A DNA stretch of 64,000 bases, taken from NCBI RefSeq assembly GCF_900110465.1, contig NZ_FODV01000019.1:1-64000 (forward strand). The letters run 5' to 3'. A program made the translations under genes and the position numbers. How positions within the stretch are numbered: position 1 is the stretch's first letter; each line of letters begins with the position of its first letter. This document shows positions 1 to 64,000 of the stretch, piece by piece. The stretch is from Halogranum amylolyticum (GTDB lineage: Archaea; Halobacteriota; Halobacteria; Halobacteriales; Haloferacaceae). Under the pieces are notes generated by a model. The model saw nothing but the letters and a program-made list of their open reading frames with translations. It was not told where the DNA came from and did no database searches.

Positions 1-78
1 GAGGAACTCGGCTGGAAGGAAAAGCATCGGACGAACGGTGAAGGACTGCCACCAGGATACGAGCACAGACTCGGCTAA
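1..78 (+). CDS. C-terminal end of an unidentified gene (partial)
   Basis: An open frame enters from the left edge and ends at TAA (76-78), leaving about 25 residues that finish in GYEHRLG. It is charged and looks coded, but is too short to assign to a family. A strong hairpin follows 3 bases later, which supports a real gene end here. Its relation to the cobalamin cluster cannot be judged. Confidence 0.5.
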   Translation, partial: EELGWKEKHRTNGEGLPPGYEHRLG

Positions 79-81
79 GCC

Positions 82-105
82 GCCTCGCTTCGCCTGAAGC
101 GAGGC
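82..105 (+). terminator. Hairpin after the truncated left-edge gene
   Basis: A perfect 10-bp inverted repeat (82-91 pairs with 96-105, 4-base loop) starts 3 bases after the stop codon at 76-78. There is no T-run, so it may be a 3' end stabiliser rather than a strict terminator. Confidence 0.45.
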
Positions 106-238
106 TGGCGAACAGCGACAGCTGTCTTCGGAGACCGGTCTGAGCGACGTCCACAGCGGAAACCAACCAGATATGTGACTCTTTCTCGACTCTCCGTGGC
201 GTCAGAAGTGTACTTCGTCTCGTATCGGCGTCCTCACC

Positions 239-580
239 GTGTCAGACCGGCTCTTGCTGCCACCGCCATCAAGAGAGTGGACAACTAGCGACTTTACACT
301 CGGCCGCTGGCTGTTCGTGGCGCTCGCGGTCGTCGGACTCGCGTTCGCCGCTCCCGTGGTCAGCGCACACGGCAACGAAACGACTGCAGACGACACATCC
401 CCGTACGACGGGATCGCCGACGACTGGGCGGCCCGGATGGGGGCGCACATGACTGACCACATGGGCCCCGGTAGCGTCGAGTGGATGGAGTCGCACACGG
501 GTGTGACCGACGACGAGATGGCCCAGGACATGGCCGACGACGACTACTACGGCGGGGTGTACGGGCAGGGTCACTGCTGA
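239..580 (+). CDS. Small exported His/Met-rich protein
   Basis: A 113-residue product from a GTG start. Residues 1-23 are soluble, about 24-43 form one hydrophobic segment (a signal peptide or anchor ending near VVSAHG), and the rest is acidic with many Met and His residues (MGAHMTDHMG, then a C-terminal GQGHC). The Met/His clusters resemble soft-metal-binding haloarchaeal exported proteins, but no named family is recognised. A metal-related role would suit the cobalt cluster next door; that is inference. The antisense open frames in this stretch have poor haloarchaeal amino-acid composition and are taken as shadows. Confidence 0.6.
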   Translation: MSDRLLLPPPSREWTTSDFTLGRWLFVALAVVGLAFAAPVVSAHGNETTADDTSPYDGIADDWAARMGAHMTDHMGPGSVEWMESHTGVTDDEMAQDMADDDYYGGVYGQGHC

Positions 581-637
581 CGACCCTGACCGTTTCGACC
601 GCTTCGATAGAAGACTGCGACTCACTAACACACGACA

Positions 638-757
638 ATGACGCGACTCACCACTTACATGGGACGCGCTGCTCGTCGACTCGCGATACTCGCCGACGAC
701 GGGTCAGTCAACGACACAGCACGAGTACTGTGTATAGCTGGACTGAGTACTATCTAA
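638..757 (+). other. Possible 39-residue ORF in an otherwise empty gap
   Basis: Between the exported protein and the regulator (581-881) the only reading frame with some coding character is this ATG-to-TAA frame. No homology is recognised and there is no clear promoter. Nothing else is seen in this gap. Confidence 0.15.
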
Positions 758-881
758 CGTGTCATTAATATACCAAACCGCGCAGTTCAGCAAGACGATT
801 AACCGACAGTCACAGTATGTCGAGAGTATGAACGGTGGAACTTCACGTAGAGTGTATCTCGATCTCCGTTCGCGCTCCGAA

Positions 882-1697
882 CTACGATTCAGCGACGTCT
901 ACGACTTCGTAACTGACATTCTGTTCGCGAAGGTTCTCTGCGTGCGAGGGGAGAACGTCCGTCGTGGCGAGAAGCAGGACATCGAGGCCCTTCGTGGCTG
1001 CTTCTTGGACGGCGGAGACAGTGCCGAACCGAATGTCTGGATCGAGATCCACGGCATCGGAAGCAGCTAACGCCTCTGTCCCGGCCGCTGCCACCAGATC
1101 GTGAGTGTTGGTGAGTTCGACGAGTCTATCCGGATCGACTGCCGAACTTCCGCCGTTTTGGACCTGTGGAACCGAGACGATTGTCACCATTCCCATGTCG
1201 TACTCCACGACACCATCAAAGCTGGTGACGCCGACATCTTGACCGACACACGCATCCGTGACTGCAACTGCGGTTGCGTTCCCCGTCGCACCTGACATCG
1301 CACGCAGGACACCGTCTCGCATCGTAAGCGAAACCGGCTCACCTTCACTGATGTCCGTCGTTGCAATGGCAGTCTCGATGTCGACCTGTCCGATAACGTT
1401 CTGGGAAACGTGTCGGACGAACTCGCGTAGCTCGTCGGTTTGCGAGATGAGCCAGTCGACACCTTCTTTGGTGACTTCGTACCGGCCTCGGCCGTGTTTG
1501 GTAACGTAGCCCTGTTCGACCAAATCTCGAAGATAGTCGCTGACGGCCTGTGCGGTGACCCCAATGGCGTCGGCGATCTCTTGCTGACTCACCGCGGGCT
1601 GTCGCTCCGCAATCTGTACCAAGATCTGATACCGGGTTGCGTTCCGTTTGCTCTGCAGAACGCTGGTATCGTCGCCCGATTCTACGTTCTTGGGCAT
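882..1697 (-). CDS. Winged-helix transcriptional regulator beside the cobalamin genes
   Basis: A 271-residue protein. Residues about 18-80 form a MarR-like winged helix (recognition helix around IGVTAQAVSDYLRDL, wing around VTKHGRGRYEVT). About 95-271 is an alpha/beta sensor-like domain with no family I can name, carrying repeated short strand-loop units. It is transcribed divergently from cbiT with 146 bases between the starts, which contain the motifs described at 1781-1804. This arrangement makes it the best candidate for the regulator of the cob cluster; what it senses (cobalt, a corrinoid or something else) cannot be read from the sequence. The ATG at 1697 is chosen because it precedes the HTH directly. 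Confidence 0.8.
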   Translation of the reverse strand: MPKNVESGDDTSVLQSKRNATRYQILVQIAERQPAVSQQEIADAIGVTAQAVSDYLRDLVEQGYVTKHGRGRYEVTKEGVDWLISQTDELREFVRHVSQNVIGQVDIETAIATTDISEGEPVSLTMRDGVLRAMSGATGNATAVAVTDACVGQDVGVTSFDGVVEYDMGMVTIVSVPQVQNGGSSAVDPDRLVELTNTHDLVAAAGTEALAASDAVDLDPDIRFGTVSAVQEAATKGLDVLLLATTDVLPSHAENLREQNVSYEVVDVAES

Positions 1698-1780
1698 ACC
1701 AGTTCTCTGTACCGCCCGTTCAAGTAGCTTTGCGTCATCTCTAACTGGGTTGTTCTCAGACCTGATACGTCGCTACTTAC

Positions 1781-1816
1781 GAAACTAAGGTTTCTCTAAT
1801 ACAACCAAAATTGTTT
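1781..1816 (+). promoter_or_regulatory. cbiT promoter region with candidate operators
   Basis: The 16-mer 1781-1796 (GAAACTAAGGTTTCTC) matches 14 of 16 bases with 12504-12519 upstream of cbtB. CTCTAATACAA at 1794-1804 is the exact reverse complement of TTGTATTAGAG at 14662-14672 between chlID and cobN. A TATA-like TTTTAC (1811-1816) is 28-33 bases before the cbiT ATG, so the candidate operators lie just upstream of the BRE/TATA region, where an activator would bind. Confidence 0.5.
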
Positions 1817-1843
1817 TACGGCCCAGTAGAGTTGTATACGGTG

Positions 1844-2416
1844 ATGTCGCGAGTATCGCTCCCACACGACGCGAAGGCCGGTCCGACGAAGCCAGAGGTC
1901 AGGGCCGTCCTTCTCAGCAAACTCGATCTCGAACCGACCGATCACTTCGCAGAAGTCGGCTCGTGTACCGGGGCCGTTACTATCCAGGCGGCGCGCCGGG
2001 CCGGTCGGGTCACTGCACTCGAACGGAAGTCAGCACGACTATCAGTCACAGAGAAGAACCTCGCTGCCAACGACGTTTCCGCAACCGTCGAACTCCGTGA
2101 GGCGGAAGCACCCGATGGGCTCCCGACCGACGTGGATGCCTTGTTCCTCGGTGGCAGTCGAAACTACGAGGCGGTGCTCGATCACGTGGTCGACACTGGT
2201 ATCGACCGGGTCGTGATGAACGTCTCCCGCCTCGAAGTCGCTGGCGCCGCAATCGAGGCGTTCCGCGAACGGAACCTCCTCGACGAAGTGGTCCAGTTCC
2301 AGGTGAGTCACGGCTACGACCTCGCCGGTGCGACGAGTTTTAACTCGGACAACCCGGTGTACATGCTGACCGGCGGTACGACCGACGTCGCAGCTGACGG
2401 AGGAGATAGCCGATGA
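1844..2416 (+). CDS. cbiT: Cobalt-precorrin-6B C15-methyltransferase (decarboxylating), CbiT
   Basis: A 190-residue Rossmann methyltransferase that methylates C15 and decarboxylates the acetate side chain at C12 of cobalt-precorrin-6B. SAM motif I is visible as FAEVGSCTGAVTIQAA (about 35-50), followed by the acidic strand end ALERK. The length fits stand-alone CbiT. The frame opens further upstream, but the ATG at 1844 gives the usual N-terminus (SLPHDAKAGPTKPEVR) and sits correctly behind the TATA-like box. It overlaps cbiL by 4 bases (ATGA), implying coupled translation. First gene of the ring-methylation operon. Confidence 0.93.
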   Translation: MSRVSLPHDAKAGPTKPEVRAVLLSKLDLEPTDHFAEVGSCTGAVTIQAARRAGRVTALERKSARLSVTEKNLAANDVSATVELREAEAPDGLPTDVDALFLGGSRNYEAVLDHVVDTGIDRVVMNVSRLEVAGAAIEAFRERNLLDEVVQFQVSHGYDLAGATSFNSDNPVYMLTGGTTDVAADGGDSR

Positions 2417-3282
2417 CTCTCTACGGCGTCGGCCTCGGACCCGGTGATGCAGACCTCGTGACTGTCCGCGGTAAACACGTTCTCGAAACAGCCGACGTGG
2501 TGTACACGCCCGGCCGCCTTTCGCGGTCAGTTGCGACCGAACACGTACCGGAATCGCGCATCGGCGATCTCTCGTTCCCGATGACACGCGACGAAGACGA
2601 ACTTCGTCGTGCCTGGAAGGAGGCAGCCGAAGAAATCGCACCCAGGGCCCAGACGGGGACAGCTGCCTTCGTCACACTCGGTGACCCGAACGTCTACTCG
2701 ACGTTCGGCCATCTGCGACGGACACTCTCGGCGTTCCACCCCGACGTCGACGTCGAGACAGTTCCCGGAGTGAGTGCCGTCACGGCGTTCACCACTGCAC
2801 TCGGTATCGAAGTGGCCGCAGGGTCGAGTCTCACGCTTCACGAGGCTGCTCGCGGTGCTGCCCCTACGGATGCCGACCGGATGGTTCTGTTCAAGGTCAC
2901 CGACGTTCCGACAACTCACGACCAACTCGTCGCCGCCGACTACGACGTCGTCTACGGTCGACGACTGTACATGGAGCAGGGCGAGACCGTCGTCACAGAC
3001 GACCCCGAGGAGTTGACCGACCGAGACTACTACACTCTCGCTTACGCCGAGAAACGCGATCTCGACGTGACCCCGGCGACGGCAACGTTCGACAGCATGG
3101 AGTCAGAGGGCACATCGGATCGTACCGGGCCCGGGGCAGGAACTGACGACTCGAGCGAGTCTGCCGATGTGACTGACGGGACTCACGCTCAGCCTCATCA
3201 GCCAAGCGAGACCGAACGACAGGAACGAGCCGAGAGCGCTTCCTGTGGCGACGAGATTCCAGGGGAGGCAACTCTCAGATGA
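2413..3282 (+). CDS. cbiL: Cobalt-precorrin-2 C20-methyltransferase, CbiL
   Basis: A 289-residue tetrapyrrole (class III) methyltransferase that transfers a SAM methyl to C20 of cobalt-precorrin-2. The family glycine loop GVGLGPGD is at residues 5-12, the GDPNVYSTFG loop near 90-100, and the VPGVSAVTAF segment near 118. The catalytic domain ends near 225. The last ~65 residues are a disordered, acidic, Ser/Thr-rich tail with a single Cys near the end (ESASCGDE). The tail is unusual for bacterial CbiL. It overlaps cbiF by 4 bases. Confidence 0.93.
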   Translation: MTLYGVGLGPGDADLVTVRGKHVLETADVVYTPGRLSRSVATEHVPESRIGDLSFPMTRDEDELRRAWKEAAEEIAPRAQTGTAAFVTLGDPNVYSTFGHLRRTLSAFHPDVDVETVPGVSAVTAFTTALGIEVAAGSSLTLHEAARGAAPTDADRMVLFKVTDVPTTHDQLVAADYDVVYGRRLYMEQGETVVTDDPEELTDRDYYTLAYAEKRDLDVTPATATFDSMESEGTSDRTGPGAGTDDSSESADVTDGTHAQPHQPSETERQERAESASCGDEIPGEATLR

Positions 3283-4145
3283 CGGATCCACAAGAGGCCA
3301 TCGACGCGGAGGCTGCGGTCCGGACGACGAAGCGCGACTCGCGAATCGAGGAGCGGACGGCCGGCGAGAGACAGGACGGCATCCCGTTCATTGGCGCCGG
3401 CCCGGGTGACCCGGGACTGCTCACGGTTACGGGGAAGCAACTGGTCGAAGCAGCAGATCTCGTGGTACACGCCGGGTCGCTCGTCAACAGTGAACTGCTC
3501 GAAGAGTACTGTGCGGACGCCGAGCAGGTGTCGAGCATCGGTAAGGACTTGGAAGAGCTGATTCCACTGATGCGGGACGCCTACGAGAACGGCCGCACGG
3601 TCGTCCGCCTTCACAGCGGTGACCCAGCGATTTACGGCGCCGCCTTAGAGCAGATGGATGCACTCGAACACGAAGGTGTCCCGACGTATCTCGTACCGGG
3701 GGTCACCTCGGCGTTCGCTGCCAGTGCGACGCTCCGGACGCAGCTCACCTTGAACGGCGTCTCGAATCACGTTGCCTTCACTCGACCACAGGGGAAGACG
3801 CTCGAACCCGAAGACGACCACATCGGAGAGTTCGTCGAGATGGGAGACGTGACGACGTGTGTCTACCTCGGGACCCACGCAGTCGCCGACACGATGGACC
3901 GACTGCTGGCGGACGGACACGACCCGGACACTCCGGTGACGGTCGTTTACCACGCCTCGTGGCCGGACGAGGACATCGTCGAGGGAACCGTCGCGACCAT
4001 CGGTGAGAGACTCGAAGCCGCGGGCTATCGCGCCTCCGCACTGGTCATCATCGGTGCTGCCGCTCAGAAGACGGGGTACGAGCGTTCCTACCTCTACGGT
4101 GATTGGGCGAACCGTGGCACGAACGAGAGCGAAGCGGACGACTGA
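3279..4145 (+). CDS. cbiF: Cobalt-precorrin-4 C11-methyltransferase, CbiF/CobM
   Basis: A 288-residue class III methyltransferase acting at C11 of cobalt-precorrin-4. A charged N-terminal extension of about 36 residues precedes the core, which begins IPFIGAGPGDPGLLT. The HSGDPAIYGA loop (about 111-120), the VPGVTSAFAA segment and the NGVSNHVAFTRPQGKT segment diagnostic of CbiF/CobM are all present. It begins inside the end of cbiL (ATGA overlap) and is followed 3 bases later by cbiG. Confidence 0.93.
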   Translation: MTDPQEAIDAEAAVRTTKRDSRIEERTAGERQDGIPFIGAGPGDPGLLTVTGKQLVEAADLVVHAGSLVNSELLEEYCADAEQVSSIGKDLEELIPLMRDAYENGRTVVRLHSGDPAIYGAALEQMDALEHEGVPTYLVPGVTSAFAASATLRTQLTLNGVSNHVAFTRPQGKTLEPEDDHIGEFVEMGDVTTCVYLGTHAVADTMDRLLADGHDPDTPVTVVYHASWPDEDIVEGTVATIGERLEAAGYRASALVIIGAAAQKTGYERSYLYGDWANRGTNESEADD

Positions 4146-4148
4146 TTC

Positions 4149-5129
4149 ATGAGTACTGACACGAACGAGACTGACTCGGACGAATCGACTGGCCACTGTT
4201 CGACCCCCGACTCCGACGGGGAGGTGGCCGAAGAGATCGCGATCATCAGCTTCGAGCGAAAGCTCGAGACGGCGCGGGAGATCAGAGCAGGAATCGGCGA
4301 CGAGTACGACTGCATCGACATCATCGAGTACCACGGAGAGGTGTTCGAAGATCACTGGGGAGAGTACGACTGTTTCGTCGGGCTGATGGCCTCGGGCATC
4401 GCGATGCGAAAGACTGCGCCGCTGCTCGACGACAAGTGGGACGACCCGGCTATCGTGGTCGTCGACGAAGCGCTGACGTGGGCCATCCCCATCACGGGCG
4501 GTCACCACGGTGCCAACCAGGTCGCCTACGACCTCTCGCAGTTGGGTGCTGTCCCTGCGATGACCACCGCGAGTGAGGCGGCAGGCAAACAGGGTGTCGA
4601 GAGCAAAGCGAAGGCTCTGGATACGCACGTCGTCAACGGTGACTCCACAGTTGCGACGAATCTCGCTGTTTTGAACGAGGAGCTCGGTCCAGTCGCCCGT
4701 CTCGACGGCCCTCGTGCGGTCCTCGTCGGCGACGACGTCACCGTTCTCGAGCGCAACGCCGACGACGGCGTGGTCCTCGGGACGGGTACCGTCTCGGGGG
4801 TGAAGAAAGCACGAGTACTCGACGCCTGGGAGGCCGCTCTGGGTGAGCTGGGACTTGGGTTCTCGGACGTGGACTTCGTCGCCACCGGCACCCGGAAGGA
4901 GGGTGAAGAAGGACTATACGAGGCCGCACAGGAGATCGGTGCTGGAGTCGTCCTCTTCGAGAAGGAGACGCTGGAGGAGTTTGAGGGGCCGTCACCGTCG
5001 CGGTCGAAGGAGCTGATCGGCTGGCCGGGAATCGCCGAAGCGTCGGCCATCGCCGGCGGTCGCGAACACGAACTCGCTCGGGAGAAAGAGCGGTTCGACG
5101 ACGCCGTGACCGTGGCGGTGGGGCGATAA
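4149..5129 (+). CDS. cbiG: Cobalt-precorrin-5A hydrolase, CbiG
   Basis: A 326-residue protein that opens the delta-lactone of cobalt-precorrin-5A and releases the C2 fragment as acetaldehyde. After an acidic N-terminal extension (1-28, with one Cys in TGHCST) come the N-terminal CbiG domain (VGLMASGIAMRKTAPLL; DEALTWAIPITGGHHGAN) and a C-terminal domain (GTGTVSGVKKARVLDAWEAA; VATGTRKEGEEGLYEAA). Both domains are complete. It sits between cbiF and the two cbiH copies in the usual archaeal order. Confidence 0.92.
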   Translation: MSTDTNETDSDESTGHCSTPDSDGEVAEEIAIISFERKLETAREIRAGIGDEYDCIDIIEYHGEVFEDHWGEYDCFVGLMASGIAMRKTAPLLDDKWDDPAIVVVDEALTWAIPITGGHHGANQVAYDLSQLGAVPAMTTASEAAGKQGVESKAKALDTHVVNGDSTVATNLAVLNEELGPVARLDGPRAVLVGDDVTVLERNADDGVVLGTGTVSGVKKARVLDAWEAALGELGLGFSDVDFVATGTRKEGEEGLYEAAQEIGAGVVLFEKETLEEFEGPSPSRSKELIGWPGIAEASAIAGGREHELAREKERFDDAVTVAVGR

Positions 5130-5130
5130 C

Positions 5131-6036
5131 ATGGGTACGATCGATCCTCCCGTCGACGACCGCGAGATGGGAACGCTCTACGTCGTCGGTATCGGCCCTG
5201 GGCTGCCGCACGCGATGACACAGCGAGCCAAGGATGTCGTCGCCACAGCCGACTGCGTCGTCGCGTCGAACCTCTACCAGGAGTTCCTCCGACGCGACGG
5301 AACGCTCCCGCCCGAGAGCGCAAAAGTAGAAACCGCACCCGACGGAGGGACGACGGCGGGAGACGAACAGGGTACCGTCCTCGAGCGACCCGGCGGCACC
5401 CGGCAGACCCTCGTTCGGTCGACGATGGGGCAACAGGTCGAACTGGCCCGCGAGGCGTTCCAGCGCGTCCGGGCGGGCGAAGACGTCGCCCACGTCTCGG
5501 GGGGCGATCCGAACGTCTACGGTAAGAGCGATCTGCTGTTCACGATGGCCGAGGCCGACGAGGCGTACGATATCCCTATCGAGGTCGTCCCTGGCGTGAC
5601 GGCGGCACTCGGTGGGGCGGCGAATCTCGGGGCACCGCTGTCGAACGACTTCTGCACCGTCTCCCTCTCCGACAAGTGGCGCGGATGGGACGAGATCGAA
5701 GAGAAACTGCGCGCCGCAGCCATCAGCGGGTTCGTCATCGTTCTCTACAACTGCTGGCGGGACTACCAGCGGGCCATCGACGTGGTTCGTGAGGAGCGAG
5801 CAGACGACGTCCCGGTCGGCATCTTCAACGACGCCGGTCGCAGCGATGCCGGCCGAAATCTGGAGGACGAGACACACACCATCACGACCCTCGGTGAGGC
5901 GAACGACCACGACGACGAAGTCGGCGGGATGGGAACCTCCATCCTCATCGGCAACCACGAGACGACGGTCTGGGAGAACGACTACGCCGAACATCTCGTC
6001 ACCCCGCGCGGCGGGCGTGACGTCGACGATTTCTAA
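5131..6036 (+). CDS. cbiH1: Precorrin-3B C17-methyltransferase family protein, first copy
   Basis: A 301-residue class III methyltransferase: GIGPGLPHAMTQRA near residue 20, SGGDPNVYG near 128, VVPGVTAALGGAANLGAPLSND and the YNCWRDYQRAI segment. Homologues perform C17 methylation and ring contraction. An insertion of about 35 residues (about 55-90, Gly/Thr-rich) separates it from the second copy. The YN[C/P]W position reads YNCW here but YNPW in the next gene, and only this copy has the long insertion, so the two paralogues may have different roles. It starts 1 base after cbiG. Confidence 0.9.
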   Translation: MGTIDPPVDDREMGTLYVVGIGPGLPHAMTQRAKDVVATADCVVASNLYQEFLRRDGTLPPESAKVETAPDGGTTAGDEQGTVLERPGGTRQTLVRSTMGQQVELAREAFQRVRAGEDVAHVSGGDPNVYGKSDLLFTMAEADEAYDIPIEVVPGVTAALGGAANLGAPLSNDFCTVSLSDKWRGWDEIEEKLRAAAISGFVIVLYNCWRDYQRAIDVVREERADDVPVGIFNDAGRSDAGRNLEDETHTITTLGEANDHDDEVGGMGTSILIGNHETTVWENDYAEHLVTPRGGRDVDDF

Positions 6037-6038
6037 CA

Positions 6039-7010
6039 ATGAGCACTGACGACACTACCGAGACGAGTACAGACACCGAAACCAGCTGTGGCGCAAACGG
6101 CGCCGAGAACGCGACTGACACCGAACCGGATTCGAACTGCGGGGCTTCCACTTCGTCGTCCCGGTCTGGATGCGGCAGTTCGAAGAAATCGACGACTGAT
6201 GAGAAGGTCGAGTCGACTGTCGACGATTTCGACGCCGACCCCGGACGACTCGTCGCAGTGGGGTTGGGTCCCGGTCAACCGGACGGAATGACACAACGGG
6301 CTCGCGGGGCGCTGCTGGAGGCAGAGCACATCGTCGGCTACACTACGTACGTCGAACTCCTGCCGGAGGAAGTCACGAAGTCGGCCGACGAACTGTACGA
6401 CACGCCGATGTGTGGCGAAGTCTCCCGCACAGAAGAGGCGATCGACCGCGCGCTCGCAGGAAACGACGTCGCGATCATCGGAAGTGGTGACCCGAACGTC
6501 TACGCACTGGCCGGACTCGCGCTGGAGATACTCGAGTCGAAAGGTGCGACCGCGAGCATGGTCGACTTCGAGGTGGTCCCGGGGGTGCCGGCGGCCCAGT
6601 CCTGTGGCGCACGACTGGGTGCACCGTTGGTGAACGATACCGTCAGCATTTCGCTGTCGGATCATCTGACGCCGATGCCGACCATCGAGTCGCGACTCCA
6701 CGCAGCGGCGAAGGAGGGCTTTACCATCGCCATCTACAACCCCTGGAGCCGGAAGCGTCGGGAGAACTTCCAGAAGTGCTGTGAGATTCTCATGGAACAC
6801 CGCGAGTCGGAGACGCCAGTAGGAATCGTCCACGGCGCGGGTCGCGACGATGAACAGGTCGACATCGTCGAACTCCAAGAGTTAGCTGACCTCGGCGAGA
6901 CTGAGCTCGTCGATATGACGACGACCATCCTCGTCGGAAACGAGGAGACGTACGTCTGGGACGACCGGATGGTGACACCGCGAGGATACGAGTCCAAGTA
7001 TGACTACTGA
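6039..7010 (+). CDS. cbiH2: Precorrin-3B C17-methyltransferase family protein, second copy
   Basis: A 323-residue class III methyltransferase paralogous to the gene just upstream. A disordered N-terminal extension of about 65 Ser/Thr/Asp residues carries three CG dipeptides (Cys 17, 34 and 45), unusual in haloarchaeal proteins where Cys is rare. The core has GLGPGQPDGMTQRA, GSGDPNVYA, VVPGVPAAQSCGARLGAPLV and YNPWSRKRR, all typical of CbiH/CobJ. It overlaps the ferredoxin-like gene by 11 bases. It is the more canonical CbiH of the pair. Confidence 0.9.
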   Translation: MSTDDTTETSTDTETSCGANGAENATDTEPDSNCGASTSSSRSGCGSSKKSTTDEKVESTVDDFDADPGRLVAVGLGPGQPDGMTQRARGALLEAEHIVGYTTYVELLPEEVTKSADELYDTPMCGEVSRTEEAIDRALAGNDVAIIGSGDPNVYALAGLALEILESKGATASMVDFEVVPGVPAAQSCGARLGAPLVNDTVSISLSDHLTPMPTIESRLHAAAKEGFTIAIYNPWSRKRRENFQKCCEILMEHRESETPVGIVHGAGRDDEQVDIVELQELADLGETELVDMTTTILVGNEETYVWDDRMVTPRGYESKYDY

Positions 7011-7251
7011 CTATCAGATCCGACTCGACCGTGACGCCTGCGAGGGCGTCTTCGCCTGTCTCGTACGAGACGACCGCTTCGCCGAGGCGTCGGACGGTCT
7101 GGCGACGATAGGTGGCAGACAAGGAGGCAGCGACGAGGACGACGAGCTAGTCGTCACCTTTACCGACGACCGAGTGGCGGAGGCCAGACAGGCCGCTCGT
7201 GCCTGTCCCGTCGACGCAATCGACGTGGTGACGGAGGCAGCCGATGAGTGA
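7000..7251 (+). CDS. 3Fe-4S-type ferredoxin of the cobalamin operon
   Basis: An 83-residue protein with Cys14-x5-Cys20 and a late CPVDAI motif (Cys about 70), the spacing seen in [3Fe-4S] ferredoxins rather than the four-Cys 4Fe-4S type. The middle is a Gly/Asp-rich acidic loop. It overlaps both neighbours (11 bases with cbiH2, 8 bases with the next gene), so it is probably made with them. A redox role in ring contraction, or in a reductase step otherwise missing from the cluster, is plausible but inferred. Confidence 0.8.
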   Translation: MTTDYQIRLDRDACEGVFACLVRDDRFAEASDGLATIGGRQGGSDEDDELVVTFTDDRVAEARQAARACPVDAIDVVTEAADE

Positions 7252-7960
7252 CACGAACCCTGAGTCCACGACGCGAGAACCAGTCGACGACCTGCTTGCA
7301 GCGACGGCGCGAACGGCGTACTTCTGGGGGCGCGTGGTCGGCGACGGTGAGCTGACTCGGGACTGCGTGACCGTGCGGACGGAAGACGAGACGTCTGCCG
7401 ACGCACTCGCAGCGATTGCCGGTGCCAGCCGGACGTCCCACGACCACCAGATGACTGCACGTGAGTCAGCGCACGACGCCTCGATCGTCCGGTTCGAAGA
7501 CGAATACGAGCTACAGGTGTTCGGCGCGTCGGCTGACCGCGCCAGCGCCGCGCTTGGGCTCCCGATCGACGGGCAACGAGGAGGGTACCGGTTCGACACG
7601 TTCTCGGCCTACCGTCCACAGCTCGTTCGGGGGTTGCTCGAAGCCTGCGGCACTGTCTGTTTCCGAGAGTCATCGGGGTCGGTCGGGGTGTCGTTCGTCC
7701 ACGACGACGAGGCCCTGCTTCGGACCGTTCAGTCACTCCTCGACGCCGCCGAACCCGACGCTCCCACCGATGCACTCTCAGAAACGTCTTCGGGAGGGCA
7801 CTGGTTCGGACTGGCCGAGGATGCGGACACCGCGTCGTTTGCACGGTGGGTCTACGCTGGGAGTGACAACTCGAAACTGTACTCGGCGGAGCGACGACAG
7901 AAACTCCGACGGAGCGTCGAACGAGCAACCGGCAGCGAGGTGGGAGAACTCTCCCGATGA
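7244..7960 (+). CDS. Cobalamin-operon protein resembling a LAGLIDADG fold
   Basis: A 238-residue protein conserved in position within haloarchaeal cob operons, with function unknown to me. Two helices resemble LAGLIDADG motifs: AYFWGRVVGDGEL (25-37, acidic Asp34) and LVRGLLEACGTV (127-138). In the second, the position normally holding the catalytic Asp is Cys135. A late ARWVYAGSDNSKLYSAERRQ segment resembles the end of a LAGLIDADG domain. With only one acid left, nuclease activity is unlikely; a WhiA-like DNA-binding or a structural role is possible. It overlaps the ferredoxin and cbiX genes, so it is firmly inside the operon. Confidence 0.75.
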   Translation: MSDTNPESTTREPVDDLLAATARTAYFWGRVVGDGELTRDCVTVRTEDETSADALAAIAGASRTSHDHQMTARESAHDASIVRFEDEYELQVFGASADRASAALGLPIDGQRGGYRFDTFSAYRPQLVRGLLEACGTVCFRESSGSVGVSFVHDDEALLRTVQSLLDAAEPDAPTDALSETSSGGHWFGLAEDADTASFARWVYAGSDNSKLYSAERRQKLRRSVERATGSEVGELSR

Positions 7961-9183
7961 CCGCCAACGCGAAAGCCAGCCCGGCTGCACTCGACGACGA
8001 AGCCGTACTACTGGTCGGACACGGCTCCCGTCGTGAGAAGTCCAACGAACAGGTTCGCACGCTCGCAGCGGACCTCGAAGGTCGACTGGGTATCCCGGTC
8101 GACGCAGGGTTCCTCGAACTCGCCGAACCGGCGATAGCCGACGCAATCGCCGGTCTCGCGTCGACCGTGTCGCGGGTTACTGTCGTCCAACTGTCGCTGT
8201 TCGCAGCGAGCCACGTCAAAAACGACGTCCCCCTGGCGGTCCAGCGAGCCCGGAGTGACCACTCTGAACTCACGATTCACACCGGTTCACATCTCGGCGC
8301 CCATCCCGCACTCGTCGACCTGCTCGACGACCGGGCGGCAGCAGTCGAAGCGGAACTGGGCGTCGACCGCGAGGTGGACGACGTCGGGGTCGTTCTCTGT
8401 GCTCGCGGCTCCAGCGACCCGGACGCCAACAGCGACGCGCACAAACTCGCCCGATTGCTGTACGAAGGGCGCTCCTTCGACCGAGTCGACACTTCGTTCA
8501 TCGGTATCACCGAACCGCGGCTCGAGGAAACGCTGCACGCGATGGCCAAACATCGTCCGGACGCTGTCGTCGTCCTGCCGTACATGCTCGGTGACGGCGT
8601 GCTCACCGGACGAATTCGGGACGGTGCCGCCGAGTTCGACGAGGCGTACCCGTACGTCGATGCGGCGGCCGGCGACCCCCTCGGAACTGACACGCGGCTG
8701 TTAGACGTGCTCGGGGATCGCTGGCAGGAAGCGCGGACGGAGAGCGTGAACATGTCGTGTGACACCTGCAAGTACAAGGTCGAACTCGACGGCTACGAGG
8801 AAGACGTCGGCGGTGCGCGGGCGATGCTGCGAGCGCTGACACACCAGGAGTCCCACGCCGACCGCGACGACGTGGACGAGGACCCTCACATGCACGACGC
8901 GCCCGAGAAACACGTCGCCGTCTGTACGAACCAGACCTGTGCCGCCGACGGCTCACCGGCCGTGCTCGAACGGCTACGACAGGAGGCACGCGACTCCGAC
9001 GCCTGCGACGTGCGAATCACGCGTTCGTCGTGTCTCGGGCGCTGTGGTGACGGGCCGATGGTCGCCGTCTACCCCGACGGCGTTTGGTACGGTGGTGTCG
9101 ACCGGACCGACGCGGAACGAATCGTTTCGTCCCACCTCGATCGGGACCGCATCGTCTCGGATATCGTCGATCAAACACTGTAA
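7957..9183 (+). CDS. cbiX: Sirohydrochlorin cobaltochelatase CbiX fused to a 2Fe-2S ferredoxin domain
   Basis: A 408-residue fusion. Residues about 15-265 are a long two-half CbiX: the first half has the metal-site motif LLVGHGSRREKSN and SLFAASHVKNDVPLAV; the second half has LCARGSSDPDANSD. CbiX inserts Co(II) into sirohydrochlorin at the start of the anaerobic pathway. A His/Asp-rich linker (HQESHADRDD, DPHMHD) leads to a thioredoxin-like [2Fe-2S] domain (about 325-395) with C-x4-C and SSCLGRCGDG. A CDTCKY motif precedes the linker. It overlaps the LAGLIDADG-like gene by 4 bases. Confidence 0.92.
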   Translation: MTANAKASPAALDDEAVLLVGHGSRREKSNEQVRTLAADLEGRLGIPVDAGFLELAEPAIADAIAGLASTVSRVTVVQLSLFAASHVKNDVPLAVQRARSDHSELTIHTGSHLGAHPALVDLLDDRAAAVEAELGVDREVDDVGVVLCARGSSDPDANSDAHKLARLLYEGRSFDRVDTSFIGITEPRLEETLHAMAKHRPDAVVVLPYMLGDGVLTGRIRDGAAEFDEAYPYVDAAAGDPLGTDTRLLDVLGDRWQEARTESVNMSCDTCKYKVELDGYEEDVGGARAMLRALTHQESHADRDDVDEDPHMHDAPEKHVAVCTNQTCAADGSPAVLERLRQEARDSDACDVRITRSSCLGRCGDGPMVAVYPDGVWYGGVDRTDAERIVSSHLDRDRIVSDIVDQTL

Positions 9184-9191
9184 TCAGAACA

Positions 9192-9563
9192 ATGAGCTGC
9201 TACGAAATCGAAGCCCTACGACTCGGACTGATGAACGTTCTCGGAACCGAGGACCGAAGCGCGCGTGAACACGCAGAGAAGGAACTCGACGGTCACCTCG
9301 ACGGTCCCATCGAAGCCCTTGCACACGCAGAGACGTTGTCGGACGTCCGGCGGCACCTCGATGCGGCGCTCGTCGACCTCGAAGAGGAGATCGCCGCGAC
9401 CGATGCAGACGATCCGGAGTACGACTACATGCGTGGACGACTCGTCGCTGTCCGTGATGCCGAGCGTGCCGTCCATCGACTGACCGACCAGGGCGAGAGC
9501 GTGCTCGGTGGACTGGCGGAGGCACACGACGTCCTTCACGAGACGTTCCCCGTCGATGAATGA
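9192..9563 (+). CDS. DUF3209 family protein
   Basis: A 123-residue, mostly helical acidic protein beginning MSCYEIEALRLGLMNVLG, which I recognise as DUF3209, a family of unknown function found in haloarchaeal cobalamin clusters. The ATG at 9192, 8 bases after the cbiX stop, is preferred to the longer in-frame opening that overlaps cbiX, because the conserved family start is there. Its stop overlaps the next gene by 8 bases. The ferritin-like helical pattern is only an impression. Confidence 0.8.
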   Translation: MSCYEIEALRLGLMNVLGTEDRSAREHAEKELDGHLDGPIEALAHAETLSDVRRHLDAALVDLEEEIAATDADDPEYDYMRGRLVAVRDAERAVHRLTDQGESVLGGLAEAHDVLHETFPVDE

Positions 9564-10788
9564 CGCGCTGGCGCGGCGAACGGTCGAACTCGGGGAGGTG
9601 ACGCCAGCCCGATCCCGGCATGCCGGTCGACGGTCGGCCGTCACGTTCGTCGACGAGCTCGTGGTTACGGGGAGGGCCACCGGAGACGTCCTCGCTCACG
9701 ACCGCACGACGCTCGGCGAACGCTGGAGTTCCGGAACGGAGACGGAGGAGACTGCCATCGTCTCGGCCGAGCAGTTCGGCGACGGCGTCGTGGTCGGCGA
9801 GCGCGGTCCCGAAGGGTCTCTCCGGTGCTACGACGCCGAGACCGGTTCACTCCGCTGGCAGTACGCTACGGCGACGGACGTCGGCACACACCAGAAGCCG
9901 TCTCGGTTCTTCTTCCCGTTCGTTGTCGACATCGTGTCCGACGGTGACCGGTTGTACGTTGCCTCCCGCCGCTACGAGCGTGACGGTGAGCGTCGCTCGT
10001 TCACCAGTGTCGTCTACGCTTTCGACGAGGCAGGCGACGTCGTCTGGACGTACGAAACTGACGCCTCTCCGATCAGCGTCGACGCCGACGGCCATCGCCT
10101 CGGAGTCGCGTACAACCGCTGTCCCGGCACTCACCAGCGTGGTCTCGTCGTCCTCGACGCGAGAACGGGCGCAGTGCAGTACGAGTGGGACCCCGGTACC
10201 GACGGTCAGCGACGCGTTGGTGACGTCTCGCTGGTCGACGACGGAGTCGTGGTAGCCAGCCACGGTGACTACTGCGGCTACCGCCTCCGAGACGGCGGTG
10301 TCGAGCAGTGGTGTGTCGACATAGCAACGCCCACGACGGTCGACGGCGAAACGCTGTACGCCTATCCGAACCACGTGCACGCGACGACCGACGGTGTGGT
10401 CTTCCTCACGGGGAACACGTACTCGACGGACGGTCGTGAGACTGCGTCGCTGCATCCAGGCGAACACACTGCCTTCGGTTACTCTCCGGACGGTGAGCGG
10501 CTCTGGACGGCATCCGTCGGTGGTTTCACGAACGAGCTCGGCGTCGACGGAGACCGCGTGGCTGTTCCCGGAGCGCAGCACTTTCGGACTCGCGATGCGG
10601 AGGTCCACGGTCTCCGCACGTTCACGACAGACACCGGTCCCCAGGATGGGTTCGAAACCGACGGCATCGTCACGGCGGTCGCACTCGACGGCGAAACGTT
10701 CGTCGCCGTGGAGGAACCCGTCGTCTACCACGACGAAGCGACGGAGCGTGGCAGCTATCGACTGCTGCTCGGGACGGTAGGCTCGTAA
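9556..10788 (+). CDS. Cytoplasmic PQQ-like beta-propeller protein of the cobalamin operon
   Basis: A 410-residue protein built from repeated blades of the type LRCYDAETGSLRWQYA, VVYAFDEAGDVVWTYE, VLDARTGAVQYEW and TAFGYSPDGERLWTAS: a PQQ/BamB-like beta-propeller. There is no signal peptide, Tat motif or lipobox, unlike most haloarchaeal propellers in this window, so it should be cytoplasmic. It overlaps DUF3209 by 8 bases and ends the operon. A scaffold or corrinoid-handling role is inference from context. The ATG at 9556 is chosen over an earlier in-frame opening inside DUF3209. Confidence 0.8.
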   Translation: MNDALARRTVELGEVTPARSRHAGRRSAVTFVDELVVTGRATGDVLAHDRTTLGERWSSGTETEETAIVSAEQFGDGVVVGERGPEGSLRCYDAETGSLRWQYATATDVGTHQKPSRFFFPFVVDIVSDGDRLYVASRRYERDGERRSFTSVVYAFDEAGDVVWTYETDASPISVDADGHRLGVAYNRCPGTHQRGLVVLDARTGAVQYEWDPGTDGQRRVGDVSLVDDGVVVASHGDYCGYRLRDGGVEQWCVDIATPTTVDGETLYAYPNHVHATTDGVVFLTGNTYSTDGRETASLHPGEHTAFGYSPDGERLWTASVGGFTNELGVDGDRVAVPGAQHFRTRDAEVHGLRTFTTDTGPQDGFETDGIVTAVALDGETFVAVEEPVVYHDEATERGSYRLLLGTVGS

Positions 10789-10799
10789 GACTCGACGAA

Positions 10800-11059
10800 T
10801 CAGGACTCGACACTACACGTCGAACAGAACCGTGGAACTTCGTAGTCGTCACCCGGCGACGGCTGGTCGTGATCGGCTCGTGCTGGTTCGGAATCGCGAG
10901 CGAACTCGAACTGGCGACGCCGGTCGAACTCGTATCGCGTCTCGGAGAGCGCATCGTTCCGGTCCCGACTTGGGAAGTCCAGTCGCGGACATCCGTCGCG
11001 TGAGCCACGATTCGCGAGGCTGAGAGGCCGTCACGTACGTCCGTAGCCGCCTCGGCCAC
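10800..11059 (-). pseudogene. Small frameshifted gene in the cobalamin cluster
   Basis: On the minus strand a GTG at 11059 opens a coding-like frame (VAEAATDVRDGLSASRIVAH, then ATDVRDW). It continues only if the frame changes near 10950-10990, after which a different frame reads to TGA (10800-10802) with plausible haloarchaeal sequence ending EVPRFCSTCSVES. The span (260 bases) is not a multiple of three. It is either a broken gene or a sequencing indel. It follows the 2Fe-2S gene in the same direction. No family is recognised; the C-terminal CSTC could bind metal. Confidence 0.45.
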
Positions 11060-11096
11060 AGTTACGGGACCGAGAAAAGTGTGCGGAAGGCGTAGC

Positions 11097-11474
11097 TCAG
11101 GGATCGGTGGTATTCTCGCCGTCGTCGACGAGACTGTCGTTCTCCTCGAGACCCAACTGCGAGCCATCGACACCGAATTCGCCTTCGAGTAGTTCCGGAA
11201 CTTCGTCCGGGAGCACGTCCGAATACCACCGATTGCGTGGCTGAATTACGATCGCCGTTCCCTCGGCGCTACACAGTCCGAGACAGCTCGTCTCTACGAC
11301 GTGGACGCGCGACCAGAAGACGCCCCGTTCGCGCAGCCACGACTTCACCGCCTCGTAAACGTCTCGACCGTGTGCCTCCGCACAGCAGGCATACTCCGAG
11401 TCCCGGTCGTTCGTACAGACCAGTACGTGGTCGGAGAAGCCGTTCTCTTGGACGTCTTTAGTACGGTGTTTCAT
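11097..11474 (-). CDS. 2Fe-2S ferredoxin-like protein next to cobalt transporter
   Basis: A 125-residue thioredoxin-like [2Fe-2S] protein: Cys in VLVCTNDRDSEYACC, then TSCLGLCSAEGTAIVIQP near residue 70, the same C-x(n)-C ... C-x3-C arrangement as the CbiX C-terminal domain. Its ATG overlaps the cbtA stop (ATGA), so cbtB-cbtA and this gene form one minus-strand operon. It may donate electrons to keep cobalt reduced for insertion; that is inference. Confidence 0.83.
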   Translation of the reverse strand: MKHRTKDVQENGFSDHVLVCTNDRDSEYACCAEAHGRDVYEAVKSWLRERGVFWSRVHVVETSCLGLCSAEGTAIVIQPRNRWYSDVLPDEVPELLEGEFGVDGSQLGLEENDSLVDDGENTTDP

Positions 11475-12259
11475 CAGTCTGCGGTGACAGTCGGATCAGA
11501 GCGTGCTCTCGCCGCCTCGGCGGCCTGCTCGTCCATCGAGCGTCGACGGAGTTGGGCGTGGCTCCACGCGAGGCAGAGCCAGAGCAACGCCTGTCCGAAT
11601 ACGACCATCCCCACTAGTCCGGTCGCCAGTTCGGAAGGGAGTGGGCTCTCCACGGAGTTACTCGGCGAGAGAACGGCCGGGATCGCGAGCAGACCGAAGG
11701 GAAGCGTCGCGAAGACGGCGGCTGTAAGCCGTCCGCGCACGTCCCAAAGTCGACCGTATACGAATCCCGCCAGCAGGCAGACGAGCGCACCGGCGACCAT
11801 CATCCCTCCGTAGAGGACGAGACGGGTATCAGTGGGGAGCGCTTGCTCGGCCCCCGGTGGCCGTGGCGGGAGCACGAGCCACGGCGACCCGGAAACGGTG
11901 ATGAAGCCGGCAGCGGCCAAGAGATAGCTCTTCGTCTCACCGACTCCCGGAATCGCGGGTTCGAGGAAGTAGTAGGCGATTCCGAAGATCACCCCGCCCA
12001 GGAGTACGCCCCAGAGAACACCGGAGACGACGCTCACTCCTTTCGTAACTGCCGTCGAGACGGCGCTATCGTGGTGTCCACCACTCTCCTCGTGATGCGC
12101 ACTAGTCTCCTCGTGGTGTTCATCGACAGCGTGGTCACTGTGCCCGAGTTCGTCGGCAAAGACGACGAGCGGATTAGCGACGAGTGCCGTGAGCAAGCCG
12201 AAAACCACCCCGGCAATCACGCCTGCCTTCACTCCCTGTTTTAGATACGTAGTGAGCAT
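11474..12259 (-). CDS. cbtA: Cobalt transporter subunit CbtA
   Basis: A 261-residue membrane protein with an N-terminal helix (GVIAGVVFGLLTALVAN), a striking His-rich loop (about 40-66: GHSDHAVDEHHEE, AHHEESGGHH) and four or five further hydrophobic helices (LLGGVIFGIAYYF, YLLAAAGFITVSG, MMVAGALVCLLAGFVYG, GLVGMVVFGQALLWL). This is the CbtA layout; CbtA/CbtB are predicted cobalt uptake proteins linked to B12 genes. It lies 2 bases downstream of cbtB and overlaps the 2Fe-2S gene. Confidence 0.88.
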   Translation of the reverse strand: MLTTYLKQGVKAGVIAGVVFGLLTALVANPLVVFADELGHSDHAVDEHHEETSAHHEESGGHHDSAVSTAVTKGVSVVSGVLWGVLLGGVIFGIAYYFLEPAIPGVGETKSYLLAAAGFITVSGSPWLVLPPRPPGAEQALPTDTRLVLYGGMMVAGALVCLLAGFVYGRLWDVRGRLTAAVFATLPFGLLAIPAVLSPSNSVESPLPSELATGLVGMVVFGQALLWLCLAWSHAQLRRRSMDEQAAEAARARSDPTVTAD

Positions 12260-12261
12260 AG

Positions 12262-12450
12262 TCAGTGGCAGGTAATCCCCGCCGCGTGCCGGAAGTTATG
12301 CAGCGAATCGTGCACCATCGGGTCCTGAACGAACAGCAGCGCGAACCCGACTGCGGTGACGAGCGCAAGTCCGACGGCTACCTGCGTCGGGGTTAGTTCC
12401 GTTCGAGCCTGTTCGATTCGATCGTAAACGGTGTTGTTGGCAGTCGCCAT
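12262..12450 (-). CDS. cbtB: Cobalt transporter subunit CbtB
   Basis: A 62-residue protein with one transmembrane segment (VAVGLALVTAVGFALLFV) and a conserved His-rich C-terminus (MVHDSLHNFRHAAGITCH), the signature of CbtB. The ATG at 12450 is used rather than the longer opening, whose extra residues run into the promoter. It starts the cbtB-cbtA-2Fe-2S operon. A shared 16-mer with the cbiT promoter lies 54-69 bases upstream. Confidence 0.88.
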   Translation of the reverse strand: MATANNTVYDRIEQARTELTPTQVAVGLALVTAVGFALLFVQDPMVHDSLHNFRHAAGITCH

Positions 12451-12519
12451 CCTAAACCACACTTGCAAAATAACAAGTTAGGTTGTAAACCTACCGAATG
12501 ACCGAAACCTAGGTTTCTC
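12451..12519 (-). promoter_or_regulatory. cbtB upstream region with candidate operator elements
   Basis: Reading the minus strand towards cbtB, 12504-12519 matches the 16-mer at 1781-1796 (14/16), and contains the palindrome AAACCTAGGTTT (12505-12516) that overlaps the chlID stop codon. ACTTG and CAAGT around 12461-12478 form a short inverted repeat. These are candidates for cobalt- or B12-responsive control, not demonstrated sites. Confidence 0.35.
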
Positions 12520-14659
12520 GAGCAGTGTCGACGGCTGCGTCGATTCGTCCTGCAGAGAGTGCAGAGAGCGGGATGCGCTCACCGCCCGTCTCGTCGGCTA
12601 TCACTCCTGTCAATCCAGTTCTGTCGTCGGAACTGGCGTCGACGACGACCACGTGTGTGTCGAACTCGGTCAGTCGTCTCGCGGCCTCGCGCGTCTCACG
12701 CACCGGGCTCTCGTCTGCGACGTTTGCCCGACCGTCGGTGACCAGTACGACGACGCTGGCAGCCGGTTCGGCTCGGTCGAGAACGTCGCTGGCGGTTCGA
12801 AGTCCGGCAGGGAGCGGCGTCCGGTCGCCGGTCGGCAGGTCCTTCAGGTGGCGAGCGGCGAGGGTAACGCTGTTCGTCGGTGGGAGGAGAACGTCCGCCT
12901 CGTCGCCGGCGAACGCAACGAACGCGACTTCGTCCCGCTGCTGGTAGGCGTCTTTCAGGAGTTCGAGCAGGGTTCCCTTCGCTGCACGCATCGCGGGCAA
13001 CATCGACGCACTCGCATCGACGACGAAAACCACCAGTGCGGAGGCGTCGCTCTGACGGACGGATTGACGTAGGTCGCGTGACTCGACGGACGAAGCCCCT
13101 CGAGTGGTTGCGGCTCGCACCGAGGCCGCGGCGTCGATGCGCCGAGTCGAGTCTGTACGCTGACTTCGCACCCGAGACCCCTCGTTGTCGACGTGGGGTC
13201 GTGTCCGTGATCGAGTTCCACTACCGGCTTTTCCCTCTTTGATCGCCTCCGATGCAGATAGGTCAGGGGCCAGCGCCTCTCCGACGTCGGCACGGGACTG
13301 TCCCGGGACGAGCGGCGTTCCCTCTCTCTGCGTATCGCCTTGCTGACTGTCGCTTCGTTCCGTCTCCTGTGCGCTCTCTACGGCTTGTGCCTCTGCACCG
13401 TCGTTCGTCGCACCTCCGCTCGGTGGTGTCGACGAAGCCTCGCTCTCGGCATCGTCGCTTTCACTGGTCTGAGACGACTCAGCCGACGTCGAGTCAGGCC
13501 CGTCTGTCCCGTCGATATCGTCGGAGCCGTCTGTCCGGTCGAACTCCTCTCCACGGTCGGACTGGTCACCCTCGTGTCGCTCCTCCTCTCGCTTCTGGTG
13601 CTCGTCAGTGTCCCCGTCATCGAAGTGATCGTCGATGAGTTCGCTGGGGTCGGGATCGTCTTCGAAGGGACGCGACTGAAGCCGATGGGGGAGCGCGAGT
13701 TCCACCGCTCGCTGAACGTCGGGCTCGATGACTTTCGAACGCTCGTCGAGGGCAGCGAACGTCATGGCGGCGCGCGCTGTGGCGATATCACCGCGATGAC
13801 CGTCGGCCCCCGAGTTCCGACAGAGCTCGGCAATCTCTCGGGCGAACTGCGTCGAAAGTTCGACCTCGGGGAGCCGTTTGCGGGCCTCCCGTAGCTGGCT
13901 TCGGACGTCTTCAGTCTCTCTGGGTCCGTTGTTTGCTCTCTCGGTCACGTCGCTACCCGTCCGTCCGATGGCCTGATCGATGATACTGACCCGTTGCTCG
14001 ATATCGTCACAGGCCGTGACCGTCGCCTGGAGCGCGAAGCGGTCACGCAACTGCGGTCGGAGATCTCCCTCTTCGGGGTTCATCGTCCCCACGAGCGTGA
14101 ACTGAGCCGGATGGACGACGCTCACGCCATCACGTTCGACTCTGTTGACCCCGCTCGCCGCCGCGTCCAGTAACACGTCCACGAGATGATCGTCGAGGAG
14201 GTTCACCTCGTCGACGTAGAGGATACCGCGGTTCGCGCGGGCGAGTAGCCCAGGGTCGAACTCGTAGTCTCCGGCCAGGGCATCCGCCACAGAGAGCGTC
14301 CCGACGACCCGTTCGCGGGTCGCTCCCAGCGGGAGCGTCACGAGCGGGACCGACCGCTCGGTCGTCTGTGGGTTAGTCCGCTCACGACAGTGTTCGCATT
14401 GGTGTGCGGTTGCATTCGGCGGACAACCGTAGGGACAGTTCGCGATGACGCTCTGTCTCGGAAGTAACTCCGTGAGCGCTCGCACCGCCGTGGACTTCGC
14501 TGTTCCTTTCTCCCCCTGTATGAGAAGTCCGTCCAGATCGGTGTTCGACGCGACAGCTAGTAAAGCTCTTTTGAGTTCCTCTTGACCCACGATCTCCGAG
14601 AAGGAGGGTCTCTTCTCCCGAACGTGCGAAGCTTTTTTGCCTCTGCCGAAATCAACCAT
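12509..14659 (-). CDS. chlID: Cobaltochelatase AAA+/VWA subunit (ChlI-ChlD fusion)
   Basis: A 716-residue fusion. The N-terminal AAA+ domain has IVGQEELKRALL, Walker A GEKGTAKST and Walker B ILYVDEVNLL, with a Cys-rich insertion (CPYGCPPNATAHQCEHC) that could bind zinc. An acidic low-complexity linker (about 350-500) leads to a VWA domain with the MIDAS motif DASAS. ChlI/ChlD-type subunits drive metal insertion with the large CobN/ChlH subunit, here divergently encoded. The ATG at 14659 (MVDFGRGKKASHVREKRPSF) is chosen; the upstream extension lies in the promoter. The gene ends at TAG (12509-12511). Confidence 0.9.
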   Translation of the reverse strand: MVDFGRGKKASHVREKRPSFSEIVGQEELKRALLAVASNTDLDGLLIQGEKGTAKSTAVRALTELLPRQSVIANCPYGCPPNATAHQCEHCRERTNPQTTERSVPLVTLPLGATRERVVGTLSVADALAGDYEFDPGLLARANRGILYVDEVNLLDDHLVDVLLDAAASGVNRVERDGVSVVHPAQFTLVGTMNPEEGDLRPQLRDRFALQATVTACDDIEQRVSIIDQAIGRTGSDVTERANNGPRETEDVRSQLREARKRLPEVELSTQFAREIAELCRNSGADGHRGDIATARAAMTFAALDERSKVIEPDVQRAVELALPHRLQSRPFEDDPDPSELIDDHFDDGDTDEHQKREEERHEGDQSDRGEEFDRTDGSDDIDGTDGPDSTSAESSQTSESDDAESEASSTPPSGGATNDGAEAQAVESAQETERSDSQQGDTQREGTPLVPGQSRADVGEALAPDLSASEAIKEGKAGSGTRSRTRPHVDNEGSRVRSQRTDSTRRIDAAASVRAATTRGASSVESRDLRQSVRQSDASALVVFVVDASASMLPAMRAAKGTLLELLKDAYQQRDEVAFVAFAGDEADVLLPPTNSVTLAARHLKDLPTGDRTPLPAGLRTASDVLDRAEPAASVVVLVTDGRANVADESPVRETREAARRLTEFDTHVVVVDASSDDRTGLTGVIADETGGERIPLSALSAGRIDAAVDTARET

Positions 14660-14693
14660 ACTTGTATTAGAGCAATAGAGGTTTAACAACGTT
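14660..14693. promoter_or_regulatory. Divergent chlID-cobN promoter with TTGTATTAGAG
   Basis: Only 34 bases separate the two starts, so both transcripts must be nearly leaderless. TTGTATTAGAG (14662-14672) lies 22-32 bases before the cobN ATG, where a TATA box would be, and directly abuts the chlID ATG. Its reverse complement is present exactly at 1794-1804 before cbiT. A single bound regulator could control both directions. Confidence 0.5.
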
Positions 14694-17600
14694 ATGCCAA
14701 CAATCGGCCTATACACTGCGACCGAAAACGAGCTGGGAGCCGTTCAGCGGGCAGCAGCGCAAACAGACGTCGACTTCGTCGTCCGGTCAGAGAGCGATTT
14801 CGACGACCAAGCTGATGTCGACGCGTTCGTCGACGAGATCGAAGACGCGACGGCGGCGGTCTTCTGGCTTCACGGTGCTGAAGAGAGTATGCCAGGGTAC
14901 GACCACGCCGTCGGTCGTCTCGAAGACGCTGGCGTCCCGCTTGTCGTCAAATCGACTGGCGACGCGTACGCCGTCGACGACACGTCTGTCCCCGCCGAAG
15001 ACCGCGAGCGAGTCTACGAGTACTTGGAGAAGGGTGGTACTAGCAACGTCGTAAACTGCGTTCGGTTCCTCGCCGACGAGTACGGGGCTGGTGACTGCGA
15101 GTACGACGACCCCGTGACGCTCCCGACGGAAGGCGTCTACCATCCGGACCACCCAAGTGCAACCTACGACGAACTCGTAGCCACACTCGACCCGGATGCA
15201 CCGACAGTCGCCGTCTGGTTCTACGAATCTCACTGGACGCACGAGAACACGCGCTACGTCGACGAACAGGTGCGCGCCATCGAGGCTCAAGGCGCAAACG
15301 CACTCCCGATCTTCTGTAACCCGGCGACGGACACCAACGAACAGTGGGACGCAGAGCGGGTGACCGACGAGTGGCTCCTCGAGGACGGTGAGCCACTCGT
15401 CGACGCTGTGCTCTCGTCGTTCATGTTCTCGCTGTCGATGGACGAGCGGGGACGAGCAGCGGACGACGAGGGGAACAGCGCGGAGGACATTTTCCTCGAT
15501 CGGCTCGGTGTTCCCATCGTTCAGACCGTGACGACGATGCGGTCACGGTCACGATACGAGCAGAGCGACACCGGGGTGATGGGGTTCGAACTCGCGCTCT
15601 CGGTTGCACTCCCCGAGTTCGACGGCAACGTCGTTACGCATCCGATCAGCGGAAAGGAGCGGACTGACGACGAGGCCGGCATCGGAAGCGCACCGAAACA
15701 GCACTTCCCCATCGACGACCGTGTAGCCCACGCCGCGCGGCTCGCGGTCAACTGGGCGACGCTGCGGCATACCCCGAACGAGGAGAAGAACGTCGCGGTC
15801 GTCCTGCACAACTATCCACCGAGCGACGACGGCATCGGCACCGCCTTCGGACTCGACAGCCCCGAAAGCACCGTCAACCTTCTCGAAGAGCTGGTCGCTC
15901 GCGGCTACCAGCTCGACGGTGGAATCCCAGAGAGCGGTCAGGCCTTAGTGGACCAATTGACTGCACAACTGACCCTCGACGACCGCTGGGTCGCACCCGA
16001 GGACGTACGTGACCTGAGTGTCGACGTCGTCGCCCCCGACCAGTACTGCGAGTGGTTCGAGGGGACGGACGAACGCTTCCGAGCGAACGTCGTCGAAGAG
16101 TGGGGTGAGGTTCCTGATCGTCCCTTCGCCATCCCCGGCGTCGAGTTCGGAAACGTCCTCGTCACGGTCCAGCCGCCGCGCGGATTCGGGATGGACCCCT
16201 CGAAGATCTACCACGACTCGAATCTCCAGCCGCCACACGACTATCTGGCGTTCTACGGCTGGCTCCGGTACACGTTCGAGGCCGACGCCGTCGTCCACCT
16301 CGGTACACACGGCAGTCTGGAGTGGCTGCCGGGGAAGACCGTCGGGCTGAACGGGGAGAGTGCCCCGGACCAGTTGGTCGACGATCTTCCGAACGTCTAT
16401 CCGTACATCGTCAACAACCCCGGGGAAGGAACGCAGGCGAAGCGGCGTTCGTACGCGGCTATCGTCGACTACCTCACGCCAGTGATGGGCAATGCCGGGA
16501 CCTACGACGAGTTGGCCGAACTCGAGGAGCTCGCCGACCAGTATCGCGAAGCCGGCATGGAGGATGCCCGCGCTGACGACGGCGAGCATCTCGAACGCCT
16601 CATCCGCGAGACAGTCGACGACCTCGACCTCGCGGTCGAACTCGGTGTCTCGGGCGAGATCAGCGACCGAGTCGACGTCCGTGGTCCTGGGGAGGCTGGC
16701 TCGACTCTCGCGCAGGGGGCAGTCGACGGCGACGAGGTCGCTATCGAGGAGCTCGTCGAACGTATACACGAGTACCTCACGGACGTGAAGACGACACAGA
16801 TACGTCTCGGTCTGCATACGATGGGGGAACCGCCCGTCGACGACCGACTCGTCGAGTACCTCGTCGCGCTCACTCGACTGGAGAACGCAGGTGCACCGAG
16901 CCTCCGAGAGAGCGTCGCGGGTGTTCTCGGTATCGACTACCAGCAGATGCTCGACGAACCGGGAACGTACGACGAGACGCTCGGAACGACGCTCTCGGAA
17001 GCCGCAGACGAGGTGTACGAGACGAGTCTGGAGCTCGTCGAGACGCTCGCTGAACACGATTTCGAGCTCCCGGCTTCGGAGGTGGAGGCAGGTCCCGACG
17101 ACGAGACGAACATGAACCTCCTCGTCGTCGACCTCGACCCACTCGGTGATGCCCGAGCCAAATCCGGCGCACATGACGAGCTTCGAGAGGTACTCACGTT
17201 TATCTGCGAGGAGGCGACACCGCGCGTTCGAGGCGCCGAAACCGAAATTCCACGTACGGCCGATGCACTGAGCGGCCAGTACATCCCGCCAGGTGGCAGC
17301 GGCGCACCAACCCGCGGTGGCGTCGACCTGCTTCCGACAGGCCGGAACTTCTACACGCTCGACCCACGCAAAGTGCCTGCCAAGAGTGCATGGCAGGTAG
17401 GGAAAGAAGTTGCCGACGGTGTGGTCGAACGCCATCACGACGAACACGGCGCGTACCCCGAAGAGTTCGGCGTCGTTGCGTGGGGAACGCCGACGGTGCG
17501 AACGCGTGGCGAGACTATTGCACAGATACTCGCGCTGATGGGCGTCGAGCCGGAGTGGACCGATGCGGGACGCATCGACGACGTGACACCGATTCCGCTG

Positions 17601-18581
17601 GCAGAACTCGATCGTCCTCGAATCGACGTGACGACGCGCGTCTCGGGGCTGTTCCGCGATGCGTTCCCGCAGGCAGCGAGTGTCATCCACGATGCCGTCG
17701 ATGCCGTCGTCGCCCTCGACGAACCGCACGAACTGAACTACGTCAAGAAGCACGTTGAGCAGGACACCGAAGAACTGCAGGCAACCGGGATGGAAGAGTC
17801 CAATGCACAGACTGCAGCGACTCGCCGCGTGTTCACGACACGACCGGGTGGCTACGGTGCGGGTACGAACAAGGCCGTCGACGAAGGAAACTGGGCCGAC
17901 CGATCTGACCTGGCGGACGTGTACGTCCAGTGGGGTGGCTACGCACTCGGGAAGCGAGGTCGCGTCTCCGAGGCACACGACGCGTTCGAACGACGGCTTA
18001 GCAACGTCGACGCGACTGTGAAGATCGAAGACACCGCCGAGCAAGACGAGTTCGACAGCTCCGATTGGTACGCCTTCCACGGTGGGTTCATCACTGCCGT
18101 CTCAGAGATCGCAGGCGAGGAACCAGCCTCCTACGTCGGCGACAGTTCCGACCCGGACAACGTCGACGTCTACACTAACGAGGAGAAGGTCCGCAAGGCG
18201 ATGCGCGCCCGGGTGCTCAACCCCGAGTGGCTCGACAGCATGGAAGAGCACGGCTACAAGGGCGCGGGCGACCTCTCGAAGACAGTCGACGTCACTCTCG
18301 GTTGGGACGCCACTACGGGCGTCGTGAGCGACACCCTCTGGACGGAGGTCGCCGAAAAGTACGCGTTCGATACCGACCGACAGAATTGGATGCGTGAGGC
18401 GAATCCGTGGGCGTTGGAGAGTATCACCGACACCTTGCTAGAAGCGATCGATAGAGGTCTCTGGGATGCTGACGATGCGACCGCAGACCGCCTCCGCGAC
18501 ATCAACCTCCAAGTCGACGGGGACCTGGAAGCGAAGGCCAGTGAGCCGGACGTTTCGGAGGTGATGAGCGATGACGACTGA
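14694..18581 (+). CDS. cobN: Cobaltochelatase large subunit CobN
   Basis: A 1295-residue CobN/magnesium-chelatase H family protein that binds the corrin and receives cobalt with the help of ChlID. Recognisable segments include VAVWFYESHWTHENTRY, ALPIFCNPATD, HNYPPSDDGIGTAFGLDSP, HLGTHGSLEWLPGKTVGL, NNPGEGTQAKRRSYAAI, YIPPGGSGAPTRGGVDLLPT, GRNFYTLDPRKVP and VVAWGTPTVRTRGE. Full length for the family. The ATG at 14694 gives MPTIGLYTATENELG. It overlaps cbiC by 11 bases. The presence of both CbiX and CobN with ChlID means two candidate cobalt-insertion systems coexist. Confidence 0.94.
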   Translation: MPTIGLYTATENELGAVQRAAAQTDVDFVVRSESDFDDQADVDAFVDEIEDATAAVFWLHGAEESMPGYDHAVGRLEDAGVPLVVKSTGDAYAVDDTSVPAEDRERVYEYLEKGGTSNVVNCVRFLADEYGAGDCEYDDPVTLPTEGVYHPDHPSATYDELVATLDPDAPTVAVWFYESHWTHENTRYVDEQVRAIEAQGANALPIFCNPATDTNEQWDAERVTDEWLLEDGEPLVDAVLSSFMFSLSMDERGRAADDEGNSAEDIFLDRLGVPIVQTVTTMRSRSRYEQSDTGVMGFELALSVALPEFDGNVVTHPISGKERTDDEAGIGSAPKQHFPIDDRVAHAARLAVNWATLRHTPNEEKNVAVVLHNYPPSDDGIGTAFGLDSPESTVNLLEELVARGYQLDGGIPESGQALVDQLTAQLTLDDRWVAPEDVRDLSVDVVAPDQYCEWFEGTDERFRANVVEEWGEVPDRPFAIPGVEFGNVLVTVQPPRGFGMDPSKIYHDSNLQPPHDYLAFYGWLRYTFEADAVVHLGTHGSLEWLPGKTVGLNGESAPDQLVDDLPNVYPYIVNNPGEGTQAKRRSYAAIVDYLTPVMGNAGTYDELAELEELADQYREAGMEDARADDGEHLERLIRETVDDLDLAVELGVSGEISDRVDVRGPGEAGSTLAQGAVDGDEVAIEELVERIHEYLTDVKTTQIRLGLHTMGEPPVDDRLVEYLVALTRLENAGAPSLRESVAGVLGIDYQQMLDEPGTYDETLGTTLSEAADEVYETSLELVETLAEHDFELPASEVEAGPDDETNMNLLVVDLDPLGDARAKSGAHDELREVLTFICEEATPRVRGAETEIPRTADALSGQYIPPGGSGAPTRGGVDLLPTGRNFYTLDPRKVPAKSAWQVGKEVADGVVERHHDEHGAYPEEFGVVAWGTPTVRTRGETIAQILALMGVEPEWTDAGRIDDVTPIPLAELDRPRIDVTTRVSGLFRDAFPQAASVIHDAVDAVVALDEPHELNYVKKHVEQDTEELQATGMEESNAQTAATRRVFTTRPGGYGAGTNKAVDEGNWADRSDLADVYVQWGGYALGKRGRVSEAHDAFERRLSNVDATVKIEDTAEQDEFDSSDWYAFHGGFITAVSEIAGEEPASYVGDSSDPDNVDVYTNEEKVRKAMRARVLNPEWLDSMEEHGYKGAGDLSKTVDVTLGWDATTGVVSDTLWTEVAEKYAFDTDRQNWMREANPWALESITDTLLEAIDRGLWDADDATADRLRDINLQVDGDLEAKASEPDVSEVMSDDD

Positions 18582-19287
18582 ACAGGACGCGACTGCAAAG
18601 AACAATGCCGACTTCGCTGAGTACGCAGACCTCGGTGCGACGACGTCGGAGGCGATGGAGATCGCCGAAACGAGTATGGATCGCGTTCGAGAACTCGTCC
18701 CCGACGAGACGTTGGCCGACCGGATTCGACAGAAAGCGGTCCATGCGACCGGCGACCCCGAGTTCCAGCATCTGGTTCGGTTCACCGGTTCGAACGACGC
18801 GAAACCGGTCCGCGCCGGGACCCGCGCAGTACTCGACGAACAGCCCATCGTCACAGACATCACGATGGTCAAGGCTGGTATCACTGGGCGCGGTCACGGC
18901 TGTCCGGTCCGGAAGGCCATCGGAAACGGTGCCGAACTCGCCGAGCGTACTGGGATGACCCGGACGGCGGCGTCCGTGCTTGAACTCGACCGCAACGGTG
19001 TCTACGAAGGTGCTATCGCCGTCATCGGTAACGCACCGACAGCAGCGCTGGCGCTGGCTGACTGTATCGAAGACGGGACACGTCCGGCCGTCATCGTCGC
19101 GACTCCAGTCGGGTTCGTGAAGGCTGCAGAGAGTCGGAAGCGAATACGGACGGTCGCACGGGAGTACGGCGTTCCAGCCATCACGAACGTTGGCCGTCGT
19201 GGTGGGAGCGGGTTGGCCGCTGGCCTGACGAACGAACTCGTCCACGCCGCGAGCGACGTCCGAAACGGTGACCTCGATATCCCGTGA
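18571..19287 (+). CDS. cbiC: Cobalt-precorrin-8 methylmutase, CbiC
   Basis: A 238-residue precorrin-8X methylmutase that moves the C11 methyl to C12 to give cobyrinate. Family segments: QKAVHATGDPEFQHLVRF, DITMVKAGI, ALADCIEDG, VATPVGFVKAAESRK, and the conserved GRRGGSGLAA near the C-terminus. The catalytic His of the family corresponds to VHATGD. An acidic N-terminal extension of about 20 residues precedes the core. It overlaps cobN by 11 bases and cbiE by 4 (GTGA). Confidence 0.93.
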   Translation: MTTEQDATAKNNADFAEYADLGATTSEAMEIAETSMDRVRELVPDETLADRIRQKAVHATGDPEFQHLVRFTGSNDAKPVRAGTRAVLDEQPIVTDITMVKAGITGRGHGCPVRKAIGNGAELAERTGMTRTAASVLELDRNGVYEGAIAVIGNAPTAALALADCIEDGTRPAVIVATPVGFVKAAESRKRIRTVAREYGVPAITNVGRRGGSGLAAGLTNELVHAASDVRNGDLDIP

Positions 19288-20084
19288 GCGACATGTACGA
19301 TCTGGATTCGGGACCAGACCCGGCGACAGTTGCGACAGCCACCCCGGAACCGACCGATTCGTCGAATCGGTTGTACGCAGTCGGCATCGGTCCGGGGGAT
19401 CTGGAGTATCTGACTCCCCGAGGTGAGCGAGCGATCCGGGAGGCAGACGTCGTCGTCGGGTTCGAGACCGTCGTCGAATACGTAGCCGAGCGAACCGACG
19501 CCGACCTGTTGACCTGTGGGTACCGTGACGAGGCGGAGGCCCTCTCGAGGTTTGCTGACCGCGTCGCCGATGGGGATACTGGAACAGCCGTCCTGATGGG
19601 AGACCCGAACCACTCGGGCTATCAGTTCGTCGGGAAGGTTCAAGCCGTCGTCGACGCTTCTGTCCGGGTGATTCCGGGAATCTCGTCGCTGCAGGTTGCG
19701 GCAAGTCGAGCACGTACGCCGATGGAGGAGACGACATTCGTAACACTCCACAAGAGCGGAGATATCGCGCCCGATCTTCGGCGTCTCCGCGCGGACGTCG
19801 GTGAGCGGCATCTACTCGTGCTGCCACGGCCGTACGACTGGATGCCAGAAGACGTGGCCGCCGACCTTATCGAGGCGGGTGCACCGGCATCGCTAGACGC
19901 GCTCGTCATGGAACGGTTGACACACGACGACGAAACGGAGACCAGGACTACGCTCGGCGAACTTGCAACCGATGCTGGTGGATCCAGTATCGATGAAACC
20001 GCCTTCTCAGATCTCTCCGTACTCGCTGTTCGAACGGGTGAACAGCCCACTAACAGCGAGTCTGAAACGTCGAGACCTCGGTGA
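19284..20084 (+). CDS. cbiE: Cobalt-precorrin-7 C5-methyltransferase, CbiE
   Basis: A 266-residue class III methyltransferase: LYAVGIGPGDLEYLTPRGE near residue 30, VVVGFETVVEYV, VLMGDPNHSGYQF, VIPGISSLQVAASRA and LPRPYDWMPEDVAADLIE. It methylates C5 (in bacteria together with C15 by CbiT). The start is GTG at 19284, overlapping the cbiC stop. The last gene of the cobN-cbiC-cbiE unit, it ends with a Ser/Thr-rich tail. Confidence 0.92.
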   Translation: MSDMYDLDSGPDPATVATATPEPTDSSNRLYAVGIGPGDLEYLTPRGERAIREADVVVGFETVVEYVAERTDADLLTCGYRDEAEALSRFADRVADGDTGTAVLMGDPNHSGYQFVGKVQAVVDASVRVIPGISSLQVAASRARTPMEETTFVTLHKSGDIAPDLRRLRADVGERHLLVLPRPYDWMPEDVAADLIEAGAPASLDALVMERLTHDDETETRTTLGELATDAGGSSIDETAFSDLSVLAVRTGEQPTNSESETSRPR

Positions 20085-20101
20085 AGTGTCGCCACAGTAG
20101 C

Positions 20102-20161
20102 CGAAACTTATTTTATGTCGTCTCTCTACGCATAGTACAAGCCAACTTGAGTTAGATAAAA
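20102..20161 (+). promoter_or_regulatory. Promoter of the second cbiX-like gene
   Basis: CGAAACTTA (20102-20110) resembles the CGAAACTAA and CGAAACCTA cores before cbiT and cbtB. TTGAGTTAGAT (20147-20157) resembles TTGTATTAGAG at the other cob promoters, and CCAACTTG occurs twice (20142-20149 and 20162-20169). GATAAAA (20155-20161) is a likely TATA element about 30 bases before the ATG at 20188. Confidence 0.4.
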
Positions 20162-20187
20162 CCAACTTGGCAAACAGGATGCTACCC

Positions 20188-20973
20188 ATGACGACCGAAT
20201 CACTCCTACTCATCAGTCGTGACACGAGAAGTTCCCGCGAAGTGTTCGAGACACACGCCGACCGGCTCGAACGACGGACCGGCGTTGACACCGTTGAGTT
20301 AGCGACCTACGAGAGTGAGCCGGTGTCTGAGCTCCGTGACCAGTTCCGGGCAATGTCCGCCGAAACGGTGTATGCTCTCCCGATGTGCATGGCGCACTCG
20401 TACGACACAGTTGATGGCGTTCCCGCTGCTCTCTCGTACATCTCGGGTGAGGTACATTACTGCGAACCTCTCGGTCAGAGTCCAGCTATCACCGATGTGC
20501 TTCTAGAAAAAGCGTCTACCCACGTTCCGGCGACCGGAGAGACGTCACTCGTCCTCGTCGGCTTCGGCAGTAGCTCGAAACCGTATCACCGACAGGCTGC
20601 TAACTACCACGCGGCACGACTCCGTGAGCAATCAGACTACGGAGAAGTCCTGACGTGCTATCTCATCCAGAATCCGACCGTCGAATGCATCCGGTACAAC
20701 GTCTCGAACCCCCGTGCGGTGGCGGTTCCCTTGTTCGTGTCACGCACCGAAGCGACCGAACGACGGGTGCCGGAAGAGCTCGAACTCGACCGTGGTGGCA
20801 TCGAGTACGCAGACCCATTCGGCGACCATCCCCGGATAACAGACGCGATTCACGCGGAGGTCGAAAAGCAGCGAGCCCTCGCTTACGGCGATACGTCCGC
20901 CTCTCGCTCGTTCGAAGCACAGCTCACGCGAACGTGTCGCCCAGTCGCAACTGACGGCGAAGGAGTACTGTAA
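20188..20973 (+). CDS. Divergent CbiX-like protein
   Basis: A 261-residue protein with a two-half CbiX chelatase fold, but the metal-site GHGS motif is changed in both halves: SRDTRSS in the N-terminal half and LVGFGSSSKPYHRQ in the C-terminal half. PMCMAHSYDTVDGVPAAL keeps a possible second-site His. It may bind a tetrapyrrole without chelatase activity, or use other ligands. TTG (20167), ATG (20179) and ATG (20188) are possible starts; the last fits the TATA spacing. It has its own promoter with cob-like motifs. Confidence 0.72.
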   Translation: MTTESLLLISRDTRSSREVFETHADRLERRTGVDTVELATYESEPVSELRDQFRAMSAETVYALPMCMAHSYDTVDGVPAALSYISGEVHYCEPLGQSPAITDVLLEKASTHVPATGETSLVLVGFGSSSKPYHRQAANYHAARLREQSDYGEVLTCYLIQNPTVECIRYNVSNPRAVAVPLFVSRTEATERRVPEELELDRGGIEYADPFGDHPRITDAIHAEVEKQRALAYGDTSASRSFEAQLTRTCRPVATDGEGVL

Positions 20974-20979
20974 CGACGC

Positions 20980-21210
20980 GTGTCGAGGTTCGTTCTGGTC
21001 GCTGGTAACACGGTGACTGCTCGTGTCGATGGGATTAGCGCTGCTGGCGCTGACTCCGACGCGATGGTTTATACTCCGTGCGCCGATCTCGATACTGACC
21101 TGACTGTCACTGATCCAGGCTTCGGCAAGCGGGTCATCCGACGATGGACGCCTACATCACCGGTGGGCCAAGGAGGATGTCGGGACGGGTGGAGCAGTAG
21201 TACTGGCTGA
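20980..21210 (+). pseudogene. Truncated cobT (UPF0284-type phosphoribosyltransferase) remnant
   Basis: From GTG 20980 the frame reads FVLVAGNTVTARVDGISAAG and then ADSDAMVYTPCADLD. This is the N-terminus of the archaeal CobT/UPF0284 family, where (I/V)xGISAAGAxPExxxYTPxADAE is conserved. After about 35 residues the similarity ends and the frame becomes non-family sequence. CobT would activate the lower ligand of cobalamin; this copy cannot be functional. Confidence 0.6.
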
Positions 21211-21450
21211 CGCTGCTGACGTCTCGATGGCCGCTGTGCGCGAGAAAGAGGCTAGTTATACCGTCCAACCCAGGAAGCCGAGCCCGACTTCATCGATCCC
21301 AGTCATCACGAGCAGGTGGCTGGTCGACCATCTGACTGTCAACGTCTGGCTTCAGAGCGACGAGGGACTACGACGGAACTCTACCAGGGAGAAGGAGACA
21401 TCTGCGTCGTCGAAGGCGTGATGGGGTTGTACGCGGCTTCTCGCCACGGC
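21180..21450 (+). pseudogene. Decayed cbiA (cobyrinate a,c-diamide synthase) remnant
   Basis: Across three frames one can read MAAVREKEASYTVQP, EPDFIDPSHHEQVAGRPSD, then NVWLQSDEGLRRN, then YQGEGDICVVEGVMGLY. These are successive conserved CbiA/CobB segments (the PDFIDPSHHE and VVEGVMGLYDG boxes). At least two frameshifts separate them. The remnant stops at about 21450, where the sequence switches to a piece of the SLC13 transporter. A functional copy must be elsewhere if the cell completes cobalamin. Confidence 0.7.
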
Positions 21451-21465
21451 GTCACGGCTGGTTCT

Positions 21466-21920
21466 GGCGATCCGACGCGGCGACGAGGTGATCCGCCAGC
21501 GTCTCCGAGAGGTCCGGTTGCAGGCCGGCGACGTCATCCTCGTCCAGGCGCCCGACCAAGTGCTCGATCGCATGGCAAGGGACACGAACGTCGCCATCGC
21601 GGGCGAGGACAGGTGGGAGGATTTCGACCGATCGAAGATTCCCATCGCGCTGGGGATCCTCGCCGGCGCCCTCGGACTCGCGGCACTTGAGGTCCTCGGA
21701 CTCCTGATGAGTGCACTGACCGGCGTCGCGGCGATGTTCTTCACCGGCATCCTCACACCTGAGGAGGCGTACGAAGCCGTGGGCTGGGAGGTGATCTTCA
21801 TGGTGGCGGGTGTCATCCCGCTCGGCATCGCAGTCGAGGCCTCCGGGACGGCGGACCTCATTGCCGACTTCGTCGTTTCTGTCAGCGTCCTCCTTCCCGT
21901 GATCGCGGTCCTGGGGCTGT
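21466..21920 (+). pseudogene. Copied internal fragment of the SLC13/TrkA-C transporter gene
   Basis: This stretch encodes VIRQRLREVRLQAGDVILVQ and then continues nearly residue for residue with the transporter gene at 57199-59205 (minus), corresponding to about 57496-57950. The fragment covers the end of a TrkA-C domain and several following transmembrane helices. It begins inside the frame left by the cbiA remnant and ends abruptly at GLF, with unrelated sequence after. There is no start codon context and no C-terminus. Confidence 0.85.
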
Positions 21921-22198
21921 TCCGGTCCGTACTGTCCACCGATTCGTACGCTGCAGGCCCTCTTCCGAGTCCCTCACGCGACAATGAGAGAGATAGCTCG
22001 ATCTGCACCCGTTGGTGGGTGACTCCTCGTCATCATGTGCGGGGAATTCGTGGTCGCGGAGTTCGTATTCGTGTACCCGTGAAAACGCACTCGTCAATCG
22101 AGGAAAGCTCGGTGCAGAGTAGGTACAGCCAGTACGGAAACTCGTTCACACGCACCTTGGCCGTTTTCTTTATGCGATGTCGAGGTGGCGTTCGAGAC

Positions 22199-22335
22199 AT
22201 GGGCCACGACCGACGGTCAGTTCTCAGCCTTGTCGCCTCCACAGGTGCACTCGCGCTTATCCCATCTCGCACGGCACGAGGACGGAGCAGACGGGCATCC
22301 GCGTCGGAGATTGAGCATCGAAGCGCGGACCGGAG
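22199..22335 (+). pseudogene. 5' part of an exported DUF7282 gene, split by an IS
   Basis: ATG 22199 starts MGHDRRSVLSLVASTGALAL, a typical export signal, then a short Arg/Ser-rich stretch. The reading ends where the IS1341-type element begins. The rest of the gene resumes at 23850. A TATA-like CTTTATGCG lies about 30 bases before the ATG. The 250 bases upstream (about 21921-22198) hold no recognisable gene. Confidence 0.65.
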
Positions 22336-22342
22336 TGAACTA

Positions 22343-22386
22343 CCCCACCCTACCGCTCGCCTAACGGCTCGCGCTTGAGGGTGGGG
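22343..22386 (-). ncRNA. Predicted omega-RNA 3' hairpin at the right end of the IS1341 element
   Basis: CCCCACCCT (22343-22351) and AGGGTGGGG (22378-22386) form a perfect 9-bp stem at the right end, overlapping the tnpB stop. In studied TnpB elements a noncoding guide RNA is transcribed across this end and pairs with the nuclease. The overlap is seen; the RNA is inferred from the family. Confidence 0.4.
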
Positions 22387-23573
22387 CTTCCTGCTTCAAC
22401 GACGCGCTTTGCAGATACCGAGGTATCCACAGGGAGCGCAGTCTCCACAGGCGTTGACTCGGAGCGTCCCGCTCCTAACCGCTTTGTGATACCGCGAGAA
22501 AGAATGTTCCACGCTGCATTCGCGTCCCTATCCACCTCAAATCCACACGCCGGATAGGAGTGTTCACGGACCCACAGCGGCTTGTCCGTCGAAACGCCAC
22601 AGGACGCGCACTCTTTGGTCGTCCCTCTCGGGTTGACCGCTACGAAGTGCGTCCCTTCGCGTTCGCACTTGTGTTCGAGCATCCGCAAGAACGTCCCCCA
22701 CGCCGCACCTGCTCGGTTCCGGGAGTTCCCCGGTAGTTCGACCAGACCGGCAGCGTCCAAGTCCTCGACCGCCACGAGGTCGTACTCCCGAGCGTAGTAG
22801 TTCGAGAGCTTGTGGAGGAAGTCCCGTCGCTTGTTCTTGAGGTCGGCGTGACGTTCGGCTACGACCTTCCGCTGTTCCTCCCAATTCGCGGAACCGTGTT
22901 CCTTCCGCGAGAGGTCGCGTTGGGCGCGTTCCAACCGCTCGCGTTCGTCGGACAGGTCGAGCGATTCGACGGCGGTTCCGTCGGTGTCGTGGACGTACTT
23001 GAGTATACCAACGTCGATACCGACGCACCGCTCAGGATTCTTGGACTTCGCGGGCGGGTCGTCGGGAGTCTCGACGCCGAGGATGGCGTACCACTTGCCG
23101 GTTGGTTCCTGCTTGACCGTGACGGTCTTGATTTCGGAACCGTCGGGCAGGTCGCGGTGGAAGGTAAGCGGGATTTCTCCGAGTTTCGAGAGCCACAGTT
23201 TTGTCCGACCGCTCGTGTTCTTGAGCTTGAAGCCGGATTGACTGTAGGTGAAACTACGGTATTCGCCCGGTGCTTTCCACTTGAGCGTGCCGACGCGGTA
23301 GCCGTTCTCTTTACGCCCACGTAGCGTCAAGAGGTTGTCGTACAACCGCTGAACGACTTTCTGTAGCACCTTCGAGTGAACGCTCTTCAGGTCGTTCCAC
23401 CACTTCTTGAGACTCGGCAGGAGTTTCTGTTCGGAGTATGCCGAGGTGTCGTCGGTGCGGTTGAGTCGGTGAAGGAAGTGGTTGTAGACTTGTCTACAGG
23501 TATCGACAGTCCACGCTAGCTGTTCTTCGAGAGCGTCGGACGGTCGGAGTCGATACCTGTAGTTGTAGTTCAT
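22350..23573 (-). CDS. tnpB: TnpB, RNA-guided nuclease of the IS1341 type
   Basis: A 407-residue TnpB: N-terminal helical domain (WTVDTCRQVYNHFLHRLN), beta-barrel segment, then the split RuvC domain with CVGIDVGILKYV, VAVEDLDAAGL and EVDRDANAAWNIL carrying the Asp-Glu-Asp triad. The zinc ribbon has CASCG, but its second half reads HSYPACGF where CPxC is expected, so one zinc-ligand Cys is replaced by Tyr. TnpB homologues are omega-RNA-guided DNA nucleases. Its ATG directly abuts the stop of the small upstream gene. Confidence 0.9.
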   Translation of the reverse strand: MNYNYRYRLRPSDALEEQLAWTVDTCRQVYNHFLHRLNRTDDTSAYSEQKLLPSLKKWWNDLKSVHSKVLQKVVQRLYDNLLTLRGRKENGYRVGTLKWKAPGEYRSFTYSQSGFKLKNTSGRTKLWLSKLGEIPLTFHRDLPDGSEIKTVTVKQEPTGKWYAILGVETPDDPPAKSKNPERCVGIDVGILKYVHDTDGTAVESLDLSDERERLERAQRDLSRKEHGSANWEEQRKVVAERHADLKNKRRDFLHKLSNYYAREYDLVAVEDLDAAGLVELPGNSRNRAGAAWGTFLRMLEHKCEREGTHFVAVNPRGTTKECASCGVSTDKPLWVREHSYPACGFEVDRDANAAWNILSRGITKRLGAGRSESTPVETALPVDTSVSAKRVVEAGSPTLKREPLGER

Positions 23574-23693
23574 CTACGAGCGTTCTTCGATGAGTTCGTC
23601 GAGTTGCCCGCGAACGAACGACGAGAGGTTGAGGTGGTTCTCCTCGACCCACTCGGCTTGGTCTTCGCGGATGGTGATGTTCTTCCGTCTCAC
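23574..23693 (-). CDS. 39-residue ribbon-helix-helix-like protein upstream of tnpB
   Basis: GTG 23693 opens a frame reading RRKNITIREDQAEWVEEN, then HLNLSSFVRGQLDELIEERS, and stops (23574-23576) directly against the tnpB ATG. The pattern of a short strand (KNITIRE) followed by two helices matches small ribbon-helix-helix DNA-binding proteins. It is probably co-transcribed with tnpB. An imperfect palindrome lies just upstream. It may repress the element. Confidence 0.65.
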   Translation of the reverse strand: MRRKNITIREDQAEWVEENHLNLSSFVRGQLDELIEERS

Positions 23694-23702
23694 TACATAC
23701 GC

Positions 23703-23726
23703 ACTATGCGCACCTATGCGTATAGT
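23703..23726 (-). promoter_or_regulatory. Palindromic operator candidate of the RHH-tnpB operon
   Basis: ACTATGCGCA (23703-23712) pairs with TGCGTATAGT (23717-23726), 9 of 10 bases, with a 4-base spacer. It begins 10 bases upstream of the GTG start and contains a CTATACGCA stretch that could be the TATA element, so binding there would block transcription. Confidence 0.45.
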
Positions 23727-23849
23727 TGTTGTGATTGCGTGGGCCTGTGGGCCGAGCGTCGGACGTGTTTGATACTCGTGCGGCGCTGTATCCCCTCCCT
23801 ACTCACTCGCTTCGCTCGTTCGTTGAGGAAGGGGCCTTAGCGCCTCGAT

Positions 23850-24584
23850 TCAGGTAAACAGACCGACCGTGCGTCCCCGCCATCCCCCGCACTCGACTTC
23901 CCGGACCAGGAATCAACGGGTGGGAGCGTCACCGTCGCCAGCGCCACACTCTCCGATGGGGGGTTCGTAGTCGTCGTCAGAGACGACGAGATAGTCGGTG
24001 TCTCGGCGTACCTCTCTGCCGGAACCCACGAGAACGTCGAGATTGACCTCGACAGGCCGCTGTTTGAGTCTGGAACGCTCACAGCGACCATCCAGACCGA
24101 CACGAACAGGAACCGAACGTTCGACGCGACGACCGTGAAGCTCTCGTGTAGCCAGCGCGACGAAGCGAGCGCTGTCGTCTCCGATACTGCGACCGTATCG
24201 CTACCCACGTTCCAGAACGCGGAGCTTTCTTTCAGGGATCAGGTAATCAATGACACCATCGTCGTCGAATCCGCGACACTTCCGGACGGGGGATGGGTCT
24301 CCCTGTTTGCTCCGAACGTTGAGTCCCCGGACTCCAACGAGTACGTCTCGATTGCTACGTCGGACTACCTTGAACCGGGGCGCTACGACGACATCGCGTT
24401 CAAGACCGACTTCCCTACTGAACCCGGCGAATGTTCGGCCGACATCATCGCGCTCCTGATCCGTGACGTAGACGACAATCGCAAGTACGAGTTCGACTAT
24501 CACTTCCCCGGCCCCGACTTCCCGTACTACCCGGGCGGGAGTGCGACGGCGCTCGTGACGAAGAAGGGCTGTTCTTCGGAGTAG
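23850..24584 (+). pseudogene. 3' part of the DUF7282 exported protein gene
   Basis: The frame runs from the IS edge to TAG (24582-24584), about 244 residues. Two DUF7282-like domains are visible: VTVASATLSDGGFVVVVRDD with VSAYLSAGTHENVEIDLD, then VVESATLPDGGWVSLFAP with TSDYLEPGRYDDIAFKTD. Such proteins are haloarchaeal extracellular beta domains of unknown role. The upstream signal-peptide part lies at 22199-22335 across the IS. An internal ATG (24135) could express the second domain alone, without a signal. Confidence 0.65.
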
Positions 24585-24724
24585 CGTCCCAACGCGACGT
24601 CGTCCTGAACGGTCTCGATTCCGCCGGACGTGTCACAGAACTCCAGAACAATCATCCCATTGCCTTCTCTATTGTCAGTGTAAACACCAACATCGATAGC
24701 GGGATACCGAGACGTGGTCTTCGG

Positions 24725-24886
24725 TCAATCTGCCGGTCGAGGACGGTCAGACGGAGCGATGCCCGGAAGCGATGGAAGGTCAAGATCGACGCGACGGAGG
24801 GACTGGGCGTTGATGGCGACGAGAACTGTACTCAGTGACATCGGGAGTGCTCCGACGGTCGGTGAGAGGAGTATAGTCGTTGGGGG
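24725..24886 (-). pseudogene. C-terminal fragment of a copper-type P-type ATPase
   Basis: Minus-strand reading gives TILLSPTVGALPMSLSTVLV followed by AINAQSLRRVDLDL and a stop at 24725-24727. The ALxMSxSTxxVAxNAxxLRR end is the last transmembrane helix of CopA-type P1B ATPases. Nothing upstream continues it. It differs from the end of the intact ATPase at 41253-43433, so it is a relic of another transporter. 24585-24724 holds nothing else recognisable. Confidence 0.55.
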
Positions 24887-24931
24887 AAACACTGGAACAC
24901 TGTTTTATCTCCGGGAGAACGATAACGAGAT

Positions 24932-25465
24932 ATGTCATCGATTGATCTGACGCCGAGCCAGCAAACGATACTCACCGCACTCGTTAATCTGCATCGCGAG
25001 TCCGAACAGGCGGTCAAAGGTGAAACGATTGCTGAGGAGATCGACCGCAACCCTGGAACCGTCCGGAATCAGATGCAGAGTTTGAAAGCACTGCAACTCG
25101 TCGAAGGCGTACCTGGTCCGAAGGGTGGTTACAAACCGACGGCACTGGCCTACGACGTGCTCGACATCCAAGAGATGGATGAACCCGCAGTCATTCCGCT
25201 CCTCCACAAGGGTGAGCGTGTGTCAGGCGTGAACATCGACAGAATCGATCTCTCGAGCGTCCATCACCCCGAAAAATGCCGCGTCGAAATCCACGTCCAA
25301 GGATCCATTAAAGAATTCCACGAGGGTGATACGGTGACGGTTGGTCCAACACCACTCTCGAAGTTGCTTATCGAAGGTATTGTCGATGGGAAGGACGACA
25401 CGAGCAACATCCTCATTCTCCGCATTGCGGAGATGACCGCCCCTGCAGAAGAACCGGCTCACTGA
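24932..25465 (+). CDS. Winged-helix regulator with C-terminal ligand-type domain
   Basis: A 177-residue protein: residues about 8-75 form a winged helix (TILTALVNLHRES, VKGETIAEEIDRNPGTVRNQ, GPKGGYKPT) like Rrf2/MarR-type archaeal regulators. About 85-170 is a small alpha/beta domain (VNIDRIDLSSVHHPEKCRVE, EFHEGDTVTVGPTPLSKL). TTTTATC about 25-30 bases before the ATG is a good TATA element and the transcript is likely leaderless. It faces the convergent antiporter gene; its target is not evident. Confidence 0.78.
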   Translation: MSSIDLTPSQQTILTALVNLHRESEQAVKGETIAEEIDRNPGTVRNQMQSLKALQLVEGVPGPKGGYKPTALAYDVLDIQEMDEPAVIPLLHKGERVSGVNIDRIDLSSVHHPEKCRVEIHVQGSIKEFHEGDTVTVGPTPLSKLLIEGIVDGKDDTSNILILRIAEMTAPAEEPAH

Positions 25466-25500
25466 GACGACCTCAGGTGGATTTTGAGGTTTTGGACAAA

Positions 25501-26751
25501 TCACACCGTCCCTGCGGGTACGTCGTCTGGAAGGTGCGCAAGCGCACGCCGGAGCAGTGGCGGCGTCATGATAGACGTGACAATAGCGACGAACACGACG
25601 ACGGCATAGATGGTGGGCGTGAGGATTCCGATTGCCAAGCCCAGGGCCGCCACGACAAGCTCCATCGCTCCGCGGGCGTTGAGCCCGATGGCGAGGCAGA
25701 CAGTTTCTGCTCGAGAGAGGTCCGTAAATGTCGCTCCGAGTACCACGCCAAGTGCCTTTCCCAGCACGGCAACGGCGAGTGTGACGCCTGCGACCAAGAG
25801 CGTATCCAACGTGAGCAGGCCACTCAGATCAACCCGCAACCCCGCCGTCGCGAAGAAGATGGGTGCGAACAGTCCGAGTGTCACCATCTGAAATACGCGT
25901 TCGGTCTCCGTGCCGAGCCGATTTCTCACGAGAACGCCTGCGAGGAAAGCGCCGAGAACGGCTTCCAACCCGAGTGCGAGCGAGCCACCGGCCATCGCAA
26001 GCCCGACGACGATGACGATGGAAAACCCGGTCAACGCCGGCGATCGAACGTATGCAGTGACATCGAAGAGTGTATCGACGATTCGCGGGCCGAAAACGAG
26101 AGTGACCCCGACGAATACAGCGAGGACGAGGAGTGTTCGACCGAGCCCGAGCGGATCTATCTGCCCCACACGAGCGATGTCAGACACTATCGTGAGCGCA
26201 ACCCATCCCGCTGCATCAATAACGACAGCGACGGTCAGGGTGAGTTGGCCCACTGTTCGGTCCATCGCGTCGAGGTCGATAAGCACACGTACGGCGACGG
26301 GGACCGCCGAGATGCTCAGTGCCGTCGCCAAGAATAGCGCGAACGGCAGTCGCTGCTCGGGAGTGACGAGGAATCTCGCGGGGAGAACCCATCCCAGGGT
26401 GAATCCCAAAAGGAACGGTACGACGGAGGCTCCGGTAGCGAGCGCGATCGTCGGTCGAACATAGCGGCGTACCGTCTGAACGTCAACTTCTGTTCCAGCC
26501 AATACGAGGAGGAGAATGAGCCCGAGCGACGCGAGGGCTGCTAGCCGATCGGGAACCGGGACGACGATCGACGTGACGGTCGGAGCTACGACCCCGAGAA
26601 TCGAGGGGCCAAGCACCAACCCGGTGAGGAGTTCTCCAACGACCGGTGCAAACCCGAGGCGATCAGCGACGGTTCCAAGCGTATGTGCAACTGCCAAGAC
26701 GAGCGTCATCCCGGCGAGAAACGGAAGGAGCAACTCCGACTCAATGGCCAT
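25501..26751 (-). CDS. CPA2-family cation/proton antiporter
   Basis: About 416 residues with 12-13 predicted transmembrane helices; no cytoplasmic RCK/TrkA domain follows. LGLILLLVLAGTEVD, ATALSISAVPVAVRVLIDL and GLNARGAMELVVAALGL match the Na+/H+ exchanger core; the AxSxSAxPVAVRVL region holds the ion-site helix. It probably exchanges Na+ or K+ for protons. ATG 26751 is preferred; a GTG four codons upstream (26763) is also possible. Confidence 0.87.
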   Translation of the reverse strand: MAIESELLLPFLAGMTLVLAVAHTLGTVADRLGFAPVVGELLTGLVLGPSILGVVAPTVTSIVVPVPDRLAALASLGLILLLVLAGTEVDVQTVRRYVRPTIALATGASVVPFLLGFTLGWVLPARFLVTPEQRLPFALFLATALSISAVPVAVRVLIDLDAMDRTVGQLTLTVAVVIDAAGWVALTIVSDIARVGQIDPLGLGRTLLVLAVFVGVTLVFGPRIVDTLFDVTAYVRSPALTGFSIVIVVGLAMAGGSLALGLEAVLGAFLAGVLVRNRLGTETERVFQMVTLGLFAPIFFATAGLRVDLSGLLTLDTLLVAGVTLAVAVLGKALGVVLGATFTDLSRAETVCLAIGLNARGAMELVVAALGLAIGILTPTIYAVVVFVAIVTSIMTPPLLRRALAHLPDDVPAGTV

Positions 26752-26763
26752 GAGTGTGTTCAC

Positions 26764-27353
26764 CCTCCGTTGGTCAATCGCTCATCAACGCCGTCGCCGA
26801 GAAACTCTCGAATGTCCCGTCCGTAAACCCCGTTATCCGTTCGTCTTCTTCGTGGATCGAGGCTTCCAGCGCGCTCATGTGACGAGCACCCACCTACCCG
26901 GCATAGGTGAGGTCGTCGTCAGTGGCGGTCGAAGAATATCTGGAATTGATTCGCTACGTTGGCTTTTCTCCCCGTATCCCCCAACTGCACCAGCCCCGAG
27001 CAGGGCACAGTTCATGACTTAGTTTCATAGCCCCAGCTTATCATTCTAATCGTTGCTCCCAACATCTACTCTTTTGACTTATAATAGACGAAAGCGAATA
27101 CGTTCGAAAGCCAGAGGTCGACGAGAACGTGAAAGAAACGCGCCTGCAAGGACTGAAAGATCGGCTTGCGAGCTCCGAAGAGCCAGAAGCAGCGGACCTG
27201 CGAGATGAGATCGAAGAGTGAGAACAACGCATCGAGGACCCTCCGAGTTTCCAGACGGGAACAGAACTCCACTCACCCCGGTACAGATACGGCGACAGTC
27301 GCACATCAACTATCGACCCTAGATTAATATTGAATAATTAACATTTAGAAGAT
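26764..27353. other. Gene-poor gap with one coding relic
   Basis: No complete gene is seen in these 590 bases. On the plus strand 27078-27221 is an open stretch without a start codon that reads ESEYVRKPEVDENVKETRLQ and ends LRDEIEE; it looks like the tail of a broken haloarchaeal gene. The rest has no recognisable feature. Confidence 0.3.
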
Positions 27354-27506
27354 ATGCCAACATGCCAGAATTGTAGAGCCAATGTTTCAAAGCAATACGT
27401 CCGTGTCTTTACCCCGGACAATCTGGATAATCCACGGGCGTGTCCCCACTGTCAAGACATGGTTCGAGCGGGAGCGAGCGTCCGGAAAACCCGTTCCACT
27501 CGATAA
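27354..27506 (+). CDS. Small zinc-finger protein, DUF7563 type
   Basis: A 50-residue protein with two C-x2-C knuckles (MPTCQNCRANVSKQYVRVFT and ACPHCQDMVRAGASVR). This is the haloarchaeal DUF7563 pattern, a single zinc ribbon of unknown role, possibly a transcription factor. The ATG at 27354 follows an AT-rich stretch (27325-27350) that supplies a promoter. Confidence 0.78.
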   Translation: MPTCQNCRANVSKQYVRVFTPDNLDNPRACPHCQDMVRAGASVRKTRSTR

Positions 27507-27585
27507 GAGTGATTCACTCCCGTCTGAAGACAGCAGCCATCGTTGAAACGGGCGCTGAAGGTCTCAGACCATGACGAACTCGTGG

Positions 27586-27999
27586 TCATTGTTCTTCGCG
27601 TGGATTATAGACGGCAAGGTCGTCAACCCACTCGAAATGTCCATCCGTCGCGACGAGCGTTGCATCAGCGCTCCGTGCTGTCGCGGCGTTCAGAACATCG
27701 GGGAGTTGAATCCGGTTACCCCGACTCAGAAGGTCGGCGTGGATCCGTGCGGCGTCCTGTGCTGAGTCATTCGTGAGTGGCAGCGGTTCAGCGAACGAAA
27801 GGTCATCAGTAACGGTGGGAATGTCTTCGTGTGGGGAGTCCGAGAGCAGCGCGCCCGCGTATAGTTCGAACAGTGCCACCGTCGGTACACGGACGTCTGC
27901 CTCCACCTCGAGACTTTTAAAGAATCGTCGGGCGAACGGTTCCCCATTCCAGTAATCGATGATAAACGACGTTTCAAGGGCGTATCGGTTAGCTGTCAA
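27586..27999 (-). CDS. PIN-domain toxin (VapC-like)
   Basis: A 137-residue PIN domain: YALETSFIIDYW at the N-terminus, Glu45 in VALFELYAGA, Asp101 in IQLPDVLNAATA and Asp119 in LVATDGHF. PIN toxins cleave RNA with a cluster of acidic residues. The first acid is Glu9 rather than the usual Asp (family pattern LDTSFLID). It overlaps the upstream gene by 11 bases, the arrangement of an antitoxin-toxin operon. Confidence 0.85.
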   Translation of the reverse strand: MTANRYALETSFIIDYWNGEPFARRFFKSLEVEADVRVPTVALFELYAGALLSDSPHEDIPTVTDDLSFAEPLPLTNDSAQDAARIHADLLSRGNRIQLPDVLNAATARSADATLVATDGHFEWVDDLAVYNPREEQ

Positions 28000-28354
28000 A
28001 GAACTCCTCCTGGCGCTCTCGGAAGTCTTCGTCTAACTCCTCACCAACTGTTCGCACAGCCTCGCCGACGTCTGTGTCTGCATACTTCCCGAAGCTCTTG
28101 AGGTAATCCGGCCGCTGTTCAGCTTTGTACGCGTCCGAGAGCCACCAGACCTGTCCACGTGCGCCGACATCCATTCGGTTGAGGATGTTTCGCTCTTCGA
28201 GATCTTTCAGTCGATTGAGGAGCGCACGCTTCCCGATCGCGACCTCTTCGGCTGCCATTGACGTCGTCAACACAGGTGTGTCGGCGTTCTGGAACACCTC
28301 AATGATTTCTTCGTCGGAAACACGGGGGTTTCGCCCCGGTCGCGATTCGCTCAT
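27989..28354 (-). CDS. Winged-helix antitoxin partner of the PIN toxin
   Basis: A 121-residue protein from ATG 28354 (MSESRPGRNPRVSDEEI). Residues about 10-75 form a winged helix (EVFQNADTPVLTTSMAAEEV, ALLNRLKDLEERNILNRMD, GQVWWL). The C-terminal acidic helix (GEAVRTVGEELDEDFRERQE) could wrap the toxin. It overlaps the toxin gene by 11 bases and is likely autoregulated. A longer N-terminal opening (to 28405) is rejected because it covers the promoter. Confidence 0.8.
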   Translation of the reverse strand: MSESRPGRNPRVSDEEIIEVFQNADTPVLTTSMAAEEVAIGKRALLNRLKDLEERNILNRMDVGARGQVWWLSDAYKAEQRPDYLKSFGKYADTDVGEAVRTVGEELDEDFRERQEEFFDS

Positions 28355-28405
28355 ATGTGTACTTCGTATAATGCGCACAAAAGGATTCTGACTATGGGGG
28401 TCCAA

Positions 28406-28805
28406 GTATCTCTACGGAGGGTATGTGGCTCTCATCAGCGGTATTGGACAAATTCGTACTATGGGAATAAATGAGGTAGCTGGACCTTCTCAGACGGTAT
28501 CGCCGTGCACCACCGTGCACAACAGACGCTCTCGCGGCGTTAGTCGTAGATATTCCATCGGTGGTCGATGTTCTGGCCGATCAGCGCCGCTGGATTTTCG
28601 TCGCGCTGCCAGTCGAGGATAACAGATACGGGCTCGGACTCTCGTGCGTCCGACTACAGCGAACAGGAATCAGCAGAAGACTCCAGATATTCACACTGGT
28701 TCCTCTCCGCTAGTTGCCAGAAACGCTGTGCTGAATAGAGAGCGCGTCTTCATCAAGCTTTGTCGGATCAACCGGTACTTCGAAGGAATGTCGAAGGAGA
28801 ACATC
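28406..28805. other. Gap with an IS-terminus-like relic
   Basis: No gene is seen here. GTGCTGAATAGAGAG (28728-28742) is the reverse complement of the CTCTCTATTCAGCAC relic found at 30260 and 50381. The remainder is unassigned. Confidence 0.35.
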
Positions 28806-30191
28806 TCAGACGGTCGGCTCGATGTTCTGGTTGAGGTGGAACACGTTGTGGGGATCGTATTCAGTCTTGATCTCGGCGAGACGCCGGTAGGTGTACTCAC
28901 CGTACGATTCGCGGACCCGTTGGGTGCCGTCATCGGCGTCGAGGAAATTCACGTAGACCCCCTCTCGATGGGGTTCGAGCGCGTCGAAGAACCGACGGGT
29001 CCACGTCGTTTCCGACTCGGCGTACCTCTCCTCCTCGTCGAGGCGCCATACGCCGTTGATGTTGATGTTGTGAGGCGAGTTCCGACCGGTGTAGGCGGTG
29101 GCGTCATCATCGACGCGGCTCACCGCTCCGCCGAGATGGAATAGCACCGAGTACGAGCGAGGTGACTCTGCCGAGAAGGCGTGGTCGACGAACACGTCGA
29201 TCAGGTCATCGGATAGCTCCGGCAGATCGGTCGACTTCCAGTAGTAGTGCCATCCGTGGAGGACAGTGCTGTCGAGCCCGCCTTGATGTGCCAGATAGGG
29301 CTTGGGGGATACCAGATCGAGAAGCGGTGTGCCGTGCCCACGCAACGGTCGGAGGACGCGTTCACCCTCGTCGACCGGGCCGGCGTAGCAGGCGTTGATT
29401 GCCACGGCGGATCGCCAGTGGAGCTCCTCGGGGACGGCAGAGAGGGGAGGAATAGTCCCGAACCTGATGACGGTGCCAAGCTCGTCGGGAGCATCCCGCG
29501 CAAAGTCGCGATAGAAGCGTAGCACGTCGGCGGTGTCATTTGCCGCCCAGAACATAGGGCCGGCGAGTACAGTGGAACCGACAGAGTGGAGGGCAAACTC
29601 GAAGGAAGTCACGATTCCGAAGTTTCCGCCGCCACCTCGTAGTGCCCAGAACAGGTCCGAGTGTTCGTCGTCCGAGGCTCGGATGAACTCGCCATCGGCG
29701 GTCACCACATCGGCGGAGAGCAAGTTGTCGGCGGTGAGGCCGTGCTTGCGCATCAGCCAACCGATCCCACCGCCGAGTGTGAGTCCGGCGACGCCGGTGT
29801 GGCTGACGATGCCGCCCGTGGTTGCCAAGCTGTGGGCCTGGGTCTCGTGGTCGACATCGCTCCACAGGGAACCGCCCTGTACCCGGGCGGTCCGCGCGCG
29901 AGGGTCGACCCATACGGCTCGCATCTCTGAGAGGTCGATGACGATCCCGTCGTCGCAGACAGCGGTGCCAGCAACATTGTGGCCGCCGCCGCGTACCGCG
30001 ATTTCGAGGTCGTGCTCCCGTGCGAATTTCACAGCCGCAATCACGTCCGCGGTGCCTGCACACTTGGTGATGACCGCAGGATGGCGATCGATCGTCCCGT
30101 TCCAGACCGCACGGGCCTCGTGGTAGCCCTTGTCGTGGGGCTGGACCAGGGTGCCTCGAAGCGTTTCTCGGAAGTCGTTAACTGGCACCAT
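28806..30191 (-). CDS. FAD-linked oxidase, berberine-bridge/glycolate-oxidase-like
   Basis: A 461-residue flavoprotein: PCMH-type FAD domain with AVWNGTIDRHPAVITKC, VRGGGHNVAGTAVCDDG (the His is the usual 8-alpha FAD attachment site), SHTGVAGLTLGGGIGWLMRK and ALRGGGGNFGIVTSFEF. The C-terminal BBE domain ends YDPHNVFHLNQNI. Members oxidise alcohols, sugars or other hydroxylated compounds. No signal peptide, so probably cytoplasmic. It stands alone between IS relics, so its substrate cannot be inferred. Confidence 0.88.
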   Translation of the reverse strand: MVPVNDFRETLRGTLVQPHDKGYHEARAVWNGTIDRHPAVITKCAGTADVIAAVKFAREHDLEIAVRGGGHNVAGTAVCDDGIVIDLSEMRAVWVDPRARTARVQGGSLWSDVDHETQAHSLATTGGIVSHTGVAGLTLGGGIGWLMRKHGLTADNLLSADVVTADGEFIRASDDEHSDLFWALRGGGGNFGIVTSFEFALHSVGSTVLAGPMFWAANDTADVLRFYRDFARDAPDELGTVIRFGTIPPLSAVPEELHWRSAVAINACYAGPVDEGERVLRPLRGHGTPLLDLVSPKPYLAHQGGLDSTVLHGWHYYWKSTDLPELSDDLIDVFVDHAFSAESPRSYSVLFHLGGAVSRVDDDATAYTGRNSPHNININGVWRLDEEERYAESETTWTRRFFDALEPHREGVYVNFLDADDGTQRVRESYGEYTYRRLAEIKTEYDPHNVFHLNQNIEPTV

Positions 30192-30246
30192 GTCTTACTT
30201 TCTCCTACCACCCGAATCGAGTTAGCCGTTACCGTAGCACAAGGTC

Positions 30247-30330
30247 TGCTGAATCCATTCTCTCTATTCAGCACGCTGACTTCAGCAGATTGGAGTTCTG
30301 AGACGCTGAAACGTACGATGACTTCCGCTA
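30247..30330 (+). repeat. Solo IS-end relic, copy A, with an 8-bp inverted repeat
   Basis: CTCTCTATTCAGCACGC (30260-30276) and GTACGATGACTTCCGCTA (30313-30330) are 71 bases apart end to end, exactly as in the copy at 50381-50451. TGCTGAAT (30247-30254) and ATTCAGCA (30266-30273) form an inverted repeat. It looks like a terminal relic of a deleted IS. Confidence 0.55.
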
Positions 30331-30568
30331 CGCGTCTTCGATTCGACTAATCGCTCGTTGTTCTGCCTCGGGATGCTCCTCAAACAACTCATCGAGGAAC
30401 ATACGGACGTTCTCGAGCGATGCCCCGGTGGTCGTTCTCGGAAAGCCGTCCACGTTTCGTTGTGGGTAGGGGCTGTCACCTCCGTTTCCGTTAGGAGAGC
30501 GAACTCTCTGAGTAGGCGGTGATGCAGATTGTGCGGTGCGGAGACGACGCCAGAGGCGCATCCAAGTG

Positions 30569-30925
30569 ACATCCTCCCCGCGGTAAACGAGGGGGCTTCC
30601 CACGCCCACCAACGGGCGGTTCGTTGTTCTCTGAGGGTTTGCACACCGACGAGTGTGGGAGTGCCACGCCCCCGTTACTCCTCTCCTGCGGTGGGTTCGA
30701 GTGGTTCTGCCCCGCTGATTCAGAGTCATCTTGTTGTTGTGTGTCGGTATCCTCGCCTATCACGCAGAGGATACCTACGTGAATCGGGGTGGAAGGCCGA
30801 TACTGTCCGATTGTCACGGTATGGGGGCGGGTGTACCGCCTCGGTAATGTACAAGACGTTCTCAATCGGCAGAAAAACGAGGTTGGTCGGATTCACGCCC
30901 GCCCTGAAGGGCGGGAGTCTCTCCT
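30569..30925 (-). mobile_element. Non-autonomous MITE of the IS200/IS605 type
   Basis: On the minus strand the right end reads GGAAGCCCCCTCGTTTACCG then CGGGGAGGATGTCAC (about 30569-30604), typical of IS1341-type right ends in haloarchaea. The other end carries the hairpin CCCGCCCTTCAGGGCGGG (about 30900-30920). Between lie about 300 bases with no transposase, only a frame of poor coding quality. It resembles the palindrome-associated elements described in other haloarchaea. Confidence 0.6.
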
Positions 30926-30991
30926 TGATTCAAGATAGTCTCATTGGAGAGACAATGATGGCTGAACGGCAGAGTCATGCTATGCGCTCAC

Positions 30992-31726
30992 TTACTCATT
31001 CTCCTCGTCCGGGGCGGGTTCGCGCTGTACGACGAGCACAGGGCCGAGGAACCGGTCGGAAACTTGGTCGGCCGGCATACCGAAGACGAACGTCGCTAAC
31101 GACGGATCAGTTTCACCCATGACGACGACGTCGAACGCTTCAGCTGCGTCGGTGATCGCATCGAACGGATCCTGCGCCCGCTCGACCCGTCTCTCGACCG
31201 TCGACGCGTCGATACCGAGGTCTGCCAGTCGGTCGACCATCCCATCGAGGAGGGTCCCGATGTCCTCGTCCGTTTCCTCGTTCTCGGCGACGTGATACAG
31301 CGTGATCGAGACGTCCATCGCACCGAACACACCGGCGACGACGTGGGCGAGACGGTCGACTCCTACGGTTCCACGGACGGCGACGAGCACGTCTTCGACC
31401 ATACCGGTGGCGTTCGGAACAAGGACCGCCACGCAGTCGTGCTCGTGGATCGTTCGGTTGATCGTCTTCTGACCGTCGTGTGTGAAGACGAGCCGCCGCT
31501 CGACGGTCGCTCCCGCCTTCTCGAAGATCACCTCGTATTCGTCGAGACGGTTGGTGGCGCGCTCCTCGAACTGCATCCGCGCCTGTCCCGCCGCCGTCTG
31601 CTCCGGGATGACGTGATACCCCAGGAGGACGACGTGGGCGTGCGCGAGGAGGTCGGGAACACCTTCCGGGATCGACTCTCCTTCGAGCACGCGAATCGGG
31701 ACGAGTATCGGTGGTCGGTCCGTCAT
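30992..31726 (-). CDS. Tandem UspA-like protein coupled to an amino-acid permease
   Basis: A 244-residue protein with two Usp-like halves: ILVPIRVLEGESIPEG to about 115, and DVSITLYHVAENEETDED to the end. The G-x2-G-x9-GS ATP motif of UspA is not present; the C-terminal half has MGETDPSLATFVFGMPADQV instead, so it may not bind ATP. The ATG (31726) lies 3 bases after the permease stop, so the pair is one transcript. Such Usp partners probably modulate their transporter. Confidence 0.82.
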   Translation of the reverse strand: MTDRPPILVPIRVLEGESIPEGVPDLLAHAHVVLLGYHVIPEQTAAGQARMQFEERATNRLDEYEVIFEKAGATVERRLVFTHDGQKTINRTIHEHDCVAVLVPNATGMVEDVLVAVRGTVGVDRLAHVVAGVFGAMDVSITLYHVAENEETDEDIGTLLDGMVDRLADLGIDASTVERRVERAQDPFDAITDAAEAFDVVVMGETDPSLATFVFGMPADQVSDRFLGPVLVVQREPAPDEENE

Positions 31727-31728
31727 GG

Positions 31729-33159
31729 TCAAATGTCTCCTTTGAGTGTGACGTTCTCAGCGTAATAACGATACCAGAGGTACGAGACGAGCATCACGAC
31801 GATGCCGATGCCGATCGACGCGGGCTGCATGAACGCGATCAGTCCGAAGCTCGCGAGCGCACCCACGGCCGGGACAACCGGATAGCCCGGCACCCGGTAG
31901 CTGGGGGAGTACCACTCGGGATTTCGCCGTCGCAACACAATCAACGCAACGCACATCAGTCCGTACATGATTAGGTGGAGGAACGATGCAACCTCGGCGA
32001 GGAGTTCGACCTGCCCGGTCGCAACGAGGACCAAGATCGGCCCGCCAGCAGCGAGCAGGGCGACGTGTGGCGTACCGTATCGGAGATTGACCTCGCTCGC
32101 CTTTCTGGGAAGCAATGCATCGCGGCTCAGCGCGTACACCGCCCGCGAGGCGCTGAGAATCGACGCGTTCGCACTCGAGAACGTCGCCAGCAGCCCGGCA
32201 CCCAAGATCGCGACCGCCCCTGGCAAGCCGAGGAAGTCGCGGGCGACTTCGACCATCGCCGTCTCCCCGAACTGCCCCAGCCGGTCCGCACCGAACGCGC
32301 TGGTCGCGACGAAGATCGTCACAACGTAAAAGACCGTGACGACGAGAACCGACCCGACCATCGCCAGCGGAAGATTCCTGCCCGGCTGTTTGATCTCGCC
32401 GGCAACAGTCGCGACCTGGGCGAACCCCAGATACGACGTGAACACGAGCGCCGCGGTTGTCAGCACCGGGAAATATCCCCGGGAGAAGAACTGCTCTGGA
32501 ACGGTTCCACCACCGAAAACACCCACGGCGTCGAGGACACCGTACGACAGAAAACCTGTGAGTACCACGAGGAGGATTCCCACCACCACATTCTGGATCT
32601 TCGCGGTGTTCTCCGTGCCGGCGATACTCAACGCGGTCAGCGCTGCACCGAACAACAATCCGATTCCGATGACGGGACTGATCGGGAGTCCGATACCGAG
32701 TTCGGCGAACACGGCGCTCGCATAGTGACCAAGTCCGACCAGATAGAACGCGGAGGCGAACATCAGACCTAGCCACAGGCCGAGGCCCACGATCGCACCG
32801 TAGGCCGTCCCCATCCCCCGCGAAATGAAGTAGTAGCCGCCACCGCTCCGGGGCATCGCCGTGGCGAGTTCGGAGGTCGGTAGCGCTACGAGCAACGCGA
32901 CGACCCCGCCGATCGCGAACGAGAGGGTGGCCGCGAGGCCCGCGTTGTTCGCCGCCAACCCCGGGAAGACGAAGATCCCCGCCCCGATCATGGTCCCGAT
33001 TCCGATCGCCAACCCGCCGACCAGCCCGATAGTCCGCTCGAGTTCGACGTCGTCGTCGTGGACGGTCGTGTCGTCGGTGACGGCTTCCGGCTCCGCTGCA
33101 GGCGCCTCACCGGCGACGTTCTGACCGCCCGGCTCGACGTCGACAGGCTGTTCGGCCAT
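31729..33159 (-). CDS. APC-family amino-acid permease
   Basis: A 476-residue membrane protein from ATG 33159 ([12 protein letters not shown]). After about 40 acidic residues come 12 helices starting [20 protein letters not shown]; the [15 protein letters not shown] loop is the APC substrate signature. [20 protein letters not shown] (helix 6) and [13 protein letters not shown] are also typical. It likely carries amino acids or related cations. The soluble Usp partner is encoded directly downstream. Confidence 0.88.
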
Positions 33160-33225
33160 GTACAGTACTTGTTTCAACAGCCAGATAAGCTCGGCGGTGG
33201 TGGGTTGGATCAGACGACTGCTGTC

Positions 33226-34526
33226 TAGAACCGACTGATGTTCTCGTCGGTCCCAGCGACGACGAGTTCGTCGCCGTGCTCGATCACGAACGAGGCTCCG
33301 GGGTTGGTAACGGTGGTATCGTTCCGTCGGCGGCGATCACGGTACACTCCGTCCGATTGCGGATGTCTGCCTCACCGACCGATTTGCCAACAGCGCCTGG
33401 AGCTGTCGTTCAAACGAGCTTGAGCTGCGTATCTGGAGAGAGGATCTCTTCGTCGAGAACGATCGACGCGAGCATTCGTCCACTGACGGCCGCGATCGAG
33501 AGCACGTAGTCAGCGCCGGCACGGTACACCTTCGACACGTTCTCGCGCTCGTTTGCACGAGCGATGATCTCGATCCGAGGATTCAATTCGCGAATGGCGA
33601 ACGTCGCGGAGATCGTCGCCGTATCGTCCGGCAACGCGAGAACCATCGTGCCGGCGTCCGTGATGCCAGCCACACGGAGAACCTGCCGTTCGGTCGCGTT
33701 GCCGACCCCGTCAGTGGTCGAGTTCTCCACGAGGTCGACGGTCGTGTACTCGAATCCGGCATTGGAGAGTGCGGTTGAGACTTCCCGCCCAACGACGCCC
33801 ATGCCGGCGATAATGACATCCCCCCGCCGGTGGCGTCCCTCGGAGAGCGTCATCGCCTTCAGTCGGTCGAGTTCCGACTCTCCGCCGGTCACAACGAGGA
33901 TGCTTCGGGTATCGAATCGGACATCGGGCGGCTGGGGACTCTGGAACGTCCCGCGGGACCACACCCCGATGACGGCTACTCCGTCCGCTCGAGGATATCA
34001 CTCTCCCCGAGAGTCTGGCCGATCAGTTCGCTCTCGCTTTGAAGTGGGAACTCGGCAATCTCGAAGTCCTCGTCGATCTCCACGGCCTCAATCGCCTCAC
34101 GGTCGAACGTCCCGACCGCTTTGGCCGCCAGGTGATCTCCCGGTAATTGCTTGGGCGAGAGTACATGATCCGCCCCTGCGTACCGGTGATAGTTCGCTAT
34201 CTTCGGGTTCTCGGCCAAGCTGACCGTCAGTACGTCGGATTGACCTTCCGGGCGGAGAGAAGGACACTTGGATTCGTTTCGTCGTCAACGTCCGCTTTGC
34301 GGACGTATGCATTCTCTTCTTCAAGACGCTCTCCCCGGATCTCATACGACGGTGGCTCACTTTCCTGTTTCCAGCCGAACTTATCGAAGACATCGCGCAT
34401 AGCGAGAGGTGGTGACGACCAAGACGACGAGGATGAACGCCTTCGTCACCGCCCCCCAGTCGTTCTCGACCGCACGCGTGATGTTGTCGATACCTCGAGC
34501 GATTCGCTTGATTCGGCTGGCCATAC
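33226..34526 (-). pseudogene. Shattered TrkA-type potassium channel/transporter gene
   Basis: Pieces in the right order but different frames: MASRIKRIARGIDNITRAVE plus one helix (34380-34526); DVDDETNPSVLLSARKVNPT then, after a frameshift, VSLAENPKIANYHRYAGADH (about 33976-34300); a second TrkA-N domain with DVIIAGMGVVGREVSTAL (33410-33964); then TTAPGAVGKSVGEADIR and, in another frame, [20 protein letters not shown] ending at 33226. Most of the pore domain is missing. The intact 184-residue middle piece could still be expressed, but as a fragment. Confidence 0.75.
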
Positions 34527-34597
34527 AGACTAGGTGAGCCAGCCGTCTCTGTGTTGCACCCTCACCACAGCCACGGCGGCCAACCGAAACTCAGCAG

Positions 34598-36862
34598 TTA
34601 AATCGTGGCTTCTTTCTCCGACTCACCCGCTTCGAAGGAGACGACCGTCCGTTTGTTCGCCGTCGCCAGTGTGACCTCAACGGAGTGGGTCGAGTCGACG
34701 GTCACGCGAACCGCCTGTGAGGGGTCGATTCCGGCGTCTTCGACCCACACCGTCACCTCGGAGACACCGTCCAGCGTCAGGTCAAGCGCGTTCTCCGCAG
34801 GTGGGTTCGCAATTGGGTCCTTCCACACGGTGCCACGCTTGACGTGCGGTGTCGGTTCGGTCCCCTCGCGTTCGTAGTCCGCTTCGATCGGTGGAGCCTC
34901 ACCGAACGCACGCGACCGAGCATCGATGCGGCCCGACTGCGCGTCGGCGGCGACCGTCGCGTCCGACACCCAGTACGCCCCATCGTGGACGAGTCCGAAC
35001 TGTTCGGCATCGTACTCGGGGACCAACGGGTAGACGACACGCGTTGGGTGCATCGGAACGGTGGCGTCCCCGAGGAAGTCACGGGCTGGCCCCCACTCGT
35101 CGCGGAAGGCGAAGGTGAAGTGGTCGTACTCGGGGAATACGCCGAGTTCGTGGCGATAGCCGAGCTCCCGTAGTCGTTCCTCTGTCGCCGTGAACACTGG
35201 CGCGGGAACGAGCTTGTCAGCTCCTCCATTCCACATGCGAAGCGGGAGGTTGCGGAATCCATCGAGGTACTGGGGCGTGCTTCCCTCATACGATTCGGCT
35301 TCGAAGGCACCACCGGAGACGGCGAACGCCCGCGCGAACAGATCAGGATACTGCCCGCCGAGCCGGAACGTCCCGAACGCACCCATCGAGTACCCACCGA
35401 GGGTCACGTGGTCGGAATCGATTGTGTACCGCGAGCGGACGTCACCCCACGCCTCGAAGACGTCAAGCTCCGCTTCGTTCAGGTACCACCCTGCTGGCCC
35501 CCTCCCGTGGGGGGTGAGGATGAGGGAATCACGCTGTTCACCGAGTTGTCGGAGGAGGTTCGGACTCAGGGTGGCGTATTCGCTGTACGTCGACCCGAGT
35601 GAGTGCAGGTGGAGATGTATCGGGGTCGGCGTCTCAGAGTCGTAGCTCTTGGGGACGTACAGACCGTACTGCTGGACCCGGCCACGAAGGATGTCGTTCT
35701 CTGCGTCGACACCCGACCCGATATCGTAATGCGACGAGTAGAGACGCGTCTGAAAGCCCGTCTCGGGAAGTCGGCGCTCTTCGACGTTCGTCTTGACCTT
35801 GGCGAAGTCGATGTCGGCGTAGAACTCGCTGATATCTCGGGCCGCGAGTGCCGTTGCCTGTGCGTGGTCGCGCCAGTGGCCGTACCCGATGCCGCGAGAG
35901 CCAGTTTCTGTGGCCTCTTCGAGTTGCTCCTCACCTGTTTCGCGGTCGATGTTCGGTGCGCCGACCGGTTCGTCGAATCGGAACCCGACGTTGAACACCG
36001 GCGGAGGTGACGACTCATGGGCCCCACCGGGGTGTGTCTCATCGGGGAGTTCCTGGACGGGAACGAACGATTTCTTGGCGGGGTCGAACAGGCCGACCAC
36101 GAGGTAGTGGCGCCACGTCTCTTCGTCCGGGGTGAGAGGGACCATCACGTCGATCTGGTTCCGAGCGAGGTCGGCCTGTGAGTCGACTGGTTCACCGTCG
36201 AGTTCCGCGCCGTCACCCCACGTCACGACGACGTGGTCGAGCGACAGGTCACCGAGCGTCCCGAGACCGTACCCCCACTCGTCCGTCCCCGTGGTGCCAC
36301 CGGTGTCGATACCGATGGCCGCGGCAGCGATGCCCGACTGGGTCATCGTGTTGAGGGTCACGCGGTATCGGAGACTGTCACCCTCCGTCGTCGCCCGAAA
36401 TTCGAGGAGGTCGGCAGCGTTGTGGCGGTACGTCTCGGCGTCCGTCGGGTAGACCACATCACCCGACATCACTCCGTTGTCGCCGTACGCCGAGGCATCG
36501 TTCGGTGCGGGTTGTGGCGGTTCAGCCGTTTCCGTCGTGTTCGCGCCGTAGTCGTCGTAGACGTAGTCCTGATACTGATACTCACCCTTGGAGTACCCCT
36601 CGGTCCCTGCGACGAGCAGCGGCTCGGCACGCCACGGTGGGCTGTTCTCAAACTGCGGTGCCGTTGCGGGCGGTTCGTAGAGAACGTTTGGCCCCGGTTT
36701 CGGGCCGGTTCGGGAACTCGCCGCTGCAGGTTCGGTCAGTGGCCCAGACACACCAATACCGAGCAGCCCCCCTGCGACAGCTGTCTGGAGGAGCCGTCGA
36801 CGTGAAAGAGTACCTCGGATGTTCGACTGACCAGATTTATCATGGTCATGGTATTCAGTCAT
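34598..36862 (-). CDS. Tat-exported alpha/beta-hydrolase (esterase family)
   Basis: A 754-residue protein with a twin-arginine signal (TLSRRRLLQTAVAGGLLGIG). Residues about 60-290 form a DOMON/glucodextranase-C-like beta domain. About 380-610 is an alpha/beta hydrolase with nucleophile motif GGYSMGAFG and a late His in EYDHFTFAF. A C-terminal domain ends in DGVSEVTVWVEDAG. It likely hydrolyses an extracellular ester or polymer. Its ATG overlaps the stop of the truncated upstream lipoprotein gene (ATGA). Confidence 0.82.
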   Translation of the reverse strand: MTEYHDHDKSGQSNIRGTLSRRRLLQTAVAGGLLGIGVSGPLTEPAAASSRTGPKPGPNVLYEPPATAPQFENSPPWRAEPLLVAGTEGYSKGEYQYQDYVYDDYGANTTETAEPPQPAPNDASAYGDNGVMSGDVVYPTDAETYRHNAADLLEFRATTEGDSLRYRVTLNTMTQSGIAAAAIGIDTGGTTGTDEWGYGLGTLGDLSLDHVVVTWGDGAELDGEPVDSQADLARNQIDVMVPLTPDEETWRHYLVVGLFDPAKKSFVPVQELPDETHPGGAHESSPPPVFNVGFRFDEPVGAPNIDRETGEEQLEEATETGSRGIGYGHWRDHAQATALAARDISEFYADIDFAKVKTNVEERRLPETGFQTRLYSSHYDIGSGVDAENDILRGRVQQYGLYVPKSYDSETPTPIHLHLHSLGSTYSEYATLSPNLLRQLGEQRDSLILTPHGRGPAGWYLNEAELDVFEAWGDVRSRYTIDSDHVTLGGYSMGAFGTFRLGGQYPDLFARAFAVSGGAFEAESYEGSTPQYLDGFRNLPLRMWNGGADKLVPAPVFTATEERLRELGYRHELGVFPEYDHFTFAFRDEWGPARDFLGDATVPMHPTRVVYPLVPEYDAEQFGLVHDGAYWVSDATVAADAQSGRIDARSRAFGEAPPIEADYEREGTEPTPHVKRGTVWKDPIANPPAENALDLTLDGVSEVTVWVEDAGIDPSQAVRVTVDSTHSVEVTLATANKRTVVSFEAGESEKEATI

Positions 36863-37359
36863 GCGAGAGTATCACGGTATGTGGTATGTAATTTCTGTGG
36901 CCGACGTTTTGAGTGACCGTTGTGTGTTGTGACGGTGGCCGACCCCTGTGTCACGATGTGTATCGTTCTACTCGTGGATCGCTCGCACTCTCGATTCTGG
37001 AGCATCTCAATGTGTCTCTGCTCCTTGCAGAACACCCTCAGTCTCTCGGGCTCGTCACCGCCGACGTAGACAATCCCGTCGGCGACGACTGGGTCGTAGG
37101 TACGACTGTCGGTGGTCGTCCGCCAGCGAGACATCCTGCTCTCCGGTTCACGACACGGTGACTCCTCGGGCGTCGCCGTCTGCGTGCTTTTAGCGGTCGG
37201 TTCTGCCGTCTGTGTTGGAGTCGGGTTCGCTGTCTTCGGCGTATCGCCGACCGACGTCGTCGGTTCGTCGCTCGTCGTCTCTGTACAACCAGCGATGACG
37301 ACCGCACCTGCGACGCCGAACTTCTGGAGGATTTTCCGGCGGGGAATTGTTCGAACCAC
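36859..37359 (-). pseudogene. Truncated lipoprotein with a beta-propeller start
   Basis: GTG 37359 opens VVRTIPRRKILQKFGVAGAV with lipobox AGC, then a Thr/Pro/Glu-rich linker and MSRWRTTTDSRTYDPVVADG, VYVGGDEPERLRVF, which is the first blade of a PQQ-like propeller. After that blade the sequence becomes non-family and stops at 36859-36861, on the esterase ATG. Full-length relatives carry several more blades. It is probably a truncated gene. Confidence 0.55.
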
Positions 37360-37481
37360 TGTCCGAGAGAACTGAAGCGCAAAAAAGAAACTTGCGACTC
37401 TGTAGCTTGGGTACACAGCACAACCCCAGCCGATTCTGTGGGGAAAGAACATGGTGCCCGTTCAGCCGGACGATTTGCGAC

Positions 37482-37973
37482 TTAGTAGTGGACGTCCGCC
37501 GGGATGATCCACACCTGTTCGTCGGACTCAAGGACACGATCAAGCTGGTCGCGATGGCGAATTGCCCCGCCATACTCATCGTACAGGAAGAGCGACGGTC
37601 CCCGGTACGCCCCGAGGTTGTAGCAAGCGTGTCGAGCAAGTTCTTTGTCGCGCATGAGTTCCTCAGTGCTGAACTCGTCGACGGCGGTTCGCACTCGTTT
37701 GAGATTCCGTTCGAACTCTTCGGTCGTTGCGTTCCATCCTCGTTCGAGGAGCTCCGCTCCTTCGTCGGAGTCAACTGATGCCACGACAGGTAATTCACCC
37801 CATCGGGCCGTTCCGGCGACAGACGTTGTCTCGTCGTCGAACGTCACATAGTAGTCGAAGACGGCAGCGCTGTCTGGTCCGACGCCGACGAGACGGTCGA
37901 ACGCTGCGTTACCGCTGGCGAGGGCATCGTCTCGATTCGGTGCTTCAACGAGCGCGTAGATGAGTTGGTGCAT
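37482..37973 (-). CDS. Conserved haloarchaeal protein of unknown function
   Basis: A 163-residue protein, MHQLIYALVEAPNRDDALAS then VFDYYVTFDDETTSVAG, RHACYNLGAYRGPSLFLYDE and QVWIIPADVHY. Composition and codon use look haloarchaeal and the frame is complete. I recall similar cytoplasmic hypothetical proteins but cannot give a function. It stands alone, downstream of an IS-like relic. Confidence 0.65.
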   Translation of the reverse strand: MHQLIYALVEAPNRDDALASGNAAFDRLVGVGPDSAAVFDYYVTFDDETTSVAGTARWGELPVVASVDSDEGAELLERGWNATTEEFERNLKRVRTAVDEFSTEELMRDKELARHACYNLGAYRGPSLFLYDEYGGAIRHRDQLDRVLESDEQVWIIPADVHY

Positions 37974-38096
37974 TGTGGTTCTCGGGACGCGATGTGTGTG
38001 ACGCCCCGCACCCTTCGGGGGCAGAAAAACGCTCTCCGGTGAGCTCCAGTTCGGTTGTGTTTCGTCGCTCTCGTGTAACCCTCAATCTGTGATAGG

Positions 38097-38125
38097 TTTC
38101 TGAGGGCGTGCTGAACTCAGCGCGC
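38097..38125 (+). repeat. 29-bp direct repeat, copy 1, flanking the CDF gene
   Basis: Matches 39383-39411 with two mismatches; the last 19 bases (CGTGCTGAACTCAGCGCGC) are identical. The reverse complement contains the GTTCAGCACG core seen at other IS-like relics in this window. Confidence 0.6.
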
Positions 38126-38192
38126 AGGTCGGTCACAGAGTTCGGTTGACTTCGAGATTCAATGCAGAGTTCGGAGGACTACCGCTAGTAGG

Positions 38193-39101
38193 TTAGGTGG
38201 ATAAGGTTGCCGAGTCATCGGCGTCTTTCCATTCTCCGAGTCCTGCCGGATCGAGATGAACGTGAACGTCTGAGACCGGATCAATCTCACGGACACGCTC
38301 GCGGAGTTCCGATTCGAGGTCGTGTGCATCAACCAACGTTAGGTCCTGCTCTACTTCGGCGTGAAACTCTACCTCAATTGTATGCCCGGAATAGTATGCC
38401 ACGAAATCGTGGACACCATGAACTGCTGGGTGGTCACGGATACGTTTTTTAATTTTGGCTTGGTCTGACGCGGGTGGGGCGCTGTCGGCGAGGTATTGAA
38501 CGTTCTCTCTCGAGATATCCACTCCTTGATGGATGACGAGCAGGCTTACGACGCCGCCCGCAATCGGGTCCAAGATGGGATAGCCGACTGCCATGCCGAG
38601 TACACCGATGAGGGCCGCACCGGTCGTGTAGAGGTCGTTGAGGCTGTCGGCAGCAAGAGCCCGGAGACTTGGCAGTTGAAGTTTCTCGTTTATCTTATCC
38701 GTGTACCAGTAACACACATACATATCACCAAGTGCGAACAGGAGTCCGATAATTAGCCAAATGCTGTACTCAGCAGTAACTCCGGTGAGAATTGAGTGAC
38801 TCGCGTCGTACAGTAGTTTGAGGCCGAGTAAGACGAGAACCCCGCCAACAAAAAGCGCGGACAGCGGTTCGAACCGATTGTGGCCGTGTGGATGTGAGTC
38901 ATCGGCGTCTTCGTAGACGGACCGTCCCCAAACCAGGACAACACCGCTTGCAAGAAGATCAGCAACGGAATGTGCTGCGTCGGCAGTGAGTGCGAGACTC
39001 CCGGTGAGGATTCCAAGTGTTCCCTCAACACTGATTTTGAGAGCGTTCAAGAGAACGTTCACCCAAGAGACTTTGAGAAAGGCCTGACGAGGGTCCGACA
39101 T
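38193..39101 (-). CDS. Cation diffusion facilitator (metal exporter)
   Basis: A 302-residue CDF protein: six helices, metal-site motifs LTADAAHSVADLL (helix 2) and ALAADSLNDLY (helix 5), a short His-containing loop (SHPHGHNRFEP) after helix 2, and a C-terminal cytoplasmic domain (VHDFVAYYSGHTIEVEFHAE; DVHVHLD). It should export Zn2+, Fe2+, Mn2+ or similar; the HD..DD site ligands do not settle the ion. It lies between two 29-bp direct repeats and may have arrived as a passenger. Confidence 0.9.
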   Translation of the reverse strand: MSDPRQAFLKVSWVNVLLNALKISVEGTLGILTGSLALTADAAHSVADLLASGVVLVWGRSVYEDADDSHPHGHNRFEPLSALFVGGVLVLLGLKLLYDASHSILTGVTAEYSIWLIIGLLFALGDMYVCYWYTDKINEKLQLPSLRALAADSLNDLYTTGAALIGVLGMAVGYPILDPIAGGVVSLLVIHQGVDISRENVQYLADSAPPASDQAKIKKRIRDHPAVHGVHDFVAYYSGHTIEVEFHAEVEQDLTLVDAHDLESELRERVREIDPVSDVHVHLDPAGLGEWKDADDSATLST

Positions 39102-39116
39102 GATAAAGCGATACTG

Positions 39117-39422
39117 CTACTCCCCAATAAGCGGTCTCATTAGCCCTGTATAACGGACCTTTTGATTCAGTCTAAATATTTCGAGGGCGACGGACAATAT
39201 CGGGTAACCGACGAGTTTCACAAGCGTGTTCTTCGCATCTGCCGAGGTCTCGACTTCCCCCTGATGAATTCGCCTGACAGCCCCGCTCTCACTTTGCGTA
39301 TTAACAGATAGATCAAACTCACTTTTGTTGCTGCATACATCCTCTGTATGTTGCACGCCACTTCTGACAGTGCTCGGTGAGATTTCTGCGGCCGTGCTGA
39401 ACTCAGCGCGCGAATTGCTCAA
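39117..39422 (-). CDS. Uncertain 101-residue ORF
   Basis: MSNSRAEFSTAAEISPSTVR at the N-terminus is partly encoded by the 29-bp repeat (39383-39411). The rest (LVKLVGYPILSVALEIFRL) has one hydrophobic stretch. No family is recognised. It could be a broken gene fused to the repeat. Confidence 0.25.
   Translation of the reverse strand: MSNSRAEFSTAAEISPSTVRSGVQHTEDVCSNKSEFDLSVNTQSESGAVRRIHQGEVETSADAKNTLVKLVGYPILSVALEIFRLNQKVRYTGLMRPLIGE
39383..39411 (+). repeat. 29-bp direct repeat, copy 2, flanking the CDF gene
   Basis: See 38097-38125. The two copies are in direct orientation, 1286 bases apart, and enclose the CDF gene and the small ORF. Confidence 0.6.
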
Positions 39423-39544
39423 TCTTTGGCTTTATTGTTAGCCTCAGGAATTGATTACTTCTTCCAAGAGCGAACAAAGAACTGTTATAGTGATTAGGAT
39501 CGGAGTTTGTGGAATATCTGGTCTAAAAAGAATGGATATGTCTG

Positions 39545-40084
39545 TTAATTAGATGTAAAGTAGATTTCCGAGAAGGATCCTGGCACTTCGCACGTTTCGT
39601 CATTTGTCATATCCACGATCTTAACGTTGGAGTAGGAGACAGACGCGAGAACCTCCTGTTGACCTGGTGGACAATCCCAAGTACTCTCGGGAGGCATGAG
39701 CGTCAGACTACCGTTAATCTGACCATTCTTGCCTGACGAGAAGGTTCCTGTTGCTGAGACAGAGCCTTCGAACGATTCTTTGTTTGTCGCTTGTGGATAT
39801 TTTCCACCGCGGTTGATACACGCATACACAGCAGTTGCGTTCGCGGATGCCTCATAGTCGATGTTCTGGTTGTCACCGAGCCCGGCTTCCTTCCAAACGA
39901 CTTCGAGATTGCCAGCGTTATCTGGCCCCCGAGCAGAGCAACGGATAAAGTGAGGATTCGCTGCTGCAACTGGTTGACTCGTTGCGAGTAGCCCACCTGC
40001 AATAGTGACTGCTCCAGTTGAGTACACGAAGCTCTCAAGTCGTATCTCGTTGAACACGGCATCACCGAGATCACGATCGAACAT
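39545..40084 (-). CDS. Secreted protein of unknown function
   Basis: About 179 residues from ATG 40084. An export signal (VYSTGAVTIAGGLLATSQPV, cleavage near VAAANP) is followed by a beta-rich domain with four Cys (FIRCSARG, VYACINRG, TWDCPPGQ, DETCEVPG) that could form two disulfides. No family is recognised. The surrounding DNA (39.1-40.3 kb) is more AT-rich than the cob cluster, suggesting a different origin. Confidence 0.6.
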   Translation of the reverse strand: MFDRDLGDAVFNEIRLESFVYSTGAVTIAGGLLATSQPVAAANPHFIRCSARGPDNAGNLEVVWKEAGLGDNQNIDYEASANATAVYACINRGGKYPQATNKESFEGSVSATGTFSSGKNGQINGSLTLMPPESTWDCPPGQQEVLASVSYSNVKIVDMTNDETCEVPGSFSEIYFTSN

Positions 40085-40320
40085 GCAAACGAACGACCGC
40101 ACCGAAATCCCGTGAGCGGGAAAATATCGTCACGTTTGGTCAACGATGAATTGTTGAATAACTGTGGATACTCTCTACAATACGGACATTCTCATCCAGT
40201 AACGGCCGCGCTGGAATATTCGGGATATTTGTTGGTACAGTCCCCGATAGCCGGCAGAAACGCCGTTTTAGCCGGTGGAATCCGAGTCCCCTCGTATCCG
40301 TGTCCGCAGAGATCAGATCG

Positions 40321-41190
40321 TCAGAGCAGCGCGACCTGGACGAGCGAAAGGACAACGAGCGGGACGTGAAACGAAGCGTGAGCCACCATCGCGGCCTCAA
40401 GGCTACGCCGCCAATAGAGCCAGCCAAAGAGAACGCCAGCGACAGCGTTCAAGAGGACCGTCCGCGCGATCAGTGCCGGAGTGAGATCGACCGATTGGGC
40501 GAGTGCGGGGAGGTGACCTAGACCGAACAGCACGGCAGCGATGAGGATTGCAGCCCAGACGACGGCCGGTTGCGGGCCATCCGCTCGGCGGCCAGTGATG
40601 CGCCACCCGACGAACACGAGTCCGGACATGAGTCCGAACCGCAGCATGAGTTCCTCGGTGATCCCTCCGTAGAGGAATCGGACGGGTACGTACGCGAAGA
40701 CGTCAAGTACGGTCGGCCTCGTCGCTCCGATTACTGATTGGGGTAGGTCCTGGGCGACAAAGGGCATCATCACCGCATCGAGGACGACGATCAGGACGCC
40801 TCCGATGATACCGGTTCCGACGGCCAGTCCGATGTCGCTCCGGAGGCGTTGCCAGATTCCGTTGCCAGTCCCCTTCCGGTCGATGACGTACGACTGCAGG
40901 CCCACTCGCGGCGCTGCGTAGGCTCCGAATAGACACGCGACGCCGAGCAGCAGCAATGGATTGATAGCTGAGAGGACGGCGAGGAGCGGGAGTGACAGCC
41001 CGGACGGGACAGCTGTCTCTGGCGTCGTGAAGTAAATGTAGCCAACGAGCGCCATGATTCCGGGTATGCCCAACAGCAGAGCTACACCGAACCGCTTGCT
41101 AAAGGAAAGCCTGTTCGTAGTCGGGGACATGGGTTCGTTGACTCCCAGCGTTGAGAAAGGAGTTGTGGAACTACCATCTCCCACCGTCAT
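40321..41190 (-). CDS. CPBP-family intramembrane metalloprotease
   Basis: A 289-residue membrane protein, about 7-8 helices. The CPBP/Abi motifs are present: ITEELMLRFGLMSG (EExxxR), LFGLGHLPAL (His) and AHASFHVPLV (HxxxN/H box). Family members cleave membrane-embedded prenylated or other substrates. The ATG at 41190 has a clear Shine-Dalgarno GGAGGT 10 bases upstream, unusual here and supporting this start over the internal ATG at 41130. Confidence 0.85.
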   Translation of the reverse strand: MTVGDGSSTTPFSTLGVNEPMSPTTNRLSFSKRFGVALLLGIPGIMALVGYIYFTTPETAVPSGLSLPLLAVLSAINPLLLLGVACLFGAYAAPRVGLQSYVIDRKGTGNGIWQRLRSDIGLAVGTGIIGGVLIVVLDAVMMPFVAQDLPQSVIGATRPTVLDVFAYVPVRFLYGGITEELMLRFGLMSGLVFVGWRITGRRADGPQPAVVWAAILIAAVLFGLGHLPALAQSVDLTPALIARTVLLNAVAGVLFGWLYWRRSLEAAMVAHASFHVPLVVLSLVQVALL

Positions 41191-41252
41191 GGAACCTCCG
41201 AATTGTAACTAGGAGTCGGGTCGTTACTGCATCTGTCTGGTCCTGAACGTCC

Positions 41253-43433
41253 TCAGCCGCGAAAGCTGAGCAACCGAAGGCCGTTCAGCGAGACGATGAC
41301 CGTCGAGCCCTCGTGGCCGACCACTGCGAGTGGGAGCGGGATACCTCGGAGGATGATCGTGCCGACCATGAGTGCAATCGCGCCGAAAGCGATGGCGAGA
41401 TTGATCGTGAGCGTCCGGCGGGTCCTGCGTCCGAGGCCGAGTACGTAGGGAATCTTGCTGAGGTCGTCGCCCATTAGTACCACGTCGGCAGTGTCGAGCG
41501 CGACGTCAGTCCCTGCGCCACCCATCGCTATGCCGAGGGTCGCTGTGGCGAGCGCTGGCGCGTCGTTGACGCCATCGCCAACCATCGCCACGTTCTCGTG
41601 TCGTTCGACCAGTTCTTCGATGGTCGCCACCTTTTCTTCTGGCAGCAGTTCTGCCTGGACTTCGTCGATGCCGACCTCGTCGGCGATGCGCTGTGCGACG
41701 CGCTCGTTGTCGCCGGTCAGCATGACGATGTGCTCTACGTCGAGCGAGCGGAGGTCGGCGATCATCTCGGCAGCGTCAGGCCGGACCGTGTCGGTGAACG
41801 CGAGCCACCCCAAGACGCTGACTTCGCCGTGACTCTCTCTGGCGACGAGGACGCTCGTTTTCCCCTCCGCCTCTAAGGCTTGGAGGCGATCAAGGCCTGG
41901 TTCGAGACCATCGATCGCCGCGTCTCCGAGAACGGTTTCGAAGTAAGTACGGTTCCCAATATGGGTCGTTTGCCCTTCGACGTCTGCTTTGACCCCTTTG
42001 CCGGCGACTGACTGAAACCGCTCCGCGTCATCGACAGTGAGTGACCGATCTTCTGCCGCCCGCACGGTCGCACGAGCGAGATGGTGTTCCGAACGGGCCT
42101 GCACTGCAGCCGCGATGGAGAGTAGCCCGTCCTCGGACAGTGTCTCGTCCGCCGTCCCATCACGGACGAATACGTCGGTCAACTGCGTGTTACCCTGTGT
42201 GAGGGTGCCGGTCTTGTCGAACGCGACCGCGTCGATACGTGCTGCGGTCTCGACGTGTTCGCCGCCCTTGAACAGGACGCCCTGTCTCCCACCGGAGGCG
42301 ATTGCTGAGAGGACTGCTGCGGGCGTCGAGATGATGACTGCACACGGCGAGGCGGCGACCATAAGCGTCATGGCGCGGTAGAACGTCCCCGTGAACTCGC
42401 TGCCAAGCGCGAGCGGAATTGCGATCGCTGCGATTGTGAGTGCGAATACGCCGAGGACGTATGGTTGTTCGAGACGATCGATGAGCCGCTGTGTCGGGGC
42501 CTTCTCGCTCTGGGCCCGTTCGACCATGTGGATAAGGCGGCTGATCGCTGACTCGTGGGCCTGTCGAGTGACTTCGATTTCGAGGCTTCCGCTCTCGTTG
42601 ATCGTTCCGCCGAATACTTCGTCGCCAGGTTCCTTTGGTACAGGAACGGATTCACCGGTGAGCGAAGCCTGATCGACTGTTCCCTCGCCGGACGTAACGA
42701 CGCCGTCGAGTGGTATTCGGTCACCGGGACGGACGACGAACACGTCACCGACGGCGACCTCGTCGATGGGAACGGTAACTTCCTCACCGTCACGCAGGAC
42801 CTGCGCTTCGTCCGGTCGCATCTCGACGAGAGACTTGATCGCCCGCCGCGAGCGGCCGATCGCGTAGTGTTGGAGCGTGTTCGACAGTGAGAACAGGAAG
42901 AGGAGCATCGCGCCCTCGAACGGGGCCCCAATCGAGAGGGCACCGACCGCGGCGACGATCATCAGCAGGTCGATATCGACTGCGCGGTGGCGAAGCGTCT
43001 CGATCGCCCCTTTGAGACCGTACCAGCCGCCAAAGACGTACGCAACGCCGTAGCCGCCCCACATCAGGAGTGGCGGTCCGTCGAGCCATCCTGTCGCTAA
43101 GCCGGTCACCATACCGAGCAGCGTCAGACCGACGAACGCTGCTTCCTGTCTGAGTTCCGAGCGAGAGGTCACCTCGTCGGCTGCCGTGTCGGACTCATCT
43201 TGGATCGAGACGTCACGGTCTTGGACCGCTTCTCGAAGCTGTTCCTCTGAGGTGACGCTCTCATCGTAGGTAATCCGGGCGCTCCCCGTTCGGAACGAGA
43301 CTTCGACGTCGTGGACGCCGGGTGTATTTCGGAGGTGTTGTTCGAGTGCTCGCGCCCCCGCTTTCCCACGACCGCCTCGTCGTTCGATCTGGACAGTACA
43401 CGTCGATAGCGGGGGTGATTCAGTAACGGTCAC
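41253..43433 (-). CDS. P1B-type heavy-metal ATPase (Zn/Cd/Co class)
   Basis: A 726-residue pump from a GTG start. An N-terminal HMA-like domain (VHDVEVSFRTGSARITYDE) lacks the CxxC motif. Then come the TGES loop (ASLTGESVPVPKEPGDEVFG), the metal-site helix MVAASPCAVIISTPAAVLSA (SPC), DKTGTLTQGNTQ, the HP-like motif SEHHLARATV, TGDNERVA and MVGDGVNDAPAL. SPC rather than CPC, with late HEGSTVIVSLNGLRLL, points to the ZntA/CadA group. It should export Zn2+, Cd2+ or Co2+. An UspA gene follows upstream on the same strand. Confidence 0.9.
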   Translation of the reverse strand: MTVTESPPLSTCTVQIERRGGRGKAGARALEQHLRNTPGVHDVEVSFRTGSARITYDESVTSEEQLREAVQDRDVSIQDESDTAADEVTSRSELRQEAAFVGLTLLGMVTGLATGWLDGPPLLMWGGYGVAYVFGGWYGLKGAIETLRHRAVDIDLLMIVAAVGALSIGAPFEGAMLLFLFSLSNTLQHYAIGRSRRAIKSLVEMRPDEAQVLRDGEEVTVPIDEVAVGDVFVVRPGDRIPLDGVVTSGEGTVDQASLTGESVPVPKEPGDEVFGGTINESGSLEIEVTRQAHESAISRLIHMVERAQSEKAPTQRLIDRLEQPYVLGVFALTIAAIAIPLALGSEFTGTFYRAMTLMVAASPCAVIISTPAAVLSAIASGGRQGVLFKGGEHVETAARIDAVAFDKTGTLTQGNTQLTDVFVRDGTADETLSEDGLLSIAAAVQARSEHHLARATVRAAEDRSLTVDDAERFQSVAGKGVKADVEGQTTHIGNRTYFETVLGDAAIDGLEPGLDRLQALEAEGKTSVLVARESHGEVSVLGWLAFTDTVRPDAAEMIADLRSLDVEHIVMLTGDNERVAQRIADEVGIDEVQAELLPEEKVATIEELVERHENVAMVGDGVNDAPALATATLGIAMGGAGTDVALDTADVVLMGDDLSKIPYVLGLGRRTRRTLTINLAIAFGAIALMVGTIILRGIPLPLAVVGHEGSTVIVSLNGLRLLSFRG

Positions 43434-43558
43434 GCGATCTCTCCATACTGTATGTGTTGATTTTGCATTGTCGGTATCTTACTGTGTCCTCGTCTGACCC
43501 CATGAGAGCGGGTTCTCGCCTCACTCGAGAGGCCTCCTGTCCTTCTGGCCCGAATCAC

Positions 43559-43987
43559 TCAACTGATGATCGTCACCGGGATCCGTGCTCGACGGATAAC
43601 TGTCTCCGCAACGCTTCCGAGGAGCGCCCGGTCGATTCCTGAGCGGCCATGGCTGCCCATGACGATCTGGTCGATGTCCTGGTCGTCAGCGTATTCGAGG
43701 ATCGCTTGTGCTGGTTTTTCGACTTCCGTGACGGTATCGAGTTCAGTATTCCGTTCCGCCGTGAGATCCGTGGCCGTCGTGTGGATTCTGGTTGCTTCTT
43801 CTTTTGCGTTCTCGTACCAGTCTTTGGCGACTGGTAAGCCGCCAGCCTCCACGTCGATAACCGAGTCAATAGGATTAATGATGTAAATCGCGGTGATGGG
43901 TGCGTCCGGGAAGGTCTCGATAGCGTATGCGAGCGCACGCTCTGAAAGCGGGGAGCCGTCGAAGGCGACGAGAACGTTGGCAGACAT
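43559..43987 (-). CDS. Single-domain universal stress protein UspA
   Basis: A 142-residue Usp domain: VLVAFDGSPLSERALAYAIE at the start and GSHGRSGIDRALLGSVAETV, the complete G-x2-G-x9-GS ATP motif, near residue 110. Canonical length. It binds ATP in studied relatives and is usually stress-induced. Transcribed in the same direction as the ATPase but 125 bases from it. Confidence 0.88.
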   Translation of the reverse strand: MSANVLVAFDGSPLSERALAYAIETFPDAPITAIYIINPIDSVIDVEAGGLPVAKDWYENAKEEATRIHTTATDLTAERNTELDTVTEVEKPAQAILEYADDQDIDQIVMGSHGRSGIDRALLGSVAETVIRRARIPVTIIS

Positions 43988-44089
43988 AAGAATATAATTA
44001 ATGGTGAACTGAAATGAACGTACTGCTTAGCGGGTAGCACGACGACGATTCATGGAGGTGGGGCGTTCAGACGGGTCGGGTTGAGGACG

Positions 44090-44680
44090 TTATTCGTCCT
44101 GGTTCGACGGTTGAACGCCAATTGTTTTGGCAACCACCCCCTCGGTTTGGCTGTATCGACCATCGGCTAGCTCACATCGAACGCGACCATCGCCTGAATT
44201 CATGCCACTGGCCTCAGCGCACTCAGCGACCTCGCTTGGCGACGTGAGCGTGGTCGTCGAATGGGGATCGCCACACTGGGATACGGGATGTTCGCCGTCT
44301 ATGGGTTCATCGTGTTTCTCGAGTATCCGCTGCTTCCGTATATCGAGGCGGGGGGACCGACGGCGAATGCGATGAGCGCCAGCACGAACCCATATCGAGT
44401 GGGAAACTCCCAGAGTTCACGCCGGGGTTTCCACACCATCCGAACGAGGTCCAAACGCAGTGCGTCTTTGATCTGGTAGGCGATGCCCAGCGACCCGAGG
44501 GCCCAGAAAATTCGAGCGCCGAAGCGTCGACCGACCGGAGCGCTCTCGACGGCGACGAAGATGAGTGTGACCGCCCCGTACAGGCCAATGGCAGAATAGA
44601 CGGCAAGTGCGTACCACTTCGGGAGGTTCCACTCACCAGCCCAGCCTGTGGGGTCGTTGCGTTCTCTCTCGTAATCCGAT
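44090..44680 (-). pseudogene. Degenerate membrane-protein gene with a frameshift
   Basis: One frame reads DYERERNDPTGWAGEWNLPK, WYALAVYSAIGLYGAVTLIF, FGARIFWALGSLGIAYQIKD and RYGFVLALIAFAVGPPASIY, ending near 44300. Another continues KHDEPIDGEHPVSQCGDPHS ... GRYSQTEGVVAKTIGVQPSN to TAA (44090-44092). No start codon precedes the first part. At least three helices survive. The family is not recognised. Confidence 0.5.
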
Positions 44681-44804
44681 TATGGCTACAGAAGTGTTGC
44701 TCGATACATTTCTACTATTCGTTCATAAGCCTGATAACGGACTCATCTTTGGAGTCCAAAGGAAGTCGTAACTGACAACAGCGAAAATGTCGAGTGCTAC
44801 CCTG

Positions 44805-44922
44805 AAACAGGGAAACGACGACGACGGCAGAAACAACACCAGATAACGGCACACCTACCGCAGCGGACACGACAACTGCAGAAGGAACGCCAACCGAGGA
44901 AACCACAACTACTGAGGCGTAA
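44805..44922 (+). other. Thr-rich coding remnant
   Basis: The plus strand from about 44805 reads ETTTTAETTPDNGTPTAADT and ends TEETTTTEA at TAA (44920-44922), like the linker of a haloarchaeal surface protein or lipoprotein. No start or folded domain is attached. The rest of 44681-45169 shows nothing else. Confidence 0.35.
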
Positions 44923-45169
44923 CTACCCGGAGTCATCGTCCTCCCACTGGGTATCACGTCGCAGTCCATAATCGGTGTTAGAACAACGCATTCAGCAGCG
45001 CGACAGGAGGAACTGTTCGCGCTCGCATTGCAGACTCAACAGAGATCTTGGCGACTTGCAAGTCGCCTCGCTACACGAATCGAGAACAAAGACACCGAAT
45101 CCGAACACGTATTCTTGCTCACTAATCACAAATGCGGAGCAAAGCAAACGCCCTCGCGAGAGGAAGCTC

Positions 45170-46465
45170 TTAGCCGTCGATAAGCCCCGAGGGGGCAATC
45201 ACGTCGACGTCTTTCTGTTTGAGGTGATCTAAGACGTTCATGAAGTCCGCAGGCGAGGTTTCGTACTCTTCCCCGTCACCGATCGAGTGCCAGGTGACGA
45301 CGGCCAGCTGATTGAACTCTTCAGCGAGGTTCAGGATGCGGCGTGTCCCCTGCGGGTCCTTGCCCATCACGCGGGAGATGGCGTGCATGTTACTCGGTTG
45401 TTGGGCGTTGTTCGGACAGGCGCCGAACATGAATCCCGTCTCGTGATACTGCTCGACGATCTCCAGTGTCGTCTTGCTCACTCGGTTGTAGGGGGCGACG
45501 AAGTGACGCGCACCTTCTGGGAACCCCTTGAGGTCGAGGTAGTTGTGCGCTTGCTGGATGATCCGCTGTTGTTTCGCTTTCGAGTACGCCGGCAACGGCT
45601 CTGGGGCCTGTGGATGAGCCATCATATCCCAGCCAGCATCGCGCATCTCACGCATCTGCCCCGTCGTCAGGTTCCCTTCGCTGTTGATGGCGTCAGGAAT
45701 CACAGCCACCCCACCCGGCCACCCTCGCTTCTGCAGTTCCTTGAACGCAACCTCGTACTGTGAGGTAACGGCGTCGTCGAACTGCAAGACGACCTTCCCT
45801 TTATCGGGTTTCGGAATCTTTCGGAGGTCGTCAATGCGCACGTCGATCGGCTTGCCCTCTGGGGTCAAGACCATGAGCCGAAGCTCTTGAATCGCTTTCA
45901 TTACTGGCTCGCCGGTTTTCCCGGTATACCCCAGATCGATGCGGACCCAGTCGTTGAGTTCCTTGGGGATGAAGCGCTTGCTGGTGAGCATATCGCTGCG
46001 TGCTGGAGCGATGAACTCTGCAGCAATCTTCCCCCGCACCGGTTTTTCGAGTTTGACGGCGAGCGACAGGTCGTGCTTGCGAAGATCAAGCCCATCCGGG
46101 AACGACTTGTAGATCCCAGCGACGTCCCCATTTTTGTTGGTCATGTGGACCGACTGGGTGCCCGCATACACGTCGTTGGTGTCTGCGTTGATTGTCCCAC
46201 CAATTGCCCCCCAGCGCGTCTCTTTCGTGCCGATGTCCTCGAAGTCGGCAACGAGTTCACCGCGGGTGAATGGCTGGTCTTGTTGCTGTGTGGATGTCTT
46301 AGTTTGATTTCTACTCGAGGTCGCTGAAGTGGTTGCTGTGGTCGTCCCAGTGGGCGTGGTATTCGGGTCGGTTTGACCGGGGTCTCCCAAGCACCCGGCA
46401 ACACCAGTCACGCCGACGGCACCGAGCGATGCGAGGACACTGCGTCGGGTCGATGAATCATTCAT
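45170..46465 (-). CDS. Polysaccharide deacetylase-like lipoprotein
   Basis: A 431-residue lipoprotein: Arg-Arg signal and lipobox (STRRSVLASLGAVGVTGVAG, Cys), Thr-rich linker, a jelly-roll-like domain (about 65-215), then a NodB domain with LQFDDAVTSQYEVAF, MMAHPQAP and HFVAPYNRVS. The catalytic Asp is in LQFDD. The metal triad is D-H-... with HPQ in place of HSxxH, so one ligand may be missing. It likely modifies an exopolysaccharide or cell-surface glycan. A perfect inverted repeat lies 36-70 bases upstream. Confidence 0.82.
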   Translation of the reverse strand: MNDSSTRRSVLASLGAVGVTGVAGCLGDPGQTDPNTTPTGTTTATTSATSSRNQTKTSTQQQDQPFTRGELVADFEDIGTKETRWGAIGGTINADTNDVYAGTQSVHMTNKNGDVAGIYKSFPDGLDLRKHDLSLAVKLEKPVRGKIAAEFIAPARSDMLTSKRFIPKELNDWVRIDLGYTGKTGEPVMKAIQELRLMVLTPEGKPIDVRIDDLRKIPKPDKGKVVLQFDDAVTSQYEVAFKELQKRGWPGGVAVIPDAINSEGNLTTGQMREMRDAGWDMMAHPQAPEPLPAYSKAKQQRIIQQAHNYLDLKGFPEGARHFVAPYNRVSKTTLEIVEQYHETGFMFGACPNNAQQPSNMHAISRVMGKDPQGTRRILNLAEEFNQLAVVTWHSIGDGEEYETSPADFMNVLDHLKQKDVDVIAPSGLIDG

Positions 46466-46500
46466 TACGCTTCGTTGGTAACTTCGGTTTGGGGATATAT

Positions 46501-46535
46501 GAGACTGGTGCTAGTAAGCGACACTTACCAGTCTC
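46501..46535. promoter_or_regulatory. Inverted repeat upstream of the deacetylase
   Basis: GAGACTGGT (46501-46509) pairs perfectly with ACCAGTCTC (46527-46535); GTAAG and CTTAC inside offer an alternative stem. Position -36 to -70 relative to ATG 46465 suits an operator. The rest of 46536-46790 has no gene. Confidence 0.35.
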
Positions 46536-46790
46536 TTAGCAGATGACGCTTGGTCAACTACGTCCCACGAATTCAAATATCAGCAAAGGGCTCCCCAGTC
46601 TTGTGGAAGGAGATTCCGCGCTACCGCCGCAAAAGTAATGCATTGATGCTCCAAGTCGGTATCTCGTGATTTGCGGCCAGTGCGGAGAGTTATCTATCTG
46701 GCTTCCAAGGGTCTATCCATGGTATTGGTGGTCGTTCTCTAGACACCCACTTGGATTCAATCTCTGTTTCCGAATCCATCCCCGATCTAT

Positions 46791-47036
46791 GTGACAACCC
46801 TTGCTCTCGTGCTGTGTCTTCTCAGTGTGTTCGTACTGTACTCAATTCGTAATCGACATCCCAGCTCTGCGATATCAAATGGTCCACGACATCAATCCAG
46901 ATCTCCGCTCGATGAGTCTGTAATCGCGTCCTCGTCACTTCAGTGGGCCATAGTATGTCCAGTCTGTCACACAGTGAATGATCCGGACTATCGGTTTTGT
47001 CGTCACTGCATTAATGATTTATCCCAATACAGATGA
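46791..47036 (+). CDS. Small membrane-anchored zinc-ribbon protein
   Basis: An 81-residue product from GTG: one helix (LALVLCLLSVFVLYSI), a polar middle, and a C-terminal ribbon IVCPVCHTVNDPDYRFCRHC with four Cys. This resembles the haloarchaeal DUF7577-type zinc ribbon (CPxCGAxNDPxYRFCRxC). Function unknown. Confidence 0.65.
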   Translation: MTTLALVLCLLSVFVLYSIRNRHPSSAISNGPRHQSRSPLDESVIASSSLQWAIVCPVCHTVNDPDYRFCRHCINDLSQYR

Positions 47037-47101
47037 CTACCTGTATTTTCAAAGCGAGCGGGGCAGAAGGACAAAGAGTGGCGACCTGGGTGTGACCAGT
47101 T

Positions 47102-47584
47102 TCACTCATGCTGTGATGAGGATCGATAGACGTCGCGACTATTCTTGGTAATGGTATTGTTCCACACAAGGAGAGTGCTGGCAGCGTCTGAGACGGTACC
47201 GAGTAAATTGTTTGAAACGATGCTTCCTCGGAGAACGACGAGATCAGTGTCTGCAAATGAGATCCCGTATCCGTTGTTGACGACACGTACATCCCGTATC
47301 TGCCCACCAAAGGTGCTCTCAAAGCGAATTCCGTAATCCCACTGCTCAACTGTGACGTTCTTGATTGTCACATTACGAGCATTCGAGACTATGATTCCCG
47401 AGGTATCGCTTACCCCATTGCCACCAATCGTGCGACCAGCCCCATCGAGAACGACGTCGTTGGCCTCGATACGTATGCAGGCCTCCGAGAGACGCGTTCC
47501 ACCACCATTCTGAATGTCTTTGGCTAGTCTATAGGTCCCCGGTTTCGTAATCGTCGTCCGTGAGGTGAGCCGTTTTTCTTCCAT
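47102..47584 (-). CDS. Right-handed beta-helix (NosD/pectate-lyase-like) protein
   Basis: A 160-residue protein starting at ATG 47584 (MEEKRLTSRTTITKPGTYRL). Repeats of about 22 residues (IEANDVVLDGAGRTIGGNGV, IIVSNARNVTIKNVTVEQWD, VVLRGSIVSNNLLGTVSDAA) predict a parallel beta-helix. Shorter than most relatives and with no signal peptide. It starts 4 bases after the GH5-like stop, so the two are co-transcribed and may act on one polysaccharide. Confidence 0.75.
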   Translation of the reverse strand: MEEKRLTSRTTITKPGTYRLAKDIQNGGGTRLSEACIRIEANDVVLDGAGRTIGGNGVSDTSGIIVSNARNVTIKNVTVEQWDYGIRFESTFGGQIRDVRVVNNGYGISFADTDLVVLRGSIVSNNLLGTVSDAASTLLVWNNTITKNSRDVYRSSSQHE

Positions 47585-47588
47585 CGTC

Positions 47589-48752
47589 CTACGCCTCTGC
47601 CCACTCAGGCCACTCGCTGCGCTCTTCGCCATCGAACGATGCATCTCCGGACATTGCCTTTATCGCTCGTGCATCCTCGCGACTCCAGACCGCCCCGTCC
47701 TCGTGAAACAGCCCGTTGATGACACCGTTCTTCCGCTGTGGTTGGACCCACGCGGGCTTGACCATCAGTGACCAAAAGAAATTGCCAATCCCGACGTCGC
47801 GGATCAGTGGCGCCAAGCTGGCGTAGTTTGGTGTCTGTTCACTCGGGGTTGGCTCTGCGGCGAAGCCTCGCCCGTGACGAGTCCGCTGCCACTCCGTGAG
47901 CCATACTGGGGTCTCCACTGCCTCACGAAGATGATTAACACGCTGTAGCATCGTTCGATACGTCGACTGGTTGTTCACGAAGTTATAATGGAACTGGAGA
48001 ATCTCGTTGCCCCACTGCTCGTATTCAGCATTGTTGGCCAGACTCGTCGACCCAACAGTCAGTGGGACACGCCCCTTCTGTTCAACCAACGTCGCAAACA
48101 TCTCTCGTGCAAACGCCGTTTTGCTGGCCATCCACCCCGGTTCGTTCATCGCTTCGATCCCAAGCAACCGATCGTCATCACGGTAGTTGTCCATAAACCA
48201 GCGAACAAACCGTCTCGGCCCGTCCCACAGCTGTCGATTGAGAAGTACCTCTTTCGGCGGCGAGCTCAGCCCCGTGGCTGACGCTGGATCGGTATCTTCC
48301 AATCGTTCTTCCGTTGGGTAGCTGCCAACAGCGTCGAAGAGTCCCAACAGAACAGAGAGATCACGGTCGTCGGCAGCCTGGAGGAAATGATCGAGCGCCT
48401 GTTCATGAGCATCCGGATCTCGCTGCCACGCTTCGTAACTCACCCATGTCCGGATAGCGTTGAGATTGACCTGCGTCGCATACGTCAAATCGCGTTCGAT
48501 GATTTCGGGCTCGTAGTACTGCCACATTTGATAGATATTGTACGCTCGTGACGGAATGTAGATCGCCCCTCGAACATCGACGACGTCCGTGCTGTTAGAC
48601 GAGTTGTTGACTACCGCTGGGTCACCAACGTTCGGTGGCCACTCACTCTGCTCTGTAAGTTCGCTGACTGGGGAGCTACAGCCAGCCGTGCCAACCACGC
48701 CTCCGACGGCACTCGTTGCCAAGAATCGCCGTCGAGTCAAGTCAGACGTCAT
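47589..48752 (-). CDS. Glycoside-hydrolase family 5-like lipoprotein
   Basis: A 387-residue lipoprotein from ATG 48752 (MTSDLTRRRFLATSAVGGVV, lipobox TAGC). The TIM-barrel shows IYIPSRAYNIYQMW, AIRTWVSYEAW, LLGIEAMNEPGW (the likely acid/base Glu in NEP) and VWLTEWQRT (the likely nucleophile Glu). Related proteins are mannanases, cellulases or other beta-glycosidases; the substrate is not known. Upstream of the NosD-like gene, in one operon. Confidence 0.82.
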   Translation of the reverse strand: MTSDLTRRRFLATSAVGGVVGTAGCSSPVSELTEQSEWPPNVGDPAVVNNSSNSTDVVDVRGAIYIPSRAYNIYQMWQYYEPEIIERDLTYATQVNLNAIRTWVSYEAWQRDPDAHEQALDHFLQAADDRDLSVLLGLFDAVGSYPTEERLEDTDPASATGLSSPPKEVLLNRQLWDGPRRFVRWFMDNYRDDDRLLGIEAMNEPGWMASKTAFAREMFATLVEQKGRVPLTVGSTSLANNAEYEQWGNEILQFHYNFVNNQSTYRTMLQRVNHLREAVETPVWLTEWQRTRHGRGFAAEPTPSEQTPNYASLAPLIRDVGIGNFFWSLMVKPAWVQPQRKNGVINGLFHEDGAVWSREDARAIKAMSGDASFDGEERSEWPEWAEA

Positions 48753-49050
48753 AGCACTGGCCCACATAGAAGCCGCTTCACAACGAGATTCACGTGTGTT
48801 CTCTGACCAGATATGGAGGTGAATGTTATGGCCCCGCTACAACCTGTTGGTCGACTAGTGCCGATAGGAGTTAGCAAAAGGATTCAGACAGTCGCTCTTT
48901 CTAATCTCAGGTAGTTGTCATAAGTGCCGTGCAACACTCAGAGGGTGTGTTCAGCACTTGCCAGACCTTCTATTCCTGAACTTACGTCACAAAACGCGCT
49001 GTGAATCGCTGGTGCGAAGTTATCATAACGACAGAATACAAGCCACATGT

Positions 49051-49602
49051 ATGCCGATCAAATGGTCCCGGCGAAAATTCCTCCATAGAAGTGCCCTCCT
49101 GTCTGGTGCTTTTCTAGCGGGCTGTACTGGACAACAACTCGGCGAACGAGCAACCTCCGAGACGACCGCTACGACAGCTCAACCGACGACTTCCGAGACG
49201 AGTACGATAACAGCCTATCCGATTACCTCCTCGACACCTGCATGGACGAATACTCCGACGACTGTTGAGTCAGTCAGAGAAACACCAACACCCTGTGAAA
49301 GCGGCTCATATTTTAACGTGGATGGATTCAATCGAACAGGCAGTTCACAAACCGTCTGGATACAATTATTCCGTGATGACCAGCGGATATTGTCAAAACA
49401 GAGTCGGCTGTCTGCCTACAATGAAGGAAACCATGGGTTCTCTGTTTTTCCTGGCGGGTGTGTCGGTAAACCCTATCGCGTTGTAGTCAAGGTAGTCGGT
49501 CGTGCAACGGTCGAGAAGACATTTACTCCGAGAGAAAGTGGTGGCTTAGTAGCCTTCATTAGAGAAGACGAGGTTGAGGTAAAATACCAACTTCAAGACT
49601 AG
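49051..49602 (+). CDS. Small lipoprotein of unknown function
   Basis: A 183-residue lipoprotein from ATG 49051: SRRKFLHRSALLSGAFLAGC, Thr/Ser-rich linker (about 25-80), then a small beta domain (VWIQLFRDDQRILSKQSRLS, FSVFPGGCVGKPYRVVVKVV). The ATG is chosen because the longer opening would put the signal internally. No known family. IS-like TTCAGCAC relics lie on both sides (48950 and 49612). Confidence 0.65.
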   Translation: MPIKWSRRKFLHRSALLSGAFLAGCTGQQLGERATSETTATTAQPTTSETSTITAYPITSSTPAWTNTPTTVESVRETPTPCESGSYFNVDGFNRTGSSQTVWIQLFRDDQRILSKQSRLSAYNEGNHGFSVFPGGCVGKPYRVVVKVVGRATVEKTFTPRESGGLVAFIREDEVEVKYQLQD

Positions 49603-49668
49603 CGACCTACATTCAGCACGTTCATCGAAACCTACCGGTTCAGGGGTGGTATAAATTCGACAGGTGAT

Positions 49669-49839
49669 TCACTCGGTTTCGAGGGCCGTATAGATATCCG
49701 CATGACGGCGCCTGTCAAGCCGCGCCATTTCAAGTGCAATTTCGCGGCGTTCCTCGTCAGTCTCTGCCGCGTGATACCGTTCGTAGAGCTTACCGACTTC
49801 GTCGTCGGCAGAACGCGAGGAATCAGTGCTGGACGCCAT
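49669..49839 (-). CDS. Small helical protein downstream of doc
   Basis: A 56-residue acidic/basic helical protein: MASSTDSSRSADDEVGKLYE, then RYHAAETDEERREIALEMAR and LDRRRHADIY. It follows the Doc gene by 30 bases on the same strand. It could be the antitoxin in reversed order, but the sequence does not show a DNA-binding motif. Confidence 0.5.
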   Translation of the reverse strand: MASSTDSSRSADDEVGKLYERYHAAETDEERREIALEMARLDRRRHADIYTALETE

Positions 49840-49869
49840 CTCTTATTGGTGTGTAGTTTCTGGTGTCGT

Positions 49870-50271
49870 TTATCTGTTCCGCCGTGAACAGGCACGGAAG
49901 TACACGACCGCTGTCTCGATGTCGATACTCTCTGCATCGGTTGCAAAACGCTTCAACAGTGCTCGAACTTCATTGCCGTAATTGAACGTGTACCCGTTGA
50001 GCATGTAGAACGTCGCTACTGTGTCGAGTGCAGTTCGTTTGTTGCCGTCGACAAACGGGTGGTCGGCGACCAAGAAGCGCATCAGATGCACAGCTTTGTG
50101 GTGAATCGTTTCTGGTGACTCACCGAAGTATCCTTCAGAGATGTAGTGTACCGCGGACGTAATCGGTTTCTTCGAGCGGACGCCTGGCTCGGTGTTGTCA
50201 CCCTCCTCGACGATCTGTTCGTGAATCTCGAGGATGAGCTCAACCGTAGGATACACCAGTTCGTCGCTCAC
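49870..50271 (-). CDS. doc: Doc-type (Fic-fold) toxin
   Basis: A 133-residue Doc family protein: HPFVDGNKRTALDTVATFYM carries the Fic core HxFxDGNKR with His71. Doc proteins phosphorylate EF-Tu/elongation factors in bacteria and arrest translation. Length is right for Doc. No conventional Phd-type antitoxin lies upstream, where an IS relic sits instead; the small gene downstream is the only candidate partner. Confidence 0.85.
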   Translation of the reverse strand: MSDELVYPTVELILEIHEQIVEEGDNTEPGVRSKKPITSAVHYISEGYFGESPETIHHKAVHLMRFLVADHPFVDGNKRTALDTVATFYMLNGYTFNYGNEVRALLKRFATDAESIDIETAVVYFRACSRRNR

Positions 50272-50380
50272 AGTGACAAATACAGGTCGACTTTGGATAG
50301 TCGTTTCTCTCTCTGCCGGACAGTGATGTTCTTTCTCCCTTCTCAGGTGGCTGCCTACAGATACAAATGCGAGATATGCG

Positions 50381-50451
50381 CTCTCTATTCAGCACGCAGA
50401 TTTTTGAGGGTGGCAAATCTGTGACGTTAGACAGTACGAAGACTTCCGCTA
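50381..50451 (+). repeat. Solo IS-end relic, copy B
   Basis: CTCTCTATTCAGCACGC (50381-50397) and GTACGAAGACTTCCGCTA (50434-50451) span 71 bases, the same length as copy A at 30260-30330; the middle differs. It sits upstream of the Doc gene. Confidence 0.55.
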
Positions 50452-50727
50452 ATCGCTACGAGTATCCTGTTCAGCCTCTCATGGCACGAATCCAGGTGTA
50501 GAGTTCAAAACATTCGGCGAGATTGCCGCCGAACGGAAGTGATCTCCACACTACTCTCTTCAAATCGGATTGTGGGAGTGTACCATGGCGATTGATAGAA
50601 AAAATCTTGACGCCGAAGAGACAGTTTCAACCAACCAGACGCATGGGACGCATGTATCGGGAATTCGACGAACCGGTTGGAGTCGCCGTGGTTGACGGTG
50701 TGTAAAACGAAGAGCGTCAACCGAGCG

Positions 50728-51147
50728 CTACGAGTCGTCAGCGACGATCTCGGCGAAGGCAACGTTCTGGCGGACCGTATGCACATTGACCGTCACTGTC
50801 TCGCCAGGCTGGCCGCCGTCGACGATGATGATGTATCCGCGTTCGACCTTCGCGATGCCGTCACCTTTCTCGCCGAGCGTTTCGATCGTCACCTCACGGA
50901 CCTCACCTTCGTCGACGGGCGGGACCTGGGGCTCCTGTGGCGTTGCGTTCGGGGCGATGTCGGTGTCCGGGGATTCACTTGGTGACGACGCACCGGTGTG
51001 CGTGAGCACGCCAACGCGATAGAACTCGCCGGCGTTGAGTTCGCCGCGCTCGACCTCTTCACGTGGGATCTCGATACGGTACGACCCCGCTTGTTCGGTC
51101 ACAGACGCAGTCACAAGACACTGCAGTGAGTCAGGAATATCGACCAT
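50728..51147 (-). CDS. TRAM-domain protein
   Basis: A 139-residue protein from ATG 51147 (MVDIPDSLQCLVTASVTEQA). The N-terminal part forms a small beta domain (YRIEIPREEVERGELNAGEF), then an acidic linker, and the C-terminal TRAM domain (EGEVREVTIETLGEKGDGIA, IIIVDGGQPGETVTVNVHTV, FAEIV). TRAM proteins bind RNA, and in archaea act as RNA chaperones. The upstream extension of the frame is non-coding in composition. Confidence 0.85.
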   Translation of the reverse strand: MVDIPDSLQCLVTASVTEQAGSYRIEIPREEVERGELNAGEFYRVGVLTHTGASSPSESPDTDIAPNATPQEPQVPPVDEGEVREVTIETLGEKGDGIAKVERGYIIIVDGGQPGETVTVNVHTVRQNVAFAEIVADDS

Positions 51148-51291
51148 CGGTGTAGTGGTCACTCCTTTGAGAGACTCGCGTATAACGGTGTGCTTCGGAT
51201 GCGTCGCGAACCGGCACTCGAGCGGGGCGTTTGCAACCGGGGATCGAGATTGTGAGACCCGAGACGACCACTTCGGGTGTGTGATCGACAT

Positions 51292-51327
51292 CTATTAACC
51301 AACAAAGTCGAGTGTGTTGGTTAATAG
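51292..51327. promoter_or_regulatory. Perfect 13-bp inverted repeat upstream of the TRAM gene
   Basis: CTATTAACCAACA (51292-51304) and TGTTGGTTAATAG (51315-51327) pair perfectly, with a 10-base spacer. It lies about 145 bases upstream of ATG 51147. It may be an operator or an RNA hairpin. Confidence 0.4.
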
Positions 51328-51466
51328 CACCACGTCGACGCACGGCGGTCGACGAGCCACTGCTGAAGTCCAAGTGACCGTGAGAAGGTCCCGAGCCAGT
51401 CGAACGCAGAGACAGGTTGCAACCGGGAGTGCGTGCTAAAAACGACGTAAGAAAACCACGCTCTGG

Positions 51467-51721
51467 TTACCGACGGATCGATTGGCCGGCAACAACCCGG
51501 ATGCCACCACAGACACGTTCGAGGTGTGTCTCCTCGGCGACGCTACGGCGTGCGATCGGCGTGAGACAGAGTACCTCGTCGTCTTGTGTTTCGACCCACT
51601 CTCTTCCGGTCTCGGTGTTCCAACACTGTGGTGTCCACACCCCGGACTCGAATCGCTCCCAGAGGTCCACATCCCCGTAGTACTCTCCATCACTGCCGCG
51701 ATAGATTGTCCCAACACCCAT
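51467..51721 (-). CDS. 84-residue hypothetical protein
   Basis: From ATG 51721: MGVGTIYRGSDGEYYGDVDL, WERFESGVWTPQCWNTETGR, ending VVAGQSIRR. Composition is coding-like and haloarchaeal. The longer opening upstream (to 51949) is hydrophobic and AT-rich, and is not believed. No family recognised. Confidence 0.5.
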   Translation of the reverse strand: MGVGTIYRGSDGEYYGDVDLWERFESGVWTPQCWNTETGREWVETQDDEVLCLTPIARRSVAEETHLERVCGGIRVVAGQSIRR

Positions 51722-51887
51722 GAGAAGTAACCACACGCTTTTAGACAATAATATTTGCCACTGATTTAATATATTCGAATGATAGAACGATAATGGAAAA
51801 TTGATATCTGCTAAAAAATATATTTGGGCTATCGACACCGTGACGACACCGACGTCGGCGACCGTCTCGTCGAAAGCATCGCTCACG

Positions 51888-51959
51888 ATGAAGACGATTA
51901 ACGACAATCCGTATGCGTACTGGCAGTGGCGAGAGGGCGACAGTCTCAAAGCGAAGTAG
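51888..51959 (+). other. Short coding relic before the recombinase
   Basis: MKTINDNPYAYWQWREGDSL ends KAK at TAG (51957-51959). Just upstream, TDVGDRLVESIAHDEDD reads in another frame. These resemble a broken gene of unknown family. 51960-52312 holds nothing I can identify, and no tRNA is seen beside the recombinase. Confidence 0.3.
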
Positions 51960-52312
51960 TCGCTCTCTTCGACTCGAATTCGAGGGTTGCGTTAGCTTTC
52001 GCTGACAGCTGTGACCCCAATCGCTCGATACTCCTAAGGTACTACGATCGCAATTCTGTTGTTTCTAAAAGCAAAGAATTTGCCTCACATTTGGTGTAGC
52101 GATATGCGATTTATTTGTTGGAGGGTGCATTCCAGCAGTTTTATTGGAGTTCACACAGACCTGACGGGACAGTGTGTCCCCAAAACATATAGTAAATCCG
52201 AACAAAAGTCTCTCCAACCAGAAAATGACGAGCTTAGAATCAGGAACGCCCTCAGCGAGACGTCTACCCCCGGGTTCGGGACCTGCCCTACTGGGAACGG
52301 TGGGGGTCCACC

Positions 52313-53620
52313 GTGAGTGAGCCAGCACACTCATCACAAAACCGTGAATGGAACGACGTCGACGACGTTTCGTGGACGCTCCTCGAACGCGATGAACTCG
52401 TCGACGCGTACTGGGCGGTTGTCGCTCCAGCACTGGAAGCTGACGGCCTTGATTCGACACAGGAGAAGCCAACGCACAGCTGGTTGCGCGAACACGACTT
52501 CCGGCCGCTGCTCTACGCCCTTCGAGAGTATCACGACACCACGTTCGGCGACTTCTGGTCCGACGATTTGGGACTCGAACCTGAGGAGACGGGATACGAC
52601 TGGGCGACTGACCACGAACGAACCATCGAAGCACTCGAGTCGTTCCTCACCTCACGTCGCGAACGGAAAGGTCTCGCCGAGTCGTCGATCGACACCCTCC
52701 GCTACCGGCTGAACCGCTACGTCAGCGCCTATCGAGACGAAAACGGGACCGCTGATCTTGTGACGTCCGTTGGTCGCGAGAGTGACGTCCCGGCCTACAA
52801 AGCGGTCGATGCCTGCTGGGCAGCGTTCGACCGACTGCACGACGATCTCGACGGCGGACAGACCAAACGCCGAATCCATCTCGCAGTCTCGAACTGGTAT
52901 GCACACTTAGTCCGGCGAAAATGGGCCGCCGTCAATCCTGCTGACGGTCTCGACGACGAGTTCGACTGGTCGAACGGGAGCGGTGGCAGCGACGCCGATA
53001 CACCCTGTCTCGACGCAGAGCACGTTCGAGCGCTCTACCACGCAGCAACTGATGCCGAAGAGCGATTGCTCGTGTTAGCGCTCTGTGCGTGGGGACTTCG
53101 ACCGGGTGAGGTCGCTCGACTCCACACCCGACAGTTCGTTCTCGACCCGAACGACGAGGACGTCCCGTTCATCGCCTTCGAAGAACGGAAGAACGGCCCC
53201 GGGGAAGTGTCGCTTCTCTATGGGCGGGGGATCCTCGAAGACCGCCTCGCTGCGACTGCTGACGCTGATGAGTGGAGCGGCTATCTGTTCCCCTCGCCGC
53301 ATGCGTCGGGAGGACACATTTCCCGTTGGACAGTCTGGAATCGGTTTGGACGGCTCGCCGATCGGGCTGAGTTGCCCGAGACAATCGACGGTGAAACCCC
53401 GTCGCCGAAGATGGGACGCCGATTCTGGTACGACGCGTACTCCTCGTCGCTTGACGTCGTCCTCGGGAGCCTCGACGAGATCGCGGCCGAACAGGGAAGT
53501 GCGAGCGCCGACGTCGTCCTACAGAACTACCTCTCGGACGCACGGGCGCGGAAGTTGCGGCGAGAGTATATGCGAGAGCAACTCGCCGCTGCGTTCGAGG
53601 AGGGTGAGCGAGACCATTGA
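52313..53620 (+). CDS. Tyrosine recombinase family protein with altered active site
   Basis: A 435-residue protein from GTG: N-terminal SAM-like core-binding domain (EALESFLTSRRERKGLAESS, KRRIHLAVSNWYAHLVRRK), then the catalytic domain with GLRPGEVARLHTRQF (first Arg), PKMGRRFWYDAY in place of HxxR (Lys at the His position) and VVLQNYLSDARARKLRREYM with the candidate Tyr. The GH box reads QGSASAD. It may be a host-type recombinase or a DNA-binding derivative. No flanking att repeats were found. Confidence 0.7.
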   Translation: MSEPAHSSQNREWNDVDDVSWTLLERDELVDAYWAVVAPALEADGLDSTQEKPTHSWLREHDFRPLLYALREYHDTTFGDFWSDDLGLEPEETGYDWATDHERTIEALESFLTSRRERKGLAESSIDTLRYRLNRYVSAYRDENGTADLVTSVGRESDVPAYKAVDACWAAFDRLHDDLDGGQTKRRIHLAVSNWYAHLVRRKWAAVNPADGLDDEFDWSNGSGGSDADTPCLDAEHVRALYHAATDAEERLLVLALCAWGLRPGEVARLHTRQFVLDPNDEDVPFIAFEERKNGPGEVSLLYGRGILEDRLAATADADEWSGYLFPSPHASGGHISRWTVWNRFGRLADRAELPETIDGETPSPKMGRRFWYDAYSSSLDVVLGSLDEIAAEQGSASADVVLQNYLSDARARKLRREYMREQLAAAFEEGERDH

Positions 53621-53870
53621 GCCGTACGCAGCAGATTAGTCGAGAAAAGGAGTATTCAGTAGTACCGTACAAAGAGACACAGACTAAACGATAGTGCCAG
53701 CCTGATTTCGATAATAGATCAGACCGCACGATTGTCCAAGCTATTTTGTGTAACGTGCCGATAGATCCGCACTCGAAAAGAGAGACAGATACTAAAACGA
53801 AAGCTGGATTCGAGACCCCGACGCTGCTCGACGGGGAAAATAAATCGTACCGAAGGACGCAGCCAACCAC

Positions 53871-54005
53871 ATGCACAACGAGACCGCGACTGAATCCACA
53901 TCGTCCGACACTCATGCCGCTGCAGCAGAGGCGTTCGTCGACCAAATGCGGTCCCAGCATGGCGACGAAATCGCCGAACTGTACATCTCCGGGAAGTTGA
54001 GATGA
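53871..54005 (+). pseudogene. Truncated minimal nucleotidyltransferase start
   Basis: A 44-residue ORF from ATG 53871 with a good AT-rich promoter 30 bases upstream: EAFVDQMRSQHGDEIAELYI then SGKLR and stop. The pattern matches the first helix and strand of minimal nucleotidyltransferases, where the GSxxRGEA active site should come next but is missing. A truncated gene. Confidence 0.45.
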
Positions 54006-54268
54006 CACCGGGTTTAGCAGGGCTGAGAGCAGCACTACACCTCCTCTCGGCCATCGCGATCGCGGCTCTGGGCGTCGACGTTCGGTCAGATATCCAGCTA
54101 GATCTGTTAGAAGAACGTGCGACAGAGTTACTCGACGAAGCGGGAACATTCGCGGACGACGCTGGCATCGAACCGACGTCGAAGGCGGTCGAGTACGGGC
54201 CGTCGATCCACAAAGTGGTTCTCAACCACCAGACGGGAGACCATTTATCGGGTACGGGTGAGTTTTAG
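54002..54268 (+). pseudogene. Second coding remnant after the truncated nucleotidyltransferase
   Basis: DVRSDIQLDLLEERATELLD and DAGIEPTSKAVEYGPSIHKV read as a real helix-strand protein end, but the N-terminal part (MTPGLAGLRAALHLLSAIAI) does not fit it. It ends just before the next gene. No confident family; possibly a nucleotidyltransferase- or Usp-like C-terminus. Confidence 0.35.
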
Positions 54269-54273
54269 TACCC
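54244..54273 (+). promoter_or_regulatory. Leaderless promoter with inverted repeat before the DUF389 gene
   Basis: TTTATC (54244-54249) is about 25-30 bases before ATG 54274. GGGTAC (54250-54255) and GTACCC (54268-54273) form an inverted repeat that fills the space between TATA and start, a position suited to a repressor. Confidence 0.4.
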
Positions 54274-55575
54274 ATGGCTCGGCTCGTTTTTGTGACTGTC
54301 CCGGCAGGGAAGCGTGACGCTGTTCTCGATGTTCTGGACGACGAAGGAATCAGTTATACGCTCACTGATGAGACGAGCAACCGCGAATACACCTGTGCCG
54401 TTCACTTCCCCCTCCCGACGAACGCTGTCGAGCCTATCCTGGATCGTCTCCGGGAAACGGGGATAAACGACGATGCGATTACAGTGACGGTTGAGACGCA
54501 AACCGTCGTTTCACGAAATTACGACCAAATCGAGGAACAATTTGCGGAAGACGAAGACAGTCCAGAGCAAATCGCACGCGAAGAACTCCAAAGCGCTGCT
54601 GAGGAACTCGTCCCAGCATCCATGCCGATATATGCTGGCATGACTATCGTGAGTGCGATTATTGCGACGGCAGGACTGCTTCTGGATTCTGCTGCGGTCG
54701 TCGTCGGGTCTATGGTGATCGCACCGCTCATTGGCCCCGCAATGGCTACAAGCGTTGGCACGGTCTTCCGGGACCGCGACCTCTTTAGAGACGGTGTCAA
54801 GCTGCAGATCATTGGGGCCATACTCACAATAGCGAGTGCCGCTCTTTTCGCGATTCTCATCAGAACAGGGAATCTCGTCCCACCTGGATTAGATATCCTG
54901 TCTATCTCGCAAATCCGAGAACGATTTCGGCCGGATGTCCTGTCACTCGTGGTTGCCCTCGGGTCCGGTGCCGCTGGAGTGATTAGCCTTGCTTCGGGAC
55001 TCTCATCGGCGCTAGTTGGCGTCATGATTGCAGTGGCACTCGTCCCTCCCGCAGCGACGGTCGGTATCGCCATTGCGTGGGGGAATACGGCACTCGCCGT
55101 GGGCTCCGGCGTGTTACTCCTTGTTAACGTCCTGTCGATCAACCTCGCCGCACTCCTTGTACTCTGGTATATGGGGTACCGACCTAGCGAATGGTTGCGT
55201 GTGGAGCAGACCAGAAAGACATTCGTCAAGCGCATCGGCGTTCTTCTGATTACCATTCTGCTTCTTTCTGCATTCCTCGGAGCTGTTACGTTCTCCTCGT
55301 ATCAGACTGCCACTGCCGAACAATCGATTCAAAATGATATCCAATCAATTCTCAATGAACCGGTTTACTCGGAGTTCGTTCTACTCGAGGCTCAGTTCGA
55401 ATATTCGGAGAATCTGCTCGCCCAGCGTCCCTCCAAGGTAACCATCTTGATCGGTGCTCCTCGAGGAGAAGCCCCGCCAGAACTGGGTGATCGTTTGAAT
55501 ACCCGCATTGATCAGATTGCAGGTCGTAACGTAGCTGTACAGGTTCGATACCTAACCGTTCAAGAACCGGGGTAG
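54274..55575 (+). CDS. DUF389/TIGR00341 membrane protein
   Basis: A 433-residue protein: residues 1-95 form a soluble ferredoxin-like domain (LVFVTVPAGKRDAVLDVLDD), then seven or so helices with SAAVVVGSMVIAPLIGPAMA, the DUF389 signature, followed by ALVGVMIAVALVPPAATVGI and LLLVNVLSINLAALLVLWYM. A C-terminal soluble segment follows. Function unknown; possibly a transporter. The transcript appears leaderless. Confidence 0.88.
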   Translation: MARLVFVTVPAGKRDAVLDVLDDEGISYTLTDETSNREYTCAVHFPLPTNAVEPILDRLRETGINDDAITVTVETQTVVSRNYDQIEEQFAEDEDSPEQIAREELQSAAEELVPASMPIYAGMTIVSAIIATAGLLLDSAAVVVGSMVIAPLIGPAMATSVGTVFRDRDLFRDGVKLQIIGAILTIASAALFAILIRTGNLVPPGLDILSISQIRERFRPDVLSLVVALGSGAAGVISLASGLSSALVGVMIAVALVPPAATVGIAIAWGNTALAVGSGVLLLVNVLSINLAALLVLWYMGYRPSEWLRVEQTRKTFVKRIGVLLITILLLSAFLGAVTFSSYQTATAEQSIQNDIQSILNEPVYSEFVLLEAQFEYSENLLAQRPSKVTILIGAPRGEAPPELGDRLNTRIDQIAGRNVAVQVRYLTVQEPG

Positions 55576-55608
55576 TGCCGGGGGTAGGGTAACCGTTTAT
55601 GTAATTGG

Positions 55609-55968
55609 TAGGTGCTAAAACCCGTCCTTTAGGGCGGAGATACAGCACCGTCTTTGGCTGTAAACACTGCGACCCGAATATACAAGTTCTCACACGACGT
55701 TTCTGTGACTGTCGTTGCGATGGTTCCCCATCGTGATTGACTGTCCGAAAACTGACATTTGACTCGGTGTTTGCCTCATCAAAACGTAAGCCTTCGGACG
55801 ACCCAACCGACACAAAATAATCAGATAACTCTGAGTCCTCGTGGAGAGGATAGGAGTAACGGTAGCGTGGCCCTGCCAGCACTTGTCGGGTGTTAAACCA
55901 TAAATCTCCCAACTCAGCGGGTCTTTGCTCGTGGGAAGCCCCGCCGTTTACGGTGGGGAGGAGGTAAC
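55609..55968 (+). mobile_element. MITE derived from the IS1341-type element
   Basis: The left end (55611-55650) reads GGTGCTAAAACCCGTCCTTT then AGGGCGGAGATACAGCACCG, matching the left end of the tnpB element at 23781-23846 (GGCGCTAAGG ... GATACAGCGCCG). The right end (55933-55968) reads GGAAGCCCCGCCGTTTACGG then TGGGGAGGAGG, like the IS right end. About 290 bases between have no transposase. It would need TnpA-type help from elsewhere to move. Confidence 0.7.
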
Positions 55969-56004
55969 CTCAACAAAGTCCAATAGCCCAGTTAGATAAA
56001 AGTC

Positions 56005-56850
56005 ATGTTCCAACGCATTCTACTACCGACTGACGGCAGTGAAGCCTCGTCGATCGCAGCTGAAGCAGCTGTTTCACTCGCCGATCAGTTTGATGCGGAA
56101 CTACACGTAATCCACGTCCTCGAACACGACGAAACCTCTACTGATAATGTCGATTCCCCCACCCGATATGGCGAGGAAGCAGTACAAGCGGCTGTCGAAT
56201 TGGCTACTTCTTCTGGTGTCGAGGCTACGAGGGCGGTCATTGAAAAGAGAAAGTCGATTCATCAAGAGATCCTCACCTACACGGACGAACATAGTATCGA
56301 CTGTATTGTGATGGGAACCCGGGGCAGGAGTGGACTCAACCGGCTTCTCCTCGGGAGCGTTGCCGAACAGACCCTACGCGAGTCTCCCGTACCAGTCATG
56401 ACTGTTCACGAGGAGACGGTTATCGATCCAGACATCGGCTCAATACTCGTTCCCACCGATGGCAGCGAGTGTGCACATACGGCCGTTGACCATGCGGGTG
56501 AACTGGCGAGATCGGTCGACGCGACACTGCACGTCATCTACGTCGTCGAGACGGGACAGGTAATCAATGGCAATAGAGTCCGGAAACTACGAGAAGCGCT
56601 TGAGGAAATCGGTGAGAAGGCGCTGGACCTCGCCCTCGATCAGGTCCAATCGTCGACGTACTTGCCGACTGAAACTTCGATTGTGAATGGCCCGCCCTAT
56701 ATTGAAATTGTCAGATATGCGGAGGAGCACGATGTCGATTGTATCGTAATGGGGACTCACGGCCGAAAGGGCATACGTCGGTTCCTCCTCGGTAGTGTTA
56801 CCGAACGTGTAATTCGCCGTGCTGATGTTCCTGTGATATCTGTAAAGTAA
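56005..56850 (+). CDS. Tandem universal stress protein
   Basis: A 281-residue protein with two complete Usp domains: FQRILLPTDGSEASSIAAEA ... GTRGRSGLNRLLLGSVAEQ and GSILVPTDGSECAHTAVDHA ... GTHGRKGIRRFLLGSVTER. Both have the G-x2-G-x9-GS motif and should bind ATP. It starts 36 bases after the MITE, whose end may now supply or disturb its promoter. Confidence 0.9.
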   Translation: MFQRILLPTDGSEASSIAAEAAVSLADQFDAELHVIHVLEHDETSTDNVDSPTRYGEEAVQAAVELATSSGVEATRAVIEKRKSIHQEILTYTDEHSIDCIVMGTRGRSGLNRLLLGSVAEQTLRESPVPVMTVHEETVIDPDIGSILVPTDGSECAHTAVDHAGELARSVDATLHVIYVVETGQVINGNRVRKLREALEEIGEKALDLALDQVQSSTYLPTETSIVNGPPYIEIVRYAEEHDVDCIVMGTHGRKGIRRFLLGSVTERVIRRADVPVISVK

Positions 56851-56914
56851 TTTTGTCAATAAATACCCCATCCAAGGCCATAAGCAGGCGAACGTCCATA
56901 CTAAAAATACTGCA

Positions 56915-57055
56915 CTAGATCGGCTGGATATAATCAGATTTCAGACCTGTACCCCACATCAGGTCCCACGATTCGATCGGCACGTTGTTCTTTCGCGCGT
57001 CGGACGAATCGCTGAACCACACAATGAACTTGGTTCGGCTGGTTCTTGTCCCATG
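56915..57055 (-). pseudogene. C-terminal coding remnant of an unidentified gene
   Basis: The minus strand reads RTKFIVWFSDSSDARKNNVP and IESWDLMWGTGLKSDYIQPI to TAG (56915-56917). It has coding character but no proper N-terminus; upstream frames (to about 57200) are incoherent. Unassigned. Confidence 0.35.
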
Positions 57056-57198
57056 CTGAACACTCACGGACGGGCTCGCCGGGCAAAACGAACGGTGAGC
57101 AGATTGATCCAACACCCTCATTGTCGTGTGAAGGACTGGTAGGGGGGCGGCTGCAGCGCAGGACACCAGTGGGCAATACGAATCGGGGTCCGGTGTTG

Positions 57199-59205
57199 TC
57201 ACAGTCCCCAGAAAAATGCGATACCAGCAGTCGTAACGACAGTTAGTATCAGTTGTAACGGTGCGCCGACGCGTGCGAAATCCGTGAACTTGTAGCCGCC
57301 GGGGCCGTAGACCATGAGGTTCGTCTGGTAGCCGACAGGGGTCAGTAACGGTGTGCTGGCCGCGAAGGTCACGGCCATTACGAACGCGAAGGGGTTGGCG
57401 CCGAGTTGGCCGGCAACCTCAACCCCGATCGGCAGGAGTAACACGACGCTGGCGGAGTTGCTGATCATCTCCGTGATGACCGCGGTCCCCAGGTAGAACA
57501 GCCCTAGAACCGCGATCACGGGCAGGAGGACACTGACGGAGACGACGAGGTCGGCGATGAGGTCCGCCGTGCCTGAGGCCTCGACTGCAATGCCGAGCGG
57601 GATGACGCCCGCCACCATGAAGATTACTTCCCAGTCGATGGCTTCGTATGCGTCCTCGGGCGTGAGGATGCCCGTGAAGAACATCGCCGCGACACCCGTT
57701 AGCGCACTCACCATGAGCGTGAGGACGTCGAGTGCCGCGAGTCCGAGGGCGCCGGCGAGGATCCCCAGCGCGATGGGAATCTTCGATCGGTCGAAATCTT
57801 CCCACCTGTCCTCGCCCGCGATGGCGACGTTCGTGTCCCTTGCCATGCGATCGAGCACTTGGTCGGGCACCTGGACGAGTATGACGTCGCCGGCCTGCAA
57901 CCGGACCTCTCGGAGACGCTGGCGGATCACCTCGTCGCCGCGCCGGATCGCCAGCACTGTCACGTCGTAGTCGCGCTCGAAGTCTGCGACACCGCTGCGT
58001 CGACTCGACCAGGGCCCGGGCAATAGCACGACTTCGGTGAGTTCGATCTCCTCGTCGGAGGCCTCCTCGGCCGTCTCGTCGCCATCCTCCTCCGTGTCTT
58101 CGCTCGACGCCTCGTCCTCGGCGAGAGAGCCGCTGCGTTCCGCGTCGAGCGACTCCCAGCCGTGACGCCGTGGCGAGAAGCCGGGCGGGAGGGATGCATC
58201 GTCCTCCGTGGCCGCCTCCATGACCTCCGGTAACAGCTCCAGGTGGTCCTGCTCGATGACCTCCTGGAGGGTTTCCTGGTCGGCCCTGACGGAGAGAACG
58301 TCGCCGGCTTGGATCCGTTCCGATCCGAGTCCGCGGGCGAGCGTCCGGTTGCGACGAACGATCTGGAACACGTCGAGGTCGAGGTCCTCCTCGCCCAGTT
58401 CCCCGACCCGGGAACCGACGAGCGGCGAGTCCTCCATGACGACGACGTCGGTGAGGTAGTCGGTCATGCCGAACGCGTCGGTGGGCGACTCCGCCGGCTT
58501 GATCCGTGCCGGAGTGAGGTATCGACCGACGGTGAGCAGGTACACGATCCCCACGAGCAAGACGATGGCGCCCAGGTGTGTGAACTCGAGTAGCGCGAAC
58601 GGTTCCGCGTCGGGACCGCCGACCTGGACCCACACCTCGCTCGCCAAGAGGTTCGTTATCGTCCCGACGACGGTGAGCATGCCGCCGAGCATCGACGCGA
58701 ACGACAGTGGTATCAGGAGCTTCGAGGGCGACGTCTTCGTTTGCCGGGCGAGGTTCATTATCGCAGGTATCAACACGGCGACGACCGAGACGTTGCTGAC
58801 GACCCCGCCCGGCGGTCCGGAGAGCGTGACCGTAGCGAGCAACTGCCGGAACTCGTTGTCTCCGGCGAACGCGATCAATTTCCGCGTGAGAATTTGGATG
58901 ACGCCGGTTCGTCGGACGCCCTCGCTCAGGACGAACATCGCCAGCACGGTGAGCGTCGCGGGGTTCGAGAATCCTGAGACACCCTGCTCCGGCGACACGC
59001 CGGTCCACTCGCCGAGGAGGACGAGTGCGACCACGAGGCCGACCGCGGTGGCGTCGATCGGTACCGGCTGGGTAACGAAGAGGACGAAAACGATAGCGAT
59101 GATCGCCAGTACGACGATCACGTCGAGCGAGACCGGAAGCTGTACAGGGAGTAGCTGTAGAGGCCATCCGGTGCTCAAAAAGAGGAAGAATAAGACAGTG
59201 CTCAT
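57199..59205 (-). CDS. SLC13-type permease with two TrkA-C domains
   Basis: A 668-residue transporter: N-terminal helices with SNPATLTVLAMFVLSEGVRR, LSGPPGGVVSNVSVVAVLIP and VVGTITNLLASEVWV; then two TrkA-C (RCK C-terminal) domains (about 240-310 and 410-490, each with QAGDVxxV), separated by an acidic linker; then the C-terminal helices TAVITEMISNSASVVLLLPI and ASTPLLTPVGYQTNLMVYGP. Members transport dicarboxylates, sulfate or other anions with Na+. A copy of residues about 418-570 sits at 21466-21920. Confidence 0.9.
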   Translation of the reverse strand: MSTVLFFLFLSTGWPLQLLPVQLPVSLDVIVVLAIIAIVFVLFVTQPVPIDATAVGLVVALVLLGEWTGVSPEQGVSGFSNPATLTVLAMFVLSEGVRRTGVIQILTRKLIAFAGDNEFRQLLATVTLSGPPGGVVSNVSVVAVLIPAIMNLARQTKTSPSKLLIPLSFASMLGGMLTVVGTITNLLASEVWVQVGGPDAEPFALLEFTHLGAIVLLVGIVYLLTVGRYLTPARIKPAESPTDAFGMTDYLTDVVVMEDSPLVGSRVGELGEEDLDLDVFQIVRRNRTLARGLGSERIQAGDVLSVRADQETLQEVIEQDHLELLPEVMEAATEDDASLPPGFSPRRHGWESLDAERSGSLAEDEASSEDTEEDGDETAEEASDEEIELTEVVLLPGPWSSRRSGVADFERDYDVTVLAIRRGDEVIRQRLREVRLQAGDVILVQVPDQVLDRMARDTNVAIAGEDRWEDFDRSKIPIALGILAGALGLAALDVLTLMVSALTGVAAMFFTGILTPEDAYEAIDWEVIFMVAGVIPLGIAVEASGTADLIADLVVSVSVLLPVIAVLGLFYLGTAVITEMISNSASVVLLLPIGVEVAGQLGANPFAFVMAVTFAASTPLLTPVGYQTNLMVYGPGGYKFTDFARVGAPLQLILTVVTTAGIAFFWGL

Positions 59206-59403
59206 TTATTCGTTGTAACCGGGGATTGCTTGGATGGTGACATTTAGGTTCTCTCTCCCGGGTCCAGATGCTCGCTCCCGGCGGTGATGTACGAGACGAA
59301 GCCCAAGAGCAAATTTCTTCGGAGGGCGAGTGAGTCTCTCGTGGTCTTAGGAACGGTAGCTCCACGGTAGGAATAGCACCGAGGTCAAACCATCAACGAA
59401 GCG

Positions 59404-59850
59404 TTATCCAAATCCTTCGAACTGTGTGTGTTCAGGTGGGACGCCAAGTCGTTCGGCCGCGTCGACGAGACTGGACACCATCGCATTGAGTCCACACGCG
59501 TAGACTTCGAGTTGTAATGCGTCAAGACGGGCATCGATCGGATATCGGGGGGGGGGTTCACTTCGATGGCGCTCGAATTCCGCGGGTAGAGATTGATGAT
59601 CGATCGCGCCGTCTTCGAGGTATTTTGCGAGTATGTACTGGACGTAGGCTGTCTCTCTCTTCCAATCCGTCAAGTATGAGTCACGGCTCACTGTCGGCAC
59701 GAAGTGAAAGTTTTCGCGCTCGTTCGCATACGACTGAAATGCCTCACGGTACGGTAGGGTATCCTCCCATGCGGCGCTGAAAATGAGCCAAATATCCCGG
59801 GGGGTATCTTCGTACCGATCACGTCCTGTTTCGAAGAGGTAATCGATCAT
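59404..59850 (-). CDS. Truncated ferredoxin/flavodoxin-NADP reductase C-terminal half
   Basis: A 148-residue protein: IWLIFSAAWEDTLPYREAFQ, FVPTVSRDSYLTDW and VYACGLNAMVSSLVDAAERL with terminal EGFG, the NADP-binding domain of FNR-type reductases. The FAD-binding N-terminal domain and the GxxxTP pyrophosphate loop are absent upstream, so it is a truncated gene or expressed fragment. A run of ten G (59547-59556) in the frame encodes PPP and could slip. Confidence 0.6.
   Translation of the reverse strand: MIDYLFETGRDRYEDTPRDIWLIFSAAWEDTLPYREAFQSYANERENFHFVPTVSRDSYLTDWKRETAYVQYILAKYLEDGAIDHQSLPAEFERHRSEPPPRYPIDARLDALQLEVYACGLNAMVSSLVDAAERLGVPPEHTQFEGFG
59547..59556 (+). repeat. 10-base G homopolymer inside a reading frame
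   Basis: Ten consecutive G (C on the coding strand) within the reductase-like fragment. Such tracts can be slippage sites or assembly errors. Confidence 0.7.
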
Positions 59851-60033
59851 ACCTTATCTAGACAGTATCCTATTTGATTAAATACTATCTTTAGGCCTTC
59901 TAACGGGCGTACACAAGGGAGGAAACCACATGTGCGAGACTCGCCACGATGTACTCAGTTGCAGTTTCGTGGCATAAAAAGTCGAGATTACGTTTGGTTA
60001 TAGACCCGGTCTCGATCAGAGAACGGGACCTCG

Positions 60034-61434
60034 TTAGGAATTCCGACCGTTGCCGCGGGAGCGTGCGCCGACAGACGCCGGGAACTGACCGTCCTTGAGT
60101 TCCGTCGTGATGCTCGTATCAGTCCCGTCGATATCGACTTTGAGGCTCGGTGCAAGCGTTCCGCCGAACGCCTCCTTCAGTTCGTCACCGGGAAGACCGA
60201 GCGTGTCGACGTCCTGGAAGTTCACGAAGCTCTCGACAATACTGCCACTGCCGTGCGGCATCGCGAGCCACGAGTACGTCTGGAAGGGGGCTTTCTCCGG
60301 GTTCGCAACGACCAGACTGCTTCCGTTGAGCGGTTCCATATCACTGTCGTACAGACCGTCTGCGGCAAATCCGTGGAGCGCTTCCGGCCCCGGCGGCTTG
60401 CCCTTCTTCTCGAATCGGCCACCCTCACTCCAAAGCTGGGGAGCGTACGTGAACTCGTGGGTGATAAAGAAGAGGTACCACTTGTCTTCCTGGAAGATGA
60501 AGTGGGGACGTTCAGTCTGCTGGCTTACGCCCACCGCCTCGAAGATCGGTGGCTTCAGTTCCCACTCGGTGAGATCCTCACTCGTCGCTTTCGCCGCACC
60601 GATGTTTCCGTTGTAGTTCAACGGACTATCCGAATTGTTGTTTTCTGTAGGTGTGTTGCCCTCGAAGATCATCCAGTCCTCGCCAGTCTCGGGGTGCTTG
60701 AAGTACCACGGGTCACGGAACGCAGTGATGATTCCGCTGGAATCTTCGAGCTGTTCATACATCTCGCCGTCAGCTTCGGCGAGAATGTGGTGCGACTCGG
60801 ACTCAGAAACGGTGACGTCCTGTGGTCCGGTTTCGACGGTCGCACCTTTCGCGAGCGCGAGGCGCTGACGTGCTTCGGGGAGTGCGTCTGCGGCCGTGTA
60901 GAAGTGGTAGATCTGCTCTTCGTCCTGATCGTACATCGCAGAGCCGGCCCACGTCTGGTTCCCAAGGAAGGCGTCTTCGTCGAAGACTTCACCACCGAAC
61001 TGCCAGCCGTTCGGTCCCTCACTCTTCCCGGCTCGGGAGTAGAAGTACCCCACACGCGCGTAGTTGTGACGATCACCCGGAACGTCGATCTCGGGGCGGC
61101 TCTTGTCTGCGACTAGTGAGAAGATGATCTGCCAGCCGTCGATGATTGCAACCGATCCATCGCGGTTCCGGAGCGGCCACGTGTCCCAGACCCAATAGCC
61201 TGCTTCTTCGGCAATCTGAGTTGGTTCCTCATCGAGGTACGGTGCAGTGTTTTCCTCCGTACGCTCGATTTCAGCGACCATCTCTTCGGTCCACTGCGCT
61301 GGTTCCTCTACTTCGACCGCTGCAGCCGAACCGCTCGTAGCTCCGACACCGGCTGTGGCGGCGAGACCAACAGCTCCGGTCGTTCGGAGGAACTTGCGAC
61401 GCCCGAACTCGTGTTTAGAGTTATCTTCCGTCAT
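60034..61434 (-). CDS. Tat-exported GH68 levansucrase-type fructosyltransferase, first copy
   Basis: A 466-residue GH68 enzyme with a Tat signal (EFGRRKFLRTTGAVGLAATA, mature from about residue 40). The catalytic set is visible: nucleophile Asp84 in YWVWDTWPLRNRDG, transition-state Asp241 in FRDPWYF and acid/base Glu308 in QQTERPHFIF. GH68 enzymes use sucrose to build levan or fructooligosaccharides, or hydrolyse it. AGSAMYD and TLAPSLKVDIDG are also family-typical. It lies 226 bases downstream of its paralogue. Confidence 0.92.
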   Translation of the reverse strand: MTEDNSKHEFGRRKFLRTTGAVGLAATAGVGATSGSAAAVEVEEPAQWTEEMVAEIERTEENTAPYLDEEPTQIAEEAGYWVWDTWPLRNRDGSVAIIDGWQIIFSLVADKSRPEIDVPGDRHNYARVGYFYSRAGKSEGPNGWQFGGEVFDEDAFLGNQTWAGSAMYDQDEEQIYHFYTAADALPEARQRLALAKGATVETGPQDVTVSESESHHILAEADGEMYEQLEDSSGIITAFRDPWYFKHPETGEDWMIFEGNTPTENNNSDSPLNYNGNIGAAKATSEDLTEWELKPPIFEAVGVSQQTERPHFIFQEDKWYLFFITHEFTYAPQLWSEGGRFEKKGKPPGPEALHGFAADGLYDSDMEPLNGSSLVVANPEKAPFQTYSWLAMPHGSGSIVESFVNFQDVDTLGLPGDELKEAFGGTLAPSLKVDIDGTDTSITTELKDGQFPASVGARSRGNGRNS

Positions 61435-61660
61435 TCCATCATCTCATAGATTATCTTTACAGATAAAGTTTTATCTTCTATATACTATTATATTATTCGA
61501 TAAAAGTGGGTAAAATTGTCATTACGTAAGAATTCGTGCTGGACGTTCCCTCTCTGAAAGGGGGCTCGGGTCGTTCTGGGTGCAGTCTTCTCAGCGAAGC
61601 GACCCCGAGGTGGATATCGTGAAAGCCTCGATTTCGGATATTACACCTGTTGTGAATTCG

Positions 61661-63013
61661 TTATCGAGACCGGTTGGATGGGCGTGAGGATCCGACCGAT
61701 GGGAGGAAATGACCGTCCTTGAGCTCTGCGACGATGCGCGTCTCCGTCCCGTCGAGTTCCAGTTTGAGACTGGGAGCGAGTGTTCCTCCAAAGAGCTCTT
61801 TTTGCTCTTCTGGTGGAAGGTACCCCACTTCGTCGAGGCTGATCGCACCGCGCGACGTATCGTCAAGGCCACGGAAGTTCTCGAAGCTCTCGGCGACGAT
61901 ACCATCGCCGTGCGGCATTGCGAGCCACGAGTACGCTTGGAACGGTGCCTCTTCGGGATTCGAGATGACCAATCCGCCTTCGTTGAGTGGTTCGTAATCA
62001 CCGTACATTGAGTCAGCCACGAATCCGTACAGGGCATCAGGTCCGCTCAGACCCGGCGCAAATGTGAACTGGTGGCTGATGGTGAACAGATACCACTTGC
62101 CGTCTTTGAACACGTAGTGTGGACGTTCGAGCTGCTGGTTGGTGCCAACAGCTTCGAGAACTGGCGGCAGCAGTTCCCACTTGGTCAACTCGTCGTTCGT
62201 CGCTCGCATGACTCCGATATTCCCGTTGAAGCTCTCCGGGTTGGTGGGGTCTCGGCTCCCAGTTGGCGTGTTCGCTTCGAAGACGACGAGGTCTTCGCCG
62301 GTCTCGGGATGCTCGAAGTACCACGGGTCACGGAAGGCGTAGACGATTCCTTGCTCAATCGACTGTTCGTAGGTCTGGTACATCTCGCCATCTGGAGTTC
62401 CCATGATGACGTGTTCCTGTTCACCGACCAGTTCGACTCCTTTAGGGCCCGTTTCGATCGAGGCTCCCTTCCCGAGTGCAGGCTTCTGCCGGAACTCGGG
62501 GTGCGAACTAACAGCCGTGTAGAAGTGGTAGATCTGTTCTTCGTTCTGGTCGTACATCGCGGAACCGGCCCACTGATGGTGTCCGAGTGGCGCATCGAAC
62601 GCCTTTCCACCTTCGTGCCAATCGTGCCCGTTACGCGAGTAGAAATACCGGATCGTCGCTTCGTTGTGCCGAGCACCGGGGACGAGGTCATTCGAGGCTG
62701 TAAGCGAGAAAACAATCTGCCAGCCGTCAATCTTCACGATAGAGCCGTCGCGGTTCCGAAGCGGCCACGTATCCCAAATCCAGTAGTCGTCAGAGATGGA
62801 TTCGGAGTTTTCTGTGATGAGCGGGGCCGTTGTCTCATCGGTCAGTGCGATTTGCTCGGCCTCCGCACGTGTCCATTGGTCGGTGTCCCTCGTGTCGACA
62901 GCGGCTGCGGAGCCACTCACCGACGAAAGGCCCAAAGCGGCGACGCCGACTCCAGCGGCGCTTTTCATGAAATTTCGTCGGTTCGTGTTGAGCGAGTCCT
63001 TCCGATTGAACAT
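61661..63013 (-). CDS. Tat-exported GH68 levansucrase-type fructosyltransferase, second copy
   Basis: A 450-residue paralogue: Tat signal NRRNFMKSAAGVGVAALGLS, nucleophile Asp81 in YWIWDTWPLRNRDG, Asp229 in FRDPWYF and Glu296 in QQLERPHYVF. It lacks the short loop around APQLWSEGGRFEKKGKPPG present in the first copy near the active-site rim, so product length or activity could differ. The ATG at 63013 follows a strongly AT-rich stretch. The pair is likely a tandem duplication that has diverged. Confidence 0.92.
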   Translation of the reverse strand: MFNRKDSLNTNRRNFMKSAAGVGVAALGLSSVSGSAAAVDTRDTDQWTRAEAEQIALTDETTAPLITENSESISDDYWIWDTWPLRNRDGSIVKIDGWQIVFSLTASNDLVPGARHNEATIRYFYSRNGHDWHEGGKAFDAPLGHHQWAGSAMYDQNEEQIYHFYTAVSSHPEFRQKPALGKGASIETGPKGVELVGEQEHVIMGTPDGEMYQTYEQSIEQGIVYAFRDPWYFEHPETGEDLVVFEANTPTGSRDPTNPESFNGNIGVMRATNDELTKWELLPPVLEAVGTNQQLERPHYVFKDGKWYLFTISHQFTFAPGLSGPDALYGFVADSMYGDYEPLNEGGLVISNPEEAPFQAYSWLAMPHGDGIVAESFENFRGLDDTSRGAISLDEVGYLPPEEQKELFGGTLAPSLKLELDGTETRIVAELKDGHFLPSVGSSRPSNRSR

Positions 63014-63495
63014 CACGCTCAGAATATTATGCTACCGCTTTAATAAGATTCTGGCGGGAAAATTGGTTATAAAAGAGAATATTAATTACAATACTTTCTC
63101 TCTGTATTTAATAAACATCCACACTATCTCGTGTAATTGAACTTGTGTATTTGGGATGTGTCTCTCTTGGACGTGAGAGAGCAGAGCTTCCAATCAACAC
63201 TTCCGCGGATATCACACGACGGAGTGACCCGTTGGGAGAGAGCACCCCGCTGGACAAGGTGGAGCACGATGACTCGCCTCCGGTTGGAGCGGCAGTGACA
63301 CCGCCGTGACTCACCGCGAAAAGAGCGTACCAGCACAGACGACGCTCACGACGTTTCGAGAGTCGGAACCCTCTATCAACGTTCACGAGACGCGGTCTCG
63401 TGAGCCAACTCGAACCCCGATTCTGGTGACGACGACTGACTGGGATCCCCATGCAGGGGAACCTCCCCGCTTACGGCGAGGAGAACGTCACGAAA
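63014..63495. other. Gap with a solo IS200/605-type right end
   Basis: No complete gene is seen. On the plus strand 63459-63491 (GAACCTCCCCGCTTACGGCG then AGGAGAACGTCAC) resembles the right ends of the MITEs at 30569 and 55933, but no left end is found. A 70-codon open frame (63309-63518) runs into this end and is not believed. Confidence 0.4.
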
Positions 63496-64000
63496 TCAGT
63501 CGATCGATTGAAGCGTGATCGAACTCGCTTCGTAGTCTTCGATAATCGAGTTTTGTCCCCCGATGCTTACCTCGCCCACATCAGTTTCGAGGAAGAGACT
63601 CGTTTCCAAGGTGAAGTCGTTGGTCGGTGGCTCAACGAGAGCCTGCCGGATTCGGCTTATCGGCCCGGCGAGGGTTTCGCCATCGGTCGTCTCTACTTCT
63701 GCCCAGAGATCGGTCCCCGACTGTTGGTGCACCATTGCTTGGAGGACCGCCTGCCAGAACCAAGGGTAGGTTTTTGGAAGCTGATCTGGGGTGGTGACAG
63801 AGACTTCCGTCCCTGTTGGCCAGAGAGCACCAAAGAACATTCCACGAATCGATCCTGTAAGATGCTGCTCCGAGACCGCGACCCCGTCTCCGAGGTTATG
63901 GGCTCCAGACAGCAGTTGCGCATCGCCGATCAGCGCCGCCTCGCTTGTCGAACAGTCTGGTGATTGGGTATCGACTGCGAACAAGAACAGGAAACTCTCG
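63496..64000 (-). CDS. Unidentified gene running off the right edge (partial)
   Basis: The minus-strand frame enters from beyond 64000 (SFLFLFAVDTQSPDCSTSEA) and ends at TGA (63496-63498), with ALIGDAQLLSGAHNLGDGVA, SVTTPDQLPKTYPWFWQAVL and VGEVSIGGQNSIIEDYEASS. At least 165 residues. No family is recognised; the sequence looks soluble and beta-rich in its second half. Confidence 0.6.
   Translation of the reverse strand, partial: ESFLFLFAVDTQSPDCSTSEAALIGDAQLLSGAHNLGDGVAVSEQHLTGSIRGMFFGALWPTGTEVSVTTPDQLPKTYPWFWQAVLQAMVHQQSGTDLWAEVETTDGETLAGPISRIRQALVEPPTNDFTLETSLFLETDVGEVSIGGQNSIIEDYEASSITLQSID

What the first reader, a model, noticed from the sequence alone, without database searches (positions are those of the whole stretch)
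7244..7960. A LAGLIDADG-like protein embedded in the cobalamin operon
Seen: two helices resembling LAGLIDADG motifs (25-37 with GDG; 127-138 with EACG, Cys135 at the acid position), translationally coupled to a ferredoxin and to cbiX. Known: LAGLIDADG folds can lose nuclease activity and become regulators (WhiA). Inference: a homing-endonuclease-derived protein recruited as a regulator or structural part of B12 synthesis.
Basis: partly seen in the sequence, partly recalled or inferred. Interest (0 to 1): 0.75.

Follow-up and report, generated by a model that had tools for sequence, protein, structure and literature searches.

The report
Nuclease-dead homing endonuclease in B12 operon
Salt-loving archaea that build vitamin B12 from scratch nearly all carry, inside the B12 operon, a protein descended from a DNA-cutting 'homing' enzyme that has lost its cutting residues; it probably now helps handle cobalt or electrons at the cobalt-insertion step, although its exact job is still untested.

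Summary
ORF 7244-7960 is a real, purifying-selected protein, overlapping its ferredoxin and cbiX neighbours. AlphaFold2 gives a duplicated LAGLIDADG fold and the 50 best PDB matches are LAGLIDADG proteins or inteins carrying them (I-DmoI, PI-PfuI, WhiA). Profile comparison links it to haloarchaeal intein endonucleases, best to the MCM-intein type. The nuclease site is dead: the second catalytic acid is Cys (70/73 homologues) and Asp34 is not conserved (46/73), while His77, Glu133 and Cys139 are invariant.

The family tracks de novo corrin synthesis: in 148 of 153 CbiG-positive Halobacteria genomes and 0 of 141 others. New here: five CbiG-positive genomes lack it. Four have cob clusters that also lack the ferredoxin, DUF3209, the beta-propeller and CbiX's 2Fe-2S domain; three of these hosts lack COX1. 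All five instead have a CbiX with a poly-histidine tail, and in one it sits exactly in the missing gene's slot. No examined cluster with the protein has that tail.

I read it as a domesticated, non-nuclease LAGLIDADG protein working with the Fe-S CbiX/ferredoxin set, most likely in cobalt handling (mechanism about 0.35). A WhiA-like regulator remains possible but has no direct support. A CbiD/CbiJ substitute is disfavoured.

The parts
7244..7960 (+). Nuclease-dead double-LAGLIDADG protein ('LAG' in this report), 238 aa, pI 4.7
   Evidence: AF2 pLDDT 76, pTM 0.77; Foldseek PDB hits all LAGLIDADG proteins or inteins; hhalign to haloarchaeal intein endonucleases; in 148/294 Halobacteria genomes
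7304..7351 (+). First LAGLIDADG-like helix and GDG turn (about residues 21-36); Asp34 (7343-7345) is at the former acid position but is variable in homologues
7622..7663 (+). Second LAGLIDADG-like motif LVRGLLEACGTVCF (residues 127-140); Cys135 (7646-7648) replaces the catalytic acid, Cys139 (7658-7660) and Glu133 invariant
7472..7474 (+). His77, invariant in 73/73 homologues; candidate ligand with Cys135/Cys139
7000..7251 (+). Three-cysteine ferredoxin (Fer4_15), partner candidate; only C14, C20 and the CP-motif Cys are invariant, a [3Fe-4S]-like pattern
   Evidence: Pfam E 7e-18; conservation over 73 sequences
7957..9183 (+). CbiX cobaltochelatase with MSCDTC motif and C-terminal 2Fe-2S thioredoxin-like domain
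6039..7010 (+). cbiH2 (C17-methyltransferase, ring contraction)
   Evidence: TIGR01466 E 9e-94
5131..6036 (+). cbiH1, second CbiH paralogue
   Evidence: TIGR01466 E 1e-54, below its cut-off
4149..5129 (+). cbiG, marker of the cobalt-early pathway
3279..4145 (+). cbiF
   Evidence: TP_methylase; gene order as in Hfx. volcanii
1811..3282 (+). cbiT and cbiL, start of the operon
   Evidence: for cbiL (TP_methylase); cbiT from sequence and gene order
9192..9563 (+). DUF3209 gene; its slot is absent from the LAG-minus clusters
   Evidence: Pfam E 3e-52
9562..10788 (+). PQQ-type beta-propeller gene; absent from the LAG-minus clusters

Best explanation
A LAGLIDADG homing-endonuclease domain, most like those of haloarchaeal MCM inteins, lost its nuclease centre and was domesticated once as a dedicated part of the cobalt-early cobalamin operon of (mostly aerobic) haloarchaea. 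Shown here: homology and fold, loss of the catalytic acids, purifying selection, co-inheritance with de novo corrin synthesis and with a 3-Cys ferredoxin plus a 2Fe-2S-tailed CbiX, and mutual exclusion with a poly-His-tailed CbiX. Inferred: the old nuclease centre, with Cys135 at the acid position, invariant Cys139, His77 and Glu133 and common His153, now binds a metal (Co2+) or Fe-S ligand, and the protein hands cobalt to CbiX, or keeps cobalt/CbiX in a usable redox state together with the ferredoxin. This is the role that a poly-His tail on CbiX would fill in lineages without it.
For: Fold. Profile homology with shuffled controls; a genome search with the family profile hit a LAGLIDADG domain inside an MCM intein at E 7e-5. 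Dead centre and invariant Cys/His/Glu. Co-occurrence: CbiG+ genomes 148/153 have it, CbiG- genomes 0/141. Operon position between ferredoxin and cbiX in nearly all clusters examined. Replacement: all 5 LAG-minus CbiG+ genomes carry a poly-His CbiX, and in G052 it fills the exact LAG slot between ferredoxin and cbiX. 52/52 scored LAG-plus clusters carry a 2Fe-2S-tailed CbiX with only 5-8 His. No poly-His CbiX was found among 17 off-cluster paralogues of LAG-plus genomes, and G021's own CbiX is of the 2Fe-2S type. The G052 poly-His CbiX is not a recent copy of its neighbour. The His-rich tail of Bacillus CbiX-L has been proposed to serve metal storage and delivery (PMC7689651, PMC8390425).
Against: No metal or ferredoxin binding was tested. 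The mutual exclusion rests on about two independent events: the four LAG-minus clusters form one clade, plus G052. Cys135 is Ala/Thr in 3/73 and His153 is Ala/Thr in 9/73, so the proposed site is not fully invariant. Everything in the LAG-plus module changes together, so the pairing with the poly-His tail could be hitchhiking. No coordinates of the model were available to check that the Cys/His residues meet in space.
Confidence: 0.4

Rival explanations
1. A WhiA-like DNA- or RNA-binding regulator of the cob operon, keeping the LAGLIDADG beta-saddle for nucleic-acid binding and using its Cys/His residues to sense cobalt or oxygen.
For: WhiA is a precedent and is among the structural matches (3hyj, E 4e-4). 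The family is dedicated to the cob operon. Dedicated cobalamin regulators of haloarchaea were not found in the papers read.
Against: No HTH domain and no Pfam or NCBIfam match. The protein is acidic (pI 4.7, 2 Lys), and the most conserved predicted saddle residues are small or Cys (T137, C139, S150), not the basic/polar residues of DNA-binding saddles, although R45 and K/R141 are common (surface assignment inferred). A regulator does not explain the swap for a poly-His CbiX. A winged-helix gene next to cbiT (882-1697) is a more ordinary regulator candidate.
Confidence: 0.2
2. An enzyme or enzyme subunit filling one of the two gaps of the haloarchaeal pathway: C1 methylation (CbiD) or cobalt-precorrin-6A reduction (CbiJ), for example with the ferredoxin as reductase.
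For: CbiD is absent from 294/294 Halobacteria genomes and CbiJ has no hit over its cut-off. Pfeiffer and Dyall-Smith (PMC8305020) named the four unassigned genes of this cluster as candidates for the gaps.
Against: The four LAG-minus clusters also lack the ferredoxin, DUF3209 and propeller genes, and their genomes lack CbiD and CbiJ, yet they keep cbiT, cbiL, cbiF, cbiG, cbiH1, cbiH2, cbiX. If those organisms make the ring, none of the four genes can be the required gap filler. CbiH1 is present in all of them.
Confidence: 0.13
3. An oxygen-protection or electron-delivery scaffold: LAG positions the 3-Cys ferredoxin on CbiH2 or CbiX so that reductive, oxygen-sensitive early steps run in aerobic cells.
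For: All 99 LAG-plus genomes tested have COX1; three of five LAG-minus CbiG+ genomes lack it. LAG travels with the ferredoxin and the 2Fe-2S CbiX.
Against: One phylogenetic event explains most of the COX1 signal. G271 and G052 have COX1 but no LAG. G052 keeps the ferredoxin without LAG, and two LAG-plus loci (L010, L050) have no ferredoxin in the fetched locus.
Confidence: 0.2
4. A working or recently decayed homing endonuclease that merely sits in the operon.
For: LAGLIDADG fold and sequence ancestry.
Against: The second acid is lost in all 73 homologues, and the first in 27. One vertical copy in a fixed operon position, purifying selection, no intron or intein around it.
Confidence: 0.02

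Closest known systems
LAGLIDADG homing endonucleases of haloarchaeal inteins (MCM intein type; Pfam LAGLIDADG_3) and I-DmoI
   Same: Double LAGLIDADG fold, both motif helices, RGL(L/F)(D/E)A motif
   Different: Free-standing operon gene, no catalytic acid pair, invariant Cys139/His77, not mobile
WhiA / DUF199
   Same: Domesticated LAGLIDADG protein without nuclease residues; structural match 3hyj
   Different: No HTH domain; archaeal; dedicated to a biosynthetic operon; only a weak structural match
HVO_B0055 / 'cobalamin biosynthesis protein' of haloarchaeal annotations
   Same: By gene order the Haloferax volcanii orthologue (B0054 cbiX, B0057 cbiH2); plasmid records name homologues 'cobalamin biosynthesis protein' or 'hypothetical protein'
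   Different: Function listed as unassigned; the LAGLIDADG ancestry is not reported in the papers searched
Poly-His C-terminal tail of CbiX-L (Bacillus megaterium)
   Same: Proposed metal storage/delivery at the cobalt chelation step (PMC7689651); occurs in haloarchaea exactly where LAG is missing
   Different: Unrelated in sequence; a tail of the chelatase, not a separate protein

Membership tests
LAGLIDADG fold superfamily (homologous origin) | Double alpha-beta-beta-alpha-beta-beta-alpha core with two LAGLIDADG helices | tested here: met
   AF2 model; top 50 PDB matches are LAGLIDADG proteins or inteins carrying them; hhalign 92-94% with shuffled controls below 1%
LAGLIDADG homing endonuclease (active) | One acidic residue at the end of each LAGLIDADG helix | tested here: not met
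   Position 135 is Cys (70), Ala (2), Thr (1); position 34 is Asp in only 46/73
LAGLIDADG homing endonuclease (active) | Carried by an intron, intein or other mobile location | tested here: not met
   Fixed operon position across the clusters examined
LAGLIDADG homing endonuclease (active) | Cleaves DNA | not testable with these tools
   Needs a cleavage assay
WhiA | C-terminal HTH DNA-binding domain fused to the LAGLIDADG domain | tested here: not met
   238 aa, no HTH match in Pfam; the 12 homologues of alignment A1 also gave none
WhiA | LAGLIDADG domain without nuclease acids | tested here: met
CbiD (PF01888) or CbiJ (PF02571) | Match to the family model | tested here: not met
   No Pfam match for the protein; no genome of 294 matches either family over its cut-off
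Part of the cobalt-early cobalamin machinery | Co-occurrence and gene neighbourhood with cbi genes | tested here: met
   148/153 CbiG+ against 0/141 CbiG- genomes; neighbourhoods
Metallochaperone / metal-binding partner of CbiX | Conserved metal-ligand residues | tested here: inconclusive
   His77 and Cys139 73/73, Cys135 70/73, His153 64/73; spatial proximity not checked
Metallochaperone / metal-binding partner of CbiX | Binds cobalt and interacts with CbiX | not testable with these tools
   Needs purified proteins

The most novel reading that the evidence does not exclude
A homing-endonuclease fold was converted, through an acid-to-cysteine change at its nuclease centre, into a cobalt- (or Fe-S-) handling protein that serves the B12 cobaltochelatase and stands in for its poly-histidine tail: a selfish DNA-cutting domain turned into a metal-trafficking part of a biosynthetic pathway.
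Probability: 0.3. Interest if true: 0.85.

Novelty: new variant of a known kind. Interest (0 to 1): 0.62.

Why it matters
Known domesticated LAGLIDADG proteins act on DNA or RNA (WhiA, HO, maturases; from general knowledge). A conserved, nuclease-dead member locked into a cofactor biosynthesis operon would be a different kind of recruitment. It also bears on an open question, the unassigned genes and two missing steps of haloarchaeal B12 synthesis: the data argue that the four unassigned cluster genes are an accessory set, not the missing CbiD/CbiJ, and they give a directly testable swap (this gene against a poly-His CbiX) in Haloferax volcanii.

Tried and rejected
Single-sequence searches of Pfam, NCBIfam and PDB sequences found nothing, and the A1 profile found no LAGLIDADG chain in PDB sequences; only structure and profile-profile comparison showed the family. 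Viral contigs held no relative. FDX-LAG, H2-FDX or LAG-CbiX fusions were sought and not found. One COX1 search over all handles exceeded the 80-handle limit and was run on 80, plus 19 others, of 148 LAG-plus genomes. Active nuclease was rejected on the lost acids. The CbiD/CbiJ substitute was downgraded because clusters without LAG also lack CbiD/CbiJ. 'Anaerobes lack it' was kept only as a correlation: the four clusters are one clade and G271 has COX1. The pathway paper PMC3773766 was not held. A first regular expression for the CbiX 2Fe-2S motif was wrong and was corrected. The second structure job was not used: the stated rule allows only the window and loci from certain tools, and those were already in the first alignment.

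Full report
What was checked. The window lies in a haloarchaeal genome (G000, class Halobacteria). ORF 7244-7960 (+) encodes 238 aa and overlaps the upstream ferredoxin ORF by 8 nt and the downstream cbiX by 4 nt. The operon reads cbiT, cbiL, cbiF, cbiG, cbiH1, cbiH2, ferredoxin, this gene (called LAG here), cbiX, DUF3209, beta-propeller. Synonymous divergence to the five nearest homologues is about 0.8-1.05 and nonsynonymous 0.10-0.14, so the protein is maintained.

Fold and ancestry. No Pfam, NCBIfam or PDB sequence match exists for the single sequence; three of 13 homologues touch PF14528 (LAGLIDADG_3) weakly (E 0.03). Foldseek against the PDB returned only LAGLIDADG proteins and inteins carrying them in the 50 rows shown (TliVMA intein, I-DmoI, I-Tsp061I, PI-PfuI, I-SceI, WhiA), and the viral library gave mostly homing endonucleases and intein-bearing proteins. 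A profile of 57 homologues (A2) against an alignment of 30 haloarchaeal LAGLIDADG domains gave 94% and E 1e-7 over 192 columns; against 21 intein endonucleases of the MCM type it gave 92%; shuffled columns and unrelated operon proteins stayed below 1%. Four other small endonuclease groups gave 2-4% and a three-sequence group of the MCM type 77%. Independently, a genome search with A2 hit a LAGLIDADG domain at E 7e-5 in a 2061-aa frame that Pfam shows to be MCM with an intein. The nearest relatives are thus MCM-type intein endonucleases, though a tree at this distance would not be reliable.

The nuclease centre. In 73 distinct homologues position 135, the second acid, is Cys (70), Ala (2) or Thr (1); position 34, the first acid, is Asp in 46 and Ser/Asn/Gly/Ala in 27. 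Invariant residues include His77, Arg129, Gly130, Glu133, Cys139, Ser150, Phe188, Tyr204, Arg217 and Lys220. So the site is dead as a nuclease, but a new conserved set sits at and around the second motif. Metal or cluster binding is inferred, not shown.

Distribution. Over the same 294 Halobacteria genomes, CbiG (cobalt-early marker) is in 153, LAG in 148, CbiD in 0, and CbiJ in 0 over its cut-off. Every LAG genome has CbiG. In a draw from the whole phylum the only other match was the MCM intein. Pfeiffer and Dyall-Smith list the Hfx. volcanii genes HVO_B0052, B0053, B0055 and B0056 as unassigned and as candidates for the CbiD and CbiJ gaps (PMC8305020); by gene order B0055 is LAG, B0056 the ferredoxin, and B0053/B0052 DUF3209 and the propeller (inference).

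The informative exceptions. Five CbiG-positive genomes have no LAG. In four (G001, G007, G130, G271; loci L083, L084, L086, L087) the cluster is cbiT-L-F-G-H1-H2-X followed by chlID-cobN, with no room for ferredoxin, LAG, DUF3209 or propeller. Three of these hosts have no COX1; all 99 LAG-positive genomes tested have it. A concatenated tree puts the four clusters in one clade (support 0.997), although their hosts belong to three families, so this is close to one evolutionary event. In these four, CbiX ends in an MxCxxC motif plus a poly-His tail with 12-40 His and has no 2Fe-2S domain. In all 52 scored LAG-positive clusters (one genome counted twice), CbiX ends in MxCxxC, 5-8 His and a 2Fe-2S domain.

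The fifth exception, G052 (L085), is independent. The ferredoxin and the 2Fe-2S CbiX remain, and the LAG slot between them is filled by a second CbiX with a poly-His tail, which branches outside the 2Fe-2S clade and is not a fresh duplicate. Among 17 off-cluster CbiX paralogues of LAG-positive genomes none has such a tail, and the CbiX of G021, whose LAG lies away from its cob cluster, is of the 2Fe-2S type. LAG and the poly-His tail therefore exclude each other in every genome examined. The tail of Bacillus CbiX-L has been proposed to store or deliver metal and is not needed for chelation itself (PMC7689651, PMC8390425).

Reading. The simplest account is that LAG, sometimes with the ferredoxin and Fe-S CbiX, does what the poly-His tail does elsewhere: it handles cobalt for CbiX, perhaps in a redox-aware way suited to aerobic cells. 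I put this mechanism at about 0.35-0.4. That LAG is a domesticated, non-nuclease LAGLIDADG protein belonging to the cob machinery I hold at above 0.9. A regulator (0.2) or redox scaffold (0.2) remains open. A CbiD/CbiJ substitute (0.13) is disfavoured because LAG-minus clusters lack those too, on the assumption, untested, that those organisms make B12.

Limits. No experiment, no model coordinates, few independent losses, and presence/absence depends on genome completeness (mostly above 95%). COX1 was tested in 99 of 148 LAG-positive genomes. The CbiX tail census covers the fetched clusters, not all genomes.

Noticed in passing
window 882-1697 (-): Divergent winged-helix-type regulator gene beside cbiT; relatives occur in 10 of the fetched cob loci. 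A more conventional candidate for cob regulation than LAG.
   Followed up: partly
window 11097-11474 (-): Small stand-alone protein whose sequence resembles the 2Fe-2S tail domain of CbiX, next to a CbtA-like cobalt transporter gene (11474-12259).
   Followed up: partly
window 7000-7251 (+): The ferredoxin has only three invariant cysteines in 73 homologues (the fourth position is not Cys), a [3Fe-4S]-like pattern; the open ligand position could be filled by a partner protein.
   Followed up: partly
L083, L084, L086, L087: A second type of haloarchaeal cob cluster, one clade spread over three host families, without any of the four unassigned genes of the Haloferax cluster: suggests horizontal transfer.
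   Followed up: partly
L043:7826-8422 (-), genome G021: Divergent 198-aa LAG homologue outside the cob cluster, next to a rhodanese-domain gene and a cation-efflux transporter; Asp34 is Ser, Cys135 and Cys139 kept.
   Followed up: partly
window 20167-20973 (+): Another CbiX-domain protein just downstream of cbiE, lacking the Fe-S tail; possibly a further chelatase-like protein.
   Followed up: no
window 22350-23573 (-): IS605-type TnpB/OrfB-like transposon protein close to the end of the cobalamin gene cluster (seen from the sequence only).
   Followed up: no
294 Halobacteria genomes: CbiD in none and CbiJ in none over cut-off, although 153 have CbiG: the two pathway gaps noted for Haloferax hold across the class.
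   Followed up: yes
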